A stretch of 64,000 bases of DNA from an uncultured Veillonellaceae bacterium (GTDB lineage: Bacteria > Bacillota > Negativicutes > Selenomonadales > Selenomonadaceae), in contig CADCIX010000004.1 of NCBI GenBank assembly GCA_902801565.1, positions 1 through 64,000 of the forward strand, in the 5' to 3' direction. How positions within the stretch are numbered: position 1 is the first letter of the stretch; each line of letters begins with the position of its first letter. Positions 1-64,000 of the stretch are shown one piece after another. The notes under the pieces were generated by a model. The model was not told the origin of the DNA, made no database searches, and worked only from the letters and a program-made list of their open reading frames with translations. The translations under genes were made by a program, and so were the position numbers.

Positions 1-631
1 TGTCGCCGGTGGCGGCTGTGGCGTCAATCTTGTTGAAGCCATCGAAGACGGCCCCATGGCTGCCGTCCAGCCAGATCTTCTTGTCGCTGCCGCCGCTGAG
101 GTCCAGCTCGCCGTCCCCCTCCTTGCTTCCGCTGCTGTAGTAGTCCACAAGGTCTGCGGTGTCGTCCGTCACGGTGAGCTTCTCGCCGAACTTAGCGCCG
201 TGGGCGCCGTTGCCGGAGTCATAGGTGATGACCTTGTCCTTCAGATCGTCATCAAAGGTCAGATGGGATTGATTGCCGCTTTCGTCCTGCCAGTCCAGCC
301 TCAGCCTGCCGCTGGCATCGAAGGATGCCCTGCGGATGCCGCCGCCGAGAATGCCGAGGGTATCCTCTTCACCAAAGTTCTCAATCTCGTCCCGGCCCGA
401 ATCGGCACCGAAGTAGAAAGTGTCCTCGGAGGTACTGCTGCCAATCAGCCGGTCCCTGCCGCCCTTGCCGCCGTAGAGGCGGTTGGTGCCGCATTCTTCT
501 CCCGCATAATTCTTCACCGTTATGGTATTCCCTGACGGTATCGTCGAAAGATCCGGCAGAGTCAATGTTCCATCCGCTGACACAGTCACAGGGGCAAGCT
601 CTGCAAACCTCTGCAGGTCAAAGGCAAACAT
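1..631 (-). CDS. Repeat-rich Ca-binding-like surface protein, 5' part (runs off the window)
   Basis: The reverse strand is open from an ATG at 631 to base 1 with no stop. The protein begins MFAFDLQRFAE and continues with glycine- and aspartate-rich stretches such as LYGGKGGRDRLIGSS and FGADSGRDEIENF. These look like haemolysin-type (RTX-like) Ca-binding repeats of secreted surface proteins. The start at 631 has a strong ribosome binding site (GGGGGAG, six bases upstream). The same frame stays open to another ATG at 712 with a weaker site (AAGGAAGG, about 13 bases away); that start would add 27 residues encoded across the 11-G tract. The gene is divergent from cydA. The family is inferred from composition only and the C-terminal part is outside the window. 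Confidence 0.6.
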   Translation of the reverse strand, partial: MFAFDLQRFAELAPVTVSADGTLTLPDLSTIPSGNTITVKNYAGEECGTNRLYGGKGGRDRLIGSSTSEDTFYFGADSGRDEIENFGEEDTLGILGGGIRRASFDASGRLRLDWQDESGNQSHLTFDDDLKDKVITYDSGNGAHGAKFGEKLTVTDDTADLVDYYSSGSKEGDGELDLSGGSDKKIWLDGSHGAVFDGFNKIDATAATGD

Positions 632-681
632 CCCCTGCTCCCCCGAAGACGCTATCCCCGATGCACAAAGGGAGGTATTGT

Positions 682-692
682 CCCCCCCCCCC
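682..692. repeat. Homopolymer tract of 11 C (11 G on the coding strand)
   Basis: Eleven consecutive C on the + strand. On the reverse strand they lie between the two possible starts (712 and 631) of the repeat-rich surface protein. From the ATG at 712 the present length keeps the frame open into the protein; a change of one or two bases would shift it. Tracts of this length in surface-protein genes are typical slipped-strand phase-variation sites. Confidence 0.7.
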
Positions 693-775
693 GAAAAGAT
701 ATTCCTTTCCATAAGGTATCCCATTCCTTCCTTACCGCCTGCTTCCACGCAGAACGAGCAGATGTATTTTCCTTT

Positions 776-803
776 ATTTTATCAGATGAAGAAAAAACTT
801 CAA
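776..803 (-). promoter_or_regulatory. Predicted promoter of the surface-protein gene
   Basis: Reverse strand TTGAAG (798-803), 16-base spacer, TAAAAT (776-781). The start point would be about 770, giving a leader that contains the ATG at 712, the poly-G tract and the ATG at 631. Confidence 0.5.
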
Positions 804-812
804 TAGGCGCGC

Positions 813-842
813 AAAAAGTGGTCGTTTTTTCCAAAAAGTGGT
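813..842. repeat. Direct repeat AAAAAGTGGT x2 between divergent promoters
   Basis: AAAAAGTGGT occurs at 813-822 and again at 833-842. The copies are exactly 20 bases apart start to start, about two helical turns, so they face the same side of the DNA. The pair ends 15 bases before the cyd -35 box and lies just upstream of the divergent surface-protein promoter. It could be the site of a regulator acting on either gene; no known consensus is recognised. Confidence 0.45.
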
Positions 843-857
843 AGGCAATAATTTTGG

Positions 858-886
858 TTGATATTTACATTCTTCTCATTTATACT
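858..886 (+). promoter_or_regulatory. Predicted cydABDC promoter
   Basis: TTGATA (858-863), 17-base spacer, TATACT (881-886). This is a good sigma-70-type promoter about 60 bases before the cydA start at 950. Confidence 0.6.
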
Positions 887-949
887 AGATATAGGAATGT
901 GCCGTTATCATCACATCTTGCCATTTTTCTCCGAAAGGAAGGGATTCAC

Positions 950-2320
950 ATGGATGTTGTACTCCTGTCCCGATGGCAGTTCGCCATCACCACCATCTAC
1001 CATTTCTTCTTTGTGCCGGTCACACTGGGGCTCTCCATATTCACGGCCCTGCTGGAGACCTGCTATGTCACGACGAAGCGGGAAAAGTGGAAAAGGACCT
1101 GCCGCCAGCTGACGAAATTCTTCGGCACCCTCTTCCTCATCAACTTCTCCATGGGCGTCGTCACCGGCATCGTCCAGGAATTCCACTTCGGCATGAACTG
1201 GTCCGAGTACGCCCGGTTCATGGGGGATATCTTCGGCGCACCCCTGGCACTGGAGGCACTGACCGCCTTCTTCCTCGAGTCCACGTTCCTGGGCATCTGG
1301 ATGTTCGGCTGGGACAGGCTTTCCGAAAAACTCCATTGCGCCTGCATCTGGATCGTGGCCTTCGGCAGCAATCTTTCCGCCTTCTGGATCCTCGTGGCCA
1401 ATTCCTTCATGCAGCATCCCGTGGGCTATGCCATCAACAACGGCAGAGCGGAGATGACGGACTTCACCGCTCTCATCACGAATCCCTACGTTCTCGGGGA
1501 ATATCCCCATGCGCTTTTTGCGGGCGTTGCCACGGGCGGTTTCGTCGTCATCGCGGTCAGTGCCTGGAAGCTCGTCCATGATGAGGCTTCCCGGGAGGCA
1601 TTCTCCCAGGCCATCAAGGGCGGCGCCCTCTTCATGCTCGTCGGCATCCTGGGAACCATGGGCTCCGGCCACATGCACGCCCAGTACATGGTCCAGGCGA
1701 ATCCCATGAAGCTCTCCTCCATGGAGGCCCTTTGGGAAACGGAGGACCCTGCTCCCTTTGCCGTCGTCGCAGACATCAATGAAAAAGAGCACCACAATGA
1801 CTTTGAGATCACCATTCCGGGCATGTTCTCCTTCATGCTCTACAACAAGCCCTCCGGCGAGGTCAAGGGAATCAATGACCTTCAGGCCATGAGCGTCGAA
1901 AAGTACGGCCCCGGCGACTACATCCCCGATGTGGCGGGACTGTTCTGGAGCTTCCGCATCATGGTGGGGACCGGCGGCCTCATGATGGCCATTGCCGCCC
2001 TCACCTTCCTTCTCGCCTGGAAGAAAAGGATCATGGATTTCCCCTGTATGCTCAAGCTGCTTCCCGCGCTTCTTCCCATCGCCTATCTCGCCAATTCCGC
2101 CGGCTGGTATGTGGCAGAGGGAGGCCGCCAGCCCTGGATCGTGGTGGGGCTGCAAAAAACTGCGGATGCGGTTTCGCCGAGCATTGCCAGTGCCGAGGTG
2201 GGCATCACGGTGATCGGTTTTACCCTCATCTACCTGATCCTCGCCATGGCAGCACTCTATGCAGCCTGCCATTTCATATGCACAACATCCATAACCGCTT
2301 CGGAAGGGAGTGATGCATGA
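950..2320 (+). CDS. cydA: Cytochrome bd ubiquinol oxidase subunit I
   Basis: 456 residues. Subunit I of cytochrome bd oxidase, an inner-membrane enzyme that oxidises quinol and reduces oxygen to water, allowing respiration or oxygen scavenging at low oxygen. The start is the ATG at 950, preceded by GAAAGGAAGGG; an upstream in-frame ATG at 854 lies before the promoter and is rejected. Seen: the N-terminal RWQFAITTIYHFFFVP with the haem-ligand His18, the helix with LALEALTAFFLESTFLG (conserved Glu), the second haem His in EYPHALFAGVATGGF, and the GRQPW signature near the C-terminus. The Q-loop is short, as in Firmicutes. The stop overlaps the cydB start (ATGA), indicating translational coupling. 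Confidence 0.96.
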   Translation: MDVVLLSRWQFAITTIYHFFFVPVTLGLSIFTALLETCYVTTKREKWKRTCRQLTKFFGTLFLINFSMGVVTGIVQEFHFGMNWSEYARFMGDIFGAPLALEALTAFFLESTFLGIWMFGWDRLSEKLHCACIWIVAFGSNLSAFWILVANSFMQHPVGYAINNGRAEMTDFTALITNPYVLGEYPHALFAGVATGGFVVIAVSAWKLVHDEASREAFSQAIKGGALFMLVGILGTMGSGHMHAQYMVQANPMKLSSMEALWETEDPAPFAVVADINEKEHHNDFEITIPGMFSFMLYNKPSGEVKGINDLQAMSVEKYGPGDYIPDVAGLFWSFRIMVGTGGLMMAIAALTFLLAWKKRIMDFPCMLKLLPALLPIAYLANSAGWYVAEGGRQPWIVVGLQKTADAVSPSIASAEVGITVIGFTLIYLILAMAALYAACHFICTTSITASEGSDA

Positions 2321-3333
2321 TGGAACTCACCACACTCTGGTTCGTGCTCATCACCGTGCTTTTCACCGGCTTCTTCATCCTTGAGGGCTTCGATTACGGC
2401 GTCGGTACGCTTTTTCCCTTCATCAGCGAAAAGAAGGAGGACCGCCGCATGGTGCTCCGCACCATCGGGCCGGTCTGGGACGGCAACGAGGTCTGGATGA
2501 TCACGGCAGGAGGCGCGCTGTTCGCGGCCTTCCCCCACGTGTATGCCACCATGTTCAGCACCTTCTATTTCGCCCTCTTCCTGATGCTTCTGGCGCTCAT
2601 CGTGCGCGGTGTCGCCTTTGAACTCCGGGGGCGCTATGACAGCGATGAGTGGCGCCGCTACTGGGACGGGGCAATCTTCTTTGGCAGTGCCCTTCCCGCC
2701 GTTCTCTGGGGCGTTGCCGTCACCGATCTCTTCAAGGGGCTTCCCATCGATGAGCATATGGTCTACACGGGAACCTTTTTCGACCTGCTCTCCGCCCATT
2801 CCGTTCTCGGCGGCCTTGCCTTCTTCCTGGTATTCGCTTACCATGGGGCATCCTTCCTCACCCTGCGCCTCGCCGACGCGAAACTCCTCGGACGTGCAAG
2901 GAAACTGGCGAAGCACTCAGGGGGCTGGGCGATTCTCGTTTTCGTGCTCTTCATCTTCATGACCTTTGCCACAACGGACTTCCTTAAGAGCCTTCCGGCG
3001 GTTGTCCTTCTCCTCGGCGCGGCCCTGGTCTTCGTGCTGGGCTATCTGGCCATGCTTCGCGGCTGCGGCAAGGGGAGCTTCATCATGAGCACCCTCGCCA
3101 TCGCCCTCACCACCGTCTCTGTCTTCACGGCGCTCTTCCCGAGGCTCATGGTCTCCAGCCTGAATCCCGACTGGAGCCTGACCATCACCAACGCGTCATC
3201 CACGCCCTACACCCTTTCCATCATGACAACGGCGGCTCTCTGCCTCGTGCCGGTGGTTCTCCTCTATCAGGGATGGACCTACTGGATCTTCAGGAAACGG
3301 GTATCGGCAGAAGACCTCAAACAAGGACATTAA
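2317..3333 (+). CDS. cydB: Cytochrome bd ubiquinol oxidase subunit II
   Basis: 338 residues, usual length for CydB. It forms the oxidase heterodimer with CydA in the inner membrane. The N-terminus (LWFVLITVLFTGFFILEGFDYGVG) carries the family's GFDYGVG motif and the next segment has the conserved GPVWDGNEVWM. The rest is about eight hydrophobic helices. It starts inside the cydA stop codon and is followed after six bases by cydD. Confidence 0.96.
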   Translation: MMELTTLWFVLITVLFTGFFILEGFDYGVGTLFPFISEKKEDRRMVLRTIGPVWDGNEVWMITAGGALFAAFPHVYATMFSTFYFALFLMLLALIVRGVAFELRGRYDSDEWRRYWDGAIFFGSALPAVLWGVAVTDLFKGLPIDEHMVYTGTFFDLLSAHSVLGGLAFFLVFAYHGASFLTLRLADAKLLGRARKLAKHSGGWAILVFVLFIFMTFATTDFLKSLPAVVLLLGAALVFVLGYLAMLRGCGKGSFIMSTLAIALTTVSVFTALFPRLMVSSLNPDWSLTITNASSTPYTLSIMTTAALCLVPVVLLYQGWTYWIFRKRVSAEDLKQGH

Positions 3334-3339
3334 CGGACG

Positions 3340-5001
3340 GTGCTGGTTTTGGATGAGATTCCTGTCAAAGCATGGATAACAGAATATAAGAGGCAGCTTG
3401 TCCTGCTGGCAGGCGCCAGGCTGCTGGAGGGGCTTCTTGTCCTTCTGGCCGCCCGGGAACTTTCCTGCATCGTCTCCGGAATCTTCCTGGAACACAGCAG
3501 CATATCGGAAGCAGCACCACACTTTGGGGTGCTGCTTTTCGCTATGCTCGCAAAAAATCTGGATATCCTTCAGCAAAAGGACCTTTGCAGCCGCCTTTCC
3601 CATCAGTTCCGTGCCCGGCTCCGCACAAAAATCCACGCAGCCCTCCTTCTGGAAAAGGATGCTTCTCCCCGGGGCAGCCTTCAGGCAACGGCACTGGAAA
3701 GCGTAGATGCGCTGGATGAATTCTTCCGCCTCGTCCTTCCCCTGCTGCTTTCCGCCCTCCTGGGAAGCCCCCTCTGTCTCATGGCCATGCTTTTCGCAGA
3801 CCCTCCCACCGCCCTTCTCTTCCTGCTGACCCTGCCCATCGCCCCCCTGCTCCTCTACCTCATCGGCCGCGTCACGAAATCCGCCAGCCAAAAGCAATGG
3901 CAGGAGCTGTTCCGTCTCAATACGGAGTTCGCCGAACTCCTGCAGGGACTGTTCACCTTGAAGCTCTTCCGCCGGGAACAGGCTCAGGAATCCCGTCTGC
4001 AGAAAATCTGCCATTCCTTTTCCGCCGCCTCCCTCAAGGTGCTCCAGATTGCTTTTGTCTCCGCCTTCGCACTGGAACTCATCACCACCCTTTCCATCGC
4101 CCTCATTGCGGTCAGCATCGGCCTGCGCCTCCTGGCCGGCCATATGGAATTCGACTGTGCCTTTTTCGCGCTGCTCTTGGCGCCGGAATTCTATCATCCC
4201 CTGCGCCAGGGCGGCACAGCCTTCCATACCTTCATGAACTGCCGCACCGCATGGGAACATATCCGGGAATGTCTGGAAAAACAGCCCTCTCCCCGCGCCC
4301 CCCGCCACAGGGACAAGATACAGCATCCCCCCGCCCTTCACGTAAGCGGCCTATCCTTTTCCTACACCGGAAAACAGCATCCCGTTCTGAGCAACATCTC
4401 CTTCACCCTGCCCCCGGGCAGTTTTACCGTGCTGACAGGAACCAGCGGTTCCGGAAAATCCACCCTGCTCCGCCTCCTGAGCGGCAGTCTCACTCCCACC
4501 CGGGGCAGCATTTCCCTGAACGAGTTTCCACTGGAAGAAATCTTTCCCGAGGACCTTCCCCGCCACATGGCTTACGTTCCCCAGGAACCCCATGTATTTT
4601 CCGCCTCCCTGCGGGACAACGTCACCCTGTTCCATGAAGCGGAAGATGCCAAGATCCGTGAGGCCTTGGAACAGGCCGGCCTGGGCACATGGTTCCGCGC
4701 CCTCCCCCGGGGACTGGACACCTCTCTTGGAAATGGCGGCGCTGCCCTCAGCAACGGACAGCGCCACCGCCTCGGACTGGCACGGGCGATTCTCCGGAAT
4801 GCCCCCGTCCTCCTTCTGGACGAGGTGACGGCGGGACTTGACGAAACTGCCGAACAGCAGATCATCGAATTCCTCAAGGAATTTTCCTATCGCCGCACCG
4901 TCCTCTTCGCATCCCACCGCCCTGCCATCCTCGAAGCATTTCCCAACATCCTCCGGCTGGACGGGGGCATGCAGGAGACAAAGGAGGTTTTGGACTCATG
5001 A
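3340..5001 (+). CDS. cydD: ABC exporter for cytochrome bd assembly, CydD-type
   Basis: 553 residues. The first half of a heterodimeric ABC exporter that moves thiols (cysteine/glutathione in E. coli) to the periplasm and is needed to assemble cytochrome bd. Six predicted membrane helices occupy about residues 1-300, then an ATPase domain with Walker A GTSGSGKST and Walker B VLLLDEVTAGLD. The signature motif is LSNGQ rather than the usual LSGGQ; the partner has LSGGQ, so the two ATP sites may be unequal. The GTG start at 3340 follows an AAGGA site about 11 bases upstream, and the end overlaps cydC by four bases. Which half is CydD and which CydC is assigned by order. Confidence 0.9.
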   Translation: MLVLDEIPVKAWITEYKRQLVLLAGARLLEGLLVLLAARELSCIVSGIFLEHSSISEAAPHFGVLLFAMLAKNLDILQQKDLCSRLSHQFRARLRTKIHAALLLEKDASPRGSLQATALESVDALDEFFRLVLPLLLSALLGSPLCLMAMLFADPPTALLFLLTLPIAPLLLYLIGRVTKSASQKQWQELFRLNTEFAELLQGLFTLKLFRREQAQESRLQKICHSFSAASLKVLQIAFVSAFALELITTLSIALIAVSIGLRLLAGHMEFDCAFFALLLAPEFYHPLRQGGTAFHTFMNCRTAWEHIRECLEKQPSPRAPRHRDKIQHPPALHVSGLSFSYTGKQHPVLSNISFTLPPGSFTVLTGTSGSGKSTLLRLLSGSLTPTRGSISLNEFPLEEIFPEDLPRHMAYVPQEPHVFSASLRDNVTLFHEAEDAKIREALEQAGLGTWFRALPRGLDTSLGNGGAALSNGQRHRLGLARAILRNAPVLLLDEVTAGLDETAEQQIIEFLKEFSYRRTVLFASHRPAILEAFPNILRLDGGMQETKEVLDS

Positions 5002-6629
5002 AATACGCATCTTCCATCCAATCGGTCCTGCGCCATGCCCCCATAGGGGAACTTCTTCCCGCCGGATTTGCCGCATTCCTCAGTTCCCTGTCCTCCATCC
5101 TTCTGCTGGCTACCTCTGCCTATCTCATTGCCTCTGCCGCCCTCCATCCTCCCCTCTACACCCTCGCCCTTGCCATCACTCTCGTCCGCGCCTGCGGCCT
5201 CGGACGGGCCGTCTTCCGCTATCTGGACCGCTGGCTCTCCCACCGCGCCGTCTTCCATGCCCAGGAACGCCTGCGCCTGCGGCTCTATGAAAAAGCCTCT
5301 GCCCTCCTGCCCCTGAAAGAGGGCGGTGCCCGCCAGGGAGAATTCCTCCACGGGCTTGCCGTCGGTTGCGATGCCCTGCGGGATTTCTACCTGAAATCCC
5401 TGACGCCTCCGACGATTACCCTCCTTCTATGCCTGACGGGAACCCTGCTCCTCTTTCCCGTTGCAGGTCCCATAGCCCTCCTGCTCCCCCTTCTCTGGCT
5501 GCTCCACCTTCTGCTTCCCGCTCTTCTGGACAGGGCGGACAATGACGCCCTGAACAGGGCCGACATCCAGTATCGTGCCCTTCTGCTGGATCTGCAGGAA
5601 GGCCGCCATGACCTGCAAAGTTCCGGCAGCATCTCCATTGCCGAGAAAAAACTCCAAAAGGCCGCCCAGAATCTCGCCCATTGCCAGGAAGAACAGGCAC
5701 GCCGCAGGAACCTCGTGGATACCCTGCTGCTCCTGCTCAATGACATGGTCCTTGTCATCTTCCTCTTCCTGCTTTCCCTGTCCACCCTTTCGGGAACCAT
5801 GACCGGCATCGACCTTGCCGTCTTCCTTCTGGTGCTCCAGACCATCCTCGCCGAACTCGCTCCCCTGTCCGAGGCCCTGCGCATGGGACGGGAAGCCATG
5901 CACGCTGCCCAAGATGTCCTGCACATCCCCGACCCCGCAAGTCATAGCCAAGCGCCCGCAACGGACGATTTGTCGCAGACAGAGAGGGAACCTGCCCCGC
6001 TCCTTTCCGTCCAAGATCTCTGCTTCTCCTATATTCCCGGACTCCCTGTCCTGAAAAATGTCTCCTTCACCCTCTGCCCGGGGGAAAAGCTCGCCATCAT
6101 CGGGGAAAGCGGCTGCGGCAAGACCACGCTGGCCTGTCTGCTCATGGGACTGTGGCCGCCGGAATCCGGCCATATCAGGCTGGAAGGACCGGACTGCTCC
6201 CGACGTTCCCCCGACGGGATCCGCAAGGCCTTTGCCCCCTGTTTGCAGGGAGAATACGTCTTCCAATCTTCCGTGCGGGAAAATTTCCTGCGCCTCCATA
6301 CGGGCATTGAGGAGGAAAGCATCTGGGAGGCCTTGTCTGCGGCACAGTTGAAAGAAGACATCCTCTCCCTCCCCCAGAAGCTGGATACCCCCTTGGGAGA
6401 AAACGGGAGCCGGTTGTCAGGCGGCCAGCGGCAGCGTCTGCTCATCGCCCTTGCCCTCGCCTCCGCCGCCCCGATTCTCCTTCTGGACGAGCCCACCGCA
6501 GGACTGGACAAAAAAACAGCCCACGCCCTCATGGAGGGAATTCTTTCCCACCATGAGGAACGTGCGCTGGTCATCATCACACACGATATGGTATTGGCCG
6601 AGCGGATGGACAAAATCTACAGGTTATGA
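4998..6629 (+). CDS. cydC: ABC exporter for cytochrome bd assembly, CydC-type
   Basis: 543 residues. Partner half-transporter of the upstream gene. It has an N-terminal membrane domain and a C-terminal ATPase with Walker A GESGCGKTT, signature LSGGQRQRL, Walker B ILLLDEPTAGLD and a switch histidine in VIITHDM. It begins at ATGA inside the cydD stop. It is the last gene of the cyd operon and runs tail to tail into the tartrate dehydrogenase gene with only 18 bases between them; no hairpin terminator is visible there. Confidence 0.9.
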   Translation: MKYASSIQSVLRHAPIGELLPAGFAAFLSSLSSILLLATSAYLIASAALHPPLYTLALAITLVRACGLGRAVFRYLDRWLSHRAVFHAQERLRLRLYEKASALLPLKEGGARQGEFLHGLAVGCDALRDFYLKSLTPPTITLLLCLTGTLLLFPVAGPIALLLPLLWLLHLLLPALLDRADNDALNRADIQYRALLLDLQEGRHDLQSSGSISIAEKKLQKAAQNLAHCQEEQARRRNLVDTLLLLLNDMVLVIFLFLLSLSTLSGTMTGIDLAVFLLVLQTILAELAPLSEALRMGREAMHAAQDVLHIPDPASHSQAPATDDLSQTEREPAPLLSVQDLCFSYIPGLPVLKNVSFTLCPGEKLAIIGESGCGKTTLACLLMGLWPPESGHIRLEGPDCSRRSPDGIRKAFAPCLQGEYVFQSSVRENFLRLHTGIEEESIWEALSAAQLKEDILSLPQKLDTPLGENGSRLSGGQRQRLLIALALASAAPILLLDEPTAGLDKKTAHALMEGILSHHEERALVIITHDMVLAERMDKIYRL

Positions 6630-6647
6630 CACATAAATATCCAACCG

Positions 6648-7712
6648 TCAGCGCCGAAGGATTTCCAGGATGGCATCGCCGATGTCACTTGTTTTTGCCC
6701 TGCCGCCCAAATCCGGCGTCAAGGTCTTTTTCTCCACCAGCAGGGTTTCAATGGCATCGATCACGCGCCTTCCCCAGTCCTCATGGCCGAAGAAATCCAG
6801 CATCTGGCCGATGCTCCAGATTGCCGCCAGGGGATTTGCAAGCCCCTTCCCCGCAATATCCGGCGCACTGCCATGAATCGGCTCGAACATGCTGGGGAAG
6901 GTCCTCTCCGGGTTCAGGTTCGCCCCGGCAGCCAGACCCATGCCCCCTGCAATGGCCGCGCCGAGATCCGTCAGGATATCCCCGAAGAGATTGCTCGTCA
7001 CCACCACCTGGAACCGCCCCGGATCCTTCACGAAGAACATGCTGGCGGCATCCACCAGAAGGGAGGATGTCTCCACATCGGGATATTCCTCACCAACCTC
7101 CTTGAAAATCTGATCCCAGAAGACCATGGAATACCCAAGGGCATTCCCCTTGCTGATGCTGGTGAGGGTCTTGTGCTCCCGCTTCGCCAGCTCATAGGCA
7201 TAACGGATGACCCGCTCGCAGCCCTTGCGGGAAAACACCCCCGTCTGCAGTGCCATCTCCTGGTGCGTGCCGGGAAAGAGCCTTGCCCCCACATTGGCAT
7301 ACTCCCCCTCGCTGTTCTCCCGCACCACGATCATATCGATGTCTTCCTGCCGCACATCCTTCAAGGGGCAGGGAGCCCCCTTCAGCAGCTTCACGGGGCG
7401 CAGATTGACATACTCATCGAAGCCCCTGCGGATTTCCAGAAGCAAGCCCCCCAGGGACACGTTGTCCGGCACGCCGGGATATCCCACGGCACCCAAATAG
7501 ATGGCATCGAAGTTCTTCAGCTTCTCCAGGCCGTTCTCCTCCATCATGCGTCCCGTCTTCAGATAGTATTCGCAGCCCCAGGGAAAGTCCGTAAACTCTG
7601 CCCGAAATCCACCGTCCAGCCCGGCAATCCCCTCCAGGACCTTCTTCCCTTCGGAAATGACCTCCGGCCCGATTCCGTCCCCGGCAATCACTGCAATCTT
7701 ATAGGTCTGCAT
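6648..7712 (-). CDS. Tartrate / D-malate dehydrogenase (isocitrate/isopropylmalate dehydrogenase family)
   Basis: 354 residues, the usual length for TtuC/DmlA enzymes (about 360). These NAD-dependent beta-decarboxylating dehydrogenases act on tartrate or D-malate. Seen: the start IAVIAGDGIGPEV, the substrate loop YVNLRPVKLLKGAPCPLKD, MIVVRENSEGEY, the metal-binding VTSNLFGDILTDLGAAIAG, and EPIHGSAPDIAGKGLANP. The LRPVKLL segment favours tartrate/D-malate over isopropylmalate dehydrogenase, and no leuCD genes are near. The ATG at 7712 follows AAGGAAGG eight bases upstream; a longer reading from 7778 has no such site. Substrate choice is inferred. Confidence 0.82.
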   Translation of the reverse strand: MQTYKIAVIAGDGIGPEVISEGKKVLEGIAGLDGGFRAEFTDFPWGCEYYLKTGRMMEENGLEKLKNFDAIYLGAVGYPGVPDNVSLGGLLLEIRRGFDEYVNLRPVKLLKGAPCPLKDVRQEDIDMIVVRENSEGEYANVGARLFPGTHQEMALQTGVFSRKGCERVIRYAYELAKREHKTLTSISKGNALGYSMVFWDQIFKEVGEEYPDVETSSLLVDAASMFFVKDPGRFQVVVTSNLFGDILTDLGAAIAGGMGLAAGANLNPERTFPSMFEPIHGSAPDIAGKGLANPLAAIWSIGQMLDFFGHEDWGRRVIDAIETLLVEKKTLTPDLGGRAKTSDIGDAILEILRR

Positions 7713-7880
7713 AACACTTGCCTTCCTTTCCGCACATCTTTTTTGCATACACTCTTGTATTTTATTCGCCTTCCGCAAAGGGGATTCCTTCCTTCCCCAG
7801 AAGAAAAGAAGCCCCCTTTCCGAACAGGCTTTCCGCCCATCGAAAAGGAGGCCTTATGAGACCGGCATGAAACCATACAT

Positions 7881-8288
7881 TCATGCTACGGCTGAGGATG
7901 CTTTTTCAAGTGCCCTGAGCTTGTTGAGGAAGGATTCCGTCACATGGATCTCAATGGACGGGATTCTTTTGCCTGCCACAGACAAGGTTTCCTCCCCAAG
8001 ATGCTTCACGAGCTCTGCGGCATTGGCGGAGATTCCCTCCTCCCGGAGATAGTGCGCCAAGACGAGGTATTCCTCCCTGCCTGCTGCACACTCCCTGCCA
8101 TCTGCCCCGTAAAGGCGGAAGGAAGGCTCCTGACCGCTTCCCGTGAATACCATGACAAAGTCTGCGCCTACGCCATCCCGGCGATGGGCCAGAAGGCGGA
8201 TTGCCTCTTTGCCCGGCATGTAATCGCGCATGCCATGAATCACCATATATTCCACATGATTGACTACATAATTTTTCACGACCAGCAT
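7881..8288 (-). CDS. Short protein resembling the N-terminal half of diaminopimelate epimerase
   Basis: 135 residues from the ATG at 8288, which has GGAGG eight bases upstream; another in-frame ATG lies at 8303. The segment LAHRRDGVGADFVMVF followed by FRLYGADGREC resembles the DapF segment with GIGSDG and the FNADGSEA strand. Full DapF is about 270 residues, with two homologous halves each supplying a catalytic cysteine in a GNG(A/x)RC context. Here the protein stops after one half and the expected CGNG motif reads CAAGREE. It is probably not an epimerase. It may be a standalone DapF-fold protein or decayed paralogue. The similarity is by eye and weak. Confidence 0.5.
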   Translation of the reverse strand: MLVVKNYVVNHVEYMVIHGMRDYMPGKEAIRLLAHRRDGVGADFVMVFTGSGQEPSFRLYGADGRECAAGREEYLVLAHYLREEGISANAAELVKHLGEETLSVAGKRIPSIEIHVTESFLNKLRALEKASSAVA

Positions 8289-8440
8289 CTTTACCGCCTC
8301 CATCTATGTACTGCCCTGCCGGGCTGTTCTCTTTCCTGTTGACGGTTTTTATTATATCAGGCATTTTTATCCATAAAAATGAAAAAAATGCTTTTCATAT
8401 TGCAAAAAATGCCCTTTCTTCGCATTCCAAAACAGCACGA

Positions 8441-11400
8441 TCAATTTCTATCATTGTCCGATTTGAGCAAGTGTTTGTTCTCATACATTCTTTGGTCAGC
8501 GCGTTCAAAGACTGCGGCTACGCATTTGTCATTTTCATATCTTGACATGCCGCAAGCAATCCCGATTCCATTTGCACGGGCAGCTTCCTCATTATATCTG
8601 CGCATTGCTTCAATCCGTTCATCAATTTGCTCATAATCCTGACCCTGTGCAATCACAGCAAACTCATCACCACCCACTCGGAAAACCGGACTACGCTTGA
8701 AGATATCACAGATGATCTTACTTGCGTCACGGATGCACCGATCGCCGGCTTGATGTCCAAAGGAATCGTTGATCTTTTTCAGATTGTTCACGTCAAGAAT
8801 CACGATGGCGAAGGGCGTTTGCTGATGATCCGTTATCTGACGGTCCAACAGCGTCTCCATCTCCAAATAGGCATGCTTGTTCTTGATGCCTGTCAGCGCG
8901 TCAATAGTCGCCCGGGACTGTGCTTGATCAAGGCGTTCTTTCATTTCCGTCTCCTGCCGAACCTGCTTATCAATGTCATTAACCCCGACGATCAAGCGCG
9001 GACCATCCTTCTCCTCAACCAATGCAGCCTTCATCTGAACGTGAAGCGGCTTGCCATCCATCATGATGCGGTAACCCCATGTGAAGATACCACTGCGTTC
9101 AATCTCTGCCAGTATGTTTTCTTTGGTGAAGGCCGCGAGGAAACGGCTCAAATCCTGTGGATGGTTATAAACACAGGCATCCCTCCGCACTGCGTTGAAG
9201 AAGTCTGTCCCCTCCTTCTCCGTGTCGAAGCTCTCCACATAGTTACTGGTGGCACTGAACTCCCGATAGTGGTCGGTCTCGGGATCCACAACGTAGATGA
9301 CAATAAAGTTGCCGGTGATCGCATGCAGACGGGCATAGATGACCCGCTCCTCCCGGATGCGTGCCTCCTCGCGGCGATGCTGCATCACCTCATCGATATC
9401 CCTGACGGCAAGGACGATAAACCGCGGATCATCCTCCATGCGCGTAACTCTCATCAAGACATAGAAGGTCCGGCCATCCTTGATCCTGCGGTAAACCAGC
9501 TCGAACACCTCGTTGCCTTCCAGTGCTTTGGAGAGGAACTCCCGATTCATGGCCTGCACGAAGGCTTCCTGATCCTCCGGATGCACGAACAGCCTGGCAT
9601 CCCGTTTGCATCCTTCAAAGAAGTCCGAGCCCCTCCGCGCTTCACTGAGCACGCCGCGTTCGTTGTCGGTATTGAATTCGATGAACTCGTCGTTGTCCAT
9701 ATTGACATAGTACAGATCCGTGTAGCCCCTGGCCAGTCCATGTGCCAGATGCGTAAAGATCATGGCGGTATCGCTCGCCTTCCGATAGTCCTCCTTTGCC
9801 CGGGTGTTTTCCCGCTGCAAGCGAAGAATGCCCGTCACGTCCTGGCAGAAGCCCTGCAGGCATAAGCGCCCGGAGGGGTCGGTGTATTTCAGCTTGGTGG
9901 TCCAGAACTGGCGCTGATTCCCCGCAGCGTCCGGCACATCCTCAAAGAAGATGTACGGCTTGTCCATCCGGAGTGCTGCCTGATCATCCTCCACAAAATG
10001 CGCTGCCGTCTCCGCATCGAAAATCTCTGCGTCTGTCAAGCCCACAACTCCATCCGGCGTCTCCTTATGCGCGTATTCCGCAAAAGCCTGGTTGCAGGCC
10101 AGATAGACGCCAGTTCCAGCGTCTTTTGTAAAGGCCATGCCGGGAATGCTGTCCAGCAGGGAGGTGATCGTCTGATTCAATGCGCCGATCTTCCGAGCCT
10201 CCTCCTGCTGTTTCATATGCGCGTCAATGATGCTGATGCCAAGGATGAGGCAGTTTCCGCCGTGCATCCGCGTGATTTTCATATTGACATACATGGGGGA
10301 TCCCGTATCGATCAGACGGTAGGTGGTTGTAAACACGCCCTGCTTTTCAATCTCCCGAAGAACATTTTCCTTTGTAAACAAGGCAAGGAAGGGTTCTCTG
10401 TCTTCTTCATAAATACGGGTCATTGCCTCGCGTCTTGCCGACGCAAAGAAATCCTCGCCGTGCCGCACGACAGACAGTTCTTCACCGCCAACCTGGGAAG
10501 AATACTCAATGTAGTCGTTTGTATCCAGGTCAATCGCGAAGATATTGTAATAGTCGGCGGCAAGAGCCTGCGCGATATCAGCATATGTTTCGCCTTTGCC
10601 CGATTCACTGATAAAGAGCACGGCAATCGCAACCGATTCCTTCCCGTTCACCGGATTTTTCCCAAGGATCCTTACAAAGGAATGAACAACAGCGCCGTCC
10701 TGGATTTCTTCGTCAACAAATGTGCGGTTGTTATTGTCCCTGCTTTGCTCAATTGCTTTCATGAAAGTTGAGCCTGGGCCTTCCATTGGAACAGTATATT
10801 CCACCTCCGGATCAGACAGATCGAACCCGAAAGCGCGTCTCATGAAATCACGGAAGGACTGATTGCTTCGGACATATTTTACTTTGTCTCCTTCGGCACT
10901 GACTTCCATAATGCCCATAGGAACCGTATCAAAGGTGTTTTTGGTCACGCTGTCATCCAGATTTGCCAGGAAGGACAGGTCGAAGAGGTTCACTCGTCCG
11001 ATACGCTCATAGTACCTTGATTCCTGCGGATTTTCTCTTTGAATCAGGTTGCTTCTTTCGCGCAGCACCTTGAGCGTCCCAAAGGGTATCGGCTTGCTGA
11101 AGTAGAATCCCTGCAGCTTGGAGCAGCCGATTTCCCGCAGGAAACGAACCTGCTCCTCGGTTTCCACGCCCTCACATACGGTGTCCACACCAAGGGAAGC
11201 AGCCATCTTCATCAGCTCGGTCAGAATGATTTTCCCGCCGTCTCCCTCGTCCAGCTTCCGCAGGAAGCTCATATCAAATTTGATCAGATCAAACTGAATG
11301 CTCTGAAGCACGTTCAGGGATGAATAACCGCTTCCGAAGTCATCCATCCAAACAGGGAAGCCGAGATTCCGGAACCTTTCAATCTGCTCCTTCATGAATC

Positions 11401-13210
11401 CAAGATCACTGCCGATGATGCTCTCTGTAATCTCAATGTTAAGCAGAGCCCGGTCCATGCCAGCCTCATCCACACGCTTCCTTATCTCTTCCACTATGTC
11501 ACAGGCGTCGAAATCGGAACGCGAGAGGTTCACGGAATGGGGGACGGCATAAAAACCGGCGGCCCTTTTTTCTTTCATGGAATCCAAAATCTGATCGACC
11601 ATGTACAGATCCAGCTTGTAGATCAGTCTCGCATCTTCCAGGGCCGGAATGAAGTCAGCCGGGGACAGAAAACCTTTTTCCGGATCGATCCATCTTGCCA
11701 GCGCTTCCACATCGCAAACCTGTTCACTGACGGCGCGAATGATTGGCTGGAGATACATCTGAATCCATTTTTCTTTGATTGCCCTGTCAATATTCTCGAT
11801 GATGTACTGCCTTTTCGCAGCTTCTTCACTCAGATTCTGATCGTAATAGCTTACAGCCGTCTCATATCTGCCGCTTAATTCGCCGCAAGCCATCTTTGCC
11901 CTGTCACAAGCAACACTGGCAGGAACTGGTTCACTCTCCGCAATATAGACGCCGATATGGACAGGAAGGTTCTTCCCTTCATTCATCTCCCGGCTCTTTG
12001 CGAACAAGTCAAGCAGTTTATTGTCCAGACCGTCCTTTTCCGTCTGTACAGCGAAATGATCGGCGCTGATGCGGCAGCTATGCTCCTTTCCAAAGGTGCC
12101 TGCCAGTATTTCCGCAAAAGCCCTGAGCAGGTTGTCGCCCTCAAGAAAGCCGTACTTCGTATTGAAGAACTTCATTCCGCTGAAATCCATATACAGCAAA
12201 ACAGGCGTACCACCATTTTCCAGTAACCTGTCCCTGCCTGCCTCCGCCAGTTCAAAGAAATAAGACATGTTCGGAAGACCGGTAAGAGCATCATAACGCA
12301 GCTTCTCTTCCTGCTCTTTCCGGACGGTGTGAATTCTCTGCATGGCAATCACGATGATAGCAGCCAAAAGCAGAACCACAAAAAGGATAGCTAACCTGTA
12401 TTGATAAAGATAATCATAGAGATCATACTGATACAATCGTTTGGAGGTATGCTCCAGAACGATTGCCTGGCGGCGGGTGTCGGTCAGCGAGGCAATGCCG
12501 CTGTTCAGCCGCTCAATGATCATGCGGCCTTCCTGCGTATCCTTTGCCCCTGCCCGGAAGTCCATGGAAAACATGGCCGATGGCTGAACCACCAGGTCAC
12601 CGTAGGACGGCTTTTGCAGTACGTAGCTCCAGACATAGGAGTTGTGCAGCAAAGCGTCCACTTTTCCTGCACGGAGCGCGTTCACACATTCGTCCATCGT
12701 ATCGTACATCGTGATTTCGATGCCCGGAAAAAGCTTGCGGACAGTTTCCGCCCCTCCGCCAAGGGAACTGAGCATCCCGACGCGAATATCATTCAAAGGA
12801 GGCACCTCGCGGCGGTTTTCCGTGACCAGGACAAACGGTGTCTGTATCAATTTGTCTGAAACGACAGATGGATTCCCGGCACTGCTGGTAATGGCGCTGC
12901 CAAAGGGTAAAACAATGTCATACGCATCGTTATCCAGCGCATCCTTCAGCGTTCCTTCCCCGATGGGCATAAAGGTGACGGAGTATCCTGCTTCTTCCGC
13001 TGCCGTACGCATCAGGTCCACGCCAATGCCGGTAAGCTCTCCGGTGTCTGTATCCTGATAGAAGACAGGACATCGGTTCGCTGGCACGCCAACCGTCAGA
13101 GCATCATCCTTCCCGGGGGCGGCAAGGGCTGGCATGACCGCCAAAGACAGCACAACGATCACGCATAACAGGACAGTCAATAGAACCTTTACTATTCTTT
13201 TTTCTCTCAT
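8441..13210 (-). CDS. Membrane signalling protein: solute-binding domain, degenerate GGDEF, EAL, PAS repeats, GGDEF
   Basis: 1589 residues from the ATG at 13210, where a clean signal peptide begins (MREKRIVKVLLTVLL...PALAAP). Order seen: periplasmic solute-binding domain (about 35-265), membrane helix (about 273-295), a GGDEF domain whose active site is degenerate (RISADHF instead of GGDEF), an EAL domain (about 490-740), several PAS-like sensor modules, and a C-terminal GGDEF with intact RVGGDEF. The EAL domain keeps EALARW, NIEITES, DDFGSGYSSL, IKFD and EGVETEEQ, so phosphodiesterase activity is plausible. The last GGDEF lacks the RxxD inhibitory site at the usual place, so it should escape product inhibition. 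It probably links an external amino-acid-like ligand to cyclic di-GMP turnover. No obvious operon partner. Confidence 0.88.
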   Translation of the reverse strand: MREKRIVKVLLTVLLCVIVVLSLAVMPALAAPGKDDALTVGVPANRCPVFYQDTDTGELTGIGVDLMRTAAEEAGYSVTFMPIGEGTLKDALDNDAYDIVLPFGSAITSSAGNPSVVSDKLIQTPFVLVTENRREVPPLNDIRVGMLSSLGGGAETVRKLFPGIEITMYDTMDECVNALRAGKVDALLHNSYVWSYVLQKPSYGDLVVQPSAMFSMDFRAGAKDTQEGRMIIERLNSGIASLTDTRRQAIVLEHTSKRLYQYDLYDYLYQYRLAILFVVLLLAAIIVIAMQRIHTVRKEQEEKLRYDALTGLPNMSYFFELAEAGRDRLLENGGTPVLLYMDFSGMKFFNTKYGFLEGDNLLRAFAEILAGTFGKEHSCRISADHFAVQTEKDGLDNKLLDLFAKSREMNEGKNLPVHIGVYIAESEPVPASVACDRAKMACGELSGRYETAVSYYDQNLSEEAAKRQYIIENIDRAIKEKWIQMYLQPIIRAVSEQVCDVEALARWIDPEKGFLSPADFIPALEDARLIYKLDLYMVDQILDSMKEKRAAGFYAVPHSVNLSRSDFDACDIVEEIRKRVDEAGMDRALLNIEITESIIGSDLGFMKEQIERFRNLGFPVWMDDFGSGYSSLNVLQSIQFDLIKFDMSFLRKLDEGDGGKIILTELMKMAASLGVDTVCEGVETEEQVRFLREIGCSKLQGFYFSKPIPFGTLKVLRERSNLIQRENPQESRYYERIGRVNLFDLSFLANLDDSVTKNTFDTVPMGIMEVSAEGDKVKYVRSNQSFRDFMRRAFGFDLSDPEVEYTVPMEGPGSTFMKAIEQSRDNNNRTFVDEEIQDGAVVHSFVRILGKNPVNGKESVAIAVLFISESGKGETYADIAQALAADYYNIFAIDLDTNDYIEYSSQVGGEELSVVRHGEDFFASARREAMTRIYEEDREPFLALFTKENVLREIEKQGVFTTTYRLIDTGSPMYVNMKITRMHGGNCLILGISIIDAHMKQQEEARKIGALNQTITSLLDSIPGMAFTKDAGTGVYLACNQAFAEYAHKETPDGVVGLTDAEIFDAETAAHFVEDDQAALRMDKPYIFFEDVPDAAGNQRQFWTTKLKYTDPSGRLCLQGFCQDVTGILRLQRENTRAKEDYRKASDTAMIFTHLAHGLARGYTDLYYVNMDNDEFIEFNTDNERGVLSEARRGSDFFEGCKRDARLFVHPEDQEAFVQAMNREFLSKALEGNEVFELVYRRIKDGRTFYVLMRVTRMEDDPRFIVLAVRDIDEVMQHRREEARIREERVIYARLHAITGNFIVIYVVDPETDHYREFSATSNYVESFDTEKEGTDFFNAVRRDACVYNHPQDLSRFLAAFTKENILAEIERSGIFTWGYRIMMDGKPLHVQMKAALVEEKDGPRLIVGVNDIDKQVRQETEMKERLDQAQSRATIDALTGIKNKHAYLEMETLLDRQITDHQQTPFAIVILDVNNLKKINDSFGHQAGDRCIRDASKIICDIFKRSPVFRVGGDEFAVIAQGQDYEQIDERIEAMRRYNEEAARANGIGIACGMSRYENDKCVAAVFERADQRMYENKHLLKSDNDRN

Positions 13211-13315
13211 CGTTGAGCACCATCCTCTATCTTCCTTCACGGGTTCACTACTACAAGTATTCGTCACATCTGTCGAAAGTCCTTCCTTTGACACAGGCCT
13301 TGTGCCTCAGCTTTA

Positions 13316-13344
13316 TTGACAGGCTTTTCGGCTTTCTGTTATAA
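13316..13344 (+). promoter_or_regulatory. Predicted promoter reading toward the DUF234 ATPase
   Basis: TTGACA (13316-13321), 17-base spacer, TTATAA (13339-13344). It would transcribe the folded element at 13344-13432 and then the ATPase gene. Confidence 0.45.
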
Positions 13345-13432
13345 CGAGGCAAGAGATGTCCCCCAACCTCTGTAGGTGGGGGGATGGATGCAAATAACAG
13401 GCGGCGAGCCAATATCTTCCGCCTCGTTGAAA
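13344..13432 (+). other. Folded element 1 (nested hairpins, unknown identity)
   Basis: An outer stem pairs ACGAGGC plus AAGA near 13344-13356 with TCTT and GCCTCGT ending at 13432. Inside is a C/G-rich hairpin, CCCCC-ACCT-ctgt-AGGT-GGGG, at about 13360-13383. A related C/G hairpin and the tail CAATAAGT recur at 16107-16170 (element 2). The shape recalls subterminal hairpins of IS200/IS605-type elements or a structured RNA, but no transposase is present, so identity is open. Confidence 0.35.
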
Positions 13433-13475
13433 CGTCAATAAGTTAGTGAATTGAAAGTTTGCAAAGGAGCCCATC

Positions 13476-14885
13476 ATGTTCTACTGCAGAGAGGAAGAAT
13501 TGAAAAAACTGAAGAAAAGGTATGACAATGGTGCCTTCGAATGCATCATCATCTATGGAAGGAGACGGGTCGGAAAGACTGCCCTGATAAATGAGTTCTG
13601 CAAGGATAAGCCCACGGTATATTTCTCAGCTCTTAAGGCGACGGCAAGCAAAAACCTATCTGCTCTCTCCAAGGCAATCCACCTATTCAAAGAACCGGAT
13701 GCCCTAAGTTTCCCCCAGTACCAAACCTTTGATGATGCGCTAAGAGAAATCAGCAGGCTGGCCCAGGATGACCGTCTGGTCTTTGTCATTGATGAATATC
13801 CATATTTAGCAAAGGCAGAAGATGCAATCTCCTCTTTGCTGCAGCACATCATTGACCACACCTGGACAAAGACAAAGCTGTATTTGATTCTGTGCGGCTC
13901 ATCCATGAGCTTTATGGAAAAGCAGGTATTGGGGGACGAAAGTCCCTTGTACGGACGCAGGACAGGGCAATTCAAGCTGGAATCACTCACTTACAGAGAA
14001 ACTTCCATATTCTGCCCCCATCTGACCCCGGAACAAAATGCGATTGTTTATGGCATAACCGGCGGTATCCCCCATTACATAAGGAAATTGAATGTCAAAG
14101 ATGATGTAGATGAGGCTCTTAAGGAAAATCTCTTCGACAGATCCAGCTACTTATTCGAGGAGCCGGAAAACCTTTTGAAACAGGAACTTAGGGAACCATC
14201 ACAATACAGCGATATCCTGTCTGCCATTGCCGAAGGGTCCTCCAAAATGGCAGAAATAGCCTCCCAGTGCAAGATAGACACTGCGACCTGCTCTAAATAC
14301 ATCAAAACACTCAGGGAACTGGGAATCGTGAAACGAGAGCGCCCCCTGGCCAATGCAAATTCGAAGCAAACCATCTATTCCATCGATGATAGTTTTTTTA
14401 GATTTTGGTATCGTTTTGTGCCGGACAACACTGCATTGATTGTATCCGGCAGGATACAGCGGGTGTATGACAAGGTGATCAAGCCATATATCCCTGATTT
14501 CATGGGCTTCGTTTTTGAACGCATGTGCCATGATTATTTGTTGTACTATGCTGACAACCTGCCCTATGAAATCCTGTCCTTGGGCAGATGGTGGGGAAAT
14601 CATCCGGCAGAGAAAAAGGAAATAGAGATTGATATCGTGGGAGAAATTCTCGAGGATTCCGGCGAGAAGTCCTATCTCATAGGCTCCTGCAAATACAGAA
14701 ACACGAAGATTGGCCGTGACGAATTGGAGCTGATGCGCAATTACGGAGCAGTTTTTTCCAGAGGGAAAAACTGCAGGTACGTAATTTTCTCCAAGTCCGG
14801 ATTCACCCGGGAACTCAAGGAATGCAGCGATGCAGGTGCAGTTATGCTGGTAACGTTAAACAAGATGATGGGCAGGGATGGTTAA
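13476..14885 (+). CDS. Archaeal-type ATPase with DUF234-like nuclease-fold C-terminus
   Basis: 469 residues, start MFYCREEELKKL at an ATG with AAAGGAG upstream. Walker A is GRRRVGKTALINEF (about 28-41), Walker B is VFVIDEYPYL (about 106), and ILCGSSMSFMEKQV supplies a sensor-like segment. A winged-helix region follows (MAEIASQCKIDTATCSKYI). The C-terminal part has EIEIDIVGEI and YLIGSCKYRN, compatible with the PD-(D/E)xK fold of DUF234. Proteins of this class are common accessory or defence-like genes of unknown role. It converges on the Fic gene with overlapping stop codons (TTAA). Patchy occurrence and nearby repeats suggest transfer. Confidence 0.8.
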   Translation: MFYCREEELKKLKKRYDNGAFECIIIYGRRRVGKTALINEFCKDKPTVYFSALKATASKNLSALSKAIHLFKEPDALSFPQYQTFDDALREISRLAQDDRLVFVIDEYPYLAKAEDAISSLLQHIIDHTWTKTKLYLILCGSSMSFMEKQVLGDESPLYGRRTGQFKLESLTYRETSIFCPHLTPEQNAIVYGITGGIPHYIRKLNVKDDVDEALKENLFDRSSYLFEEPENLLKQELREPSQYSDILSAIAEGSSKMAEIASQCKIDTATCSKYIKTLRELGIVKRERPLANANSKQTIYSIDDSFFRFWYRFVPDNTALIVSGRIQRVYDKVIKPYIPDFMGFVFERMCHDYLLYYADNLPYEILSLGRWWGNHPAEKKEIEIDIVGEILEDSGEKSYLIGSCKYRNTKIGRDELELMRNYGAVFSRGKNCRYVIFSKSGFTRELKECSDAGAVMLVTLNKMMGRDG

Positions 14886-15640
14886 GCAGTTCCAACAAAT
14901 TTTTCAACACGTTTCCCCCAAGTCTTTTCTAGTTCTTTTTTCATAAAGTTTACCATCTTAGCAATGGATTGATTTTTGTCCCAATCTTGCAGTGCATCGT
15001 AGTATTCATTTTTATCTTCATTGAAAATTACCATTGGTGGATGATTATGGGAAACCAACAGATAATTGATCAACAATCTGCCAGTACGTCCATTCCCATC
15101 AGAAAATGGATGGATATTTTCCATCTTACAATGGAAAAAGGCAACTACCTTGAGTATATTGGCTGAATTCAACTCATTAGAAGCTATATCTTCAACAAGT
15201 TCCCTCATTTCCTCAGCAGTCTCCTCAGCCGAGGCCCCCACTTCATCCTGCCCTACGATATAATCATGCTTTTTATACTCACCAGGACGTTCTCCAATCG
15301 TATAACGTCTTCTATCATAGGTGTTTTTCGTTAGCTCATATTGAAATTCTTTTATCAGCTCTTCACTAAGCGGGCTTCTTTTATCAAAATGGTCAAGCAT
15401 CAAGTAAATTGCATCCTTGGCGTTTCTGATTTCAAATAATGTCCTTAAGTCCCCTGTGTAAGATGAAACACTATCATTCTCAAAAATTTCCCTGGTATCA
15501 TTAAATGTAATGTTAGGATTCTCAATTTTTCCGGAATGATAAGCAAAGTTTATAATCTGCCCGTTCAAAACAGCTTCCAAATCTGCTGCTGTTCTTACCT
15601 TCAATGATTTCCAATATGTCAGATAATCCTTGTATTCCAC
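14882..15640 (-). CDS. Fic family protein (AMP transferase-like)
   Basis: 252 residues. The Fic active-site loop HPFSDGNGRTGR (about residue 180) matches HPFx(D/E)GNGRxxR completely, so transfer of AMP (or another phosphate-containing group) onto a target hydroxyl is expected. A likely inhibitory motif, SGKIEN, fits (S/T)xxxE(G/N) near residue 36, ahead of the Fic fold, as in class II self-inhibited Fic proteins. It is an unusually AT-rich gene for this window, with codon use unlike its neighbours, suggesting acquisition. It has no separate antitoxin gene. Its stop overlaps that of the convergent ATPase. Confidence 0.9.
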   Translation of the reverse strand: MEYKDYLTYWKSLKVRTAADLEAVLNGQIINFAYHSGKIENPNITFNDTREIFENDSVSSYTGDLRTLFEIRNAKDAIYLMLDHFDKRSPLSEELIKEFQYELTKNTYDRRRYTIGERPGEYKKHDYIVGQDEVGASAEETAEEMRELVEDIASNELNSANILKVVAFFHCKMENIHPFSDGNGRTGRLLINYLLVSHNHPPMVIFNEDKNEYYDALQDWDKNQSIAKMVNFMKKELEKTWGKRVEKFVGTA

Positions 15641-15775
15641 AACATACTTCCTCCTTTCGTAAGGAACCGGAAGACAATAGCATTAGGAAGATATTTTGGC
15701 GTGTTTCAAAACCGCCTAAATTCGCTTGACACTCCAGTTGCCTAAAAGTTTTCTTAACTGCTGTTCAAATAATGT

Positions 15776-15862
15776 CTTAGTGTCCCGCCTCGTTCATATC
15801 CATAATAATTGCCCGATATGCAGCCATCTGCGTTGTCGTTCGCTTGACGTAGCTCTGCTACG
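15776..15862 (+). mobile_element. MITE left arm (copy A, incomplete)
   Basis: The left ~85 bases match the complete MITE at 18005-18209 closely (TAGTGTCCCGCCTCGTTCA, then CATATCC and AATAATTGCCCGATATGC). The right arm is missing and is replaced by unrelated sequence with hairpins, up to copy B. Confidence 0.6.
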
Positions 15863-15874
15863 CCTGCGCTCTCT

Positions 15875-15900
15875 GCCTTGCAGATGAAAATCTGCAAGGC
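15875..15900. repeat. Perfect 11-bp hairpin between MITE copies
   Basis: GCCTTGCAGAT, loop GAAA, ATCTGCAAGGC: a perfect 11-base stem with a GNRA-type tetraloop. No T tract follows. A second, weaker hairpin (GCAAGTT...AACTTGTTGC) lies at about 15909-15932. Confidence 0.5.
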
Positions 15901-15932
15901 GTGATACAGCAAGTTATTAAAAACTTGTTGCA

Positions 15933-16096
15933 CTAGTGTAAGCCCTCGTTCATCTTTATAACAATTGCCCGCTATGCAGTCATCTGCTTTGTCATCGTCG
16001 GTTGACGTAGCACCGCTACGTCGCCCTCCTCTTCCTAGCATCTGACCACATATCGAACAATTGATTATTCTAAATCTGAACGAGGTCTTACACTAG
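15933..16096. mobile_element. MITE, copy B (164 bp, IS630/mariner-like ends)
   Basis: It begins CTAGTGTAAGCCCTCGTTCA and ends with the inverted form TGAACGAGGTCTTACACTAG, one mismatch over 20. The ends sit in CTAG, the usual IS630-type target in which TA is duplicated. Internal sequence (CAATTGCCCGCTATGCAG, GACGTAGCACCGCTACG) parallels copies A and C. It carries no gene; a short reverse-strand reading frame across copies A and B is not a real gene. Confidence 0.7.
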
Positions 16097-16106
16097 TCGA
16101 CGTTTC

Positions 16107-16154
16107 AACAAGAAAAGTCCCCCCACCTATAGAGGCTGGGGAACTTCTCTTGTT
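16107..16154. other. Folded element 2 (long hairpin related to element 1)
   Basis: AACAAGA plus AAGT-CCCC pairs with GGGG-AACTT-TCTTGTT, enclosing an ACCT...AGG inner stem. The tail TATCAATAAGTGAA resembles CGTCAATAAGTTAGTGAA after element 1 (13433-13450). The two elements bracket the ATPase/Fic/MITE patch. Confidence 0.35.
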
Positions 16155-16175
16155 ATATCAATAAGTGAACATTTC

Positions 16176-16940
16176 TCACAAAAGTGCCCTTTGAATACGA
16201 AACAATTCCTCAAGCAGCCATTCGGAAAACACGGCTCCTTCGGGCTGCAATAGACAATTTCCCCCCACCATGCCCCCCAGGGATCTTGCCGCAAAGGCCC
16301 TGTCTGCAACCTCCAGCATGGGAAGATCCATGGTGCTGTCACCGGCGGCGCAGACATAGCAGCCCTGCCTTGTTTCTTTCAGCCGTGCCAGAGCTTTGCC
16401 CTTCCCCACCGCCGGAGGAAAGAAATAGATCTTCCTGCCCATATGCTCCACATCCAACTGCGTCTGTGTGCGAAATGCATTTGCATGGGCCGCAGCATCC
16501 ACACCCTCATCACAGTACAGGAACAGATAGCTGTCATCCACGATCCGGCAACGGATAAAATCCTTTACCAAGGACTGTCTCTCACAGTGCGCATTCATCT
16601 CGTCACGCCAGGCATCTATCAAAGGTTTCACCTGCCCTGCCCACGCATCATCAGGTGTGCCCCGGCGCAGCAGAACAGCCCCGTTGGTGGTGACAGCCAG
16701 TTCCGGCTCGCAGCCTTCCGGCCAGCTGATTCTCTTGTACTGCTCTATGGACCGTGTCGTGACCGGCACGAGTTCCACCAGCTGCACAGCCCGCCGCAGG
16801 AGGTCGATGGCCTTTCTGGTCAGGAAGCTCTGTTCCCTGCCCTGGTACAGCTCCACACATACATCCCCATCCTGCCTGCATCGATGGGAAACCAGCAGGG
16901 TGTTGTCAAGGTCACAGGCAAAAAGTATCTTCTTCTCCAT
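16176..16940 (-). CDS. HAD-superfamily phosphatase of the Ter biosynthetic module
   Basis: 254 residues. All HAD motifs are visible: FACDLDNTLL (nucleophile and general acid Asp), PVTTRS (motif II Thr), a Lys in GKGKAL and AAGDSTMDLPML (metal-binding Asp). The large cap is of the Cof-like type. It is the last gene of the leftward Ter cluster and its start overlaps the stop of the PRTase-PELOTA gene (TGATG). HAD phosphatases occur in Ter-linked operons with two PRTases and an aldolase, where they are proposed to dephosphorylate a nucleotide-like intermediate. The substrate is unknown. Confidence 0.82.
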   Translation of the reverse strand: MEKKILFACDLDNTLLVSHRCRQDGDVCVELYQGREQSFLTRKAIDLLRRAVQLVELVPVTTRSIEQYKRISWPEGCEPELAVTTNGAVLLRRGTPDDAWAGQVKPLIDAWRDEMNAHCERQSLVKDFIRCRIVDDSYLFLYCDEGVDAAAHANAFRTQTQLDVEHMGRKIYFFPPAVGKGKALARLKETRQGCYVCAAGDSTMDLPMLEVADRAFAARSLGGMVGGNCLLQPEGAVFSEWLLEELFRIQRALL

Positions 16941-17992
16941 CAGTTATCCGCCAGAGATTGTATCAATCCGCAAGCAAGATAGTTCTGCAGGGGATATTCC
17001 ACAACCTCCACTCCTTTCTCCCGGGCCAGTTCATAGAGATGCCCCAGCCGTTCTTCATCCTTGAGACTGTATACCAATACTTTCCAGGGCAGACGCCGCA
17101 GGAGCACCCTGGTGGCCTCGCCGATTCCCGGCTTTACGAGATTGATGTCCCCGATGCCAAAGGCCCTGGCAATCCGCAGGACCTCATCCATTCCGGTGCC
17201 TTGCCCGGAGCCTTCCTTTTCCCGGGCTTCCGCCGACCGGGGAAATTCCCGCTCCACTGCTCCGATGAACTGATAGGTCAGGTCCTGATTCATCAGTTCT
17301 TTATAAAAAGCTGCCCCATGGAAATCCTCGGGGCCTATGATGTCCTCCCGCAGGAACGTGCGGCTCAAAAGCCCGGATACCGTGGAGTTCAGGCAGGAAC
17401 TGGCAATCAGGAAGTCTTCATGGGTGCCGCACTTCTCTGCCACATGGGCAGGATCGGAGAGCACTGCCAGTCCGGGACTCACCAGAGGATAGTCCTGCAT
17501 GGCCTTGTCCAGTTCCCTCTGGATGGCCCCCTTGCCCGTCCAGCCATCCACAAACTGGATATTCTCCGGCTTATGGCGGGCAAGGATATAGTCCATGGCA
17601 TTCCTGTCGATCCCCAGGCCACGAATGATGGATATGGTATAGTGGGGCACTGTTGCCTGATATCTCTTCTGCAGGTAATGACGGATGAGGATGCCGATGG
17701 GTGTGCCTGCCCGTGCCAGGGACACCAGCACCGCATCTTTCCCCTTCTGCCCATAGATCTTCTCGCTGACGGATGCCGTAGCTTCCGCCGTGATCCTGGC
17801 ATAACGGCCCAAGGCATCATAATATGCCTTCAGGTATTTTTCCGTGGGCTCATACTCTATGGGCAGCATTTCCGAATAATGCCGCCCTCCCTGTATGAGC
17901 CTCTCCCGCTCCTTCGTGCCCATGGGCTTTACCTGGCCGGTGATGTCCTTGAGCAGTATGGTGACATCCTCCGGACGATATGTGCTAAACAT
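16940..17992 (-). CDS. PRTase-like protein with C-terminal PELOTA-like domain (StiP family)
   Basis: 350 residues from the ATG at 17992, which has GGGAGG seven bases upstream; a GTG two codons earlier is the alternative. The N-terminal two thirds fit the PRTase_1/StiP family: VLVSLARAGTPIGIL, HYTISIIRGLGIDRNAM and a PRPP-loop-like IQFVDGWTGKGAI. The C-terminal ~90 residues (INLVKPGIGEATRVLLRRLPW then VLVYSLKDEERLGHLYELA) fit the PELOTA RNA-binding domain described on such proteins. It probably acts with the PRTase-TRSP protein to build a ribosylated metabolite. The ribosome binding site directly abuts MITE copy C, so the insertion left this start intact. Confidence 0.75.
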   Translation of the reverse strand: MFSTYRPEDVTILLKDITGQVKPMGTKERERLIQGGRHYSEMLPIEYEPTEKYLKAYYDALGRYARITAEATASVSEKIYGQKGKDAVLVSLARAGTPIGILIRHYLQKRYQATVPHYTISIIRGLGIDRNAMDYILARHKPENIQFVDGWTGKGAIQRELDKAMQDYPLVSPGLAVLSDPAHVAEKCGTHEDFLIASSCLNSTVSGLLSRTFLREDIIGPEDFHGAAFYKELMNQDLTYQFIGAVEREFPRSAEAREKEGSGQGTGMDEVLRIARAFGIGDINLVKPGIGEATRVLLRRLPWKVLVYSLKDEERLGHLYELAREKGVEVVEYPLQNYLACGLIQSLADN

Positions 17993-18004
17993 CTTCACGC
18001 CTCC

Positions 18005-18209
18005 CTAGTGTCCCACCTCGTTCATATCCACAATAATTGCCCGATATGCAGCCATCTGCGTTGTCATCGGTCGGGGAATTCTTCGCCAATGGCTCAGAAC
18101 TCCCGTTGACATGCCACTGGCATGTCAACCAGTTGGCGTAGCCACCGCTACGCATCTGACTTCATCTCGAACAATTATTTTTATGTTTCTGAACGAGGTG
18201 GGACACTAG
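18005..18209. mobile_element. MITE, copy C (205 bp, perfect 20-bp inverted ends)
   Basis: The ends are CTAGTGTCCCACCTCGTTCA and its exact reverse complement. The terminal CTAG at both sides fits IS630/mariner-type insertion with TA duplication. There is no coding content. It lies between two genes of the Ter cluster, and its right end forms the last codons of the PRTase-TRSP gene. Internal palindromic pieces (GACATGCCACTGGCATGTC, GTAGCCACCGCTAC) would let the transcript fold. Confidence 0.85.
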
Positions 18210-19361
18210 GTAAAAAATCCTGCCACAGCCATTCTCCTTCAAGGCCCCGAGAAGCCCTTGCATGCGCTCCTCCTCCGGCAGGGGCGTATCCGACAGGATG
18301 ATGACCTGTTCATAGCTCCGCAGATTGTAGATGAAATTCCTGCGTGTACCGCTCCTGTCATACAGGCTGCCGATTTCCCATCCATTCCTTATGGGATAGC
18401 CTTCTGCCCTGCAAATGCTGATGGGGCTTCTGGTGGTGGCATGGAAAAAGACCTTTGCCCCTCTCTGTTCCAAGGCCCTGCCAAGAATGAGCCCCGGAAG
18501 CATGCATTCCTCCGTTCCCAGGACCAGTGTGTCTGCCTTGAGATCCAGAGGCAGCTGCGCCAGTATCTCATCTGCGGACTGTTCCCACTGGCGGAAATAT
18601 TCCCCTGCTGCCGTTCCCCGTCTGGGGTCATGCCCCATCTTCACCAGATGGCGCTCATAGGCGCAATCCTTGCCCCTTGGCGCAACTGCGGCTTCCTCTG
18701 CCTGGAATTTCTCCACAAGCATCGTATAGTCGGTCTGGGGAAGCCTGACCAGCCATTCGCTTTTTACTCCGGCAGCCTCCAAACGCTGCTCATTCTCCGG
18801 GGACAAGCGGTTCAGGATAGAAGCGGCCACCAGCCTTTTTCCTTCCAACGCCGGGAATTCCTCTTTCAGGCGGGCAATGATATTGCAGATCGTCTTTCCC
18901 GTTGAGATTTCGTCATCCACGAACACCACCGTGTCCGTACGTGCAAGCCATTCCTCCAGGTGTTCCGTCACAAGGCTCTGCTCCGGTGCATGGCTGTGCT
19001 CTTCCAGAAAGTCGATATGCGCCCCCAAATCAGGCAATTCCTCCCGGGTGGTCTGAAGGTATACGCACTCCTCACTGATGGCATTGGCCACCACCGCTCC
19101 TATGGCGGTGGCAGTCTCCGCAAAGCCGATGACCAGCCTGGCATCGCCATGCCTTGCCGCCACCTTGTCCCCAAGTGCCTGCATCATGGAAAGAGCCAAG
19201 GATGGGCTTACGGGCACATGTTTTCCCTGCAGGGGATTTACCAGTATATATTTGCGCTTCCTGTTGTTGTGCCGTTTGGCCACGCGCAGCAGATCTTCAG
19301 CCGTGAAGTCTGCTTGTTGCTCTATAGCTGTCCCGTAGCCTTGCCTCGTCCCTGATTCCAT
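18162..19361 (-). CDS. Phosphoribosyltransferase with TRSP domain
   Basis: 399 residues. The PRPP-binding loop TVVFVDDEISTGKTICNII (about residue 140) is a classic type I PRTase motif, and FAETATAIGAVVANAI supplies another phosphoribosyl-binding loop. The C-terminal half contains FHATTRSPISI, the motif naming the TRSP domain found after PRTase_2 in Ter-linked operons. The ATG at 19361 has GGGGGAT seven bases upstream, so the 65-base overlap with the aldolase gene looks real. Roughly the last 16 residues are encoded by MITE copy C, which also provides the stop; the native tail was replaced or the native stop displaced. Confidence 0.78.
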   Translation of the reverse strand: MESGTRQGYGTAIEQQADFTAEDLLRVAKRHNNRKRKYILVNPLQGKHVPVSPSLALSMMQALGDKVAARHGDARLVIGFAETATAIGAVVANAISEECVYLQTTREELPDLGAHIDFLEEHSHAPEQSLVTEHLEEWLARTDTVVFVDDEISTGKTICNIIARLKEEFPALEGKRLVAASILNRLSPENEQRLEAAGVKSEWLVRLPQTDYTMLVEKFQAEEAAVAPRGKDCAYERHLVKMGHDPRRGTAAGEYFRQWEQSADEILAQLPLDLKADTLVLGTEECMLPGLILGRALEQRGAKVFFHATTRSPISICRAEGYPIRNGWEIGSLYDRSGTRRNFIYNLRSYEQVIILSDTPLPEEERMQGLLGALKENGCGRIFYLVSHLVQKHKNNCSR

Positions 19362-20316
19362 AGATATCCCCCAAGATCTTTGTACGTTCTGCCCATCTGC
19401 GATGTGTCTTCACCTCATTCATGCGGCTGCCGTCTGCGCTCTTGACCACGCCCAGCTTCTCCACATCCCACAGCAGGACCTGTCTGGCATCCTCATAGTC
19501 CGTATGGCTGACCTTCAGGCTGTCATAGATGTGAGGCAGCTGGGAAGGATGTATCGCGGTCTTACCGATAAAGCCATTGATGCGGTCCAGCTTCAGCTCC
19601 TGCAAAAGCCCCTCCAGCCAGTCAAAGCCCTTCTTGTCGTCAAAGTATTCCCATACAGGTCCTGACACCACATAATCCCTTACGAACACATTCAGTATGT
19701 CCACCAGGATGTCGCGGATGACCCCCACGGAATAGATCGGCGTGTCCACCGGGCGGCGAAGGCCATACAGATTGCTGAAATCATTGCCGCCTACCCGCAC
19801 ATTCAGCACGAACTCCTTCATGCTGTCAAGGATTTCCTTGATTCCATGAAGCACAGGCACACGGGTCTCATTGTCCGCGATCATACCGCTTTCCAGGACA
19901 GGCATCACATACAGCGGTTCCTGCCGTCCCCTGTTGATCTCCCGAAGGACCTCCCTGTAGGCCTCCCCGTTGCTTATATCAAATTTCGGCAGGATATAGC
20001 CCGTGAGTACATTCTCCGCTTCGCCAAGGAAAACAGAGATATGCCGCATATGCTCCGGCGTGCGCACCCGCACAAACAAGAGCGGCAGCTGTTCCCGCCT
20101 CTCCTCGTATGCGGAACGCATCTCCTCCAGTATGCTGCCAAGGTTCTTCTCCGCATCTTCCAACGCCTCGTCCTGAATGGCATCCTCCAGGCAAAAAGCA
20201 ACAGACGTCAAGCCGGCAATTTTCCGTCCAAGAATCTTTTCTACCATATTCTCCTGAAAGGCAGGCATGTACAAAAGACCGCCTACCATGTATTGCAAAG
20301 TTCTCTTCTCAATCAT
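19297..20316 (-). CDS. HpcH/HpaI aldolase / citrate-lyase beta-like enzyme
   Basis: 339 residues. A CitE-like TIM-barrel: LLYMPAFQENMVEKIL at the start, AFCLEDAIQDE (acidic metal-site region), PLLFVRVRTPEHM (substrate Arg), YILPKFD, YVMPVLES and FIGKTAIHPSQLPHIY near the end, where KxAIHPxQ is typical. Family members cleave or form C-C bonds of acyl-CoA or oxo acids. In Ter clusters a CitE-like enzyme sits beside the PRTases and HAD enzyme and is thought to serve the same unknown pathway. The start at 20316 has GAGGG eight bases upstream. Confidence 0.85.
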   Translation of the reverse strand: MIEKRTLQYMVGGLLYMPAFQENMVEKILGRKIAGLTSVAFCLEDAIQDEALEDAEKNLGSILEEMRSAYEERREQLPLLFVRVRTPEHMRHISVFLGEAENVLTGYILPKFDISNGEAYREVLREINRGRQEPLYVMPVLESGMIADNETRVPVLHGIKEILDSMKEFVLNVRVGGNDFSNLYGLRRPVDTPIYSVGVIRDILVDILNVFVRDYVVSGPVWEYFDDKKGFDWLEGLLQELKLDRINGFIGKTAIHPSQLPHIYDSLKVSHTDYEDARQVLLWDVEKLGVVKSADGSRMNEVKTHRRWAERTKILGDIYGIRDEARLRDSYRATSRLHG

Positions 20317-20382
20317 TCTTTTCCCTCATTACATTCGTGTGAAAACAAGCAGGCGATGAAGTATTCACCGCCCGCAGTCAAG

Positions 20383-21072
20383 TTATTTGGATTTGGGAGG
20401 AGGTATCATGGACCGGATCCAGGCCTCAAAGCTGCTCGGATTCCTTGTCTGGATCAAGATAACTCCCGGGCCACGGAAACGGCACACAAGTCCCTCTCCG
20501 GAAGTAAGGCTTGAAAACCAGCCGCTGGAGGCTTTTTCTATCTTGTAGTGCATATAGTCAGGCCATGCCACCAGATGCCCATTGTCGATGATGAATTCTT
20601 CCCCGTCATCCAGATTGATGGGATGGATCACCCCATAGCTGCTGATGAACACAGTTCCCCTGCCTTTGATATTGAGCACGAACAGCCCTTCGCCGGAGAA
20701 CAGTCCTTGGGACAGGTTCTGCATTTTGGTATCCACCTGCACATCCTGTGTACCGGCAAGGAATCCATCCTTCTGCACCACCAGCCCATAAGAACCGTCC
20801 AGATCCACATCCATGATGCCGCCGGGATAGGGATGCCCCAGCAACACCGTCCCGTCACCACGATTTGCCGCAAGTTCCTGGAAGAAGAAGCTCTCCCCTG
20901 CCAGCACTTTGCGCATGAGTCCCTTGAGGATGCCTCCTTCCATTTTTCCTTCCACATCCACCGTAGCGGACATGGCCACCATGGCATCCGATTCTGCCTT
21001 CAGCCGCTCACCACGCTTCAGATGGCACTCTATGACCGGAAATGCCTCAGGATAAAGTATCTTGTAGTCCAT
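20383..21072 (-). CDS. AIM24 / TIGR00266 family protein
   Basis: 229 residues. A beta-rich protein with recurrent glycines: VEGKMEGGILKGLMRKVLAGESFFFQE is the family's recognisable centre, followed by YGVVVQKDGFLAG-like and GRGTVFISSYG segments. AIM24-like proteins share a fold with the trp RNA-binding attenuation protein; their bacterial role is unknown, but they often occur beside TerD genes. There is no signal peptide. It lies 12 bases after the TerD gene at 21085 and is likely cotranscribed. Confidence 0.8.
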   Translation of the reverse strand: MDYKILYPEAFPVIECHLKRGERLKAESDAMVAMSATVDVEGKMEGGILKGLMRKVLAGESFFFQELAANRGDGTVLLGHPYPGGIMDVDLDGSYGLVVQKDGFLAGTQDVQVDTKMQNLSQGLFSGEGLFVLNIKGRGTVFISSYGVIHPINLDDGEEFIIDNGHLVAWPDYMHYKIEKASSGWFSSLTSGEGLVCRFRGPGVILIQTRNPSSFEAWIRSMIPPPKSK

Positions 21073-21084
21073 GGTTCTCCTCCT

Positions 21085-21687
21085 TTACAGATATCTTTTC
21101 GCCAAAAGGCCCAAATCGCCATCTTTTGTTGCCTGTCCAATGGCATTGAATTTCCATTCCCCTTTATGACGGTAAATCTCTCCAAAGATCATGGCCGTCA
21201 TCCCATCATATTTTTCAGACAGGTCATACCGGCAGAATTCCGTTCCCTTATCATCCACAATACGGATAAACGCATTCTTTATCATGCCGAAATGCTGCTT
21301 GCGGGACTCGGCCTTGTAGATATTGACCACAAAGACCAATTTGTCATAATCGGCAGGCACCGCATCCAGATCCACAAAAATCTGCTCATCATCCCCATCG
21401 CCTTCACCGGTCAGGTTATCACCCATATGCCTGACCGCATGCGATGAATGTTCCAGATTGCCAAAATAGATCAGGTCGCTCTGTTTCAGGTACTTTCCAT
21501 TCTGAAGCATGATCACCGAAGCATCGCAGTCAATATTGTCATTCTTGCTGCCAAAAACAGAAGACAGGAATCCACCGCTCTTTTGTTCCATGGGATCCCA
21601 TCCAAGGCCGATCATCACCTTTCCCAAGGCCTGGCCATTGTCCTTTTTCAGATTGACTTTCTGTCCCTTTTGAAGATTTACTGCCAT
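21085..21687 (-). CDS. TerD-family protein
   Basis: 200 residues. TerD-type Ca-binding stress protein: start [61 protein letters not shown] (the calcium-site loop) and the end [16 protein letters not shown]. Compared with the TerD at 26700 it has an insertion after GLGWDP (SGGFLSSVFGSKND). TerD proteins bind calcium and are linked to envelope or metal stress responses; their molecular action is not established. ATG with AGGAGG nearby. Confidence 0.9.
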   Translation of the reverse strand: MAVNLQKGQKVNLKKDNGQALGKVMIGLGWDPMEQKSGGFLSSVFGSKNDNIDCDASVIMLQNGKYLKQSDLIYFGNLEHSSHAVRHMGDNLTGEGDGDDEQIFVDLDAVPADYDKLVFVVNIYKAESRKQHFGMIKNAFIRIVDDKGTEFCRYDLSEKYDGMTAMIFGEIYRHKGEWKFNAIGQATKDGDLGLLAKRYL

Positions 21688-21707
21688 GATACATTCCTCC
21701 TGTCTCG

Positions 21708-22904
21708 TTACTCAACATCAATCCCATACTGTTCGCACAGCCGCTTCAGCCCGGCCATGAACCCGGCTCCAACGGCTTTCATCTTCCATTCCCCCTTATG
21801 CCTGTATATCTCAAGCGCATTTACCACGCGCTCCAACCCAAGCTCCAGCAGAAACTCATACTTACAATTGCCATCCATGAATATCCTGACCATGGGATTT
21901 TTCACCCTGGAGAAATTCCTGGTTGTATTCCCATCTTCCGCATATACTGCAAAGGCAACAACGATGCTTTCCACATCCTTGCCGACATTCTTCAGGCAGA
22001 TGCCGACTCCCTGGCTCTCATCCATACGGTCGATATAGACGCCATTGCTTTCAGACTGCGTATTGCCAAAGAAAATCAGGTCGCTGTCCTGCCGGGTTTT
22101 TCCATCTTCATAGAGCAGGAACGCATAGGGATCCACTTCCAGACCGCTATATTCCCCTTGAAAGCCTATAAATAGCTTCTCTGCATTTCCCAAGGGAATA
22201 CGCTGCCCCTTGATCAATTTGGGCACCGATGATCCATTTATTGCACGGCTGCCACTATCTTGTCCCGCCATATGACCATTGCCAACGGCATTGCTGCCCG
22301 GCATTGCCTTCTGCTCATGCACCTCCGGCACTCCCTGCACGGCGCGCCCGCTTATGTAGATCCTCTTGTTCACGCCGTAATCCGTCTGCAGGAGAACATC
22401 CCCATACAGAATCGTGAAATTCATAAGGGACGTGACCTTGAAGGATACCTCATTCCTGCCGGCCGATATTGTCTGGGGTTTTATGTCCATGCCATGGACA
22501 TTATTGACAATACGGCAGTTCCTTTCTGCAACGATTTCCCGGCAAAACTCATTCGCCTTGCCCGCTGCAAAGGCACCAAAGTCCAGCATCCTTGGCAGCT
22601 TCCACTTGGAGACCGTGCCATTGATATCTTCCTGGCCATGGACTTCCACATCTTTGAGCACGGTATCATTCTTGACCTTGATGGCAACGATCTGCTCCGG
22701 ATGATCCGTTATCTCCACACGCAGATGATTTATTGTCACATTGGCAGAATCCACAATCAGTGCCGTTTCGCCCTTAGACCAAAGGGTAGCCCCATGCCCG
22801 TCGATGGTGCAGGAGCGATTAATCCGCAAGGGGCCCTCATACTCACCCATGGGGATATCTATCTTCGAATTTCCGCTATTAACGATCTGTTGAATGGATT
22901 TCAT
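21708..22904 (-). CDS. Beta-helix domain fused to a divergent TerD domain
   Basis: 398 residues. Residues about 1-115 read like a right-handed beta-helix of the pectate-lyase type (IDIPMGEYEGPLRINRSCTI, then short repeated beta turns INHLRVEI and LKDVEVHG). Residues about 230-398 are a TerD domain (IPLGNAEKLFIGFQGEY, LIFFGNTQSESNGVYIDRMD, EIYRHKGEWKMKAVG). The calcium-loop motif [13 protein letters not shown] is absent; the corresponding part reads DRMDESQGVGICL, so calcium binding may be lost. There is no signal peptide, so it is probably cytosolic. It sits between the kinase and the second TerD gene, suggesting it is a substrate, scaffold or ligand-recognition partner. Confidence 0.75.
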   Translation of the reverse strand: MKSIQQIVNSGNSKIDIPMGEYEGPLRINRSCTIDGHGATLWSKGETALIVDSANVTINHLRVEITDHPEQIVAIKVKNDTVLKDVEVHGQEDINGTVSKWKLPRMLDFGAFAAGKANEFCREIVAERNCRIVNNVHGMDIKPQTISAGRNEVSFKVTSLMNFTILYGDVLLQTDYGVNKRIYISGRAVQGVPEVHEQKAMPGSNAVGNGHMAGQDSGSRAINGSSVPKLIKGQRIPLGNAEKLFIGFQGEYSGLEVDPYAFLLYEDGKTRQDSDLIFFGNTQSESNGVYIDRMDESQGVGICLKNVGKDVESIVVAFAVYAEDGNTTRNFSRVKNPMVRIFMDGNCKYEFLLELGLERVVNALEIYRHKGEWKMKAVGAGFMAGLKRLCEQYGIDVE

Positions 22905-22916
22905 AGCTTTACCCCA

Positions 22917-24413
22917 TTATCCCTTTACTGCCTCCAGCAGAAGCGCATTCTGCTCATTGCAGGATGGAAACATCTCCCCATCCCGCAGCCAAACCGCCTG
23001 TCCCACCGGTACCAGATTCCCTTTTGGCGAAAGCATGCCCGTCAAGGCATTGTTGACCAGATACCAGGCTTCCCCCTGATGGCTGATATACGCCTGCATG
23101 GAACGGTCCTGCATCTTTTCATCGGGATAGACATCTGCCACGAAATGCCAGTGGAACAAGGGCATCTTATCGTAAAGATTGATTTCCCCCACCTGCTGCC
23201 ACTGCCCCCTGCGCCCACGCATGGGCTTCTTGAGGCGCAGATGCATCACATCCCTGGCATCTATCCTCTGCCCGCAATGGGGACAGACCGGCCTGCGCAA
23301 ATCGTGCAGGATGAACCATTTCCCCCGGCAATTGGGATTTCTGCAGGGCTGCAGCAGATCCCAGGTCTTCACCAATGCTTTTTCCCATTGGGCTGCGGTT
23401 GGACGTTTCTCCGGGTCATGCATGCCATCCACAAAGGCCTGAAGGAAAAGCTTCTCCAAATGAGGCCCCAGGTCATGGATGGTCACCTGCAGGTCATCCG
23501 GCCTGTTGGAGGTATCCTGGGGATTCTCAATGAACGTGGCCTTGGGGCCATACTGCAGGAACTCATCTTCCTCCGTGGAAGCTGTGCTGTAGATCTTCGG
23601 CCCATCCAGGGGATGCCTTCTCAGCAGATACTCATACAAGAGTACCGGCAGGGCAAACAGGTCCGTGGCAGCACAGGGAAGCTTCCTGCCCGGATCGTCA
23701 AAGGACAGCTCCATGGTCTCCAGGACTTCCGGCGCTATGTACCCCTTGGTGCCCGCCACCTCCGGAGGGAAAAGTCCCGGCACCACCAGAGAGTCTATGT
23801 CTATGACCACGCAGGTTCCGGTCCTGGGATCGATGAGGACATTGTTGCTGGACAGGTCCGAATGTGACAGCCCCGCCGTATGGAGCCGCCGCACTGCCCT
23901 TGCCAATGAAATGGACAGCCTCAGCATGGTCTGGAAATTCCCACACTCGTCATCCGTCAGCCACTTGCTGGTACGGGAAGTAAACCACCTGCTCTTTTTG
24001 TCCTTCCCTGCCAGGTCAAGATTCACGCCATTTTTCACCGCATGCTTGCCAAAAAAGAAATTGGGCGGATAGACCGGGCAGACAACGCCAAACTGGGGTG
24101 ACTTTATCAGGGCGGCAGGCCAGCAATAAAGATTGGAAAAATATGTCGCCGTTTCCCTGGTATTCCCCAGAGCGCCGCCTTCCTCCTCAGACAAGGTGGG
24201 ATTGTAGAGACCCACGATGTTTTCAAGCCTTGCCTTCATCTGGGGAGATTCCGCATCCTCTTTCTTGTTGAAGAACTGTACGGCGAATTTCCGGTCTGGG
24301 GTAAAATAGGTATGCTTCATGCCGCCCTGTGGCGGGTTGTCCGTCCATACGTATTCTATTTCCCTGTCGTCCATCAGAATGGCTTTTTCAATATGCTGGT
24401 TCTTTTTCGCCAT
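22917..24413 (-). CDS. Protein kinase-like protein with C-terminal zinc ribbon (Ter triad)
   Basis: 498 residues. The kinase fold is shown by the catalytic loop LSHSDLSSNNVLID (HxDxxxxN, about residue 183), the metal-binding VIDIDSL, GTKGYIAPEVLE (APE motif) and the late-helix ATDLFALPVLLYEYL. The usual VAIK lysine is not evident: the matching strand reads KFAVQFF, with Gln at that place. After the kinase lies a zinc ribbon, CRNPNC...CPHC (about 360-385). Together with the adjacent PP2C and vWA genes it forms the kinase-phosphatase-TerY triad of Ter systems. It overlaps the PP2C gene by 26 bases and has its own GGGGAG site. Confidence 0.82.
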   Translation of the reverse strand: MAKKNQHIEKAILMDDREIEYVWTDNPPQGGMKHTYFTPDRKFAVQFFNKKEDAESPQMKARLENIVGLYNPTLSEEEGGALGNTRETATYFSNLYCWPAALIKSPQFGVVCPVYPPNFFFGKHAVKNGVNLDLAGKDKKSRWFTSRTSKWLTDDECGNFQTMLRLSISLARAVRRLHTAGLSHSDLSSNNVLIDPRTGTCVVIDIDSLVVPGLFPPEVAGTKGYIAPEVLETMELSFDDPGRKLPCAATDLFALPVLLYEYLLRRHPLDGPKIYSTASTEEDEFLQYGPKATFIENPQDTSNRPDDLQVTIHDLGPHLEKLFLQAFVDGMHDPEKRPTAAQWEKALVKTWDLLQPCRNPNCRGKWFILHDLRRPVCPHCGQRIDARDVMHLRLKKPMRGRRGQWQQVGEINLYDKMPLFHWHFVADVYPDEKMQDRSMQAYISHQGEAWYLVNNALTGMLSPKGNLVPVGQAVWLRDGEMFPSCNEQNALLLEAVKG

Positions 24414-25902
24414 CCTGCTCTCCCCTTTGCAAGATTACCAGGGTGCGGTCATCAAAGGAACCCCTGACCACGTAATTGTCCAGCCATTCCTTCAGCCTTG
24501 AGGCCGGACTCTTGCCCCTGTCCATCTCAATCGTTCCGGACATTACAGCCAACTGATCCTTATGCTCTTCCCATAGAGTCTTCAAGTCTATATTATGCTT
24601 TTCACAAAGCTCCTTGACATACTGCACAGGCACCATCTTCGGCACCTCGTCTCCACTCACAGCCGGATAAGATTGCGGAGCAGGCACACTTTTCTCCAAA
24701 TCCATGCGCTTCATCTTATCCATATGTTTCAGCAGGCAGTCCATCTCAGGCGAAGCTATCACACGATTGACCAGCAGATCCAGGTACAGCCGGAACATCT
24801 CCTTGCCATTTGGCTCATAATCATCTGCTACACCATCGGTCATTGACATGATAATATCAATTTTCTTTCTCGCAACCCTTGTTCTCCCCATCAGGCTCTG
24901 CAGCGAATCAATGGAAGAACTGGTCAAAAACTCCGTTTCTCCGGCGAAGGCTCCACTATCAGCATCCCCCAGAAGAGTGACCATCTGCTCATAGTCTGCC
25001 TGCCGATTCATTGCAACGGTCATCCCATCTCCCACCTGACAGGTTGCAACAAAGATTTCATCAGAACCATCCACAGGCATAGCCAAGGTAAGCAGAAGCG
25101 TAGCTGCAAAATCATTCAGCTGCAAGTCACGTTTTACTGCATCGGCATAGCTTCGGCTGCCCCGTCTCTCTTCATAGGCACTTATCACATTCTGCCGGGC
25201 GGCCAAAACTGCCTCCTGGACAATCTTCGCCATCTGCGAGGCAGCTTGCTGAAACCTGCTGCTCTGCATATTCTGGGACAAATCCACTTTCAGGGCACGA
25301 TTTTTACGAAGGAGTCCTCTGAGTTCCTTTTCAAGATAATGCATTGCGCCTTCACATGACGCTTTTGCCCCTATACGAGAAAATTTTTTTGAGCCCGCTC
25401 CATCAGAAACAGCCAATACAACAAAGTTTTCTATATTCCTGGTCTCAAACCAATCATCACAGTTCGTGCCTTCATGCTTGTGCTTCTTGCCCCTCACTCT
25501 GGCGGCAGTAACATGGAATTTTCCAAGAGTGGCGGATTCGGTGATATATTCCCTGTAGGGTTCAGGCTCATCCTTGGGAACCGGCTTGTATTTCCACAAG
25601 GATGCCGTATGCGCCAACACGTCCCTGTCAGACAAGGACTGCGGCTTCTCTGGTTCCGCCTTTTCCACCGCTTCCTGCTCCAATTCATCTTTCCTGCTGG
25701 CTTTCGTCAGAGCGATATCATGTGGCTGAGGAGAGGCTTTCACAGGAACCGGCCGGTCAGGCAGCGTAGGAATCCCAATCTTTCTGACGGGCAGCCTGGC
25801 ATTGCCGACGGAGATATCTGCAGGACTCAGTATCCGCTCGCCTTTCGAGCGGACATACCCCATGCCGACCTGCTCCGTCCCGTTGTTTTCCACATTGTCC
25901 AT
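24388..25902 (-). CDS. PP2C-type protein phosphatase
   Basis: 504 residues. The first ~140 are low-complexity and charged, possibly a docking tail. The PP2C domain follows with metal-binding residues intact: GTNCDDWFE, VLAVSDGAGSKKFSRIGA, MSMTDGVADDYE and the terminal SFDDRTLVILQ. It should remove phosphate from Ser/Thr, most simply reversing the neighbouring kinase. AAGGAG eight bases before the ATG overlaps the stop codon of the vWA gene, so the two are translationally coupled. Confidence 0.86.
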   Translation of the reverse strand: MDNVENNGTEQVGMGYVRSKGERILSPADISVGNARLPVRKIGIPTLPDRPVPVKASPQPHDIALTKASRKDELEQEAVEKAEPEKPQSLSDRDVLAHTASLWKYKPVPKDEPEPYREYITESATLGKFHVTAARVRGKKHKHEGTNCDDWFETRNIENFVVLAVSDGAGSKKFSRIGAKASCEGAMHYLEKELRGLLRKNRALKVDLSQNMQSSRFQQAASQMAKIVQEAVLAARQNVISAYEERRGSRSYADAVKRDLQLNDFAATLLLTLAMPVDGSDEIFVATCQVGDGMTVAMNRQADYEQMVTLLGDADSGAFAGETEFLTSSSIDSLQSLMGRTRVARKKIDIIMSMTDGVADDYEPNGKEMFRLYLDLLVNRVIASPEMDCLLKHMDKMKRMDLEKSVPAPQSYPAVSGDEVPKMVPVQYVKELCEKHNIDLKTLWEEHKDQLAVMSGTIEMDRGKSPASRLKEWLDNYVVRGSFDDRTLVILQRGEQDGEKEPAY

Positions 25903-25914
25903 TCTATGCGCTCC

Positions 25915-26562
25915 TTAAGGAACAATGGTGAATCCCTGGGGCGGCGGCGGCAGCTCGATCGCTCCGCCCGGCTTTGCATCCAGGCTTTTGGAAGACATCT
26001 TGATGGAGCCGGATACCCAGGCAAAGAACTTGGAGAGATCACCGGCAGAGGCCGTGTTCATCAGGAGCACATTGTCCGTAATTCTCTTCAAGGTCGCCTG
26101 CTCCACATAAGGGCCTGCCCCCACCGCTATGATGTTTGCCACCTTCAGTGTCTTGATATCCGCAGTCTGACGGTCAAACTCATCATCATCGGTATGCAGG
26201 CCGTCCGTGAGGATAAAGACCAGGGGACGCCAGTCACCCTTCTGGTTTTCCGTGGTCTTCCTGACTTCTTTATCTATGCACTCGCGCAAGACCTTCAGGG
26301 CACCGCCCAATGCCGTGGCACCGCTGGCCTCCAGTTTCGGCTCCTTGAAAAGCATCAATTCCGTCAAGGGCGAGGTCTGCTGTGCCACGCTGGCAAAGGT
26401 AATGACCGAAAGACAGGCTGTCTCAAGGGCCTGCGGGTCTCCCTTCAGTTCATTGACCAGCATCTTGATTCCCTGGCGCACCGACTCGATGGGCTCCCCG
26501 GACATGGAGCCGGAACAGTCCAGCAGCAAATAAACCGGCAGTCTTCGTACATAACTTGACAT
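25915..26562 (-). CDS. TerY-like von Willebrand A domain protein
   Basis: 215 residues. A single vWA domain with a complete MIDAS: LLLDCSGSMSGEP at the N-terminus and VFILTDGLHTDDDEFD later. The C-terminus ends in a proline-rich tail (ELPPPPQGFTIVP). TerY proteins are metal-dependent binding proteins coupled to a kinase and phosphatase. Start choice: ATG at 26562 gives MSSYVRRLPVYLLLD; a TTG two codons upstream also has the AAAGGAG site within range. Confidence 0.88.
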   Translation of the reverse strand: MSSYVRRLPVYLLLDCSGSMSGEPIESVRQGIKMLVNELKGDPQALETACLSVITFASVAQQTSPLTELMLFKEPKLEASGATALGGALKVLRECIDKEVRKTTENQKGDWRPLVFILTDGLHTDDDEFDRQTADIKTLKVANIIAVGAGPYVEQATLKRITDNVLLMNTASAGDLSKFFAWVSGSIKMSSKSLDAKPGGAIELPPPPQGFTIVP

Positions 26563-26627
26563 AATCAATGCACTCCTTTGTCACGCAATCGCCCAAGTCT
26601 TTCCAAGAGCCTGTATCCGTATCCTAT

Positions 26628-26673
26628 AAAAAAACCAATCAGCTTGCGGCGCGAAACGATCCGCACCGCAAGC
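26628..26673 (-). terminator. Terminator-like hairpin between terD and terY
   Basis: On the reverse strand GCTTGCGG pairs with CCGCAAGC, followed after seven bases by seven T. Partial termination here would give more transcript of the first terD than of the rest of the cluster. Confidence 0.4.
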
Positions 26674-26699
26674 CACAATCCTGCCAACTATCTCATTCG

Positions 26700-27278
26700 T
26701 TAGACATTCACACCGAAATTCCGTCCCAGTGCGGCAAGGCCACCCTGGAAGCCGCTGCCGATGGCATTGAATTTCCACTCGCTGCCATGACGATAGAGCT
26801 CGCCGACCACTACCGCTGTCTCAATGGAGAAATCCTCGCCCAGGTCATAGCGGATAAGCTCCGTGTTATTTGCTTCATCGAAAATACGGATGTAGGCATT
26901 GGACACCTGGCCAAAGTTCTGGTTGCGCGTATCTGCCTCATGAATAGTAACCGTAAAATCAATCTTGTCCACGTTGGCGGGAACCTTAGACAGATCAATC
27001 TTGATCTGCTCATCGTCACCCTCGCCTTCACCTGTCAGGTTGTCGCCAAGATGCTCAACGCTGCCGGAAGCATGTTTCAAGTTGTTGTAGAAGACGAAAT
27101 CCTCATCGCCGTTCACCTTGCCGCTGGCACCGCACAGGAATGCTGCCGCGTCCAGATCGAAATCCGAGCCGCCATCATACTTGTTGGTGTCCCAGCCCAA
27201 GCCTACAACAATCTTTGACAAACCGGGATTGGTCTTCGTCAGGTCTACCTTCTGGCCCTTCTGCAAACTTACTGCCAT
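26700..27278 (-). CDS. terD: TerD-family calcium-binding stress protein
   Basis: 192 residues, canonical TerD length. Both conserved regions are present: [22 protein letters not shown] and the acidic loop [18 protein letters not shown], ending in [20 protein letters not shown]. These match the calcium-binding sites of TerD. It is the first gene of the leftward Ter cluster and follows the Ca2+ ATPase gene. AAGGAGGAG lies upstream of the ATG. It is cytosolic and associated with tellurite, oxidative and envelope stress tolerance. Confidence 0.94.
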
Positions 27279-27310
27279 AATGAAACTCCTCCTTAAAAAA
27301 ATAGATTAGT

Positions 27311-27337
27311 ATTATATATCAAGTGCCAGGCACTCAA
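27311..27337 (-). promoter_or_regulatory. Possible terD promoter with embedded palindrome
   Basis: A reverse-strand TATAAT box (27311-27316) follows the inverted repeat AGTGCC-A-GGCACT (27322-27334). A TTGAGT (27332-27337) lies 15 bases upstream, a short spacer. The palindrome would overlap the polymerase site and could be an operator. Confidence 0.4.
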
Positions 27338-27348
27338 TATCTGTGCTG

Positions 27349-30003
27349 TCAACCCTTCATCAGCTGCTTCCTGATGAGATCCACAGGAATCATGGTAAAG
27401 GCAAGGGCAAATACCAGACCCCAGCCCGCCAGACTGAAGGGCGTGCAGCTGAACATCGCCCCGATCCACTTAAAGGCCTCAAAGGGCACAAGGGCAGCAT
27501 TCACAATCAGCATCTGCACCACGGCTATGATGACCCACACCCGCAGGAAATCGGGATTTTCGCCCAGCCGCTTGAATATCTCACTGCCATCGTCACGGAC
27601 ATTGAAGCCGTTGAAGAGGGCACTGATGACGAAGAGAACAAAGTACGCGGTGTACAGCTTTTCCTGGCTGCCAAAGAACCCGGCAAACCAGGGCACGGTC
27701 AGGAAGGCAAAGCTTATGCCCGTGAGCCAGGCCGCCATAAAGAGAATCTGGATGGCCATGGACTTGCTGATGACACTCTCATCGCGCCTGCGCGGCATCT
27801 CCCGCATATAGCGCTCAATCGCCGGCTCATTGCCCAGCATGATAGCACCCAGGCTGTCCATGACCAGATTGACGAAGAGCAGGTGGACCACCTTCAAGGG
27901 CTCCGCAATGCCAAAGAAGGGACTGCATGCCGTCACCACAACCGCCGCCACATTGATCATCAGCTGGAACTTGCAGAACTTCAGGATATTATGGTAGATG
28001 GTACGGCCATACAAGACGGCATCCTTGATGGAGCGGAAGTTGTCATCCAGGACCACGATCTCCCCGGCCTCCTTGGCCGCCTCTGTGCCGCTGCCCATGG
28101 CAAAGCCCACATCTGCCCGCTTGAGGGCCGGTGAATCGTTGACGCCGTCGCCGGTCATGCCCACCACCAGGTTCATCTCCTGGCACAGGCGCACCATACG
28201 GGACTTGTCCGTAGGCAATGCCCTGGCGATGACACGGATATCCCTGATCTGCGCCTTGAGTTCATCATCCGACATGCTGGAAAGCTGCGTGGAATCAAAG
28301 ACCTTGTCCTTGTCGGACTGTATCAGTCCTGCATCCCGGGCGATGGCAATCGCGGTCTCCTTGCGGTCACCGGTAATCATTACCACCTGTATGCCCGCCG
28401 TCTGCACCTCGCGGATGGCCTCCTGTGCCTCGGGACGCACATCATCGCGGATGGCCGCCAGGCCAATGAGCACCGCATCGCTGTTTACCTTGTTCTCCGT
28501 CATGGGCTGGCTGGAATAGGCAAAGGCCAGCACGCGCATGGCCCGTGCAGCGTAGTCATTGATTTTGTCATTGAGCTTGTCCTTGTCGGCAGTTACCACA
28601 TTGCCTGACGCATCCACGCCCTGCAGGGAATCCGCCGCCATCAGCCGCTCCGGTGCCCCCTTGTAGAACACCTTCTTTTCTTCCTTGATCTCTGCCTGGC
28701 TGAATTTGTTGGCCGAGTTGAAGCCCTGATGAGCACCTACTGTGTAGGCGCCCTGCAAATCCTGATAATCCTTTTCCCCAAGGAAACGCATGAGTGCCTG
28801 ATCCGTGGCATTGCCGCCGATCACCTGATGATTGGCATCAAACAGGGCCGCGCTGTTCTTTCCTATGGCCAGGTTCACCATTTTCTTCAGCTTGCCGTGC
28901 TGGGACAGCTTGTCCAAGGGAATGGCGCTGCCATCCGCCGCCAGGAATTCCACCACTTCCAGCTGCCCCTTGGTGATGGTGCCGGTCTTGTCGCTGAAAA
29001 GTATGTTCAGGGAGCCTGCGGTTTCAATACCCACGGCCTTGCGAACCAGTACGTTGTGATCCAGCATGCGGCTCGTATTCTGCATCAGCACCAGGGAAAT
29101 CATCAATGGAAGGCCTTCCGGCACAGCGCACACCACAATCAGGATGGCCAGGGAAACAGCCTCCACCACATCCATCAGGATGCGTTCCCATCCCAAAGCG
29201 CCATAGGCTGAAAAACCTCCGGCACCCAGAATGAAATATGCCATGTAAAGCGCCACGATGACCACTGCGGAGGCATAACCGAACACGGAAATCTGCTGTG
29301 CCAGTTTGCTGAGCTTCACCTTAAGAGGTGAGTCCGGCTCATCCTCATTCATCTCAGCAGCCATCTTGCCCATCATGGTGGCGAGTCCCACCTTGCGGAC
29401 AGCCAGGACGCCTTCCCCGTCAAAAACCACCGTTCCGCGGAACAGGAGATGGCTTCCCGTCAGATCCTCTCCCGTGACGGTCTCCGGAAAGGCAAGATTT
29501 TCCGTGGCTGCGGTCTTCTTGCATTCCTCCACCTCTCCGTTGAGCGCCGAGTTGTTTACCCTCAGGTCACCGTCTTCCAAAACCCCATCCGCGGGAATCT
29601 TGTCACCGGACTGGAGGAGCACCATGTCTCCCACCACCACATCGTCCATTTCCAGGTTGCAGACCTTGCCCTCCCGATAGACTTTGCAGGTATCCTTCTT
29701 GGTGCTTTCCTTCAGCTCCCGATACTTGGTGTCGCTGGCCACCCCGGTCTTCGCCGTGACAAAGGCCACAATCAGGACAGCCACAATGGTACCGAGAGGC
29801 TCATAGATCTGGGCATGGCCCAGGGAATACATGACAAGCATGATTACGACAATGATCAGCAGGATGCGGATCATGGGATCATTAAAGGTCTCCTTGAACT
29901 CATCCCAGAAAGTAGTAGGCTCCGAATCGGGAATCACGTTATCCCCGTGCTTCTTTCTTGATTCTTCCACCTCGGCCTGGCTAAGGCCCTGTATTTTTTT
30001 CAT
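27349..30003 (-). CDS. P-type Ca2+-transporting ATPase
   Basis: 884 residues. P-type ATPase of the Ca2+ (PMCA/SERCA-like) class. Seen: the phosphorylated Asp in LFSDKTGTITKGQLEV, MITGDRKETAIAIARDAG, the hinge MTGDGVNDSPALKRADVGFAMG, the transmembrane CAVPEGLPLMISLVL (PEGL, Ca site in helix 4) and the C-terminal cation ATPase helices. It should export Ca2+ from the cytosol. The ATG at 30003 has GGGAGG seven bases upstream; a longer frame from 30063 would begin upstream of the promoter at 30043-30070 and is rejected. Adjacency to Ca-binding TerD genes suggests shared calcium control. Confidence 0.92.
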   Translation of the reverse strand: MKKIQGLSQAEVEESRKKHGDNVIPDSEPTTFWDEFKETFNDPMIRILLIIVVIMLVMYSLGHAQIYEPLGTIVAVLIVAFVTAKTGVASDTKYRELKESTKKDTCKVYREGKVCNLEMDDVVVGDMVLLQSGDKIPADGVLEDGDLRVNNSALNGEVEECKKTAATENLAFPETVTGEDLTGSHLLFRGTVVFDGEGVLAVRKVGLATMMGKMAAEMNEDEPDSPLKVKLSKLAQQISVFGYASAVVIVALYMAYFILGAGGFSAYGALGWERILMDVVEAVSLAILIVVCAVPEGLPLMISLVLMQNTSRMLDHNVLVRKAVGIETAGSLNILFSDKTGTITKGQLEVVEFLAADGSAIPLDKLSQHGKLKKMVNLAIGKNSAALFDANHQVIGGNATDQALMRFLGEKDYQDLQGAYTVGAHQGFNSANKFSQAEIKEEKKVFYKGAPERLMAADSLQGVDASGNVVTADKDKLNDKINDYAARAMRVLAFAYSSQPMTENKVNSDAVLIGLAAIRDDVRPEAQEAIREVQTAGIQVVMITGDRKETAIAIARDAGLIQSDKDKVFDSTQLSSMSDDELKAQIRDIRVIARALPTDKSRMVRLCQEMNLVVGMTGDGVNDSPALKRADVGFAMGSGTEAAKEAGEIVVLDDNFRSIKDAVLYGRTIYHNILKFCKFQLMINVAAVVVTACSPFFGIAEPLKVVHLLFVNLVMDSLGAIMLGNEPAIERYMREMPRRRDESVISKSMAIQILFMAAWLTGISFAFLTVPWFAGFFGSQEKLYTAYFVLFVISALFNGFNVRDDGSEIFKRLGENPDFLRVWVIIAVVQMLIVNAALVPFEAFKWIGAMFSCTPFSLAGWGLVFALAFTMIPVDLIRKQLMKG

Positions 30004-30042
30004 TGACAATCCTCCCAGTTCCTGCGGTTTTCTTCCGACATC

Positions 30043-30070
30043 ATTATACCATAATTCCTTCATTTTTCAA
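30043..30070 (-). promoter_or_regulatory. Predicted promoter of the Ca2+ ATPase
   Basis: Reverse strand TTGAAA (30065-30070), 16-base spacer, TATAAT (30043-30048), about 40 bases before the ATG at 30003. Confidence 0.6.
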
Positions 30071-30088
30071 AATTTAATAAATCTACCC

Positions 30089-31804
30089 CTAACGCATAGA
30101 CGCATCGTAATCGCGCCCCTGGATGATCCGCTTCCTCTGACGGTCAAAGGATTCATTTATGACACTTTTCGACGCATCGTATTCGGATGTGCGGATATCC
30201 ATCAGATCCAAAAGGGTATGGATCATGTCATCCGTCATATAGGGACGCGACACTGCAGATGTGATTGCTGCCCATTTCTCCGGATATCTGTCCCGAAAAG
30301 CCTCCGATGCCCAAAAGACCAGGGGAACCTCAACGGTATACCGATTGGGATTTTCCTCCACATGGCCCGAGAAATTGCTGCCATCGTCATAGATGGTTTC
30401 GCCATGGTCCGGCAGATAGATAACGATGGCGTTTTTCCCGCGGAACCTGTCGATGATGGAAGAGACAACATCGTCATTGTAGAAAAGGGCGTTGGCATAC
30501 TGTGCCAGTTCTGTCCGCTTCTCCTCGGAAAGTTCCGCCTGCTCCCCATGGATATCCTCTGCCGTAAACTTCGTGAACAGGTACGGGAACCGCATATAGT
30601 ACAGGCCATGGCCTCCCATGAGATGAAGCACGTAGAAATTCTTCTCCCCAGGCTCTGCCAGGGCGGCATCCAAAAGCGGCAGCAATTCCTCGTCCAGCCG
30701 CCCATGGTCCTCCCGCGACTCCCGAAGACTCGTATAGGCCTTTTTCGTGCAGCGATTCGCGTAGAGCTGGGCCACATTCCCCCAGATGCCGGAACTCTCC
30801 TGATTGGACAGCCAGAAGGTCTTGTATCCGGCCGCACTCAGCACATCCATGAGATTGTTGTATTGGTACCATTCCTTATCCGACTCGGCATCATGAAAGG
30901 TGAACAATTCCTTCAGCACAGCCACCGTTGCGCTCTGCGGGCTGATGGTATCACGGAACACCGCCAGTTCCCCATTTCTCTCCATCTCATCCAGATGCGG
31001 CGTGTTTTCCAGATCATAGCCATAAAGATGCATGCGCCCACGATAGGTGGATTCCCCAAGGATGAAAACCACATAGGGGATATCCCCCTCATTGGCCGTG
31101 AGTTCCACGGATTGTTCCATTTCTTCGTCCAGTCTTTTATATGCCTCGATATCATCCAGCGAGCGGTCCACAGCCCGCTGGATCTGCACCGCAGGAATGT
31201 CCAGGGAATCATTCAGCACAAAGGAATGATAGTGATTCCAGAGCACCCCTGCTGCAAGGATCCCTGCCAGGAAGGCAACCGGCAGCAGACGATTCTGCCA
31301 CCGCCGCCGCATCATGGAAAACCGCAGTCCGGTGAGTCGGCAATACCCAAACCAAAAGGCAGCCGCCCCGAACAAGATCAACAGGGCGCCCTTCCATCCC
31401 ACGTACCGTCCAAGGAATTCCCCTGCCTCCGAGGGATTCGTCTGCAGTACTGCCGTAACGATGCCAGCCCCCACCAAGGCCTGATAATTGCAGATGGAAA
31501 AGAGTTCCAAACCACCCAGTAACCCGCTGATGAAAAAGGATGCGGCAAGAAGGAACCGCCGCAGGGCACCGACGGGAACCAAGTCCAAAAGCACCACATA
31601 AACGCCGGTTCCCACAAGCAGGAACACGCCATCGATAAGCACCACCGCCAGCCGCTCCATCCGATACATGTGGATGTTCATCCAGAGAATCGTAAAATAA
31701 TTCAGGAAAAACAATCCAAAGATGATCCCAATATTGCGTTCCACGGCCTGCTGCACCCTGCCAAAGCCATGCAGCAGGCTCTTCTTCCAAATATCTGTCT
31801 TCAC
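30089..31804 (-). CDS. Phosphoethanolamine transferase (EptA/CptA-like, sulfatase fold)
   Basis: 571 residues. Five predicted membrane helices in the first ~210 residues are followed by a periplasmic alkaline-phosphatase-superfamily domain. Seen: VVFILGESTYRGRMHLYGY, in which the Thr is the expected nucleophile, VLHLMGGHGLYYMRFP, IVIYLPDHGETIYDDG and FSGHVEEN (metal ligands). Such enzymes add phosphoethanolamine to lipid A or core sugars and often lower polymyxin sensitivity, which implies an outer membrane. No two-component regulator is adjacent. It is separated from the Ca2+ ATPase by that gene's promoter. Confidence 0.85.
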   Translation of the reverse strand: MKTDIWKKSLLHGFGRVQQAVERNIGIIFGLFFLNYFTILWMNIHMYRMERLAVVLIDGVFLLVGTGVYVVLLDLVPVGALRRFLLAASFFISGLLGGLELFSICNYQALVGAGIVTAVLQTNPSEAGEFLGRYVGWKGALLILFGAAAFWFGYCRLTGLRFSMMRRRWQNRLLPVAFLAGILAAGVLWNHYHSFVLNDSLDIPAVQIQRAVDRSLDDIEAYKRLDEEMEQSVELTANEGDIPYVVFILGESTYRGRMHLYGYDLENTPHLDEMERNGELAVFRDTISPQSATVAVLKELFTFHDAESDKEWYQYNNLMDVLSAAGYKTFWLSNQESSGIWGNVAQLYANRCTKKAYTSLRESREDHGRLDEELLPLLDAALAEPGEKNFYVLHLMGGHGLYYMRFPYLFTKFTAEDIHGEQAELSEEKRTELAQYANALFYNDDVVSSIIDRFRGKNAIVIYLPDHGETIYDDGSNFSGHVEENPNRYTVEVPLVFWASEAFRDRYPEKWAAITSAVSRPYMTDDMIHTLLDLMDIRTSEYDASKSVINESFDRQRKRIIQGRDYDASMR

Positions 31805-31899
31805 ATGATTCCCGCCTGTTATTCTATATACCTGTATCTAATGGTTCGTCTACAAGGCTCCCTCCGCCTATTCGGGCACCTCCCTCTAAGAGGGAGTCT

Positions 31900-33147
31900 T
31901 TAAACCTTCCTGTTTTCTAATGACCGCAAAAGCATGATGCCAGCGGCCAGTGTCAGCAGAAGAATCATTCCCAGGAAACCTACGATGCCTGCCCATCCAA
32001 AGGCCGTGAGGAAGTTGCCTCCAAAGGAGCCAATGAAACTGCCGCCGATATAATAGAAAAACATATAAAGGGACGCAATTCTCGCCTTGTCCCCCGCATC
32101 CAGCTTTCCTGCCCAGCTGCAGGCTGCAGAATGGGCGCCAAAGAATCCATAGGTAAATATGCCGATTCCGGCAATCTTAAGGAAAAGCGGCATGCCAAGG
32201 GAAATCAGGATTCCGGCCAGCATGCAGAGAACGGAGATCACCACGACCTTCCCGTTTCCGATGCGGTCTGACAGCCGCCCCATGATCGTCGAGGACAGGG
32301 TTCCCACCAGATAGAGCAGATAGACGAACCCTACCGCCGTCTGGCTCAATCCATAGGGCTCCGCCAGCAGTACATAGCTGATGAAATTGTAGGTGCAGAC
32401 AAAAGCGCCCATGATGCAAAGGGCAATGCCATAAACGGCAATCAGGCGATGATTTCCCAAGAGCCGATGAAATTCCTTCCACCCACTGATCTTCGCCTTC
32501 CGATCCACCCGATGCTTCGCCTTTGGCAAGGCCAGAAGGAAAACGATGCCAATGACAACATAAATCCCTCCCAGGATTCCCAAGGCCATCCGCCAGGAAA
32601 AGATATCCGTGAGAAAGCTCAACAAAAGACGCCCCAGCAGTCCCCCAATGGAATTGCCGCTGACATATATGCCAATCACAAAGCCGGTAATGGAACTGTC
32701 AAATTCCTCGTTGACATAGGCGATGGCCATGGCGGGAAACCCTGCAAGAACGATGCCCTGGCAGAGGCGCAGGGCCAAAATGAGCTCGAAGCTCTGGCTG
32801 ACCGCCATAAGGATGGCCATCCCCGCCGACAAAAGCAAGGCAAGGGACATGACCTTCTTCCTTGGCAGCCGTTTCGCGAAGCTCGCAATAAGCAGCATTG
32901 CCGCAGCCATGCCACCGATGCCGAAAGAAACCGCGAGACTCGCCATTGCCGGCTGCAGCCCAAAGGTGTCGCTGAACATCGGTATGATGGGCTGGACACA
33001 GTACTCCGTGCCAAAAGCCGTCAGGCTCCCAAAAAATAAGGCGAGGATTGCCCGCCGGTATTCCCCTGAGCCCTTCCTGATCCTGTCTTCTGCTACATCT
33101 TCCAAAATATCCACCTCATGATACTCACGAAACCCTGCCCATATCAT
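31900..33147 (-). CDS. MFS transporter (YnfM/arabinose-efflux-like)
   Basis: 415 residues from the ATG at 33147, which has GGAAGG seven bases upstream; a longer frame to 33267 would cover the shared regulatory region. Twelve membrane segments; the first has FFGSLTAFGTEYCVQPIIPMF and the central loop GRLSDRIGNGKVVV is the MFS motif. The pattern resembles the YnfM/AraJ-type efflux group. Substrate unknown. It is divergent from an AraC-type regulator that probably controls it. A CTCCCTC/GAGGGAG hairpin follows the stop at about 31884-31901 but has a poor T tract. Confidence 0.85.
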   Translation of the reverse strand: MIWAGFREYHEVDILEDVAEDRIRKGSGEYRRAILALFFGSLTAFGTEYCVQPIIPMFSDTFGLQPAMASLAVSFGIGGMAAAMLLIASFAKRLPRKKVMSLALLLSAGMAILMAVSQSFELILALRLCQGIVLAGFPAMAIAYVNEEFDSSITGFVIGIYVSGNSIGGLLGRLLLSFLTDIFSWRMALGILGGIYVVIGIVFLLALPKAKHRVDRKAKISGWKEFHRLLGNHRLIAVYGIALCIMGAFVCTYNFISYVLLAEPYGLSQTAVGFVYLLYLVGTLSSTIMGRLSDRIGNGKVVVISVLCMLAGILISLGMPLFLKIAGIGIFTYGFFGAHSAACSWAGKLDAGDKARIASLYMFFYYIGGSFIGSFGGNFLTAFGWAGIVGFLGMILLLTLAAGIMLLRSLENRKV

Positions 33148-33162
33148 AACACGTCCTTCCCA

Positions 33163-33178
33163 TTTTGCCAAAGGCAAA
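33163..33178. promoter_or_regulatory. Palindrome TTTTGCCAAAGGCAAA (copy 1)
   Basis: A TTTGCC-AAA-GGCAAA inverted repeat just upstream of the MFS start. The same palindrome recurs at 53044-53060 over the methionine aminopeptidase promoter. Possible operator. Confidence 0.4.
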
Positions 33179-33201
33179 CTTTTCATAGTAAGATATACCT
33201 G

Positions 33202-33231
33202 TTGACGTTGTCTGTCCCTGATTGCTACAAT
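33202..33231 (+). promoter_or_regulatory. Predicted promoter of the AraC-type regulator
   Basis: TTGACG (33202-33207), 18-base spacer, TACAAT (33226-33231), about 30 bases before the start at 33266. Confidence 0.5.
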
Positions 33232-33265
33232 ATTTGAAATAGAATAGAAGAAGAGGTACTGCCGC

Positions 33266-34111
33266 ATGGAAGAATACGAAAAGAAGGGCTATCTGCTGCA
33301 GGATTTCCGCGTGTTCCGGCTGAAGGATGCCGCCATGAAGGAAATCCCCTTCCACTACCATGATTTTCACAAGATCATCCTGTTCATGCAGGGGAAAGGA
33401 GACTACATTATCGAGGGAAAGTCCTACCCCCTGAAGCCCCGGGACATCATCTTCGTGAGCGCAGGGGAAATCCATCGCCCCATCCTCTCTGATACGGTCC
33501 CCTACGAGCGCATTGTCATCTACATGGCGCCGGAATTCCTGCAAAGATATTCCCGTGGGGATGAAAGCCTTTCTGCCTGCTTCCGGCAGGCACAGACAGG
33601 CTCCAGCGTTATGCACGTAATGCCCGGAAAGAATCATGACCTGCTCTACCATATGGAAAAACTGGAACGGAATGCCCGCAGCCAGGGATTCGCCAACGGA
33701 CTTTACACGGAGCTCCTCTTCATCGAGTTCATGATTCTCCTGAACCGCGCCCTGCTGGACCATGAAATCGAGGAATTCCATGAGGCCGACTACAATCCAA
33801 AGATACAGGGGCTCCTGCAGTTCATCAACGAACATCTCTTCGAGGATCTCCCCATCGATGTCCTGGCAGCCAAATCCTACATGAGCAAGCACTACATGAT
33901 GCGACGCTTCAAGGCAGAAACCGGCTACAGCATACATCAGTACATCACGAGCAAGCGCCTCCTCCATGCCCGCAGCCTCCTTTCGGGAGAAACTCCCGTC
34001 ACCCGGATCTGTTACGATTGCGGATTTCATGACTACTCCACCTTTTCCCGCGCCTTCCGGGAAATGTTCCATATGACGCCAAAGGAGTACCGCGAACTGC
34101 AAAAAGAATGA
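33266..34111 (+). CDS. AraC-family regulator with cupin sensor domain
   Basis: 281 residues. An N-terminal cupin (FHYHDFHKIILFMQGKGDYII then PRDIIFVSAGEIHRP) binds a small ligand; the C-terminal ~100 residues hold two helix-turn-helix motifs (IDVLAAKSYMSKHYMMRRFK and ICYDCGFHDYSTFSRAFREM) ending in MTPKEYRELQ. It is a DNA-binding activator or repressor, probably of the divergent MFS transporter. AGAGG lies upstream of the ATG. Confidence 0.92.
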   Translation: MEEYEKKGYLLQDFRVFRLKDAAMKEIPFHYHDFHKIILFMQGKGDYIIEGKSYPLKPRDIIFVSAGEIHRPILSDTVPYERIVIYMAPEFLQRYSRGDESLSACFRQAQTGSSVMHVMPGKNHDLLYHMEKLERNARSQGFANGLYTELLFIEFMILLNRALLDHEIEEFHEADYNPKIQGLLQFINEHLFEDLPIDVLAAKSYMSKHYMMRRFKAETGYSIHQYITSKRLLHARSLLSGETPVTRICYDCGFHDYSTFSRAFREMFHMTPKEYRELQKE

Positions 34112-34237
34112 TTTCCTATATTTTTTCCTTTGACAGGTAGGAATTTCGCATCCAATAGCGAATACTGTACACAGAAGTAGAATTTGCATAGGATTGCCCT
34201 GAATTGCACGGGCAGTTCCCAGATAGGAGTGTTTGCC

Positions 34238-35302
34238 TTGAGAGCTGTTTCTGTAGAGGACCTAAAACCAGGCATGGTGCTGGCGCGCTCGTTGGTCAAC
34301 GATGACATGGTCGTGGTGATATCCGAAGATACTTCGCTTACCAAGGCTCATATTACGCGTCTGAATTTTTTAAATATTCCAGTCGTTTATGTAAAGGATG
34401 AATACGAGCTCAGCAGCAATTACCAGACGGCCTCTGCTGTGTTCAGCCGCAGCAACGCCTTTGTGAAGGACTACTCCTCCGTCGTGGGGGATGCACAGGA
34501 AATTTTCGACAAGGTGGGGGAAGGAAAACCGGAACATGTTGAGAGCGCCAAGAACATCGTCACCACTTCCATCGCTCCCCTCTCCCGCAACAGCGGCGTC
34601 ATTGACTATCTCTTCGAGCTCAACCACCTCGCCAGCGATGTCTACCAGCATTCCCTCCGGGTATCCATCCTGGCAGGGGTCATTGCAAAATGGATGCACT
34701 TCAATCATGAAAAGCGTCGCGACATCATGCTGGCAGGCTTCCTCCACGATATTGGCAAGACGAAGCTCCCCCAGCGCATCCTCGACAAAAACCCGGACAT
34801 GCTCCAGGGAGTGGACTACGAGACCTACATCAAGCACACGGTGGACGGCCAGCATATCCTCAACAACCTTCCTGGCATCTCCGACGGCGTAAAGCTCGCT
34901 GCCATGCAGCACCATGAGCGCATGGACGGCTCCGGGTTCCCCTTTGGCTCCAAGGGCAGGGAAATCAACCCTTATGCCAGCATCGTTGCCATCGCCGATA
35001 TCTACGACAACATCACGACAGAACGGGAAGGGTACGTGAAGCAGACACCCTTCGATGCCATTACCTATATCACTGAACACCTCTACACGAGTCTCGATCC
35101 CATCGTCTGCATCCCTGTGCTCACCCATATCAAGGATGCCTTCCTCGGCTCCAAGGTAACACTGAGCAATGGCCTCAGCGGCATGATTGCCTCCTTCCCC
35201 AACGATTTTGCCGCACGCCCCGTCATCAGCATCTCTGAGGAAGACCTGGTCAACCTCAACGAACACCCCGAGATCAAGATCATAGAATACAATCCGAAGT
35301 GA
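34238..35302 (+). CDS. HD-GYP domain phosphodiesterase
   Basis: 354 residues from a TTG start with AGGAG eight bases upstream; an ATG at 34184 in the same frame lacks a site. The N-terminal ~100 residues (VEDLKPGMVLARSLV) are the DUF3391-like part common before HD-GYP. The HD domain shows AGFLHDIGKTKLPQ and the HD-GYP signature HHERMDGSGFPFG, with Phe replacing Tyr in GYP as often seen. It is expected to hydrolyse cyclic di-GMP, complementing the GGDEF/EAL protein at 8441-13210. A terminator follows the stop. Confidence 0.9.
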   Translation: MRAVSVEDLKPGMVLARSLVNDDMVVVISEDTSLTKAHITRLNFLNIPVVYVKDEYELSSNYQTASAVFSRSNAFVKDYSSVVGDAQEIFDKVGEGKPEHVESAKNIVTTSIAPLSRNSGVIDYLFELNHLASDVYQHSLRVSILAGVIAKWMHFNHEKRRDIMLAGFLHDIGKTKLPQRILDKNPDMLQGVDYETYIKHTVDGQHILNNLPGISDGVKLAAMQHHERMDGSGFPFGSKGREINPYASIVAIADIYDNITTEREGYVKQTPFDAITYITEHLYTSLDPIVCIPVLTHIKDAFLGSKVTLSNGLSGMIASFPNDFAARPVISISEEDLVNLNEHPEIKIIEYNPK

Positions 35303-35327
35303 CTTGACAACAAAACATCAAAAGCAA

Positions 35328-35367
35328 AGAAGTGCCGAGAAACCACGTGTTCCCGGCACTTCTCTTT
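35328..35367. terminator. Bidirectional terminator between HD-GYP and DUF1703 genes
   Basis: AGAAGTGCCG pairs with CGGCACTTCT, enclosing a smaller CACGTG stem, followed by CTTT on the + strand and by TCTTTGCTTTT on the reverse strand. Confidence 0.7.
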
Positions 35368-37060
35368 AAAGCTGCCCCTGCTCCATCCATACCTTCTTCC
35401 CATGAAAGGCAATGCCGTACTTCCAGACCGCCCTCACCCCTTGCCGGGAGAGTTCCGTGATGTAGGCTTTCTCCTCAATCTGACGGATGGCTTCCTTGGC
35501 TGCTCCCTCCATGTCCCCCTCGGACTTGGCCAACTTCAGCTCCAGGATGACCCCCGGTGCGCCAGCCTTCAAGGGAAAGAAGGCGATATCGAATCGTCCA
35601 TAGCCGGATTCGCGGTTGGATGCTATGCGATAGGAGCCATTCATGAGCACGGAAAAACCAAGCATCAATCCGTGATAGAAATTCTCCGGGTTGTTGGCGG
35701 CATCGTGATAGCTTACAATACCCGCAAGGATTTTCTGCAGACGGTTCTGGAAGGCTGCCGCATCGCCCGACACCATGGCACGAAGCATGTGACGGAGCTG
35801 AATGCTGTCCGATCTCGCAGCCATCCAGCCAAGAATTTCCTTTCGGTAGACCATGCGAATTTCCTTATTTGGGATCAGGAGCTTGCAGCAGGGAAGCTCC
35901 TCCCCCGTGGGATCCCAATAAGCTTCCACGGCTTTCAGGTAGCCCGTGGTGAGCATCATCATGTAGAGGGCATTGCTGCTTTCACGGATATCCGAGTAGA
36001 TGACCCCCTCGTCAATGACAGCTTCCACAGGGATTTCCTTCATGAGCCCCTCCAATTCCTTCTGGCGGTCCTCGTCCACATGTTCCAACAGGACATGAAG
36101 AATGCTGTTACCGGAAACATTGAGCCAGTAGGTCTGGAACTTGCAGCCTTCATCAATGTAGCGAATGACCGACCATGGATTGTAGATCTCTGCCGAACCA
36201 AACCGGTAACCGTCGTACCACCGTTTGAGTTCCGGCAGGTTGTCCCCCACCCCGCATTCCTCCATGAGCCTTGCCGCTTCCTCCTGGGTAAAGCCGAAGA
36301 TATCGCAATATGCATCGGACAGCACCGAGCATACCTTGAGATTGTTGAGGCCCGAAAAAATGCTCTCCTTGGAGACTCGCGTCACTCCCGTCAGAACAGC
36401 AAACCCCAAGGATGGATTTGTTTTGAGGGCAGAGCCCAGGAATCCCCGCATGAAATCGATACCTTCCTTGTAATAGTCATTCTCCCAGGCGGAGAGGATG
36501 GGGGCATCGTACTCATCCAGCAAGAGGACGGGCTTTTCCCCGTGATACTGCTCCAGATACGCCATGAGCCGTTTCAAGGAAACCAGCAATTCCTCTTCCG
36601 TTCCCTTCCCTTCAAGAATTCTTCTGATATATCCCTTCTGCGCCTCATCCATTGCCTCACTGACCAGCAAATGGCGATGGCATGCATAGGTGTCCTGCAA
36701 CACAGAAGAAAGCATGGACAGCATGGAAGCATACGTCGGCCGCTGCACTTCCTTCAGCGTAAGGAACACCACAGGCCGGGTACCCTGCTCCCGCATGTAC
36801 TTCTCCCCCGCCCGCTCGATATCCAATCCCGCAAACAGTTTCCTGTTTTCCTCGGCATTCTCCAAGGTAAAAAAGTATTGAAGCATGGAGAGTGTCAGTG
36901 TCTTGCCGAAGCGGCGGGGACGGGTGATGAGTGTCACATCTGTCCGCAGATCCATCAAATTCCGAAGAAATCGGGTCTTGTCAACAAAATAATACTCACC
37001 TTGCACCAGTTTCTTGAAATCCTCAATGCCCACGGGCATGGGACGTTTTCTTTCCTGCAT
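35366..37060 (-). CDS. AAA-ATPase-like protein with DUF1703 nuclease-fold C-terminus
   Basis: 564 residues from the ATG at 37060 (GGGAGG eight bases upstream). The N-terminal AAA-ATPase-like domain begins MPVGIEDFKKLVQGEYYFVDKT, has Walker A TRPRRFGKTLTLSML and Walker B PVLLLDEYDAPI. The C-terminal DUF1703 part (GYGRFDIAFFPL then GVILELKLAK) matches the PD-(D/E)xK fold. Such genes are very common and often multicopy in Firmicutes and Bacteroidetes. Their role is not established; a mobile or defence-linked function is suspected. Confidence 0.88.
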   Translation of the reverse strand: MQERKRPMPVGIEDFKKLVQGEYYFVDKTRFLRNLMDLRTDVTLITRPRRFGKTLTLSMLQYFFTLENAEENRKLFAGLDIERAGEKYMREQGTRPVVFLTLKEVQRPTYASMLSMLSSVLQDTYACHRHLLVSEAMDEAQKGYIRRILEGKGTEEELLVSLKRLMAYLEQYHGEKPVLLLDEYDAPILSAWENDYYKEGIDFMRGFLGSALKTNPSLGFAVLTGVTRVSKESIFSGLNNLKVCSVLSDAYCDIFGFTQEEAARLMEECGVGDNLPELKRWYDGYRFGSAEIYNPWSVIRYIDEGCKFQTYWLNVSGNSILHVLLEHVDEDRQKELEGLMKEIPVEAVIDEGVIYSDIRESSNALYMMMLTTGYLKAVEAYWDPTGEELPCCKLLIPNKEIRMVYRKEILGWMAARSDSIQLRHMLRAMVSGDAAAFQNRLQKILAGIVSYHDAANNPENFYHGLMLGFSVLMNGSYRIASNRESGYGRFDIAFFPLKAGAPGVILELKLAKSEGDMEGAAKEAIRQIEEKAYITELSRQGVRAVWKYGIAFHGKKVWMEQGQL

Positions 37061-37188
37061 TGCAAGCACCTCCCGTACATGCGATCTTCTTGCGTTCAGT
37101 ATAGCATAGTTCCTCTCCATAAACCACCCTTCCGAGTCCAGTCCATCATCAGTTCGGTGGCTTTACCATGACTCGTCCATTCAAGACT

Positions 37189-37326
37189 TCAAATACATGA
37201 CGAATTTTCCATAGACTTTTCGATTTGCTCGATTGGGCGCTTATCTGCCCAACAGGTCATCCTGAGAAGCCTCGCAACATCGTTGACATTCATGCTCTCC
37301 GAGCCAGCAACAATTTTATACTTCAT
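37189..37326 (-). pseudogene. GNAT acetyltransferase remnant (N-terminal 45 residues)
   Basis: The ATG at 37326, with GGAG close upstream, opens a 45-residue frame ending in WADKRPIEQIEKSMENSSCI. This strongly resembles the N-terminal ~45 residues of small GNAT acetyltransferases (the YWAxxRxxEQIEKSLENSLCFG pattern), then stops. No later GNAT motif was seen in the following bases. It is a truncated remnant downstream of the rpoC terminator. Confidence 0.5.
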
Positions 37327-37345
37327 AATATGCATCTCCATTGAA

Positions 37346-37378
37346 ATAAAAAGGCAGGGCCGAAGCCCTGCCCGAAAA
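37346..37378 (-). terminator. rpoC terminator
   Basis: Reverse strand GGCAGGGC-TTCG-GCCCTGCC followed by TTTTTATTT, a strong intrinsic terminator 37 bases after the rpoC stop. Confidence 0.85.
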
Positions 37379-37414
37379 ATCAAGCTTGTTGCTTTTATTG
37401 ATCTATTTTCTGCC

Positions 37415-40400
37415 TCAGGCTTCCGGCGCTTCTGTCGGAGCTTCCTCAGCCGGCAGTTCTTCTGCATCGACCACCCGCAGGCTGCGATAGCGGCTCATGC
37501 CGGTACCGGCGGGAATGAGCTTGCCGATGATGACATTCTCCTTGAGGCCGATCAGCGGATCGACCTTGCCCTTGATGGCTGCATCGGTAAGCACCCTTGT
37601 GGTCTCCTGGAAAGAGGCTGCTGACAGGAAGGAATCCGTTGCGAGGGATGCCTTCGTGATGCCCAGCAGGATCGGCTTCGCCACGGCCGGCTCGCCGCCG
37701 CCTTCGATGGCCTCTGTATTCGCTGCCTCGAAGGAATTGATGTCGATGTATTCGCCCGGCAGGAACCCGGTATCGCCGGACTCCTCGATCTTGACCTTGT
37801 GAAGCATCTGGCGCACCATGACCTCAATGTGCTTGTCGTTGATCTCAACACCCTGGGATTTGTAGACCTTCTGCACCTCGTAGACAAGGTAGCGCTGTGT
37901 CTCCCTGAGACCGCAGACCTTGAGGATGTCATGGGGGTTCACGGAGCCCTCGGTGAGCTTGTCACCCGGCTTCAAGTGGTCCCCATGCTTGACTGCCATG
38001 CGCGCACCATAAGGGATCGCATATTCGCGCACCTCGCCCGTTTCCGGAACGATGGTGACCTTGCGCATACCCTTTCCGGTATCCTCCACCTGGGCATCGC
38101 CCTCAATCTCTGCAATGATGGCATGATGCTTCGGCTTGCGTGCCTCGAAAAGCTCCTCGACACGCGGCAGACCCTGGGTGATATCATCACCGGCGACACC
38201 GCCCGTATGGAAGGTACGCATGGTGAGCTGCGTGCCGGGCTCGCCGATGGACTGGGCGGCAATGATGCCGACAGCCTCGCCCACCTCGACCTCTGCCTGG
38301 TTGGCCAGATCCCGGCCATAGCACTTGATGCAGACGCCAAACTGGGACTTGCAGGTCAGGACGCTGCGGATGGAAACGCGCTCGCGCACAGCCGCAATCT
38401 TCTTTGCCAGATCTGCGTCAACGCTGTCATTCACCGAAGCGATTTTCTCCCCGGTCTTCGGGTCTATGATATCTTCCGCAAGGACACGGCCAAGGATACG
38501 GTCCTCAAGGGACTCGATGACGCCATCGCCTTCCTTGATGGCCTCCACCTCAATGCCGCGAACGTTGTTGTCGCGGACACGAAGCTCTGCAGCATCACTG
38601 GCAAGGATTGCCTCGATGAACTCCTTCGTCAGTTTCTCACCCTGGACAACAACGACATTTCCCTCGCTGTCCACCACATCCTTGGTGACTTCCTTGCCGG
38701 ACATCTCCTGGATCATCGTATCGTGAATCTTCTTGCGGACAGCATCATCCGGCTCTCCAAGGCTGATTGCCTCGGTAATCATGGCATTGCTGACCGCCGA
38801 GTCGGAGGTGATGGACGATCCGCGCACCATGATCTCCGTAACGGAATGTTCTCCGATGGTCATGAGCTCCTCATCGCCCAGCACCGTATCCCGCGCCAGG
38901 AGAACCTCTCCGGTCTCCGGATCGCGGACATCGGAGGCAAGCAGACGCCCCATGAGCATATCATTGAGGATTTCCAGGGCATCAAAAGTGCCGGAGGCAA
39001 GACGTGCGCGCTCACGGATGAGATTCACCGTGGACACATCGCAATCGTCCTCACGCACGATGACATCCTGGGCCACATCCACGAGACGACGGGTAAGATA
39101 TCCAGAGTCAGCCGTACGGAGTGCCGTATCTGCCAAGCCCTTGCGGGCACCATGAGATGAAATGAAGTAATCGGAAACAGAAAGCCCCTCGCGGAAGTTC
39201 GCCGTAATCGGCAGATCGATGATCTTACCGGAAGGATCCGCCATGAGGCCGCGCATGCCGGCCAACTGGCGCATCTGCTGCTTGTTGCCTCGAGCACCGG
39301 AGTCCGCCATCATGAAGATCGGATTGAAGGCATCCATGTTATCCATCATGGCATCCGCCACATCGTCGGTGGCCTTGTTCCAAAGGTTGATGACCTTATG
39401 GTAGCGCTCGTCCTCTGTGATGAGACCACGGTTGAACTGATGCTCCACCTTGTTGACGATTTTCTGGGTATTCTCGATGATGTTCTTCTTCTCCGGCGGC
39501 ACAATGACGTCGGAAATTGCCACCGTCATGCCGGCAAGGCAGGCATAATGATAGCCAAGATTCTTGACGGTATCGATGACCTCGGCTGTCTTGGTTGCCC
39601 CGAAATGGTTGAAGCAGTTCGCAACCAATTTGCCGATTTCCTTCTTGTTCATGAGGATGCCCAGGGACCACTCGCCGGTTTCCTTGTCCTGACGGTAATA
39701 GCGGAGCTCCTCGGGAAGGATCTCATTGAAGATCATGCGCCCAAGGGAGGTACGGACCATCCCATAGCCTTCAATGCGGACCTTGATCTCTGCCTGGATT
39801 TCCAGGGCATGCTCCTGATAGGCCAAAAGCGCCTCGCTGATGCCCGTAAGAACCTTGCCCTCACCCTTGGCACCCGGACGGATAATGGTCAGATAATAGG
39901 AACCCAGCACCATATCCTGGGTCGGAACAATGATGGGCTTGCCATCCTTCGGCGCCAAAATGTGGTTTGCCGCCAGCATGAGAATGCGCGCCTCGGTCTG
40001 GGCCTCTGCCGAAAGAGGCAGATGGATTGCCATCTGATCGCCGTCGAAGTCCGCATTGTACGCCGTACACGCCAGGGGATGCAGCTTCAAGGCGCGCCCC
40101 TCTGTCAGCACCGGCTCGAAGGCCTGGATGCCAAGACGATGGAGTGTCGGTGCACGGTTCAGGAGAACCGGATGCTCCTTGATGACATCCTCCAGCACAT
40201 CCCAGACCTCTGGACGTGCACGTTCCACCATGCGCTTCGCCGACTTGATGTTATGGGCAACACCGGAGCTCACGAGCTTCTTCATCACAAAGGGCTTGAA
40301 AAGCTCCAATGCCATTTCCTTCGGCAGGCCGCACTGATGCAGCTTGAGTTCCGGCCCGACAACGATAACGGAACGGCCGGAATAGTCCACGCGCTTGCCC

Positions 40401-41395
40401 AGAAGGTTCTGGCGGAAACGCCCCTGCTTGCCCTTGAGCATGTCAGAAAGGGATTTCAGGGGACGGTTGCCCGGCCCCGTCACAGGACGGCCACGACGGC
40501 CATTGTCGATCAGGGCATCCACGGCCTCCTGCAGCATGCGTTTCTCATTGCGCACGATGATATCCGGCGCACCGAGATCCAGAAGGCGCTTGAGGCGATT
40601 GTTTCGGTTGATGACACGACGGTAGAGGTCATTGAGATCGGAGGTCGCAAAGCGCCCGCCATCCAGCTGGACCATCGGGCGGAGTTCCGGCGGAATGACC
40701 GGAACCACATCCATAACCATCCAGGCCGGATTATTGCCCGACTTGCGGAAAGCCTCCACTACCTCGAGACGCCGGATCGCGCGAACCTTCTTCTGGGTGC
40801 TCAGGGAATGGAGCTCCTTGCGGAGTTCCTCGCTCATCTTGTCAAGGTCAAGCTCCTCCAGCAGATACTTGATGGCCTCTGCTCCCATGCCCACCTTGAA
40901 ATCAGAACCATACTTCTCCCTGGCTGCGCGGTATTCGTTCTCCGTCAGAAGCTGCTTCTTCGCCAGTTCCGTCCCCGCAGGGTCCAGAACGATATAAGAG
41001 GCAAAGTACAGCACTTTCTCCAGGGAACGGGGAGGCAGATCCAGAATGAGTCCCATGCGGCTCGGGATGCCCTTGAAATACCAGATATGGGACACTGGCG
41101 CGGCCAGCTCGATGTGGCCCATGCGCTCGCGGCGCACCTTTGCACGGGTTACCTCGACGCCGCAACGGTCGCAGACAACCCCCTTGTAACGGATGCGCTT
41201 GTACTTGCCGCAATGGCACTCCCAGTCCCTCGTGGGGCCAAAGATGCGCTCACAGAAAAGGCCGTCACGCTCAGGCTTGAGGGTACGATAATTGATGGTT
41301 TCCGGTTTCTTTACCTCACCATAGGACCACTCGCGGATCTTGTCCGGCGATGCCAGGCCGATACGCATGGAATCAAAATTATTTACATCCAGCAA
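37415..41395 (-). CDS. rpoC: RNA polymerase beta' subunit
   Basis: 1326 residues. Catalytic subunit: [17 protein letters not shown] binds the active-site magnesium. N-terminal zinc finger [19 protein letters not shown]. Second zinc site CDVS...[14 protein letters not shown]. The bridge/trigger region [18 protein letters not shown] is intact. Between the first and second parts of the C-terminal zinc region lies an expanded segment of roughly 200 residues in which a module appears twice ([18 protein letters not shown], later [18 protein letters not shown]). Lies 20 bases after rpoB and ends at a strong terminator. Confidence 0.98.
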
Positions 41396-41415
41396 AGAGA
41401 TGACACTCCCTTCTC

Positions 41416-44400
41416 TTATTCGTTGTCGTCGTCGATATCCGTTACATCTGCCGCAAAATCAGGCATGCTGCCCAAATCGGCAATGATGTCATCATCACTG
41501 CTGTCCTCGGTGACATCGTCCTCCGCATCCGCATCATAGGACGGCTCGCTGGTGGATTTCGAGGCTGTGCCCTCCTTGTCTGGATCCACGCCTGCCACAT
41601 CGAGGTCAAGTTTCTTTGCCTTCTCGTTGATATCATCATCGTCATCGTCATCCTGAATGGGAATTTCCTTCGCATCCTCGGAAAGCACCTTGATATCAAG
41701 GCCGATGGACTGGAGCTCCTTGATGAGCACCTTGAAGGACTCGGGAACTCCCGGCTCCGGAATGTTCTCTCCCTTGACAATGGCTTCATAGGCCTTGACA
41801 CGGCCAACCACATCATCGGACTTGACCGTCAGGATTTCCTGCAGGGTATAGGCGGCGCCATAGGCCTCCAATGCCCAAACCTCCATCTCGCCGAAACGCT
41901 GTCCGCCGAACTGCGCCTTGCCGCCCAAGGGCTGCTGGGTGACGAGGGAGTACGGGCCCGTGGAACGGGCATGGATCTTGTCATCCACCAGATGGTGGAG
42001 CTTCAGCATGTAAACGCAGCCTACGGTGACATTGTTCTCAAAGGGTTCTCCCGTGCGCCCATCATAGAGGATAGTCTTGCCGTTTTCGGGAAGCCCTGCC
42101 GCCTTAATTGTACCAAACACATCCGCATCGCTTGCACCGTCAAAAACCGGTGTCGCAATATGGAGACCGGCCACGTCCGGCTTCGGCATACCGTTCTTGT
42201 CGAAATCGTATCCTGCCTCACGCAGACGCTTTTCCACGGTGGGATCCCCGTCCTTGATCTGCTGGCCAAGGACGCGCACCGCCATGCCGAGATGGGTTTC
42301 CAGCACCTGCCCGATGTTCATGCGGGAAGGCACGCCCAGCGGATTCAGCACGATATCCACAGGAGTCCCGTCCGGCAGGAAAGGCATGTCCTCCTGTCGC
42401 ATGATGCGGGAGACAACGCCCTTGTTTCCGTGACGGCCAGACATCTTGTCGCCCACGGAAATCTTGCGCTTCTGGGCAATATAGACGCGCACGAGATTGT
42501 TGACTCCCGGCGGGAGCTCATCGTTGTTCTCGCGACTGAAGATCTTCACATCGACAATCTTTCCTGCCTCGCCATGGGGCACCCGCAGGGATGTGTCGCG
42601 AACCTCACGGGCCTTCTCGCCGAAGATTGCGCGCAGGAGGCGCTCCTCTGCCGTGAGTTCCGTCTCGCCCTTCGGCGTAACCTTGCCCACGAGGATATCA
42701 CCGGGGCGCACATCCGCACCGATGGAGATGATGCCGGACTCGTCAAGGTCCTTGAGGGCATCCTCTGCCACATTGGGGATATCCCGCGTGATTTCCTCCG
42801 GCCCGAGCTTCGTGTCACGGGCGTCGCATTCGTATTCCTCGATATGGATGGAAGTATAGAGATCCCGCTTCACAAGATTCTCGGAAAGCAGGATAGCATC
42901 CTCGTAATTGTAACCCTCCCAAGGCATATAGGCAACAATGATATTGTAGCCAAGGGCCAGCTCGCCATGGTCGGTCGCTGGGCCGTCCGCAATGGGCTGT
43001 TTCTCCTCCACATGGTCGCCCTTGTAGACGATAGGCACCTGGTTGATACAGGTTCCCTGGTTGGAACGCAGGTATTTCTGCAATTTATAGATATCCAGGT
43101 CGCCCTTTTCCGTGCGCACCTTGATCTGGTCAGCCGTCACGGACTCCACGGTTCCCGCACGCTTCGCCAGCACCATGACACCGGAGTCGCAGGCAGCCTT
43201 GTATTCCATGCCCGTGCCCACCAGAGGAGCCTGTGTGCGCAGAAGAGGCACTGCCTGACGCTGCATGTTCGCACCCATGAGAGCACGGTTCGCATCATCA
43301 TTTTCCAGGAAGGGAATCATTGCCGTCGCAATGGAGAACACCTGCCTCGGCGAAACGTCCATATAATCCACCTTCTCGCGGCGGAAAAGGGACGTCTCCT
43401 CGCTATGGCGGGCCGTGACGCGCTCGTTCACGAACCATTCGTTCTCGTCCAGAGGCTCATTGGCCTGTGCAATGACGTGCTCATCCTCCTCATCAGCCGT
43501 GAGGTAACGGCACTCGTCCGTCACGCGGTGCGCCGCCTTGTCCACGCGGCGATAGGGTGTCTCCATGAACCCGAACTGGTTCACCCGCGCATAGTTTGCC
43601 AGGGAGCCAATCAGGCCGATGTTCGGTCCTTCCGGCGACTCTACCGGACACATGCGCCCATAATGGGAGTTATGGACATCGCGCACCTCGAATCCCGCGC
43701 GCTCACGGGAAAGACCGCCGGGTCCAAGGGCGGACAAGCGGCGCTTATGGGTGAGCTCGGAAAGGGGATTGTGCTGGTCCATGAACTGGGACAGCTGTGA
43801 GGACCCAAAGAATTCCTTAATGGCTGCCACAACAGGACGGATATTGATAAGGGCCTGGGGTGTGATGACATCCACATCCTGGATGGTCATGCGCTCGCGC
43901 ACGACGCGCTCCATGCGGGAAAGCCCGATGCGGAACTGGTTCTGGAGCAGTTCCCCGACGGCACGCACGCGGCGATTGCCAAGATGGTCGATATCGTCTG
44001 TCGTCCCCACATCGTCCATGAGGTTCAGCAGATAGCTGATGGAAGCAATGATATCGCTCTTTGCAATCGTCCGGTCATGGATCTCCCGCGTCTGGGAGCA
44101 CAAAAGCTTCATATGGGTGCCGTCTTTTTTCATCAGGTACAGGACAATGAGTGCGTCGTTCTTTTTGCTGTCTTCGTCTTTCAGCTCGAAAAGTTCAAAG
44201 AAGTCCGTTTCCCGTTCCATGTCCACGGCATCCAGCATCTTTTCCGTAACGACCTCATTCGCAGGAATGACAATCTCGCCTGTTGTCTTGTCAACAACGG
44301 GTTTTGCCAGAACCCTTCCGAGAATACGGCGCTTCCATCCCAGCTTCTTCGTGAGCTTATAGCGTCCCACAGTGGCCAGGTCATAGCGCTTGGGATCAAA

Positions 44401-45189
44401 GAAAAGGGCATTCAAAAGCTGCTGGGCATTGTCCACCGTGGGCGGCTCGCCCGGACGCAAGCGGCGGTAGATTTCCAGCAAAGCGGCTTCCTTTGTCGCA
44501 ACTTCGTTGCTATCGTGATCCATGGTGAGCCTCATACGGGGATCATCCCCAAAGAGCTCCTCGATCTCCGCATTGGAACTGATGCCCAATGCGCGGATGA
44601 AATAGGTCGCGGGCATTTTCCGGGTGCGGTCGATACGCACGGAAATGATGTCGTTGGCATCCGTCTCCAGTTCAATCCATGCGCCGCGGTTGGGAATGAC
44701 CGTGGCATTGTAGAGCTTCTTCCCCGTGGGGTCGATGGTCTCGCCGTAATAGGCACCGGGCGAGCGCACGAGCTGGCTGACAATGACACGCTCTGCACCG
44801 TTAATGATGAAGGTGCCTGTATCCGTCATCAGCGGGAAATCCCCCATGAAGACTTCCTGCTCCTTGATCTCCCCGGTCTCACGATTGATGAGGCGCACAT
44901 TGACCCGAAGCGGTGCAGCCAGTGTCACGTCCCGTTCCTTGCACTCGTCGAGAGCATATTTGGGCTCCCCAAGTGAGAAACTCTCAAAGGAAAGGACGAG
45001 ATTGTCCGTAAAATCCGTGATTGGGGAAATATCATGGAAGATTTCCTCCAGCCCTTCATCGAGAAACCACTGGTAGGAATTCCGCTGAATGTCCAGCAAA
45101 TGCGGCATCTCCATGACTTCCTTGATCCGCGCATAGCTATACCTGGTTCTTTTGCCCACCGGCACAGGATTAAACATTAAATCCTTCAC
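41416..45189 (-). CDS. rpoB: RNA polymerase beta subunit
   Basis: 1257 residues. The rifampicin region reads [20 protein letters not shown] then [13 protein letters not shown], wild type at the Asp, His and Ser positions where resistance changes usually occur (the His after DQ replaces Asn/Thr of other species). [12 protein letters not shown] and the C-terminal [32 protein letters not shown] are intact. After the usual end there is an acidic tail of about 90 residues beginning [16 protein letters not shown] and ending DIDDDNE. Preceded by its own promoter and a leader with a terminator-like hairpin. Confidence 0.98.
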
Positions 45190-45219
45190 CCCTTAGCCTG
45201 ATTGAATTAACGACGACAA

Positions 45220-45276
45220 CTATAAATAAACAAGACGAAAAACGGAAGGGGGTATCTCCTTTCCGTTTTTACGCAT
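45220..45276 (-). CDS. Possible rpoB leader peptide (18 residues)
   Basis: From an ATG at 45276 with AGGGTGA just upstream, the frame reads MRKNGKEIPPSVFRLVYL and stops at 45220. It lies between the rpoBC promoter and rpoB and spans the terminator-like hairpin at 45236-45271, so a translating ribosome would disrupt that hairpin. It contains a Pro-Pro-Ser, a known slow site without EF-P. A real leader peptide is an inference. Confidence 0.3.
   Translation of the reverse strand: MRKNGKEIPPSVFRLVYL
45236..45271 (-). terminator. Attenuator-like hairpin in the rpoB leader
   Basis: Reverse strand AAAAACGGAA pairs with TTCCGTTTTT around a GGAGATACCCCC core and runs into a T tract. It lies about 30 bases after the predicted start of transcription and before rpoB. 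Confidence 0.6.
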
Positions 45277-45309
45277 AGTTCACCCTATGATGTTTCTACG
45301 TAGTAATTC

Positions 45310-45338
45310 ATTTTACTATTGAAATTATCTTATGTCAA
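45310..45338 (-). promoter_or_regulatory. rpoBC promoter
   Basis: Reverse strand TTGACA (45333-45338), exact 17-base spacer, TAAAAT (45310-45315). A near-consensus promoter after the rplL terminator, so rpoBC can be transcribed apart from the L10-L12 genes. Confidence 0.75.
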
Positions 45339-45358
45339 GAAAAATTTGTACAATAATC

Positions 45359-45388
45359 GAAAAAAGGCATCCCAAAACGGGATGCCTC
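45359..45388 (-). terminator. rplL terminator
   Basis: Reverse strand GGCATCCC-GTTTT-GGGATGCC followed by TTTTTT, 20 bases after the rplL stop. Confidence 0.85.
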
Positions 45389-45406
45389 AAATGTCGCGTT
45401 ATGAAA

Positions 45407-45781
45407 TTACTTCAGCTCAACCGTAGCGCCAGCCTCTTCGAGCTTAGCCTTGAGAGCATCCGCATCGGCCTTGGAAACGCCTTCCTTGACAGGAGCAGGA
45501 GCACCATCAACGAGAGCCTTTGCCTCCTTCAGGCCAAGACCGGTGACCTCGCGGACAACCTTGATGACGTTGATCTTCTTGTCGCCGGCAGAAGCGAGAA
45601 CCACATCGAACTCCGTCTTCTCCTCAGCAGCAGCACCGCCAGCAGCAGGAGCACCGGCTGCAGCAACAGCAACAGGAGCAGCAGCGCTGACGCCGAACTT
45701 CTCCTCCATAGCCTTGACGAGCTCGGAAAGCTCAAGAACCGTCATATTCTCAATTGCTTGCATGATTTCTTCTTTGGTCAT
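45407..45781 (-). CDS. rplL: Ribosomal protein L7/L12
   Basis: 124 residues. N-terminal dimerisation part [21 protein letters not shown], alanine/glycine-rich hinge, and the C-terminal domain [42 protein letters not shown] that contacts elongation factors. The ATG at 45781 has GGAGG eight bases upstream; a frame five codons longer lacks this. Forms the stalk with L10. Confidence 0.97.
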
Positions 45782-45819
45782 TATAAATACCTCCATACAT
45801 GTCTTTGTTTTTTAAGAAA

Positions 45820-46368
45820 TTAAGCCGACTCTTTCTGTGCGCGAACAGCGTCGAACACATAGACGGCATTGCGGATAACGCCCTGAAGGACGCCAACCGT
45901 ATTGGAAATCGGAGCATTCATGCTGCCAAGCAGCTTTGCGATGAGCTCCTCGCGGGAAGGCAGGGATGCCAATGCCTTGACTTCCTTCTCGTCGATGACC
46001 TTGCCCTCGACAATGCCAACCTTTATCGTAAGAACATCGGTCTTCTCCAGCTTGTTCTTCTTGATGAAACCGCAAATGACCTTTGCAGGGGCAACGGCAT
46101 CATCAGAGAAAGCCATTGCCGTCGTGCCCTCCAGGTGGTCGGCAAGGCCATCCAGGCCTGCTTCCTTGGCGGCAATGCGCATCATCGTGTTCTTCACGAC
46201 ATGATAGGTCACGCCAGCCTCCCGGAGCTCACGACGAAGCTGCGTATCCTGCGCAACAGTCAGTCCACGGTAGCCCGTGATGACAACGCCCTTGGCACTC
46301 GTCATCTGCTCCTTGAGCTCTGCTACCACTGCCTGCTTCTGGGGAGTCACTTTTGAAGTTACTGCCAT
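45820..46368 (-). CDS. rplJ: Ribosomal protein L10
   Basis: 182 residues, the stalk-base protein that binds 23S rRNA and L7/L12 dimers. Start MAVTSKVTPQKQAVVAELKEQMTSAKGVVITGYRGLTVAQ is typical. GGAGG lies upstream of the ATG, which follows the L10 leader. 38 bases separate it from rplL, and both are probably cotranscribed and autoregulated by L10. Confidence 0.96.
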   Translation of the reverse strand: MAVTSKVTPQKQAVVAELKEQMTSAKGVVITGYRGLTVAQDTQLRRELREAGVTYHVVKNTMMRIAAKEAGLDGLADHLEGTTAMAFSDDAVAPAKVICGFIKKNKLEKTDVLTIKVGIVEGKVIDEKEVKALASLPSREELIAKLLGSMNAPISNTVGVLQGVIRNAVYVFDAVRAQKESA

Positions 46369-46384
46369 TCATAACACCTCCTTT

Positions 46385-46545
46385 GGATTTTCTCATATGA
46401 AAAGCCTCCGGGCTGCGAACGCACCGGAGGCCATACGTATCTTGATGACTCCGGCCTCGGCAGGCGGCACAGGTGCCGTTAGATGATTTCTCAAACCTGC
46501 TGTCTACAGCCTATAGGAACTGTTCATCACAGTCCCTTATGAGGT
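46385..46545 (-). ncRNA. Ribosomal protein L10 leader with attenuator
   Basis: In the rplA-rplJ gap the reverse strand reads GTAGACAGCAGGT ... CCTGCCGAGG, the recognisable core of the L10 leader RNA to which L10(L12)4 binds. It is followed by a terminator hairpin GCCTCCGG...CCGGAGGC-TTTTC (46399-46431). Excess L10 should favour termination before rplJ. Confidence 0.8.
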
Positions 46546-46555
46546 TTTTTCCAAA

Positions 46556-47239
46556 TCAGTTGAGCGCAACGGGAACGCCAGGTCCCATCGTGGCGCTGAC
46601 CGTGATGGAGCGCATGTACTGGCCTTTTGCAGCCGCCGGGCGCACACGGTTCAAGGTATCAATCAGGGTCTGGTAATTCTGCTGAAGTTTCTCAACATCA
46701 AAGGAAGCCTTGCCGATGGGGCAATGGATGTTGCCCGCTTTGTCGGTACGGTATTCCACTTTACCGGCCTTGATCTCGGAAATCGCTTTCGTGAGATCCA
46801 TGGTGACGGTACCAAGCTTCGGGTTCGGCATGAGACCCCTGGGGCCCAAAACCTTACCGAGACGTCCAACGGTACCCATCATATCAGGAGTGGCAACTGC
46901 CACATCGAAATCGAGCCAGCCGCCCTGGATCTTCTGGACCATCTCGTCAGAGCCGACGAAATCAGCACCGGCCTCTTCCGCCTCCTTGACTTTCTCGCCC
47001 TTTGCAAAGACGAGCACGCGCTTGGATTTGCCCGTGCCATGCGGCAGGACAACAGCGCCGCGGACCTGCTGGTCGGCGTATTTCGGATCTACGCCAAGGC
47101 GCACATGGAGCTCAATCGTCTCGTCGAACTTCGCCGTAGCGGTCTTCTTGACGAGTTCCATCGCCTCAGCTGCAGGATAAAGCTTGCCGGCTTCCAGCAG
47201 CTTGCAAGCCTCCTGGTATTTCTTTCCAGCTTTCGCCAT
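46556..47239 (-). CDS. rplA: Ribosomal protein L1
   Basis: 227 residues, usual length. Seen: [67 protein letters not shown]-like centre and the C-terminal [19 protein letters not shown]. Start [16 protein letters not shown] at 47239, about 10 bases after AGAGGAG; the 20-codon longer reading is unsupported. Follows rplK after 56 bases. Confidence 0.96.
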
Positions 47240-47295
47240 TTCAGTAAATCTCCTCTCGTGGTATAACGGTATCTGCCTCCCACGAGGCAATTCCA

Positions 47296-47721
47296 TCAAT
47301 CAACAATCTCGATTCCCATGCTGCGGGCAGTACCCTCGATCATGCGGGTGGCCGCCTCGATGTCTGCAGCATTCAAATCCTTCATCTTGCTCTCTGCAAT
47401 CTCCTTCGCCTTGGCGCGGGGGAGCTTTGCAACCTTCGTCTTGTTGGGCTCACCGGAAGCCTTATCAATACCGGCAGCCTTCTTCAGAAGCACAGCCGCA
47501 GGGGGCGTCTTCGTGATGAACGTGAAAGATCTATCCTCAAAAACCGTAATCTCCACTGGAATCACAAGACCGGCCTGCGTCTTCGTCCTCTCGTTGAACT
47601 CCTTGCAGAATGCCATGATGTTGACACCTGCCTGACCCAGAGCAGGACCTACCGGAGGAGCCGGATTCGCCTTGCCAGCGACGACTTGCAGTTTTACAAG
47701 CTTCGCAACTTTCTTTGCCAT
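47296..47721 (-). CDS. rplK: Ribosomal protein L11
   Basis: 141 residues, exact family length. Start [43 protein letters not shown] is diagnostic; the C-terminal rRNA-binding end [14 protein letters not shown] is intact. AGGAGG lies eight bases before the ATG at 47721. Part of the GTPase-associated centre of the ribosome. Confidence 0.97.
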
Positions 47722-47756
47722 GATTTTCACCTCCTAAAAATGGTATCCCTCAGTTT

Positions 47757-48317
47757 TCATATCTTTTCTACTTCGGTAAAATCAAGTTCCACAGGAGTTT
47801 CCTCCACAAGAACCTTCAGCCTCATCTTCTCTGTGTCAATGGAAGATATGGTCGCGGTATAATCCTCAAACCATCCGGATTTGATGCGGACCACATCGCC
47901 CACCGCAAGATCAGGCATTGGCATCTTCGGTTCCTGCAGCTCCATGCTGCCCAAGATACGGGCTGCCTCTGCATCCGTAAGCGGTATGGGTTCCTTTTCG
48001 GAGCCGACGAAACCAGTCACGCCTTGGGTATTCCGAACGACATACCAGGAACGATTGTTGACAATCATCTCCACCAGCACATAGCCCGGGAATATCTTCT
48101 TCTTGGTTATCTTCTGTTTGCCATCCTTCTCCTCAAGCTCATCCTCCACGGGAACCACCACGTTGAAAATCTCATCGCTGAGTCCCTGGGAAGCAATCTT
48201 GCGTTCAAGATTGGCCTTCACTTTGTTCTCATAGCCGGAATACGTATGGATGACATACCAGGCACGCAACGGTGCCTTCCCGTCCAGCTCTATTCCCGTG
48301 TCCTTCTGTGATTCCAT
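47757..48317 (-). CDS. nusG: Transcription termination/antitermination factor NusG
   Basis: 186 residues from the second of two adjacent ATGs (48317; GGGAG five bases upstream; the first ATG at 48320 is too close). NGN domain: AWYVIHTYSGYENKVKANLE and KKIFPGYVLVEM with SWYVVRNTQGVTGFVG. KOW motif: LAVGDVVRIKSGWFEDYTATI. It binds RNA polymerase and couples with Rho or ribosomes. Confidence 0.96.
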   Translation of the reverse strand: MESQKDTGIELDGKAPLRAWYVIHTYSGYENKVKANLERKIASQGLSDEIFNVVVPVEDELEEKDGKQKITKKKIFPGYVLVEMIVNNRSWYVVRNTQGVTGFVGSEKEPIPLTDAEAARILGSMELQEPKMPMPDLAVGDVVRIKSGWFEDYTATISSIDTEKMRLKVLVEETPVELDFTEVEKI

Positions 48318-48330
48318 CATGTCTCCCAGC

Positions 48331-48543
48331 CTATCTTAGAATGATATGGAACAATCTGGCGAAAAAGGTATCGCAAATCCATATGAGTGCGCAGACCACC
48401 ACAACGGCAACGCCCACAACACCAGTATAAGTGACAAGCTCCTTCTTCGTCGACCAGGAGACTTTCTTCATCTCGGCGGCGACTTCTTCCATGAAGCGCT
48501 TGACATTGAATCCCTGCTCCGAGGCTGTTTTCTGGTCTGCCAA
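48331..48543 (-). CDS. secE: Preprotein translocase subunit SecE
   Basis: 70 residues. Short cytosolic helix VKRFMEEVAAEMKKVSWSTKKELVTYT (the SecE signature around KKVSWPT, here KVSWST) and one membrane helix. It starts with TTG at 48543, with GGGGAT about 10 bases upstream. Single-helix SecE is usual in Firmicutes. Clamps SecY in the translocon. Confidence 0.93.
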   Translation of the reverse strand: MADQKTASEQGFNVKRFMEEVAAEMKKVSWSTKKELVTYTGVVGVAVVVVCALIWICDTFFARLFHIILR

Positions 48544-48562
48544 TTATGTCACATCCCCGTGC

Positions 48563-48712
48563 TTACTTCGTTTCCTTATGCAGCGTATGCTTCTTGCAGA
48601 ACTTGCAATACTTGCTGAATTCCAGCCTGTCAGGATTGTTCTTCTTATTCTTGTTGGTCTGGTAATTGCGGCTCTTGCATTCCGTGCAGGCCAACGTAAC
48701 CGCGTTTCTCAT
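48563..48712 (-). CDS. rpmG: Ribosomal protein L33
   Basis: 49 residues, [45 protein letters not shown]. Two CxxC pairs show the zinc-binding form. First gene of the rpmG-secE-nusG-rplK-rplA run. The ATG at 48712 follows AAAGAG; the longer reading from 48778 would include the untranslated leader. Confidence 0.94.
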
Positions 48713-48784
48713 GTCTCTTTCGCACCCCTTGCTTAATAAAATCTCACGCAGAAATCCTGCGCCATTTTGAAACGTCACTTATAT

Positions 48785-48813
48785 AATTTATCATACTTGC
48801 CGGGGAGTGTCAA
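48785..48813 (-). promoter_or_regulatory. Promoter of rpmG-secE-nusG-rplKA
   Basis: Reverse strand TTGACA (48808-48813), 17-base spacer, TAAATT (48785-48790), about 70 bases before rpmG. Confidence 0.65.
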
Positions 48814-48864
48814 CGCATCCCGAACATTTTTCGATAAATCATGCCGGTGAACACGAATCATACA

Positions 48865-48890
48865 TAAATAAAAACCCCTTTGCAGGGGCA
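48865..48890 (-). terminator. Terminator of the tRNA cluster
   Basis: Reverse strand CCCC-TGCAAA-GGGG followed by TTTTTATTTAT, shortly after tRNA-Met. Confidence 0.6.
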
Positions 48891-48901
48891 GGTTTGTTAA
48901 T

Positions 48902-48978
48902 TGGTGGCGGCACAGAGACTTGAACTCCGGACACTGCGGGTATGAACCGCATGCTCTAGCCAGCTGAGCTATGCCGCC
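48902..48978 (-). tRNA. tRNA-Met (CAT), elongator
   Basis: Cloverleaf with acceptor GGCGGCA/TGCCGCC, anticodon loop TTCATAC (CAT), T arm GTTCAAGTC, and encoded CCA. The paired first base (G-C) marks it as elongator rather than initiator; an Ile-decoding lysidine form is less likely but not excluded. Confidence 0.88.
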
Positions 48979-48983
48979 ATATA

Positions 48984-49059
48984 TGGAGCTGATGACCGGG
49001 ATTGAACCGGTGACCTTATCCTTACCAAGGATACGCTCTGCCGACTGAGCTACATCAGC
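48984..49059 (-). tRNA. tRNA-Thr (GGT)
   Basis: Acceptor GCTGATG/CATCAGC, anticodon loop TTGGTAA (GGT), T loop GTTCAATCC, encoded CCA. Confidence 0.92.
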
Positions 49060-49072
49060 ACACACTGCTGTT

Positions 49073-49148
<76 letters not shown>

Positions 49149-49173
49149 ATAATGATCATTGCAGGTGATGAAT

Positions 49174-49249
<76 letters not shown>

Positions 49250-49281
49250 ATATCTAAATGCCTTTCGGCTGACAAGAAAAT

Positions 49282-49310
49282 ATTATAGAGCAATGTTCCG
49301 GATTTGTAAA
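49282..49310 (-). promoter_or_regulatory. Promoter of the tRNA cluster
   Basis: Reverse strand TTTACA (49305-49310), 17-base spacer, TATAAT (49282-49287), about 30 bases before the first tRNA. Confidence 0.7.
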
Positions 49311-49346
49311 GGGGGTTTTTAAAAAAATTTACGACCATCTGCAAAC

Positions 49347-49377
49347 AAAACCGCCGACGATGAATGTCGGCGGTTTT
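49347..49377 (-). terminator. Terminator of the phosphofructokinase gene
   Basis: Reverse strand CCGCCGAC-ATTCATC-GTCGGCGG followed by TTTTG. The symmetric A/T flanks could also stop the opposite strand. Confidence 0.75.
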
Positions 49378-49399
49378 GGATCACATGCCTATATCTTCC

Positions 49400-50671
49400 T
49401 TACTGCTCCACGGAAGGCTGTTCCCCATCGAAGAGATAGCCATAACGCTGGCGGAACTCCTCGGGCTCCATCTTGAAGGCATTGGCAAGTCCCGGATCGT
49501 CCAGGTCACCCTTCTCAATGCGCATCATGAAACCGCGGGCAATCTTGTAGTGGACGGAATTGATGTTGACCTTGCGCACCTTGGTCTTGCCCGTCTCCGG
49601 ATCGCGGATGTCCTCAAAGCGCATGGGCACGGCCTGATTGTCCTGAATGGTGATGAGTGCGCCGCTGTCGCCGCGGAACAGGAACTGCATCGCCTCGTAG
49701 CCGAGGTTCCTCGCATAGTCGATATCGTAGGCAATTGGAGCCGTGCAGCGAAGCTCATAGCCGATTTCCTTGTCCACGACGGCAATCTTAATGCCCAGTT
49801 TCTTGACCTCTGCCAAAACCTGCTGCTTGAGGATTTCGCCGAAATCCAGCTCGCTGTAGCGGATATGCCCATGCTCGTCCAGCACGATCTCGCCCAGTGC
49901 CTTGAAATCCTCCTCGGAGATTTTCTCTATGACGCCCTCGGCGATGACTGCAACACCGTAGTTCTTGCCCACCAGGCGGCGCTTGACGATGGAGCCTGTG
50001 ATGATGTCAACCACCTGCTGCAAGCGGATGCGCTCCTGAGGGAACTCCTCGGGAATGATGGTAAGGGCCGCGCCTGCAGAACGCCCCATACCAAGGGCCA
50101 GATGACCTGCCGTGCGCCCCATGGCGATGGTGAAATACCAGCGGTTGTTCGTGGTGCGGGCATCCTCCATGAGATTCTGGATCTCCGTCGTGGCAAAGGC
50201 GCGAGCCGTCTCAAAGCCAAAGGTTGGAACCCCTTCCGGAAGGGGAAGGTCATTGTCTATGGTCTTGGGCACATGGACGACATTGATGGTACGCCCAACC
50301 TTACGCGCATATTCCGAAACCGCCGTGGAGCTGTATGCCGTATCATCGCCGCCGATGGTAACAAGATGCGTCACCCCCAGCTCCGTAAGCGTCTCCACCA
50401 CGGTGCGAAGGTCGGACTCCTTCTTCGTCGGATTGAAGCGGGACATCTTCAAAATGCAGCCGCCCGTGAGATGGATACGGCTCACATTGCTGAAATCCAG
50501 GCGGATGTAATTCTTTTCGCCACGAGCCAGCCTGGAAAACCCATCGTACATTCCGAGCACATCCCATCCATGACGGTGCGCCTCGCTCGTAACGGCAGAA
50601 ATCACTGCGTTGATGCCCGGGGCCGGGCCGCCACCGCAGACAATAGCCACAACATTCTTGATACCAATCAT
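49400..50671 (-). CDS. pfp: PPi-dependent 6-phosphofructokinase
   Basis: 423 residues. Converts fructose 6-phosphate to the 1,6-bisphosphate in glycolysis. The N-terminus AIVCGGGPAPGINAVIS is PFK-like. Donor choice is visible: THLVTIGGDDTAYSS has Asp where ATP enzymes have Gly (GGDGS), and VPKTIDNDLP has Lys where ATP enzymes have Gly (PGTIDND). Both mark pyrophosphate-dependent enzymes, which are reversible. AGGAGG lies seven bases before the ATG, and a seven-residue frame ends directly at the start (TAAATG). Confidence 0.88.
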   Translation of the reverse strand: MIGIKNVVAIVCGGGPAPGINAVISAVTSEAHRHGWDVLGMYDGFSRLARGEKNYIRLDFSNVSRIHLTGGCILKMSRFNPTKKESDLRTVVETLTELGVTHLVTIGGDDTAYSSTAVSEYARKVGRTINVVHVPKTIDNDLPLPEGVPTFGFETARAFATTEIQNLMEDARTTNNRWYFTIAMGRTAGHLALGMGRSAGAALTIIPEEFPQERIRLQQVVDIITGSIVKRRLVGKNYGVAVIAEGVIEKISEEDFKALGEIVLDEHGHIRYSELDFGEILKQQVLAEVKKLGIKIAVVDKEIGYELRCTAPIAYDIDYARNLGYEAMQFLFRGDSGALITIQDNQAVPMRFEDIRDPETGKTKVRKVNINSVHYKIARGFMMRIEKGDLDDPGLANAFKMEPEEFRQRYGYLFDGEQPSVEQ

Positions 50672-50695
50672 TTAGAATCCTCCTTTGAAGTTCAT
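50672..50695 (-). CDS. Seven-residue upstream frame before pfp
   Basis: ATG at 50695, preceded by TAGGAG, reads MNFKGGF and stops with TAA directly before the pfp ATG. Its GGAGG codons are the pfp ribosome binding site. Possibly a translational coupling peptide, or chance. Confidence 0.25.
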   Translation of the reverse strand: MNFKGGF

Positions 50696-50781
50696 GACTT
50701 CTCCTATCTGTCCTTTTCTATGTATTCTTGCAATTCGGCAAAAATCCTGCTTTGCTTTGCGATGTTTTTCTCAAAACCTTC

Positions 50782-52077
50782 TCAACGCCTTTTGCCCGCC
50801 TTGCGCGCCTGCACGTTCTGCCTGCGACTGCGGTCGTTCCGGCCCTTGTGGGATGCGCCCTTGCGGTTGGCATACTTGCTCAGGGGGATACTTTTCTTTT
50901 CCCTTTCCGCCTTGCGCTCCTTTTGCAGTTTCTCCCGAATCTTTTCCTGGGTCTTCTCCCTTCGATGGCTCCGTTCCGATTTTTCCTTTGTGATACGCGC
51001 CTTGATGCCCGCCTCGATTTTGCGAAGCATGGTATACTGCCGCGCATTCACGAAGGTCACGGCAACGCCCTGCTGTCCCGCACGGCCCGTGCGCCCAATC
51101 CTGTGGATGTAGCCCTCCGTGTCGATAGGCATGTCATAATTGTAGACATGGGTCACACCTTCGATGTCCAGTCCCCGTGCCGCAATATCCGTTGCCACAA
51201 GAACCTGCAGCTGTGCCGCCCGGAACCGCTTCAAGACCAATGCCCTCTGCGCCTGTGTCAGATCCCCATGAAGCTCTTCTGCAAGATAGCCACGCTGCGC
51301 CAGCTCCATTGCCACCTTCGCCACTCTCTGCCGCGTGTGACAGAACACCATGGCAAGATAGGGCTGCTGGGAATTGATGAGTTCGCAAAGCCTGTCGAGC
51401 TTCGTCTCCTCCGTGGTATCCACGATGACCTGACGGATGTTGTCAAGGGTGACGTGTTCCGATTTCACAATGATTTCCCGGGGAGCTTCCATGTAACGCT
51501 GCGCCAGTGCGCGAACCCTGTCGGGAATGGTTGCCGAGAACAGCATGAGCTGATGGTCAGCGGCAGCCTCCTTGAGCAAGACCTCCACATCCTCAAGGAA
51601 TCCCCGGCGCATCATCTCGTCCGCCTCGTCCAGCACCACCTTGTTCACCTTGGAAATGTCTATCGTATGACGGCGCAGATGGTCGAGGAGGCGCCCCGGC
51701 GTGCCGATGATGATCTGGGGATGCCTCCGCAGTTTCTGCTTCTGCCGCTCGATGTCCTGTCCCCCGTAAATGGCAAGGGAGGCGATGCCCAGCGCTTCCC
51801 CGAGGAATGCCGCCAACTTGGAGATCTGGATGGCAAGCTCCCTTGTTGGCGTCACCACCAGAGCCTGTGTCACAGGAACATTCTTGAGCTTCTCAAAAAC
51901 GGGAAGAAGAAAGGCCAGTGTCTTGCCCGTTCCCGTCTGAGACTGCACCACAGCATCCTGCCCGCTGCGAAGGACAGGGATGGCCTGTTCCTGCACCGGC
52001 GTCAATTCCACAATGCCCCTGCGGCGCAAGCTTTCGCATACCGCAGGATCTATGTTCCAATCCCGAAATGTCGTCAT
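50782..52077 (-). CDS. DEAD-box RNA helicase
   Basis: 431 residues from the ATG at 52077 (AAGGAAG close upstream). Motifs in order: Q motif (TPVQEQAIP), I AQSQTGTGKT-like (VVQSQTGTGKTLAF), Ia PTRELAIQ, II VLDEADEMMRRGF, III FSATIP, V ATDIAARGLDI, VI HRIGRTGRAG. The last ~70 residues are Arg/Lys-rich (KSERSHRREKTQEKIRE and on), a likely RNA-binding tail. Resembles CshA/DbpA-type helicases acting in ribosome assembly or mRNA decay. Confidence 0.92.
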   Translation of the reverse strand: MTTFRDWNIDPAVCESLRRRGIVELTPVQEQAIPVLRSGQDAVVQSQTGTGKTLAFLLPVFEKLKNVPVTQALVVTPTRELAIQISKLAAFLGEALGIASLAIYGGQDIERQKQKLRRHPQIIIGTPGRLLDHLRRHTIDISKVNKVVLDEADEMMRRGFLEDVEVLLKEAAADHQLMLFSATIPDRVRALAQRYMEAPREIIVKSEHVTLDNIRQVIVDTTEETKLDRLCELINSQQPYLAMVFCHTRQRVAKVAMELAQRGYLAEELHGDLTQAQRALVLKRFRAAQLQVLVATDIAARGLDIEGVTHVYNYDMPIDTEGYIHRIGRTGRAGQQGVAVTFVNARQYTMLRKIEAGIKARITKEKSERSHRREKTQEKIREKLQKERKAEREKKSIPLSKYANRKGASHKGRNDRSRRQNVQARKAGKRR

Positions 52078-52091
52078 ATTCTTCCTTTCCG

Positions 52092-52973
52092 TCAGCTGGA
52101 GAGTATTTCCGTTCCTGTTTCCGTAATGAGGACGGTCTTCTCCCATTGGGCGGACAATTTGCGGTCATGGGTCCGCACCGTCCAGTTGTCAGACTTGTCC
52201 ACATCGACCTTATAGGTTCCCTGGTTGATCATCGGCTCCACGGTGAGGACCATGCCAGGCGCCAAAAGCATGCCCGTCCCCTGCTCCGTATTATGGGAGA
52301 CAAAGGGTTCCAGATGGAACTTCTTCCCGACGCCATGCCCCCCGAGATCCGTGACCACAGAGTAGCCATTGGCATGGGCATGGTTTCCGCAGGCCGCGCC
52401 GATATCACCGACCCAGCCCCAGGGCTTGATGGCCTGGATGCCAAGTTCCATGCACTCCCTGGTCACATCCACCAGCCGCTGCGCCTCCGGCGTCGTCTTC
52501 CCGCCCACGATGAACATGCGGGAGGCATCGGAAAAATATCCGTCAAGAATCGTGGTGACATCGATATTCACGATATCGCCTTCCTTCAGGATGGTCTTTT
52601 TCGAAGGAATCCCATGGCAGACCACCTCATTGACGGAAATGCAGACACTCTTGGGAAAGCCCTCATAATTCAGGCAGGCGGGAATCCCCCCGTGGCTCTC
52701 AATGTACTTTCTTGCTGCATCATCCAGGGAGGCCGTATCGACTCCCGGACGCACCAATTCCTCCATGAGGTCCAGCGTCCCATCGTTGACCACACCGCTC
52801 TTGCGGATTCCCTCGATATCCTTCTCGTTATTGATGATATTCCGGGGAGGGCGCACCTGTCCCTTCATCACATTGAACTTCATTTCGCTGATGCGCTCGT
52901 CAAAATCCGCATGGCATTTCTTGTACTTCCTTCCGCTGCCACACCAGCACAAATCATTCCTCGCTATCGCCAT
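52092..52973 (-). CDS. map: Methionine aminopeptidase with N-terminal SEC-C zinc motif
   Basis: 293 residues. Begins with a SEC-C motif (MAIARNDLCWCGSGRKYKKCH) and continues with the type I methionine aminopeptidase fold. Metal ligands are visible: VNIDVTTILDGYFSDASRMF (two Asp), GGHGVGKKFHLEP (His), VLTVEPMINQG (Glu) and the terminal Glu in QWEKTVLITE. Removes N-terminal Met. The SEC-C extension is common in Firmicutes and may tether the enzyme to the ribosome. The start is set by the SEC-C motif. It lies 14 bases upstream of the helicase gene, so the two are probably cotranscribed. Confidence 0.93.
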   Translation of the reverse strand: MAIARNDLCWCGSGRKYKKCHADFDERISEMKFNVMKGQVRPPRNIINNEKDIEGIRKSGVVNDGTLDLMEELVRPGVDTASLDDAARKYIESHGGIPACLNYEGFPKSVCISVNEVVCHGIPSKKTILKEGDIVNIDVTTILDGYFSDASRMFIVGGKTTPEAQRLVDVTRECMELGIQAIKPWGWVGDIGAACGNHAHANGYSVVTDLGGHGVGKKFHLEPFVSHNTEQGTGMLLAPGMVLTVEPMINQGTYKVDVDKSDNWTVRTHDRKLSAQWEKTVLITETGTEILSS

Positions 52974-53023
52974 AATATACGCCAATACTTCCTTTCCATA
53001 TCCTATCATACCCATAATGGTAT

Positions 53024-53052
53024 ATTATAACGCATGGTTCAGATTTTGCCAA
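53024..53052 (-). promoter_or_regulatory. Predicted map promoter
   Basis: Reverse strand TTGGCA (53047-53052), 17-base spacer, TATAAT (53024-53029), about 50 bases before the start. Confidence 0.6.
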
Positions 53053-53060
53053 AGGCAAAA
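53044..53060. promoter_or_regulatory. Palindrome TTTTGCCAAAGGCAAAA (copy 2)
   Basis: Perfect seven-base arms around AAA, overlapping the map -35 box. The same core occurs at 33163-33178 before the MFS gene. Confidence 0.4.
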
Positions 53061-53079
53061 TATACTCTCCCCCCAAACC

Positions 53080-53108
53080 TTGACACGATTCCCCATTTGC
53101 TATATATT
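53080..53108 (+). promoter_or_regulatory. Predicted promoter of the polysaccharide deacetylase
   Basis: TTGACA (53080-53085), 17-base spacer, TATATT (53103-53108), about 55 bases before the TTG start. Confidence 0.65.
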
Positions 53109-53165
53109 TTATCAGTATGGGCTTTAAAGAAGCCCTACATCATAAAATAAAAGGAAGGTGTCATC

Positions 53166-54014
53166 TTGCGAACCATATGCAAGCGCTTATTTCTTTTCTT
53201 TGCCGCACTCCTCCTGCTATTGGCAGGAATAACGGCCTATCTTTGGCACGGTGCCGCAAACTGCGTCCCTGTCCTCAACTACCACCAGATCAATGATACC
53301 GAAAACAACGCATTGACCGTCAAGGTTGAGCAATTCGACAAACAGATGCAATATCTTGCCGACAACGGCTACCATACCATAACACCGGCGGACATGCTCG
53401 ACTGTTGGGAAAACGGCAAGCAACTGCCCGACAAGCCTGTCATCATCACCTTTGATGACGGCTACAGGGACAACTACATCAACGCCTTTCCCATTCTGGA
53501 AAAATACGGCCTCAAGGCATCCATCTTCCTCATTACGGACTATGTGAGCCTCTATCCCAATTACGTTACCTGGGACATGGCAAAGGAAATGCAGGAAAGC
53601 GGCCTGATTGACCTGGAGAGCCACACCCTCAGCCACACCGAGCTCACAGGGCTGGAATCCAGCGAGGATGTGGTCCGGCAGCTCCAGGAATCCCGAAATG
53701 CACTGCAATACCGCCTGGGAAAACCCGCCTTTTTCATTGCCTATCCCTGCGGCTCCTATGACGACCAGGTGGAGCAGCTCACAAAAGATGCCGGTTATCG
53801 CGCGGCCTTCACTGTGAACTACGGCCTTGCTTCCCCCGACGAGCAGAGATTCGTTCTGGATCGCATTCCCATTTTCGGATGCAACCAGCATACCTTCCTC
53901 CGTTTCAAGCTTCGCATCGTCCTCGCGCCAGTCCTCTCGCCCCTCAGCACCTTGAAGACAAACCTTCAGAACAGCGGTCATACATGGCTGTCCAACCTCA
54001 TATTGATGCCATAA
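53166..54014 (+). CDS. Polysaccharide deacetylase (NodB fold), membrane-anchored
   Basis: 282 residues from a TTG start with AAGGAAGG seven bases upstream. One N-terminal membrane helix (LFLFFAALLLLLAGITAYLW) anchors a NodB-type domain outside the inner membrane. Motifs: PVIITFDDGYRDNY (catalytic and metal Asp), LESHTLSHTELT (metal His pair), and FFIAYPCGSYDDQ. The family removes acetyl groups from N-acetylated sugars such as peptidoglycan or exopolysaccharide; the substrate is unknown. The HQINDTENNALTV start recalls PgaB-like enzymes. Ends at a strong terminator. Confidence 0.88.
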   Translation: MRTICKRLFLFFAALLLLLAGITAYLWHGAANCVPVLNYHQINDTENNALTVKVEQFDKQMQYLADNGYHTITPADMLDCWENGKQLPDKPVIITFDDGYRDNYINAFPILEKYGLKASIFLITDYVSLYPNYVTWDMAKEMQESGLIDLESHTLSHTELTGLESSEDVVRQLQESRNALQYRLGKPAFFIAYPCGSYDDQVEQLTKDAGYRAAFTVNYGLASPDEQRFVLDRIPIFGCNQHTFLRFKLRIVLAPVLSPLSTLKTNLQNSGHTWLSNLILMP

Positions 54015-54033
54015 AAACCGAATACAGCAAGCA

Positions 54034-54069
54034 AAAAGGGCTGTCCTTTGTTGGGACAGCCCTTTTTTC
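54034..54069. terminator. Bidirectional terminator between deacetylase and CsoR genes
   Basis: GGGCTGTCC-TTTGTT-GGGACAGCCC flanked by AAAAA and TTTTTT. It overlaps the csoR stop codon on the reverse strand. Confidence 0.85.
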
Positions 54070-54412
54070 ATCGGATAAACTGGTCAATGGCGGCATTGAG
54101 TTTTTCTATTGCTTCCTTGTCCCCTTCCTGCACCGCATCCACAATGCAGTGCTCCAGATGGTCCTTCAGTATTGTCTTTGCCACACCCTGCAAGGCAGCG
54201 TTCACAGCAGAAATCTGGATCAGCACCTCGCTACAGTCCCTGCCATCCTCCACCATCCTGCGGATGGACTCCATATGCCCGATGACGCGGGCCATGCGGT
54301 TCAGCACGGCCTTCGTCTGGGTATGGGAATGGACATGCCCATGACCTTGCCCATGGGCATGCGTATGTCGGATCACCGTGCCATCCGCCAGGATATGCTC
54401 ATGCTCCGCCAT
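54068..54412 (-). CDS. CsoR/FrmR-family metal-sensing repressor with His-rich N-terminus
   Basis: 114 residues from the ATG at 54412. The DUF156 helical fold follows a His-rich stretch (HTHAHGQGHGHVHSHTQTK). The Cu(I) triad of CsoR is present: Cys in GRDCSEVLIQI and His/Cys in KDHLEHC. It should bind DNA in the apo state and release it on metal binding. It lies 23 bases after ileS, with no copper ATPase or chaperone nearby; its target is unknown. The His-rich arm may pre-bind copper or nickel. Confidence 0.85.
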   Translation of the reverse strand: MAEHEHILADGTVIRHTHAHGQGHGHVHSHTQTKAVLNRMARVIGHMESIRRMVEDGRDCSEVLIQISAVNAALQGVAKTILKDHLEHCIVDAVQEGDKEAIEKLNAAIDQFIR

Positions 54413-54435
54413 CCCATCATCCCTTTCCAAAGAAG

Positions 54436-57400
54436 TCACTTGACCCCCAGCACCACCATCTCGCCGTTGATGTTCCATTCCTTCGTGAACCCATCGGCGC
54501 TGCCGTACTCCACAGCATCCGCCAGCACAATGTCACGAATGTAGTCCTCATGCTTTTTCATGATGTCCTGCAGCTTGTCATTGCCCTTGGCGTAGACCGT
54601 GATGTGGTCCGTGACCTCGAAGCCGTTCTCCTTGCGCATGGTCTGAACCTTGCTGACGATTTCGCGCACAAAGCCTTCCTCGATGAGTTCCGGCGTGAGC
54701 GTCGTCTCCAGTGCAACCGTCACATTGCCGCCGCGCTGGCAAAGATAGCCCTCCGTCTGTGCCATGGTCACTTCCACATCCTCGGTTTCGAGGATGAATT
54801 CCCCGGATTTCGTCGTGACCTTGAGCTTTCCTGTCCGGTCCATCTCCTCCTTGGCAGCATGGCCGTTAAGTCCTGCCAGTGCAGCCTTGATCTCGCCGAT
54901 GGACTTGCCCACCTTCGGGCCAAGGATGCGGAACTGCGGCTTGAAGCTGTAGGAGAGGTATTCCTCCATATCCTCCTTGAAGGTGACCTTCTTGATGTTG
55001 AGCTCGTCCTCCACGATCTCCTTGAAGAAATCGGAAAGGGTGCCCTCCGCCTTCACATACATATTGCCGATGGGCTGGCGGTTCTTGATGTTCGCCGCAT
55101 TGCGCGCCGCCCTGCCGAGAACCACGATTTCCAGCACCAGCTCCATATTCTTCTCAAGCTCTGCGTCGATACACTCTTCCCGTACCGTCGGGAAGTCGCA
55201 GAGATGGATGCTCTCCGGCGCATTCTTGTCGATGCTGCAGACGAGATTGCGGTAAATGCTCTCCGTCACGAAGGGAATCAGGGGAGCCGCCGCCTTCGCC
55301 GTGGTGACGAGGGCCGTGTAGAGAGTCATATAGGCATTGACCTTGTCCTGCTCCATGCCCTTCGCCCAGAACCGCGCGCGGCTGCGGCGCACATACCAGT
55401 TGGAGAGCTCATCCACAAATTCCTGGAGGACCTTCGCCGCTTCCGTCACCTTATAGTTCGCCAGGTTTTCGTCCACGGTCTTCACCATGGTATTGAGGCG
55501 CGAGAGGCACCACTTGTCCATGACGGTGAGGCTCTCATAGTCCAGTTCATACTTTGTGGCATCAAACTCATCAATATTGGCATAGAGCACAAAGAAGGCA
55601 TAGGTGTTCCAAAGGGTTCCCATGAACTTTCTCTGCCCCTCCTGCACTGCCGCGCCGGAGAAACGATTCGGCAGCCAGGGTGCGCTGTTCTCGTAGAAAT
55701 ACCAGCGGATGGGATCGGCCCCATAGGTCATGAGCGCTTCCATGGGATCCACCGCATTCCCCTTGGACTTCGACATCTTCTGCCCGTTCTCATCCTGCAC
55801 ATGCCCCAGGACAATGACATTCTTGTAGGGGCTCTTGTTGAAGAGCAAGGTCGAAATGGCAATGAGGGAATAGAACCATCCCCGGGTCTGGTCCACGGCC
55901 TCAGAGATGAAATCCGCAGGGAAATGCTTCTCAAAGATGTCCTTGTTCTCAAAGGGATAATGCCACTGGGCAAAGGGCATGGCCCCGGAATCGAACCAGC
56001 AGTCGATGACCTCGGAGACGCGATGCATTTCCTTGCCGCACTCAGGGCATTTGATGGTAATAGCATCCACATAGGGACGATGCAGTTCAATCCCATCGGG
56101 ACAGTTGTCCGACATGCTCTTGAGTTCCTCGATGGAACCGATGGCATGCTGATGGCCACACTCGCATTCCCAGATGTTAAGGGGCGTTCCCCAGTACCGG
56201 TTGCGGCTGATGCCCCAGTCCTGCACATGCTCCAGCCAGTCGCCGAAGCGCCCCTGGCCGATGGTCTTCGGAATCCAGTTCACCGTGTTGTTGTTGCGGA
56301 TGAGGTCTTCCTTCACCGCCGTCATCTTGATGAACCAGGACTCCCGCGCATAGTAGATGAGCGGCGTATCGCAGCGCCAGCAATGGGGATAGGTATGCTC
56401 AAAGACAGGCGCCTTGAAGAGCTTGCCCGTCTCCTTCAGATTCTTCAGGATCAAGGGATCTGCATCCTTGACAAAAACGCCGGGCCAGTCCGTATCCTCC
56501 GTCATCTGTCCCTTGTTGTCCACGAACTGCACGAAAGGCATGTCGTACTTGCGGCAGACCCTGTTATCGTCCTCACCGAAGGCAGGGGCAAGATGGACAA
56601 TGCCCGTGCCATCCCCCGTGGTGACGTAATCATCGCAGACCACAAAGAAGGCCTTTTTCTTGATCTTTCCAACAGCGAAGGGATACAGCGGCTCGTACTC
56701 ACGATGCTCCATGTCCCTTCCCTTCATGCGTTCCAGGACTTCCCTGTCGCCTTCCACATCCTCAAAGACCGTGTCCACAAGTGCTTCCGCAAGGTAATAC
56801 ACCGTGTCTGCTGCCTTGATCTTCACATAGTCCACATCGGGATTCACACAGAGCCCCAGATTGGAAGGCAGCGTCCAGGGCGTCGTCGTCCAGGCGAGGA
56901 AATAGGCATCCTCATCCTTTGCCTTGAACTTCACCATGGCAGAGCGTTCCTTCACGTCCTTGTAGCCCTGAGCCACCTCGTGGGAAGAAAGGGGCGTGCC
57001 GCAACGAGGGCAGTAGGGAACCACCTTGTGCCCCTTGTAGAGAAGCCCTTTCTCCCAGATCTTCTTGAGAGCCCACCATTCGGACTCAATGAAGTCATTC
57101 TCATAGGTGATGTAGGGGTGCTCCATGTCAGCCCAGAAGCCGACGACCTCGGAAAACTCCTCCCACATGCCCTTGTATTTCCAGACGGACTCCCGGCACT
57201 TCTTGATGAAGGGCTCAATGCCGTACTCCTCAATCTGCTCCTTGCCGTTGATGCCGACAGCCTTTTCCACTTCCAGCTCCACGGGAAGCCCATGGGTATC
57301 CCAGCCCGCCTTCCGCAGGACGCGCTTTCCCTTCATGGACTGGTAGCGGGGCAGCATATCCTTGATGACGCGTGTCAGCACATGACCGATATGCGGCTTG

Positions 57401-57555
57401 CCATTCGCCGTGGGCGGGCCGTCGTAGAAGGTGAAGACATCCTTCTCATCCCGCTGCTCCACAGCCTTTTTGGCAATATCATGCTCTTTCCAGAACTTGG
57501 CAATCTCTTTTTCTCTCTCCACGAAATTCAGATTCGTGTCCACCTTGCTGTACAA
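54436..57555 (-). CDS. ileS: Isoleucyl-tRNA synthetase
   Basis: 1039 residues. Class I synthetase: HIGH-type GKPHIGHVLTRVIKDM, editing domain, KMSKS-type QKMSKSKGNAVDP. The C-terminal region VLGRAARNAANIKNRQPIGNM and the length without terminal zinc cysteines indicate the eukaryote-like IleS2 type, often mupirocin-tolerant. The TTG at 57555 follows GGGGGAT six bases away, giving MYSKVDTNLNFVEREKEI; an ATG six codons upstream overlaps the site. Its leader has a terminator-like hairpin. Confidence 0.93.
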   Translation of the reverse strand: MYSKVDTNLNFVEREKEIAKFWKEHDIAKKAVEQRDEKDVFTFYDGPPTANGKPHIGHVLTRVIKDMLPRYQSMKGKRVLRKAGWDTHGLPVELEVEKAVGINGKEQIEEYGIEPFIKKCRESVWKYKGMWEEFSEVVGFWADMEHPYITYENDFIESEWWALKKIWEKGLLYKGHKVVPYCPRCGTPLSSHEVAQGYKDVKERSAMVKFKAKDEDAYFLAWTTTPWTLPSNLGLCVNPDVDYVKIKAADTVYYLAEALVDTVFEDVEGDREVLERMKGRDMEHREYEPLYPFAVGKIKKKAFFVVCDDYVTTGDGTGIVHLAPAFGEDDNRVCRKYDMPFVQFVDNKGQMTEDTDWPGVFVKDADPLILKNLKETGKLFKAPVFEHTYPHCWRCDTPLIYYARESWFIKMTAVKEDLIRNNNTVNWIPKTIGQGRFGDWLEHVQDWGISRNRYWGTPLNIWECECGHQHAIGSIEELKSMSDNCPDGIELHRPYVDAITIKCPECGKEMHRVSEVIDCWFDSGAMPFAQWHYPFENKDIFEKHFPADFISEAVDQTRGWFYSLIAISTLLFNKSPYKNVIVLGHVQDENGQKMSKSKGNAVDPMEALMTYGADPIRWYFYENSAPWLPNRFSGAAVQEGQRKFMGTLWNTYAFFVLYANIDEFDATKYELDYESLTVMDKWCLSRLNTMVKTVDENLANYKVTEAAKVLQEFVDELSNWYVRRSRARFWAKGMEQDKVNAYMTLYTALVTTAKAAAPLIPFVTESIYRNLVCSIDKNAPESIHLCDFPTVREECIDAELEKNMELVLEIVVLGRAARNAANIKNRQPIGNMYVKAEGTLSDFFKEIVEDELNIKKVTFKEDMEEYLSYSFKPQFRILGPKVGKSIGEIKAALAGLNGHAAKEEMDRTGKLKVTTKSGEFILETEDVEVTMAQTEGYLCQRGGNVTVALETTLTPELIEEGFVREIVSKVQTMRKENGFEVTDHITVYAKGNDKLQDIMKKHEDYIRDIVLADAVEYGSADGFTKEWNINGEMVVLGVK

Positions 57556-57575
57556 ACAAAATCCCCCTATCATTC

Positions 57576-57609
57576 AAAAAGCCCCCATCCCAAACAGGAT
57601 GAGGGCTTT
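57576..57609 (-). terminator. Terminator-like hairpin directly before ileS
   Basis: Reverse strand AAAGCCCTCATCC-TGTTT-GGGATGGGGGCTTTTT. It can end the chemoreceptor transcript and also lies in the ileS leader, 20 bases before the start codon. Confidence 0.65.
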
Positions 57610-57633
57610 CATCGCGTTCACGAAACGCTTTTT

Positions 57634-57662
57634 ATCGTATCACAAACAGCGCACAATTTCAA
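57634..57662 (-). promoter_or_regulatory. Predicted ileS promoter
   Basis: Reverse strand TTGAAA (57657-57662), 17-base spacer, TACGAT (57634-57639). The leader would be about 75 bases, too short for a T-box. Confidence 0.5.
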
Positions 57663-57674
57663 TCCATGGCACAC

Positions 57675-59468
57675 TCAAATCTTGAATTCCACAATGGCAT
57701 TCTGGAGATCCTGTGCCTGCTCCGCGAGCTTGCGGCTGGCATCGGCAATCTCGTGCATGGATGCCGTCTGCTCCTCTGTGGCTGCGGAGACCGTCTGTGC
57801 CTCGTCCGCCACCTTGCGGCTCATGTCGTTGATCTTCGTGACAGCTTCCTTGATGCGGTCCGTACCATCTGTCAGGTCGTGCACCACATTCTCCATCATC
57901 TTGGAACTGGTTGCCACATCATCGACCATCTCGGAAATATGGCGGAAGGCTTCGCCTGCCTCATCGACAGCCTTCGTGCCGTCCGTCACCTGGTCGACAC
58001 CGTCATGCATGGCCTTCACGGCATTGTCCGTATCCTGCTGGATGGTAACGATGAGCTGGGAAATCTCACCGGCTGCCTCACGGGACTGTTCGGCAAGCTT
58101 CCTGACCTCATCGGCAACGACGGCAAACCCGCGGCCATGCTCACCGGCACGCGCCGCCTCAATGGCCGCATTGAGCGCAAGGAGGTTGGTCTGCTCGGAA
58201 ATCGCAGAAATCGTATCCACAATGGTGCCGATCTTCTGGGACTGGTCGCCAAGATTGCCGATGACCGTGGACATGGCCTGCACCGTATCGTTGATCCGGC
58301 CCATGCCCTCTACGGCGTTGTCAACGCTGGCCTTGCCCTGGATGGCCGCCTTGCTGGTGGAGTTGATCTTCTCTCCGGACTCCCCGATGGTCACCTTGAA
58401 GTTGTCCATATGGTTGGCAAGATTCTGGGTGTTCTCATTGGCCATTTCCACGTCGGTGAACTGCTCGCTGCAGGAGCCCGCCACATTCACGACGGATTCC
58501 GCGATGGACTGGCTCACCTGCGCAGACTGCTCCGCCGTGGAGGTAAGCTCCTCCGATGCTGCAGCCACGTACTCCGCCGCCTGCACAATGCGCTGCATGA
58601 GCTCCCGGATCTTGGCCTGCATCTCGCTCATGGCCTTGCTCATGACGCCCAATTCATCCGGCCTTGCGGAAAGCTCCCGCATGACAGCCTCCACCTCGGA
58701 ATTGACCCTGAGATCGCCTGTCCCCATGACACGAAGGCGATCCGTAACCTTCTGGATGGGAGCCGCAATGCTGTTTCCTACATAGATGGCAAAGAAAATG
58801 AATATGACCTGCAGAACGACAATACAGATGATGGCCTTGACGATGCTTGCGTGAAGCTGGCTGGAAAGAACCTCTTCGCGCTCCGCCACCATACCGTCAA
58901 TCTCATCAATCCAGACGCCTGTTCCCAATACCCAGCGATAGGGCTTGAAGGTCGTCGTATAGTTTCTCTTCGGCAACGGCGTCGTCTCGTTGGGCTTCGC
59001 GAACATCAGATCCGTGAACCCGCCGCCGGGCTTCAGGCCGTTCTGGATCATTTCCTTGATGAACTCCCGTCCGCTGGGATCCTTCAGGTCGATACGGGAT
59101 TTTCCCTCCGTATCGCGCCCAAGAAGCACCACATTGACGCCTTCCTCGGTATCGATCCAGAAATAGCCCTTGCCCTCGTCATAGCGCAGGTCGCGAACAA
59201 CATCAGCCGCCTGCTTCTTCGCCTGCTCCTCTGTGAGCTGGCCTGCCTGCTGCTTCTTGTAGACCTCCTCAATGGCACTCACTGCCAGCTCCGTCTCATC
59301 CCGAAGCTTTGTCTCGACGCTCCGCTCCAGGTCCGCACGGTAGTTTATGAGCTGGTTCTCGTTGTCCTTGATGGAATTGTAGATGAAAAATCCTCCAATG
59401 CAGACCATCGTTACGACAGATACGCCCACAATGACGCAAATCAGCCGCGTTTTCATTGAATTGAACAT
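57675..59468 (-). CDS. Methyl-accepting chemotaxis protein with single Cache domain
   Basis: 597 residues from the ATG at 59468 (GGAGGGGG upstream). Membrane helix (about 7-29), periplasmic sCache-type domain (about 35-190: [20 protein letters not shown] and GGGFTDLMF, then [14 protein letters not shown]), second helix (about 200-222), HAMP ([14 protein letters not shown]) and the signalling hairpin with [38 protein letters not shown]. Probably senses small carboxylates and signals to CheA. No other chemotaxis gene is in the window. Confidence 0.94.
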
Positions 59469-59648
59469 ATTTCCCCCTCCATTGCTTAAAATATAAACTT
59501 GGACAAAATCTTGACGTATATTAGCTATATATTGCCTATTCGATATGCGCATTCTTTTTTCCTGCTACAAAAAAAATTTTATTATTTTCTTTTTTCCAGA
59601 CTTTCGTTTATAATTATACGAACAACAACTCTTGGAAAGGGTGTTCCT

Positions 59649-60488
59649 ATGCACCAGTATCTCTTCTATATTGGGGAGTTCCCTGTCCGCACGTACGGGC
59701 TCGTGATCTCCCTCAGCATCATCCTCGCCACCGGTGTCGGCTACTTCCTTGCAAAGCAGGATAGCAGAGGCTATGAAAAGCATGTGGTGGACATCGGCAT
59801 CTACTGTGGCATCGCAGGACTCTTAGGGGCAAGGCTCTGGGATGTCTTTTTCTTCGACTGGGACTACTATTCCCATCATCTCACAGAGCTCTTCAATGTC
59901 TGGCAGGGAGGCATGGCCATCCAGGGCGGGGTGCTGCTCGGTGTCATCACAGGACTCGTCTACGCAAAACGCCATCATCTGGATGCCTGGGCATTGGCGG
60001 ACATCCTCGCCCCGGCCATCGTTCTTGGACAAGCCCTGGGCCGCTGCGCCAACCTGCTGAACGGCGATGCCTTCGGCGCTCCCACCGGTTCCGCCTACGG
60101 CATCCTCTATCCCGATACCACCCTTGCCCATCACACATACGGCAGCCAGCCCCTCTGGCCCGCCGAAGTATGGGAAGGCCAGCTGGACATTGTCATCTTC
60201 GCCCTGCTCCTCATGTTCCGCTGCACCAGCCATGCCAAGGGGCAATGCCTTGCCCTCTATGTCATGCTCTACTCCGCCGCCCGGTTCTTCCTGGAATACC
60301 TGCGCGGGGATTATACCCATCTCATCCTTGGCGTATTCAAGAGCGCGCAAATGACCAGCGTCACAGCCTTCACCATTGCCGCCATCGCATTCCTCCTGCT
60401 CCAGCTGCGAAAATCCCGCAACGATTCCCCGCCCCACACCCTGCCAGCACATGACAAGAAAAACAAAAAAGGACCGAAGTGCCGATAA
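59649..60488 (+). CDS. lgt: Prolipoprotein diacylglyceryl transferase
   Basis: 279 residues, seven membrane helices. Transfers diacylglycerol from phosphatidylglycerol to the lipobox Cys of prolipoproteins. Start MHQYLFYIGEFPVRTYGLVISLSI at 59649 (GGAAAGG upstream). The signature region is divergent: LGQALGRCANLLNGDAFG replaces the usual GRxGNFxNxExxG (Arg kept, GN changed to AN), and WQGGMAIQGG has Gln where E. coli has the important His103. Terminal tail is Lys-rich. It may be an active variant or a second Lgt. Confidence 0.88.
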   Translation: MHQYLFYIGEFPVRTYGLVISLSIILATGVGYFLAKQDSRGYEKHVVDIGIYCGIAGLLGARLWDVFFFDWDYYSHHLTELFNVWQGGMAIQGGVLLGVITGLVYAKRHHLDAWALADILAPAIVLGQALGRCANLLNGDAFGAPTGSAYGILYPDTTLAHHTYGSQPLWPAEVWEGQLDIVIFALLLMFRCTSHAKGQCLALYVMLYSAARFFLEYLRGDYTHLILGVFKSAQMTSVTAFTIAAIAFLLLQLRKSRNDSPPHTLPAHDKKNKKGPKCR

Positions 60489-60505
60489 GACACTTCGGTT
60501 CTTTT
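60473..60505. terminator. Terminator between lgt and the AdoMetDC-like gene
   Basis: ACCGAAGTG-ccgataaga-CACTTCGGT then TCTTTTT on the + strand; the reverse direction has a weaker T run. Confidence 0.75.
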
Positions 60506-60518
60506 TATCCTCGGTATG

Positions 60519-60977
60519 TCATTGATTGTTGCGACGGGCAAGGATGCGGATGACCTTTGCCCCCGTGTTGTGGATCTTTCGGAAAGGAGCCACCCGCGTC
60601 TTCGTCTTCGGCTTGATCTCCTTCTCCTTGCCGAAATCCCCCCGCTTGAGCAGCGTGGATTTCATCTTGTCGGGCTTGAAGAATTTCTGCAATTCCTTGT
60701 AGATTGGCTCCGGCTCCGCATTTTCCCGGCAAAGGAAAATATCCATGGCAACATATCGCAGATCCGAATAGACATGGATTGCGATATGCCCATCGCGGAA
60801 AAGGAGCATGAAGGCAAAATGATTCGCCGCAACCTCCTCGGAAGAAAGGTTCAAGAGCCCATAGCCCTTGTCTTTCATGAGTTCCTGCAAGGCATCCTTG
60901 ATCAGATGCAAGTCCTCAAGCTTGCTGGACTTGCAGTTATAGAAATCCACCGTCAGATGACGCGCAAGTATCTTCAC
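60519..60977 (-). CDS. AdoMet decarboxylase-like protein lacking the pyruvoyl serine
   Basis: 152 residues from a GTG at 60977 (AAGGAG about 11 bases upstream). Matches the bacterial SpeD/SpeH fold: ILARHLTVDFYNC, ADSLRYVAMDIFLC-like (DLRYVAMDIFLCRE) with the conserved Cys. The self-cleavage region, normally ESHLSIHTWPE, reads RDGHIAIHVYSD: the His is kept but Ser63, the source of the pyruvoyl group, is Gly and the preceding Glu is Asp. It therefore cannot form the cofactor in the usual way. Its last ~35 residues are basic. It lies 27 bases after glmS and is probably cotranscribed. Function unknown. Confidence 0.7.
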   Translation of the reverse strand: MKILARHLTVDFYNCKSSKLEDLHLIKDALQELMKDKGYGLLNLSSEEVAANHFAFMLLFRDGHIAIHVYSDLRYVAMDIFLCRENAEPEPIYKELQKFFKPDKMKSTLLKRGDFGKEKEIKPKTKTRVAPFRKIHNTGAKVIRILARRNNQ

Positions 60978-61004
60978 TGGAAAAAACGCTCCTTCTCTTT
61001 CATA

Positions 61005-62834
61005 TCACTCAACTGTAACGGATTTTGCCAGATTGCGGGGCTTGTCCACATCACAGCCGCGCGTGATTGCCGCAAAGTAAGCAAGAAGCTGAAGCGGCAC
61101 CACGGTGAGAAGGGGAATGAGCAGTTCATCCGTCTCAGGCACCTTGATGACATGGTCCACATACTTCTGCAGTTCCTCGTCGCCCTCGGCTGCAATGCCG
61201 ATGACCACAGCATCACGAGCCTTGACCTCCTTGATATTGGAAAGTGTCTTTTCGTAGACGCTCTTCTGGGTGGCAAGGGCAATGACGGGAACCCCTTCCA
61301 CAATCAGAGCCAGCGTGCCGTGCTTGAGTTCCCCGGCAGCATAGGCTTCTGCGTGGATATAGGAAATCTCCTTCAGCTTCAAAGAACCTTCCAATGCCAC
61401 ATCGTAGTCCAGGGAACGGCCAATGTAGAAGACATCCTCATTGAAGCCGTACTTCCTGGCAAAGGTCTTGATGGGCTCCACATCGGAAAGGGTCTCGCTG
61501 ATCTGGGCAGGAATCTTCTTGAGCAAATCAATGAGCTCCCTGACGCGCTCCGGCGTCTGGGTTCCCTTGATTTCCGCCATGTAGAGGGCCAGCATGAAGA
61601 ACAGGATGAGCTGCGTCGTATACGCCTTCGTGGAAGCCACGGCAATCTCGGGGCCTGCCCAGGTATAGAGCACCTGGTCTGCCTCACGGGCAATGGAAGA
61701 GCCCACCACGTTGGTGAGAGCCAGTGTCTTTGCCCCAAGGCGCCTGGATTCCTTGAGTGCCGCCAGGGTATCGCTCGTCTCGCCGGACTGGGAGACAACG
61801 ATGAGCAGGGTGTTCTCATCCACGATGGGATTGCGATAGCGGAACTCCGACGCCAGGTCCACCTCCACCATGACGCGGGCGAGCTTCTCGATGTAGAACT
61901 TGCCCACAAGCCCTGCATGATATGCCGTGCCGCAGGCAACAATGTAGATCTTGTTGAAGGAATTGAGGAATTCCGGCGTCCACTTGAGCTCCTCCAGCAC
62001 AATCTCCTTTCCATCCTTGGAAATGCGCTGGCTCATGGTATCGCGCACAGCCTTGGGCTGCTCATGGATCTCCTTGAGCATGAAATGCTCATAGCCACCC
62101 TTCTCCGCAGCCTCTGCATTCCAGTTGACCTCAAAGACCTTCTTCGTCACAGGATCTCCCTGACGATCCATGATATCGACAGAATCCTTGCGGACAACAG
62201 CAATCTCGCCATCGTTCAGGATGAACGTGCGGCGGGTGCGCTGAATGATGGCAGGGATATCCGACGCGATGAAGTTTTCCCCATCCCCAAGGCCGATGAC
62301 CAGAGGATTGTCCTTCTTTGTGCAGATGAGCCTGTCGGGATGCTTCTTCGACATGAACACAAGGGAATAGGATCCCTCGATGCGGCGCAGCACTTCCCGT
62401 ACCGCCGCCTCGAAGTCCCCATGATAGACAGCTTCCAGCAGATGCGCCACAACCTCTGTATCCGTTTCGGACTTGAAGGCATGCCCCTGCTCGATGAGCT
62501 CCTCCTTGAGCGCCAGATAGTTTTCAATGATGCCGTTATGCACCACGACAAACTCGCCGGTGCAATCCGTATGAGGATGGGCATTGCGGTCCGACGGGCG
62601 CCCATGGGTCGCCCAGCGCGTATGTCCGATGCCAAGGCAACCCTTCGGCATATCATCCTCAATCTTTTCCTTCAGGGAAGCCAGCCGCCCCACGCTCTTC
62701 TCCACACGGACCACCGAACCGTCATACACGGCGATGCCGGCGGAATCATAGCCACGGTATTCCAGCTTGGAAAGGCCTTCCAATAGAAATTCCACAGCCT
62801 CCCTGTCTCCTACATAGCCAACAATACCACACAT
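61005..62834 (-). CDS. glmS: Glucosamine-fructose-6-phosphate aminotransferase
   Basis: 609 residues, family length. Start MCGIVGYVGDREAVEFLLEGL places the catalytic Cys1 after Met removal; the ATG at 62834 has GGAGG eight bases upstream, and a much longer reading runs through the ribozyme. Glutaminase domain (GIGHTRWATHGRPS, NAHPHTD) then two SIS domains (SQSGETSDTLAALK; SYIHAEAYAAGELKHG). It makes glucosamine 6-phosphate for cell wall synthesis. Controlled by the self-cleaving ribozyme upstream. Confidence 0.97.
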   Translation of the reverse strand: MCGIVGYVGDREAVEFLLEGLSKLEYRGYDSAGIAVYDGSVVRVEKSVGRLASLKEKIEDDMPKGCLGIGHTRWATHGRPSDRNAHPHTDCTGEFVVVHNGIIENYLALKEELIEQGHAFKSETDTEVVAHLLEAVYHGDFEAAVREVLRRIEGSYSLVFMSKKHPDRLICTKKDNPLVIGLGDGENFIASDIPAIIQRTRRTFILNDGEIAVVRKDSVDIMDRQGDPVTKKVFEVNWNAEAAEKGGYEHFMLKEIHEQPKAVRDTMSQRISKDGKEIVLEELKWTPEFLNSFNKIYIVACGTAYHAGLVGKFYIEKLARVMVEVDLASEFRYRNPIVDENTLLIVVSQSGETSDTLAALKESRRLGAKTLALTNVVGSSIAREADQVLYTWAGPEIAVASTKAYTTQLILFFMLALYMAEIKGTQTPERVRELIDLLKKIPAQISETLSDVEPIKTFARKYGFNEDVFYIGRSLDYDVALEGSLKLKEISYIHAEAYAAGELKHGTLALIVEGVPVIALATQKSVYEKTLSNIKEVKARDAVVIGIAAEGDEELQKYVDHVIKVPETDELLIPLLTVVPLQLLAYFAAITRGCDVDKPRNLAKSVTVE

Positions 62835-62884
62835 ATTCGAAACCTCCATTATATGCAACACAAGAACTTCACTTTCCTGTTGCC

Positions 62885-63060
62885 TGCATGGACCTGCTGC
62901 CCATGCCATACCCTCCGCCAGCTTTGTCCCGGAAATCACTTTCCGGTTTTGTCTGGTTTCTTTCGACCGGGCCGGCCGAGAGGCATCCGCTGACCTTCTC
63001 GACAACCTCTTCCTCGTCCTCTCAGCAGCCTCCCGCCACTGAGAACCAGCGCTAAGACGA
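62885..63060 (-). ncRNA. glmS self-cleaving riboswitch
   Basis: Reverse strand has TTAGCGCTGGTTCTC near 63054, the expected site (cleavage between A 63053 and G 63052), then AGCGGATGCCTCTCGGCC, the conserved core of the ribozyme near 62985-62970, and a downstream CCGGAAAGTGATTTCCGG hairpin. It is upstream of glmS, as expected. Glucosamine 6-phosphate should trigger self-cleavage and lower glmS expression. Boundaries approximate. Confidence 0.88.
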
Positions 63061-63129
63061 TCTTCGCCTTTTCCGTAAGAAATCCCGCCTCCTTCCCATC
63101 CCCGCGCAACAGAAATCGGGGATACGTGT

Positions 63130-63158
63130 ATTGTAGCGTATAGAAGGGGAATAGTCAA
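63130..63158 (-). promoter_or_regulatory. glmS promoter
   Basis: Reverse strand TTGACT (63153-63158), 17-base spacer, TACAAT (63130-63135). Transcription would start about 70 bases before the ribozyme cleavage site. Confidence 0.7.
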
Positions 63159-63162
63159 CGTA

Positions 63163-63190
63163 AAAAAGAGACCGGAAACCGGTCTCCTTT
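63163..63190 (-). terminator. Terminator of the PIN/TRAM gene
   Basis: Reverse strand GAGACCGG-TTT-CCGGTCTC followed by TTTTTT. Confidence 0.85.
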
Positions 63191-63206
63191 TGCTGCATTC
63201 ATGAAA

Positions 63207-64000
63207 TCATACCCGCGGTTTCGCGAAAATCATGCGCCCCGCCGCTGTCTGCAAGGCAGATGTGACCTCCACGTCAATGGTATTGTTGATGTGGCGGCGG
63301 CCGTTTTCCACGACAATCATGGTGCCGTCATCCAGATAGGCAACCCCCTGGCCAGGCTCCTTTCCATCCTTTACCACCGTGACCTGCATGCTTTCACCGG
63401 GAATGACCACCGGCTTCACCGCATTGGACAGCTCGTTGATGTTGAGCACTTCCACACCGCGAAGCTGCGCCACTTTGTTCAGGTTGAAGTCATTGGTGAT
63501 GATCTTTCCGCCGACCTGCTGCCCCAGGCGCACGAGCTTGGAATCCACCTCATTCACATCATCGAAGTCCACATTCGTGATCTCCACCTTGAGCTTGTTG
63601 GACTCCGTGCGGATCTTCTGGAGGATGTCCAGCCCACGGCGTCCCCGGACGCGCTTCAAGGCATCCGCAGAATCCGCGATATGCTGAAGCTCTTCCAGCA
63701 CAAAGACAGGAATCAGCAAGGTACCTTCCAGAAACCCCGTCTCGCAGATATCAGCAATGCGTCCGTCAATGATCACGCTGGTATCCAGCAGCTTATAATG
63801 CTTGTTCTCCGCTGCCGCTGCCTGTTTCGCGCCCTTGTCCTTGTCCTTATCCTTGTCCCTGGCCTTCACTGCCTCCCTCAAGGTTTTCGGAATACCATCG
63901 AAAAGCCCTGCAATATCCTTGCGCTTCTTGATGGTGATATGTATGCCAAGATAACCAAGGACAATGCTGAACACCACGGGAATGTAATCCCCTACCACTG
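63207..64000 (-). CDS. PIN/TRAM domain membrane protein (YacL-like), 3' part
   Basis: At least 263 residues; the gene continues past the right edge. The visible part begins in the last membrane helix ([19 protein letters not shown]), passes a charged linker with a [10 protein letters not shown] repeat, then a PIN ribonuclease-type domain ([46 protein letters not shown] with conserved Asp residues) and a TRAM domain ([20 protein letters not shown]). YacL-like proteins carry four N-terminal membrane helices, lost here. Probable RNA-binding or cleaving role; unproven. Confidence 0.9.

Follow-up and report, generated by a model that had tools for sequence, protein, structure and literature searches.

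Two folded elements beside a DUF234–Fic gene pair, read as truncated copies of a gene-less mobile repeat of Selenomonadaceae

If two related folded elements stand on either side of a short run of accessory genes, are they the two ends of one mobile unit, or independent copies of something more widespread? The question is raised by a stretch of 64,000 nucleotides (the window) from contig C4 of a 69-contig, 2.7-Mb genome, G000, of an uncultured Veillonellaceae bacterium. The features that matter are listed here with the evidence for each.

13339..13443, + strand: element 1, a left domain (TTATAAC, hairpin 1, hairpin 2, GTTGAAACGTCAATAAGT) without right domain; near-identical copies, R1 model score, fold
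13359..13383, + strand: hairpin 1 of element 1, a C/G stem with apex CCTCTGTAGG; helices 1–2 of alignment A1, same block at IS605 left ends
13426..13442, + strand: linker motif GTTGAAACGTCAATAAG, joining left to right domain; genome pattern matches
13476..14885, + strand: DUF234/ATPase_2 gene; Pfam E 1.6e-23 and 5.1e-17
14882..15640, − strand: Fic/DOC gene; Pfam E 5e-18
15932..16097, no strand assigned: MITE-like repeat with a terminal inverted repeat of about 21 bp, ACTAGTGTAAGNCCTCGTTCA, abutting element 2; read from the sequence
16095..16157, − strand: element 2, a minimal left domain (TATAAC, one 17-bp hairpin, GTTGAAACGTC); fold, weak R1 and nhmmer scores
53025..53065, − strand: right-domain remnant of the same repeat (ATTTTGCC..GGCAAAAT, TCTGAACCATGCGTTATAA); pattern and profile searches

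Are the two elements real, and are they related? The initial annotation held that they were, and the measurements bear this out. Both contain a C/G hairpin with a CCTCT..AGG apex, preceded by TATAAC and followed by GTTGAAACGTC. Folded as single-stranded DNA in the left-to-right (L->R) orientation, each gives a z of −5.06, a value that none of 200 shuffles equalled. Element 1 scores 87.4 bits with the R1 model (E 1.3e-14) and has two near-identical copies on contig C13 of the same genome, at 14494 (97%, complete) and at 21541 (99%). The scores of element 2 (R1, 19.9 bits, E 0.068; nhmmer, E 0.021) are each weak alone; its membership of the family therefore rests on the TATAAC/GTTGAAACGTC frame together with the hairpin. 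As to layout, the common C/G hairpin proposed earlier stands, and the relative orientation, left unstated at the time, turned out to be opposite. Element 1 lies on the + strand and element 2 on the − strand, so that they are mutually inverted; both are left halves, and both lack a right domain.

Left halves of what? The complete copy on contig C13 (14494) reads TTATAAC, left hairpin domain, GTTGAAACGTCAAT, right hairpin domain (ATTTTGCCGTTGGCAAAAT), TTTGAACAATGCGTTATAA; element 1 therefore corresponds to no more than the left portion of this longer unit. In its intact form this unit is a repeat of about 140 bp, consisting of TATAAC, a left hairpin domain, GTTGAAAC, a right hairpin domain and GTTATAA. 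The linker of element 1, GTYGAAACGTCAATAAG, has 12 matches in the G000 genome at up to two mismatches, and the right-end motif TTTGAACAATGCGTTAT has 68 genome occurrences at the same tolerance; the reversed patterns, used as controls, gave 0 in both cases. Among 126 full copies a terminal TATAA is present at the left end in 113 and at the right end in 121, and in head-to-tail arrays neighbouring copies share one TATAA. Variants of the left and right domains occur in combination within one genome, and truncated and shuffled copies are also seen. Counts of full-length copies include only profile hits that reach both ends, with repeated contexts removed.

Is the fold itself conserved? In alignment A1 (41 distinct copies) 33 pairs are predicted and 96.5% of the cells are paired, a figure favoured by the derivation of the structure from A1 itself. 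Sixteen of the 33 pairs are altered on both sides, as against 8.1 in shuffles, and 0 of 500 shuffles reach 16; when the structure was slid along the alignment, 2–8 pairs showed changes on both sides. Covarying hairpins are thus present on the left and on the right, that is, palindromes near both termini. The consensus folds better on the L->R strand (−31.8) than on its complement (−23.5), as do 32 of the 41 single copies. An outer stem of the left domain, AACGAGG/CCTCGTT, is present in element 1; it was left out of the consensus structure because it is broken in ACTCGG variants.

Could elements 1 and 2 nevertheless mark the ends of a single decayed element of the IS605 type, or the borders of a mobile island with the DUF234 and Fic genes as cargo? 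Their close spacing, the outermost position of TATAAC on both sides and the 9-bp direct repeat TCAATAAGT that adjoins both all point that way. The 9-bp sequence occurs twice in the window (13435 and 16158) against 0.30 expected on both strands. It had been described as a common tail followed by GTGAA, a description that fails, since in element 1 TCAATAAGT is part of the family linker and at element 2 it lies outside the TATAAC end. Likewise TCAATAAG of element 1 is the family linker. Nor does the right domain resume past the second TCAATAAGT, on which ground we also rejected a composite insertion flanked by a 9-bp direct repeat. Both elements are left domains, inverted relative to one another, whereas the IS605-type elements found here have unlike left and right ends; the family, moreover, is widespread. 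We consider it very improbable that the pair are ends or borders, and have set aside the idea of two ends of one element.

What, then, of the genes in between? The DUF234 ATPase gene, the Fic gene and the MITE-like repeats were correctly recognised at the outset, as Pfam and the sequence confirm. They look incidental. In G001, of the same genus, phosphoribosyltransferase–HAD genes are followed by TerD, with no DUF234 or Fic gene in that stretch; in the nearest genome the operon downstream has been rearranged, and G002 has its HAD gene at a contig end. We found no evidence for a mobile-island boundary; the repeat family is dispersed across a whole bacterial family, and the ‘bracketing’ elements of the window are explained without an island. 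At one other locus (L100) a DUF234 homologue lies 22 bp from a copy of the repeat, which we take as a coincidence.

How far does the repeat extend? Among the refuting conditions of the initial annotation was a lack of further copies; copies are abundant. A search of 41 genomes with the complete copy gave matches in 13 at E ≤ 0.001. R1, applied to 380 Negativicutes genomes with a limit of E ≤ 1e-4, found the repeat in 68. Sixty-six of these belong to the window's own family, and the two outlying carriers are G040 and G095; the repeat spans 15 genera within a single bacterial family, with two outliers. The maximum for one genome is 43 matches (G273). A pattern scan of named genome records returned at least 118 stretches; among the matches listed the hosts are Selenomonas, S. 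ruminantium, S. ruminis, Schwartzia succinivorans, uncultured Selenomonadaceae/Veillonellaceae and one ‘Bacillota bacterium’. Among plasmid records there was one match, the megaplasmid pSRC1 of S. ruminantium TAM6421. The viral contigs and phage records searched held no copy, and carriage by phage was discarded as a candidate. A search of the open-access literature for repeats in Selenomonas returned nothing relevant among the papers listed.

Does the repeat move? The joined flanks of 150 full copies were compared with 408 loci, giving 14 rows with a junction-spanning, repeat-free site. Six rows fell below 91% identity and were not counted, and L181 and L211 were counted as one site, leaving seven independent sites at ≥91% identity. 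At each of them nothing but a core of four bases stands between the flanks, and one site deviates by a single base in a run of A; beyond the core there is no extra and no variable duplication. We conclude that insertion is precise and occurs at TATAA-like pentamers. Copies with identical scores are also found at unrelated places. A classical (DDE) MITE was rejected as a candidate: 15–30 bp terminal inverted repeats are required, only TATAAC/GTTATA is inverted, and there is no variable duplication.

The core deserves closer attention. At the element-free sites it is ATAA in four cases, ATGA in two and GTAA in one; of the 150 full copies, 147 have ATAA on their left side and 144 on their right. 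Under a strict target-retained model the letters of the target should persist in the left flank. The excess of non-ATAA cores in the empty sites (3/7, against left ATAA in 147/150) gives a Fisher p of 0.001, although divergence alone predicts 1.27 mismatches, with a probability of 0.14 for three or more, and several models are compatible with an ATAA at each end.

In which orientation do the copies lie with respect to replication? In 92 of 126 copies the G-rich (lagging-template) strand is the one that reads L->R. On contig C8 of G273, 22 of 24 copies agree with the GC skew (p 3.6e-5), the skew switching between 632 and 690 kb and the orientation of the elements between 491 and 873 kb; on contigs C2 and C7 together only 10 of 19 agree and the bias is absent. 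Agreement is stronger among diverged copies (34/38) than among near-identical ones (32/49; Fisher p 0.011), in a test of 109 copies at loci of at least 7 kb, of which the 99 with |skew| > 0.03 were counted. For that reason selection, and not insertion polarity, may account for part of the bias. By flanking genes, agreement is 22/31 between convergent genes, 14/19 between divergent genes and 4/18 where both genes run opposite to the element; the direction of flanking genes is correlated with orientation and only partly separable from it. According to PMC6006769, IS608 and ISDra2 use the lagging-strand template, and the bias of the repeat runs in the direction described there for them.

Might the repeat instead be a functional RNA, a UTR or terminator element that selection maintains and that does not move? 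Such an RNA would account for covariation on one strand, for the many copies a short distance (median 29 bp) from the stop codon of a predicted ORF and for the mostly co-directional placement of older copies with the G-rich strand. It is quite improbable in view of the insertion polymorphism, the truncated and shuffled copies and their varied neighbours, and Rfam offers no match: all hits to its covariance models fell below the gathering score, the only one at element 2 being a chance-level mir-2070 (E 0.1), so that a known RNA family was dropped. A SINE-like cycle, with a reverse transcriptase making copies from RNA, would suit the RNA-like folding strand and the reassortment of left and right domains. 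That RVT_1 occurs in 4 of 14 carriers and in 3 of 14 non-carriers tested, and so is not associated with carriage, makes it hardly credible, and it was rejected. Integron attC-like and retron-like readings were considered as well and set aside.

Which enzyme, then, might move the repeat? Hairpin 1 supplies a clue. The hairpin block AGAAGTCCNCCACCTCTNAGGTGGGGG is found after TTTAAC, in place of TATAAC, at the left end of IS605 elements (tnpA with tnpB) of G022, G012 and G007 (loci L222, L220, L221 and L244): five hits in 4 of 36 TnpA/TnpB loci (106 kb) against one in 1.75 Mb of background. Right-end hairpins also show a related apex, CTTCTATAAG/CCTCTATAGG, at four loci (4 in 106 kb against 3 in 1.75 Mb); the patterns were written after the first matches had been seen, and both enrichments are descriptive. 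Because hairpin 1 matches the left ends of IS605 elements within its own bacterial family, a kinship of the left end with IS200/IS605 is supported at the level of sequence. The right end gives a different answer. In the IS605 elements of L219, L220 and L222 it is CTCCCGCCTCTATAGGCGGG..TACGTTCAC, unlike the right domain of the repeat; the whole-repeat profile had no match at E ≤ 10 in the 36 loci, and no transposase-bearing element with the repeat's right end was seen. The search for TnpA/TnpB genes with the same ends, suggested at the outset, thus succeeded for the left end (4/36) and failed for the right. Of the proposed decayed IS200/IS605 element there survives the left-end hairpin type, shared with TnpA/TnpB elements; the structures at 13344 and 16107 are two left domains rather than two ends.

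We consider it slightly better than an even chance that elements 1 and 2 derive from independent copies, each truncated to its left half, of a non-autonomous, palindrome-associated mobile repeat of about 140 bp, with a Y1 TnpA acting in trans as its probable mover; of the means of mobilisation considered, this one has the best support. The Y1 (HUH) TnpA would recognise the hairpins on the better-folding L->R strand; excision and insertion of the repeat would both proceed in single-stranded form, with the lagging-strand template as the target and no further duplication left behind, and copies would afterwards decay by loss of one domain.

Is a Y1 transposase at hand in the carriers? No Y1_Tnp (PF01797) hit was obtained in 5 of 13 carriers, namely G000 (completeness 99.8%), G001 (88%), G002 (79%), G008 (100%) and G023 (99%). 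This absence is not proof, since IS copies can drop out of draft assemblies. Y1 was present in 8 of 13 carriers, a set that includes G040 from another family, and in 6 of 13 same-family genomes without a match in the 41-genome search (Fisher p 0.70); G020 was counted as a non-carrier though it has weak R1 matches, and other genomes from outside the family were left out. An association of Y1 with carriage was accordingly discarded. In G023, which lacks a Y1 hit, there are several copies with identical scores. The conflict is worth resolving: an IS605-like left end and a lagging-template bias on the one hand, recent-looking copies in genomes without detectable Y1 on the other.

The same conflict gives room to a bcr1-like repeat moved by a recombinase or transposase other than Y1. 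An excised form with one TTATAAC junction would recombine at TATAA-like cores and leave the element's own TATAA on both sides. This accords with the five carriers without a Y1 hit, with head-to-tail copies that have one TATAA in common, and with an ATAA so nearly constant at both ends of the copies, yet replaced by ATGA or GTAA at three of the seven element-free sites. The IS605-like left hairpin and the lagging-template orientation speak against it, and the difference in the core is within what divergence allows; we hold it possible, if doubtful. Bolder, and rather unlikely, is a self-sustaining, gene-less two-hairpin family amplified by an undescribed enzyme, neither Y1 TnpA nor reverse transcriptase, in which exchange at TATAA-like cores would overwrite the core of the target and domains would reassort freely.

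To which known elements may the repeat be compared? PATEs (palindrome-associated transposable elements) of Haloquadratum are, according to PMC3119063, non-autonomous relatives of IS605-type elements. They resemble the repeat in being short, gene-less and many-copied, with palindromes near both termini, a conserved terminal oligonucleotide and no target duplication; their palindromes too are attacked by small TIR elements (SMR-A in PATEs), and they too insert where intact IS200 transposases are nearly absent. Their sequences and host are different, the loci searched here gave no transposase element that shares the right end of the repeat, and the left oligonucleotide of the repeat may be either its own or the target's. 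The bcr1 repeats of the Bacillus cereus group, as PMC6542083 and PMC3446304 describe them, are likewise 100–400 bp long, present in tens of copies, often in UTRs, MITE-like and mobile. With them the repeat shares a terminal AT pentanucleotide, mobility, structure and an interior free of transposase. Their pentanucleotide is TTTAT, in contrast to TATAA, and they are limited to one species group, whereas the repeat is found in 15 genera; the likeness is one of kind. REP/BIME–RAYT (TnpA-REP) systems, as described in PMC3733652 and PMC6006769, resemble it in their dispersed intergenic hairpins, dimers and arrays and in having HUH enzymes as likely movers. REPs, however, are palindromes of 20–40 bp with GTAG or CGTC tags; at about 140 bp with TATAA ends the repeat is not one of them.

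The best reading is of a gene-less, palindrome-associated repeat, comparable to bcr1 and PATEs, with an IS605-type left end. For the Selenomonadaceae of the rumen this amounts to a well-defined family of mobile repeats, with a covariance model and element-free sites. The apex of hairpin 1 is itself a place of insertion, a TIR element having entered it repeatedly (8 loci).

The apex of hairpin 1, the C/G-stemmed first hairpin of the repeat's left domain, is a recurrent insertion site of a TIR element (CAATGTCATTWAGTTAAG...), occupied at eight loci, and is there accompanied by a duplication of about 10 bp, CCTCTATAGG or CTTCTATAAG. Ends of this element are also found away from hairpin 1 (23 distinct ends).

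L155, L195: TIR element, both ends at the hairpin 1 apex
L126, L127, L131, L161, L164, L206: TIR element, one end at the hairpin 1 apex

Some copies of the repeat carry a cassette of ~24–30 bp, of the GCGACGCGAAGCTAGT type, which occupies either the linker or the loop of a hairpin.

L249–L253 (genome G022), L263 (genome G023) and several copies in the window's own genome (L021, L022, L025): GCGACGCGAAGCTAGT-type cassette

At another G022 locus (L254, G022:C15, about 142150–142420), units of ~73 bp form a tandem array, each consisting of a minimal left hairpin (CTCGGCGTGCGCCTCG) plus a right domain, with TATAA common to adjoining units.

The window's own genome has six TnpB genes (L029–L034, on six contigs, none of them the window's) and gave no match to Y1 TnpA.

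A 9-bp direct repeat, TCAATAAGT, adjoins elements 1 and 2, the left-half copies (window 13435–13443 and 16158–16166), and is found nowhere else in the window. Between these elements lies a MITE-like repeat, with a degenerate relative at about 15780–15930.

Window 15932–16097: MITE-like repeat, inverted ends of ~21 bp, ACTAGTGTAAGNCCTCGTTCA

Beyond element 2 (window 16176–21072), the phosphoribosyltransferase–HAD–TerD gene arrangement differs from that at L341, the locus compared in the nearest genome.

Follow-up and report, generated by a model that had tools for sequence, protein, structure and literature searches.

The window analysed here, a stretch of 64,000 nucleotides from an uncultured Veillonellaceae bacterium, carries a run of co-directional Ter genes that extends on the minus strand from position 30063 to position 16176. 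Read along that strand, the genes are the following:

27349 to 30063, minus strand, Ca-type P-type ATPase
26700 to 27278, minus strand, canonical TerD
25915 to 26568, minus strand, VWA protein (TerY-like)
24388 to 25902, minus strand, PP2C phosphatase
22917 to 24413, minus strand, Ser/Thr kinase, 12 nt upstream of the fusion gene
21708 to 22904, minus strand, fusion gene for a beta-helix, an ASH-like Ig domain and a TerD domain, 398 amino acids
21085 to 21687, minus strand, canonical TerD, 20 nt downstream of the fusion gene
20383 to 21072, minus strand, AIM24 family protein
19297 to 20316, minus strand, CitE-like C-C bond lyase (PF15617)
18162 to 19361, minus strand, PRTase_2 plus TRSP
16940 to 17998, minus strand, StiP plus PELOTA_1
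16176 to 16940, minus strand, HAD-like phosphatase

Since genes for VWA, PP2C phosphatase and kinase proteins share a single co-directional series with the TerD genes, the locus is a TerY-P/Ter operon. The VWA, PP2C, kinase and TerD genes and the PRTase/CitE/StiP/HAD genes are shared with the known TerY-P and Ter-dependent stress systems, whereas the protein made of a beta-helix, an ASH-like domain and a TerD domain is extra, although an earlier listing of the fusion among those systems is possible. TerY-P triads have been hypothesised to act as a metal-sensing phosphorylation switch, according to PMC11090510, which cites Anantharaman et al. 2012. A Ca-type P-type ATPase consistently accompanies the Ter operons of the fusion family, and TerD and calcium ATPase genes have been found highly transcribed in a gut jumbo phage (PMC12363816). 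Elsewhere in the window, positions 8441 to 13294 of the minus strand encode a protein of 1617 amino acids in which a periplasmic binding domain and GGDEF/EAL-like signalling domains were recognised by eye.

The fusion gene starts at position 22904 and ends at 21708, with an uninterrupted frame of 398 codons. Full-length, single-frame relatives were found in 11 other aligned genomes from four bacterial families, at 30-55% identity; these were found in Selenomonas sp. ND2010, in genomes of the family to which the window belongs and in three further families of Bacillota. The copy in one genome (G215) looks the same as that of Selenomonas sp. ND2010, another (L039) is cut by the end of its contig, and three matches from the wider phylum (L050-L052) were ordinary NosD-like or secreted beta-helix proteins and were not counted as members. 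A frameshift joining two genes, which the preliminary description had considered, is ruled out by the single frame in 12 genomes. A viral or phage origin was also discarded, as no relative of the protein was found in viral contigs and residues 1-195 had no match in phage records; a PADLOC search gave no match to the protein. The gene thus encodes a real, conserved bacterial protein, and its well-supported architecture comprises three domains instead of the two described initially:

22620 to 22904, minus strand, residues 1-95, short right-handed beta-helix of the NosD/pectinesterase type, no signal peptide
22644 to 22787, minus strand, residues 40-87, conserved T40, W42, R62, E64 and E87, in register
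22329 to 22607, minus strand, residues 100-192, ASH/HYDIN/MSP/PapD-like Ig domain, from structure comparison
22230 to 22328, minus strand, residues 193-225, variable linker of low confidence
21711 to 22229, minus strand, residues 226-398, TerD domain, GDNLTG...DDE loop missing
22011 to 22031, minus strand, residues 292-298, short loop replacing the acidic loop

The C-terminal 170 residues or so belong to the TerD family by both profile and fold. The Pfam model for TerD (PF02342) matched residues 229-393 with an E-value of 1.3e-27 and 97 bits, against a cut-off of 25.3, and was the only Pfam match in the whole protein. When the model of this domain was compared with the crystal structure of Streptomyces TerD (3ibz), 142 residues were superimposed with a Z of 11.8 and an rmsd of 3.6. 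The fold, the C-terminal motif (Y-R-H/Y-x-G-x-W-K ... G-x-G) and the Ter operon are shared with Klebsiella TerD (2kxt) and Streptomyces TerD, whereas the family protein lacks the GDNLTG...DDE loop and carries two extra N-terminal domains. A match about as good as those to the bacterial TerD crystal structures was obtained between model residues 226-398 and chain 7jtk_A, from radial spoke 1 of Chlamydomonas (Z 11.6, 19% identity, 155 residues), which may mean that a ciliary protein contains a TerD-like domain.

The acidic loop was followed in an alignment of 14 TerD domains of the family, eight canonical neighbours and the TerD of Klebsiella, whose first 37 residues are provisional in this alignment. 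The GDNLTG...DDE loop was absent from all 14 family domains and present in all eight canonical neighbours. Positions D78, N79 and D88 of Klebsiella TerD were lost along with the loop in 14/14, and D30, D35 and D38 in nearly all, while equivalents of D40/D42 and D57/D59 were retained in 13-14 of the 14 members. The claim that the domain keeps the TerD fold and has lost its acidic loop thus stands, but four acidic positions are kept, so that the loss of acidic positions appears in this alignment as real but partial, and some residual calcium binding by the family TerD is possible because of them. The same four positions are the basis of an alternative in which the TerD domain binds calcium through them as an ordinary sensor of lower affinity and the N-terminal domains serve for localisation only. 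As the retained acids may be structural, and as the loop and most of the other acidic positions have disappeared, this alternative is considered unlikely.

The segment between the helix and the linker (residues 100-192) had been missed in the preliminary description, and none of the Pfam Ig or ASH models matched it among 14 members. In the AlphaFold model, built on 14 relatives, a mean pLDDT of 95.7 was reported for it, whereas the confidence was low in the linker (residues 200-225). Its best structural match was 7som_D (Z 11.2, rmsd 2.1, 91 residues), followed by the PapD-like domain of HYDIN (2ys4, Z 10.5) and the ASH domain of CEP192 (6fvi, Z 8.6). Judging by this model, residues 100-192 form an Ig domain of their own, of the ASH/HYDIN/PapD-like type, which shares its fold with ASH/HYDIN/MSP/PapD-like examples (2ys4, 6fvi, 7ptb) at Z values of 8.6-11.2; these differ from it in being mostly ciliary, centrosomal or periplasmic, and the family domain has no Pfam sequence match. 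Known protein-binding or scaffold modules are included among its closest solved relatives, which favours a role in docking a protein over one in binding sugars. For the ASH domains of Spd-2/CEP192, an ability to promote the assembly of scaffolds is described in PMC11922060.

At the N-terminus, the NosD model of NCBIfam matched 12 of the 14 alignment rows, one of the 14 having no helix, with a best E-value of 8.9e-9 and a value of 1.1e-5 for the protein of the window. The family profile was aligned by hhalign with a NosD alignment at 94.3% probability, and the best three PDB sequences came from beta-helix proteins, namely a pectinesterase, an acyl-CoA thioester hydrolase and NosD, although the pectinesterase alone was significant by itself (E 0.0012). 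In the AlphaFold model, residues 11-90 formed an all-beta run with pLDDT values of 95-97. A Foldseek and VIA search with the N-terminal half was filled with Ig-domain matches and listed no beta-helix, and a hydrophobic autocorrelation for the helix period, whose best lag (24) was not above that of shuffled sequences (p 0.17), was excluded from the evidence. Sequence homology and the high-confidence all-beta model therefore uphold the beta-helix claimed earlier, but over about 95 residues and not 115; residues 1-95 are assigned as a right-handed beta-helix, its handedness resting on homology. As had also been claimed, there is no signal peptide, since a hydrophobic N-terminal segment was not found in any of 11 members. 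This rules out a secreted protein, and by the same criterion the protein is predicted to be cytosolic.

The helix has only three to four coils. Five of its residues, T40, W42, R62, E64 and E87, were kept in 12-13 of 13 members and are placed in register from one coil to the next; by strand alternation they would point outward, as a possible docking face. In four genomes (L007, L008, L041 and L044) the protein consists of the Ig and TerD domains and lacks the helix, in what is otherwise the same operon. In a tree of the shared part, from which the fourth of these sequences was left out as a near-copy, the three helix-less sequences formed one clade (99/99) among the helix-bearing ones, which suggests a single loss of the helix, the tree having long branches and a root that is not fixed.

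The preliminary description had proposed a role in carbohydrate or polymer recognition. In that case the helix would bind a carbohydrate or another polymer in the cytosol and present it to the TerD complex; its homology to NosD and pectinesterase agrees with such a role, and a binding face could be made up of the conserved W42 together with acidic residues. Nothing positive was found in its favour beyond this: with so few coils, without the later active-site coils and with a clade that dispenses with the helix altogether, the proposal is improbable, and no cytosolic-polymer gene was found in the operon by Pfam annotation. The catalytic glutamine of pectinesterase, located in its QAVA motif, aligns with family position I72, which is variable among members. 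The first-coil sequence is similar to that of NosD and pectinesterase (7o0y, 4pmh), whereas the family helix is far shorter, cytosolic, devoid of catalytic residues and fused to ASH-like and TerD domains. It is very improbable that the protein is an enzyme of the pectinesterase/acyl-CoA thioesterase type, a hydrolase or esterase that would use the product of the CitE/PRTase module as its substrate. Its sequence does match those of pectinesterase 4pmh and of thioester hydrolase 3grh, but the match spans the early coils only, the glutamine is not conserved at the aligned position and the later coils of the active site are absent. A pectinesterase-type enzyme in particular is argued against by the variable I72 and by the family alignment, in which no conserved catalytic residues were seen, and on these sequence grounds the protein is probably non-enzymatic.

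The loci of the relatives keep the same operon company: the kinase or a canonical TerD gene adjoins the fusion gene in most of them, and a CitE-like gene often comes after it. In Selenomonas sp. ND2010 (L001, 11195-18839), the fusion gene is separated from the downstream TerD/AIM24/CitE genes by unrelated lipoprotein-like and hypothetical genes that span about 7.6 kb. Wherever a locus is long enough to tell, canonical TerDs are nearly always found beside the fusion gene in the operon, so that the partnership with canonical TerD proteins suggested earlier is plausible. In the sample of Bacillota, a strong Ter-type CitE was detected in 6/6 genomes with the fusion gene, compared to 21 of 398 overall (Fisher 1e-8 with the genome of the window included, 2e-7 without it). 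Within the family, 47 genomes had a strong Ter-CitE, 12 had the fusion gene and 10 had both, the two with the fusion gene but without CitE being incomplete genomes. Most family genomes with Ter-CitE therefore lack the fusion gene and the system can work without its product, which is an accessory part of the Ter system.

The interpretation that we tentatively favour, while giving it somewhat less than an even chance, is that the protein serves in the cytosol as a scaffold or adaptor without enzymatic activity, a subunit whose loop-less TerD domain associates with the canonical TerDs and whose arm, made of the ASH-like domain and the helix, docks a partner. This scaffold role is proposed because the protein has neither conserved catalytic residues nor a signal peptide and keeps the same operon company in its relatives, because the loop is absent in 14/14, CitE accompanies the gene in 6/6 carriers and the helix has in-register polar and aromatic positions, and because of the scaffold assembly attributed to the ASH domains of Spd-2/CEP192 in PMC11922060. 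As for the mechanism, we infer that the TerD domain would enter the canonical assembly as a calcium-insensitive subunit, and that the arm would hold either the kinase, the phosphatase or the VWA protein of the TerY-P triad or the adjacently encoded CitE-like enzyme as its most likely partner. The TerD assembly would thereby be tied to the phosphorylation switch at any calcium level. The family genomes with Ter-CitE and no fusion gene, the clade without the helix and the four retained acidic positions, which may allow some calcium binding, argue against this interpretation.

The workings of Ter (tellurite/stress) operons have been open for decades, and a protein that unites a loop-less TerD domain with two likely docking domains, and whose gene is flanked by the signalling triad on one side and the TerD/biosynthetic genes on the other, offers a concrete candidate for a physical link between the two. 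It is conceivable, if rather doubtful, that the protein forms a calcium-insensitive TerD hub, through which the assembly of calcium-binding TerDs would be physically connected either with the TerY-P phosphorylation switch or with the module predicted to carry out nucleoside-like biosynthesis. Such a hub, if real, would be an undescribed class and a first handle on how signals are passed in Ter systems.

No description of a beta-helix/ASH/TerD fusion was found in the open literature, a search that did not cover the 2012 paper on Ter systems, so an earlier mention is possible; the protein is a new domain architecture within a known kind of system. TerA-type double-TerD proteins resemble it in that a TerD protein carries an extra domain and comes from an operon of the same kind, but there the TerD domain is paired with a second TerD domain, not with a beta-helix and an ASH-like Ig domain. 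One such TerA-type protein, again with two TerD domains, is encoded in the same genome as the window, away from the main Ter operon (L021, contig 64, 1573-2874), and the canonical loop of its first TerD domain is altered (GDNLTGGSGGDAE). Other TerD fusions were also detected, namely an 809-aa TerD protein on plasmid pRUMAL02 of Ruminococcus albus (L064, 10087-12516), in which an N-terminal part of about 630 residues had no Pfam match, and likewise a protein from Streptomyces (L065, 6813-8624).
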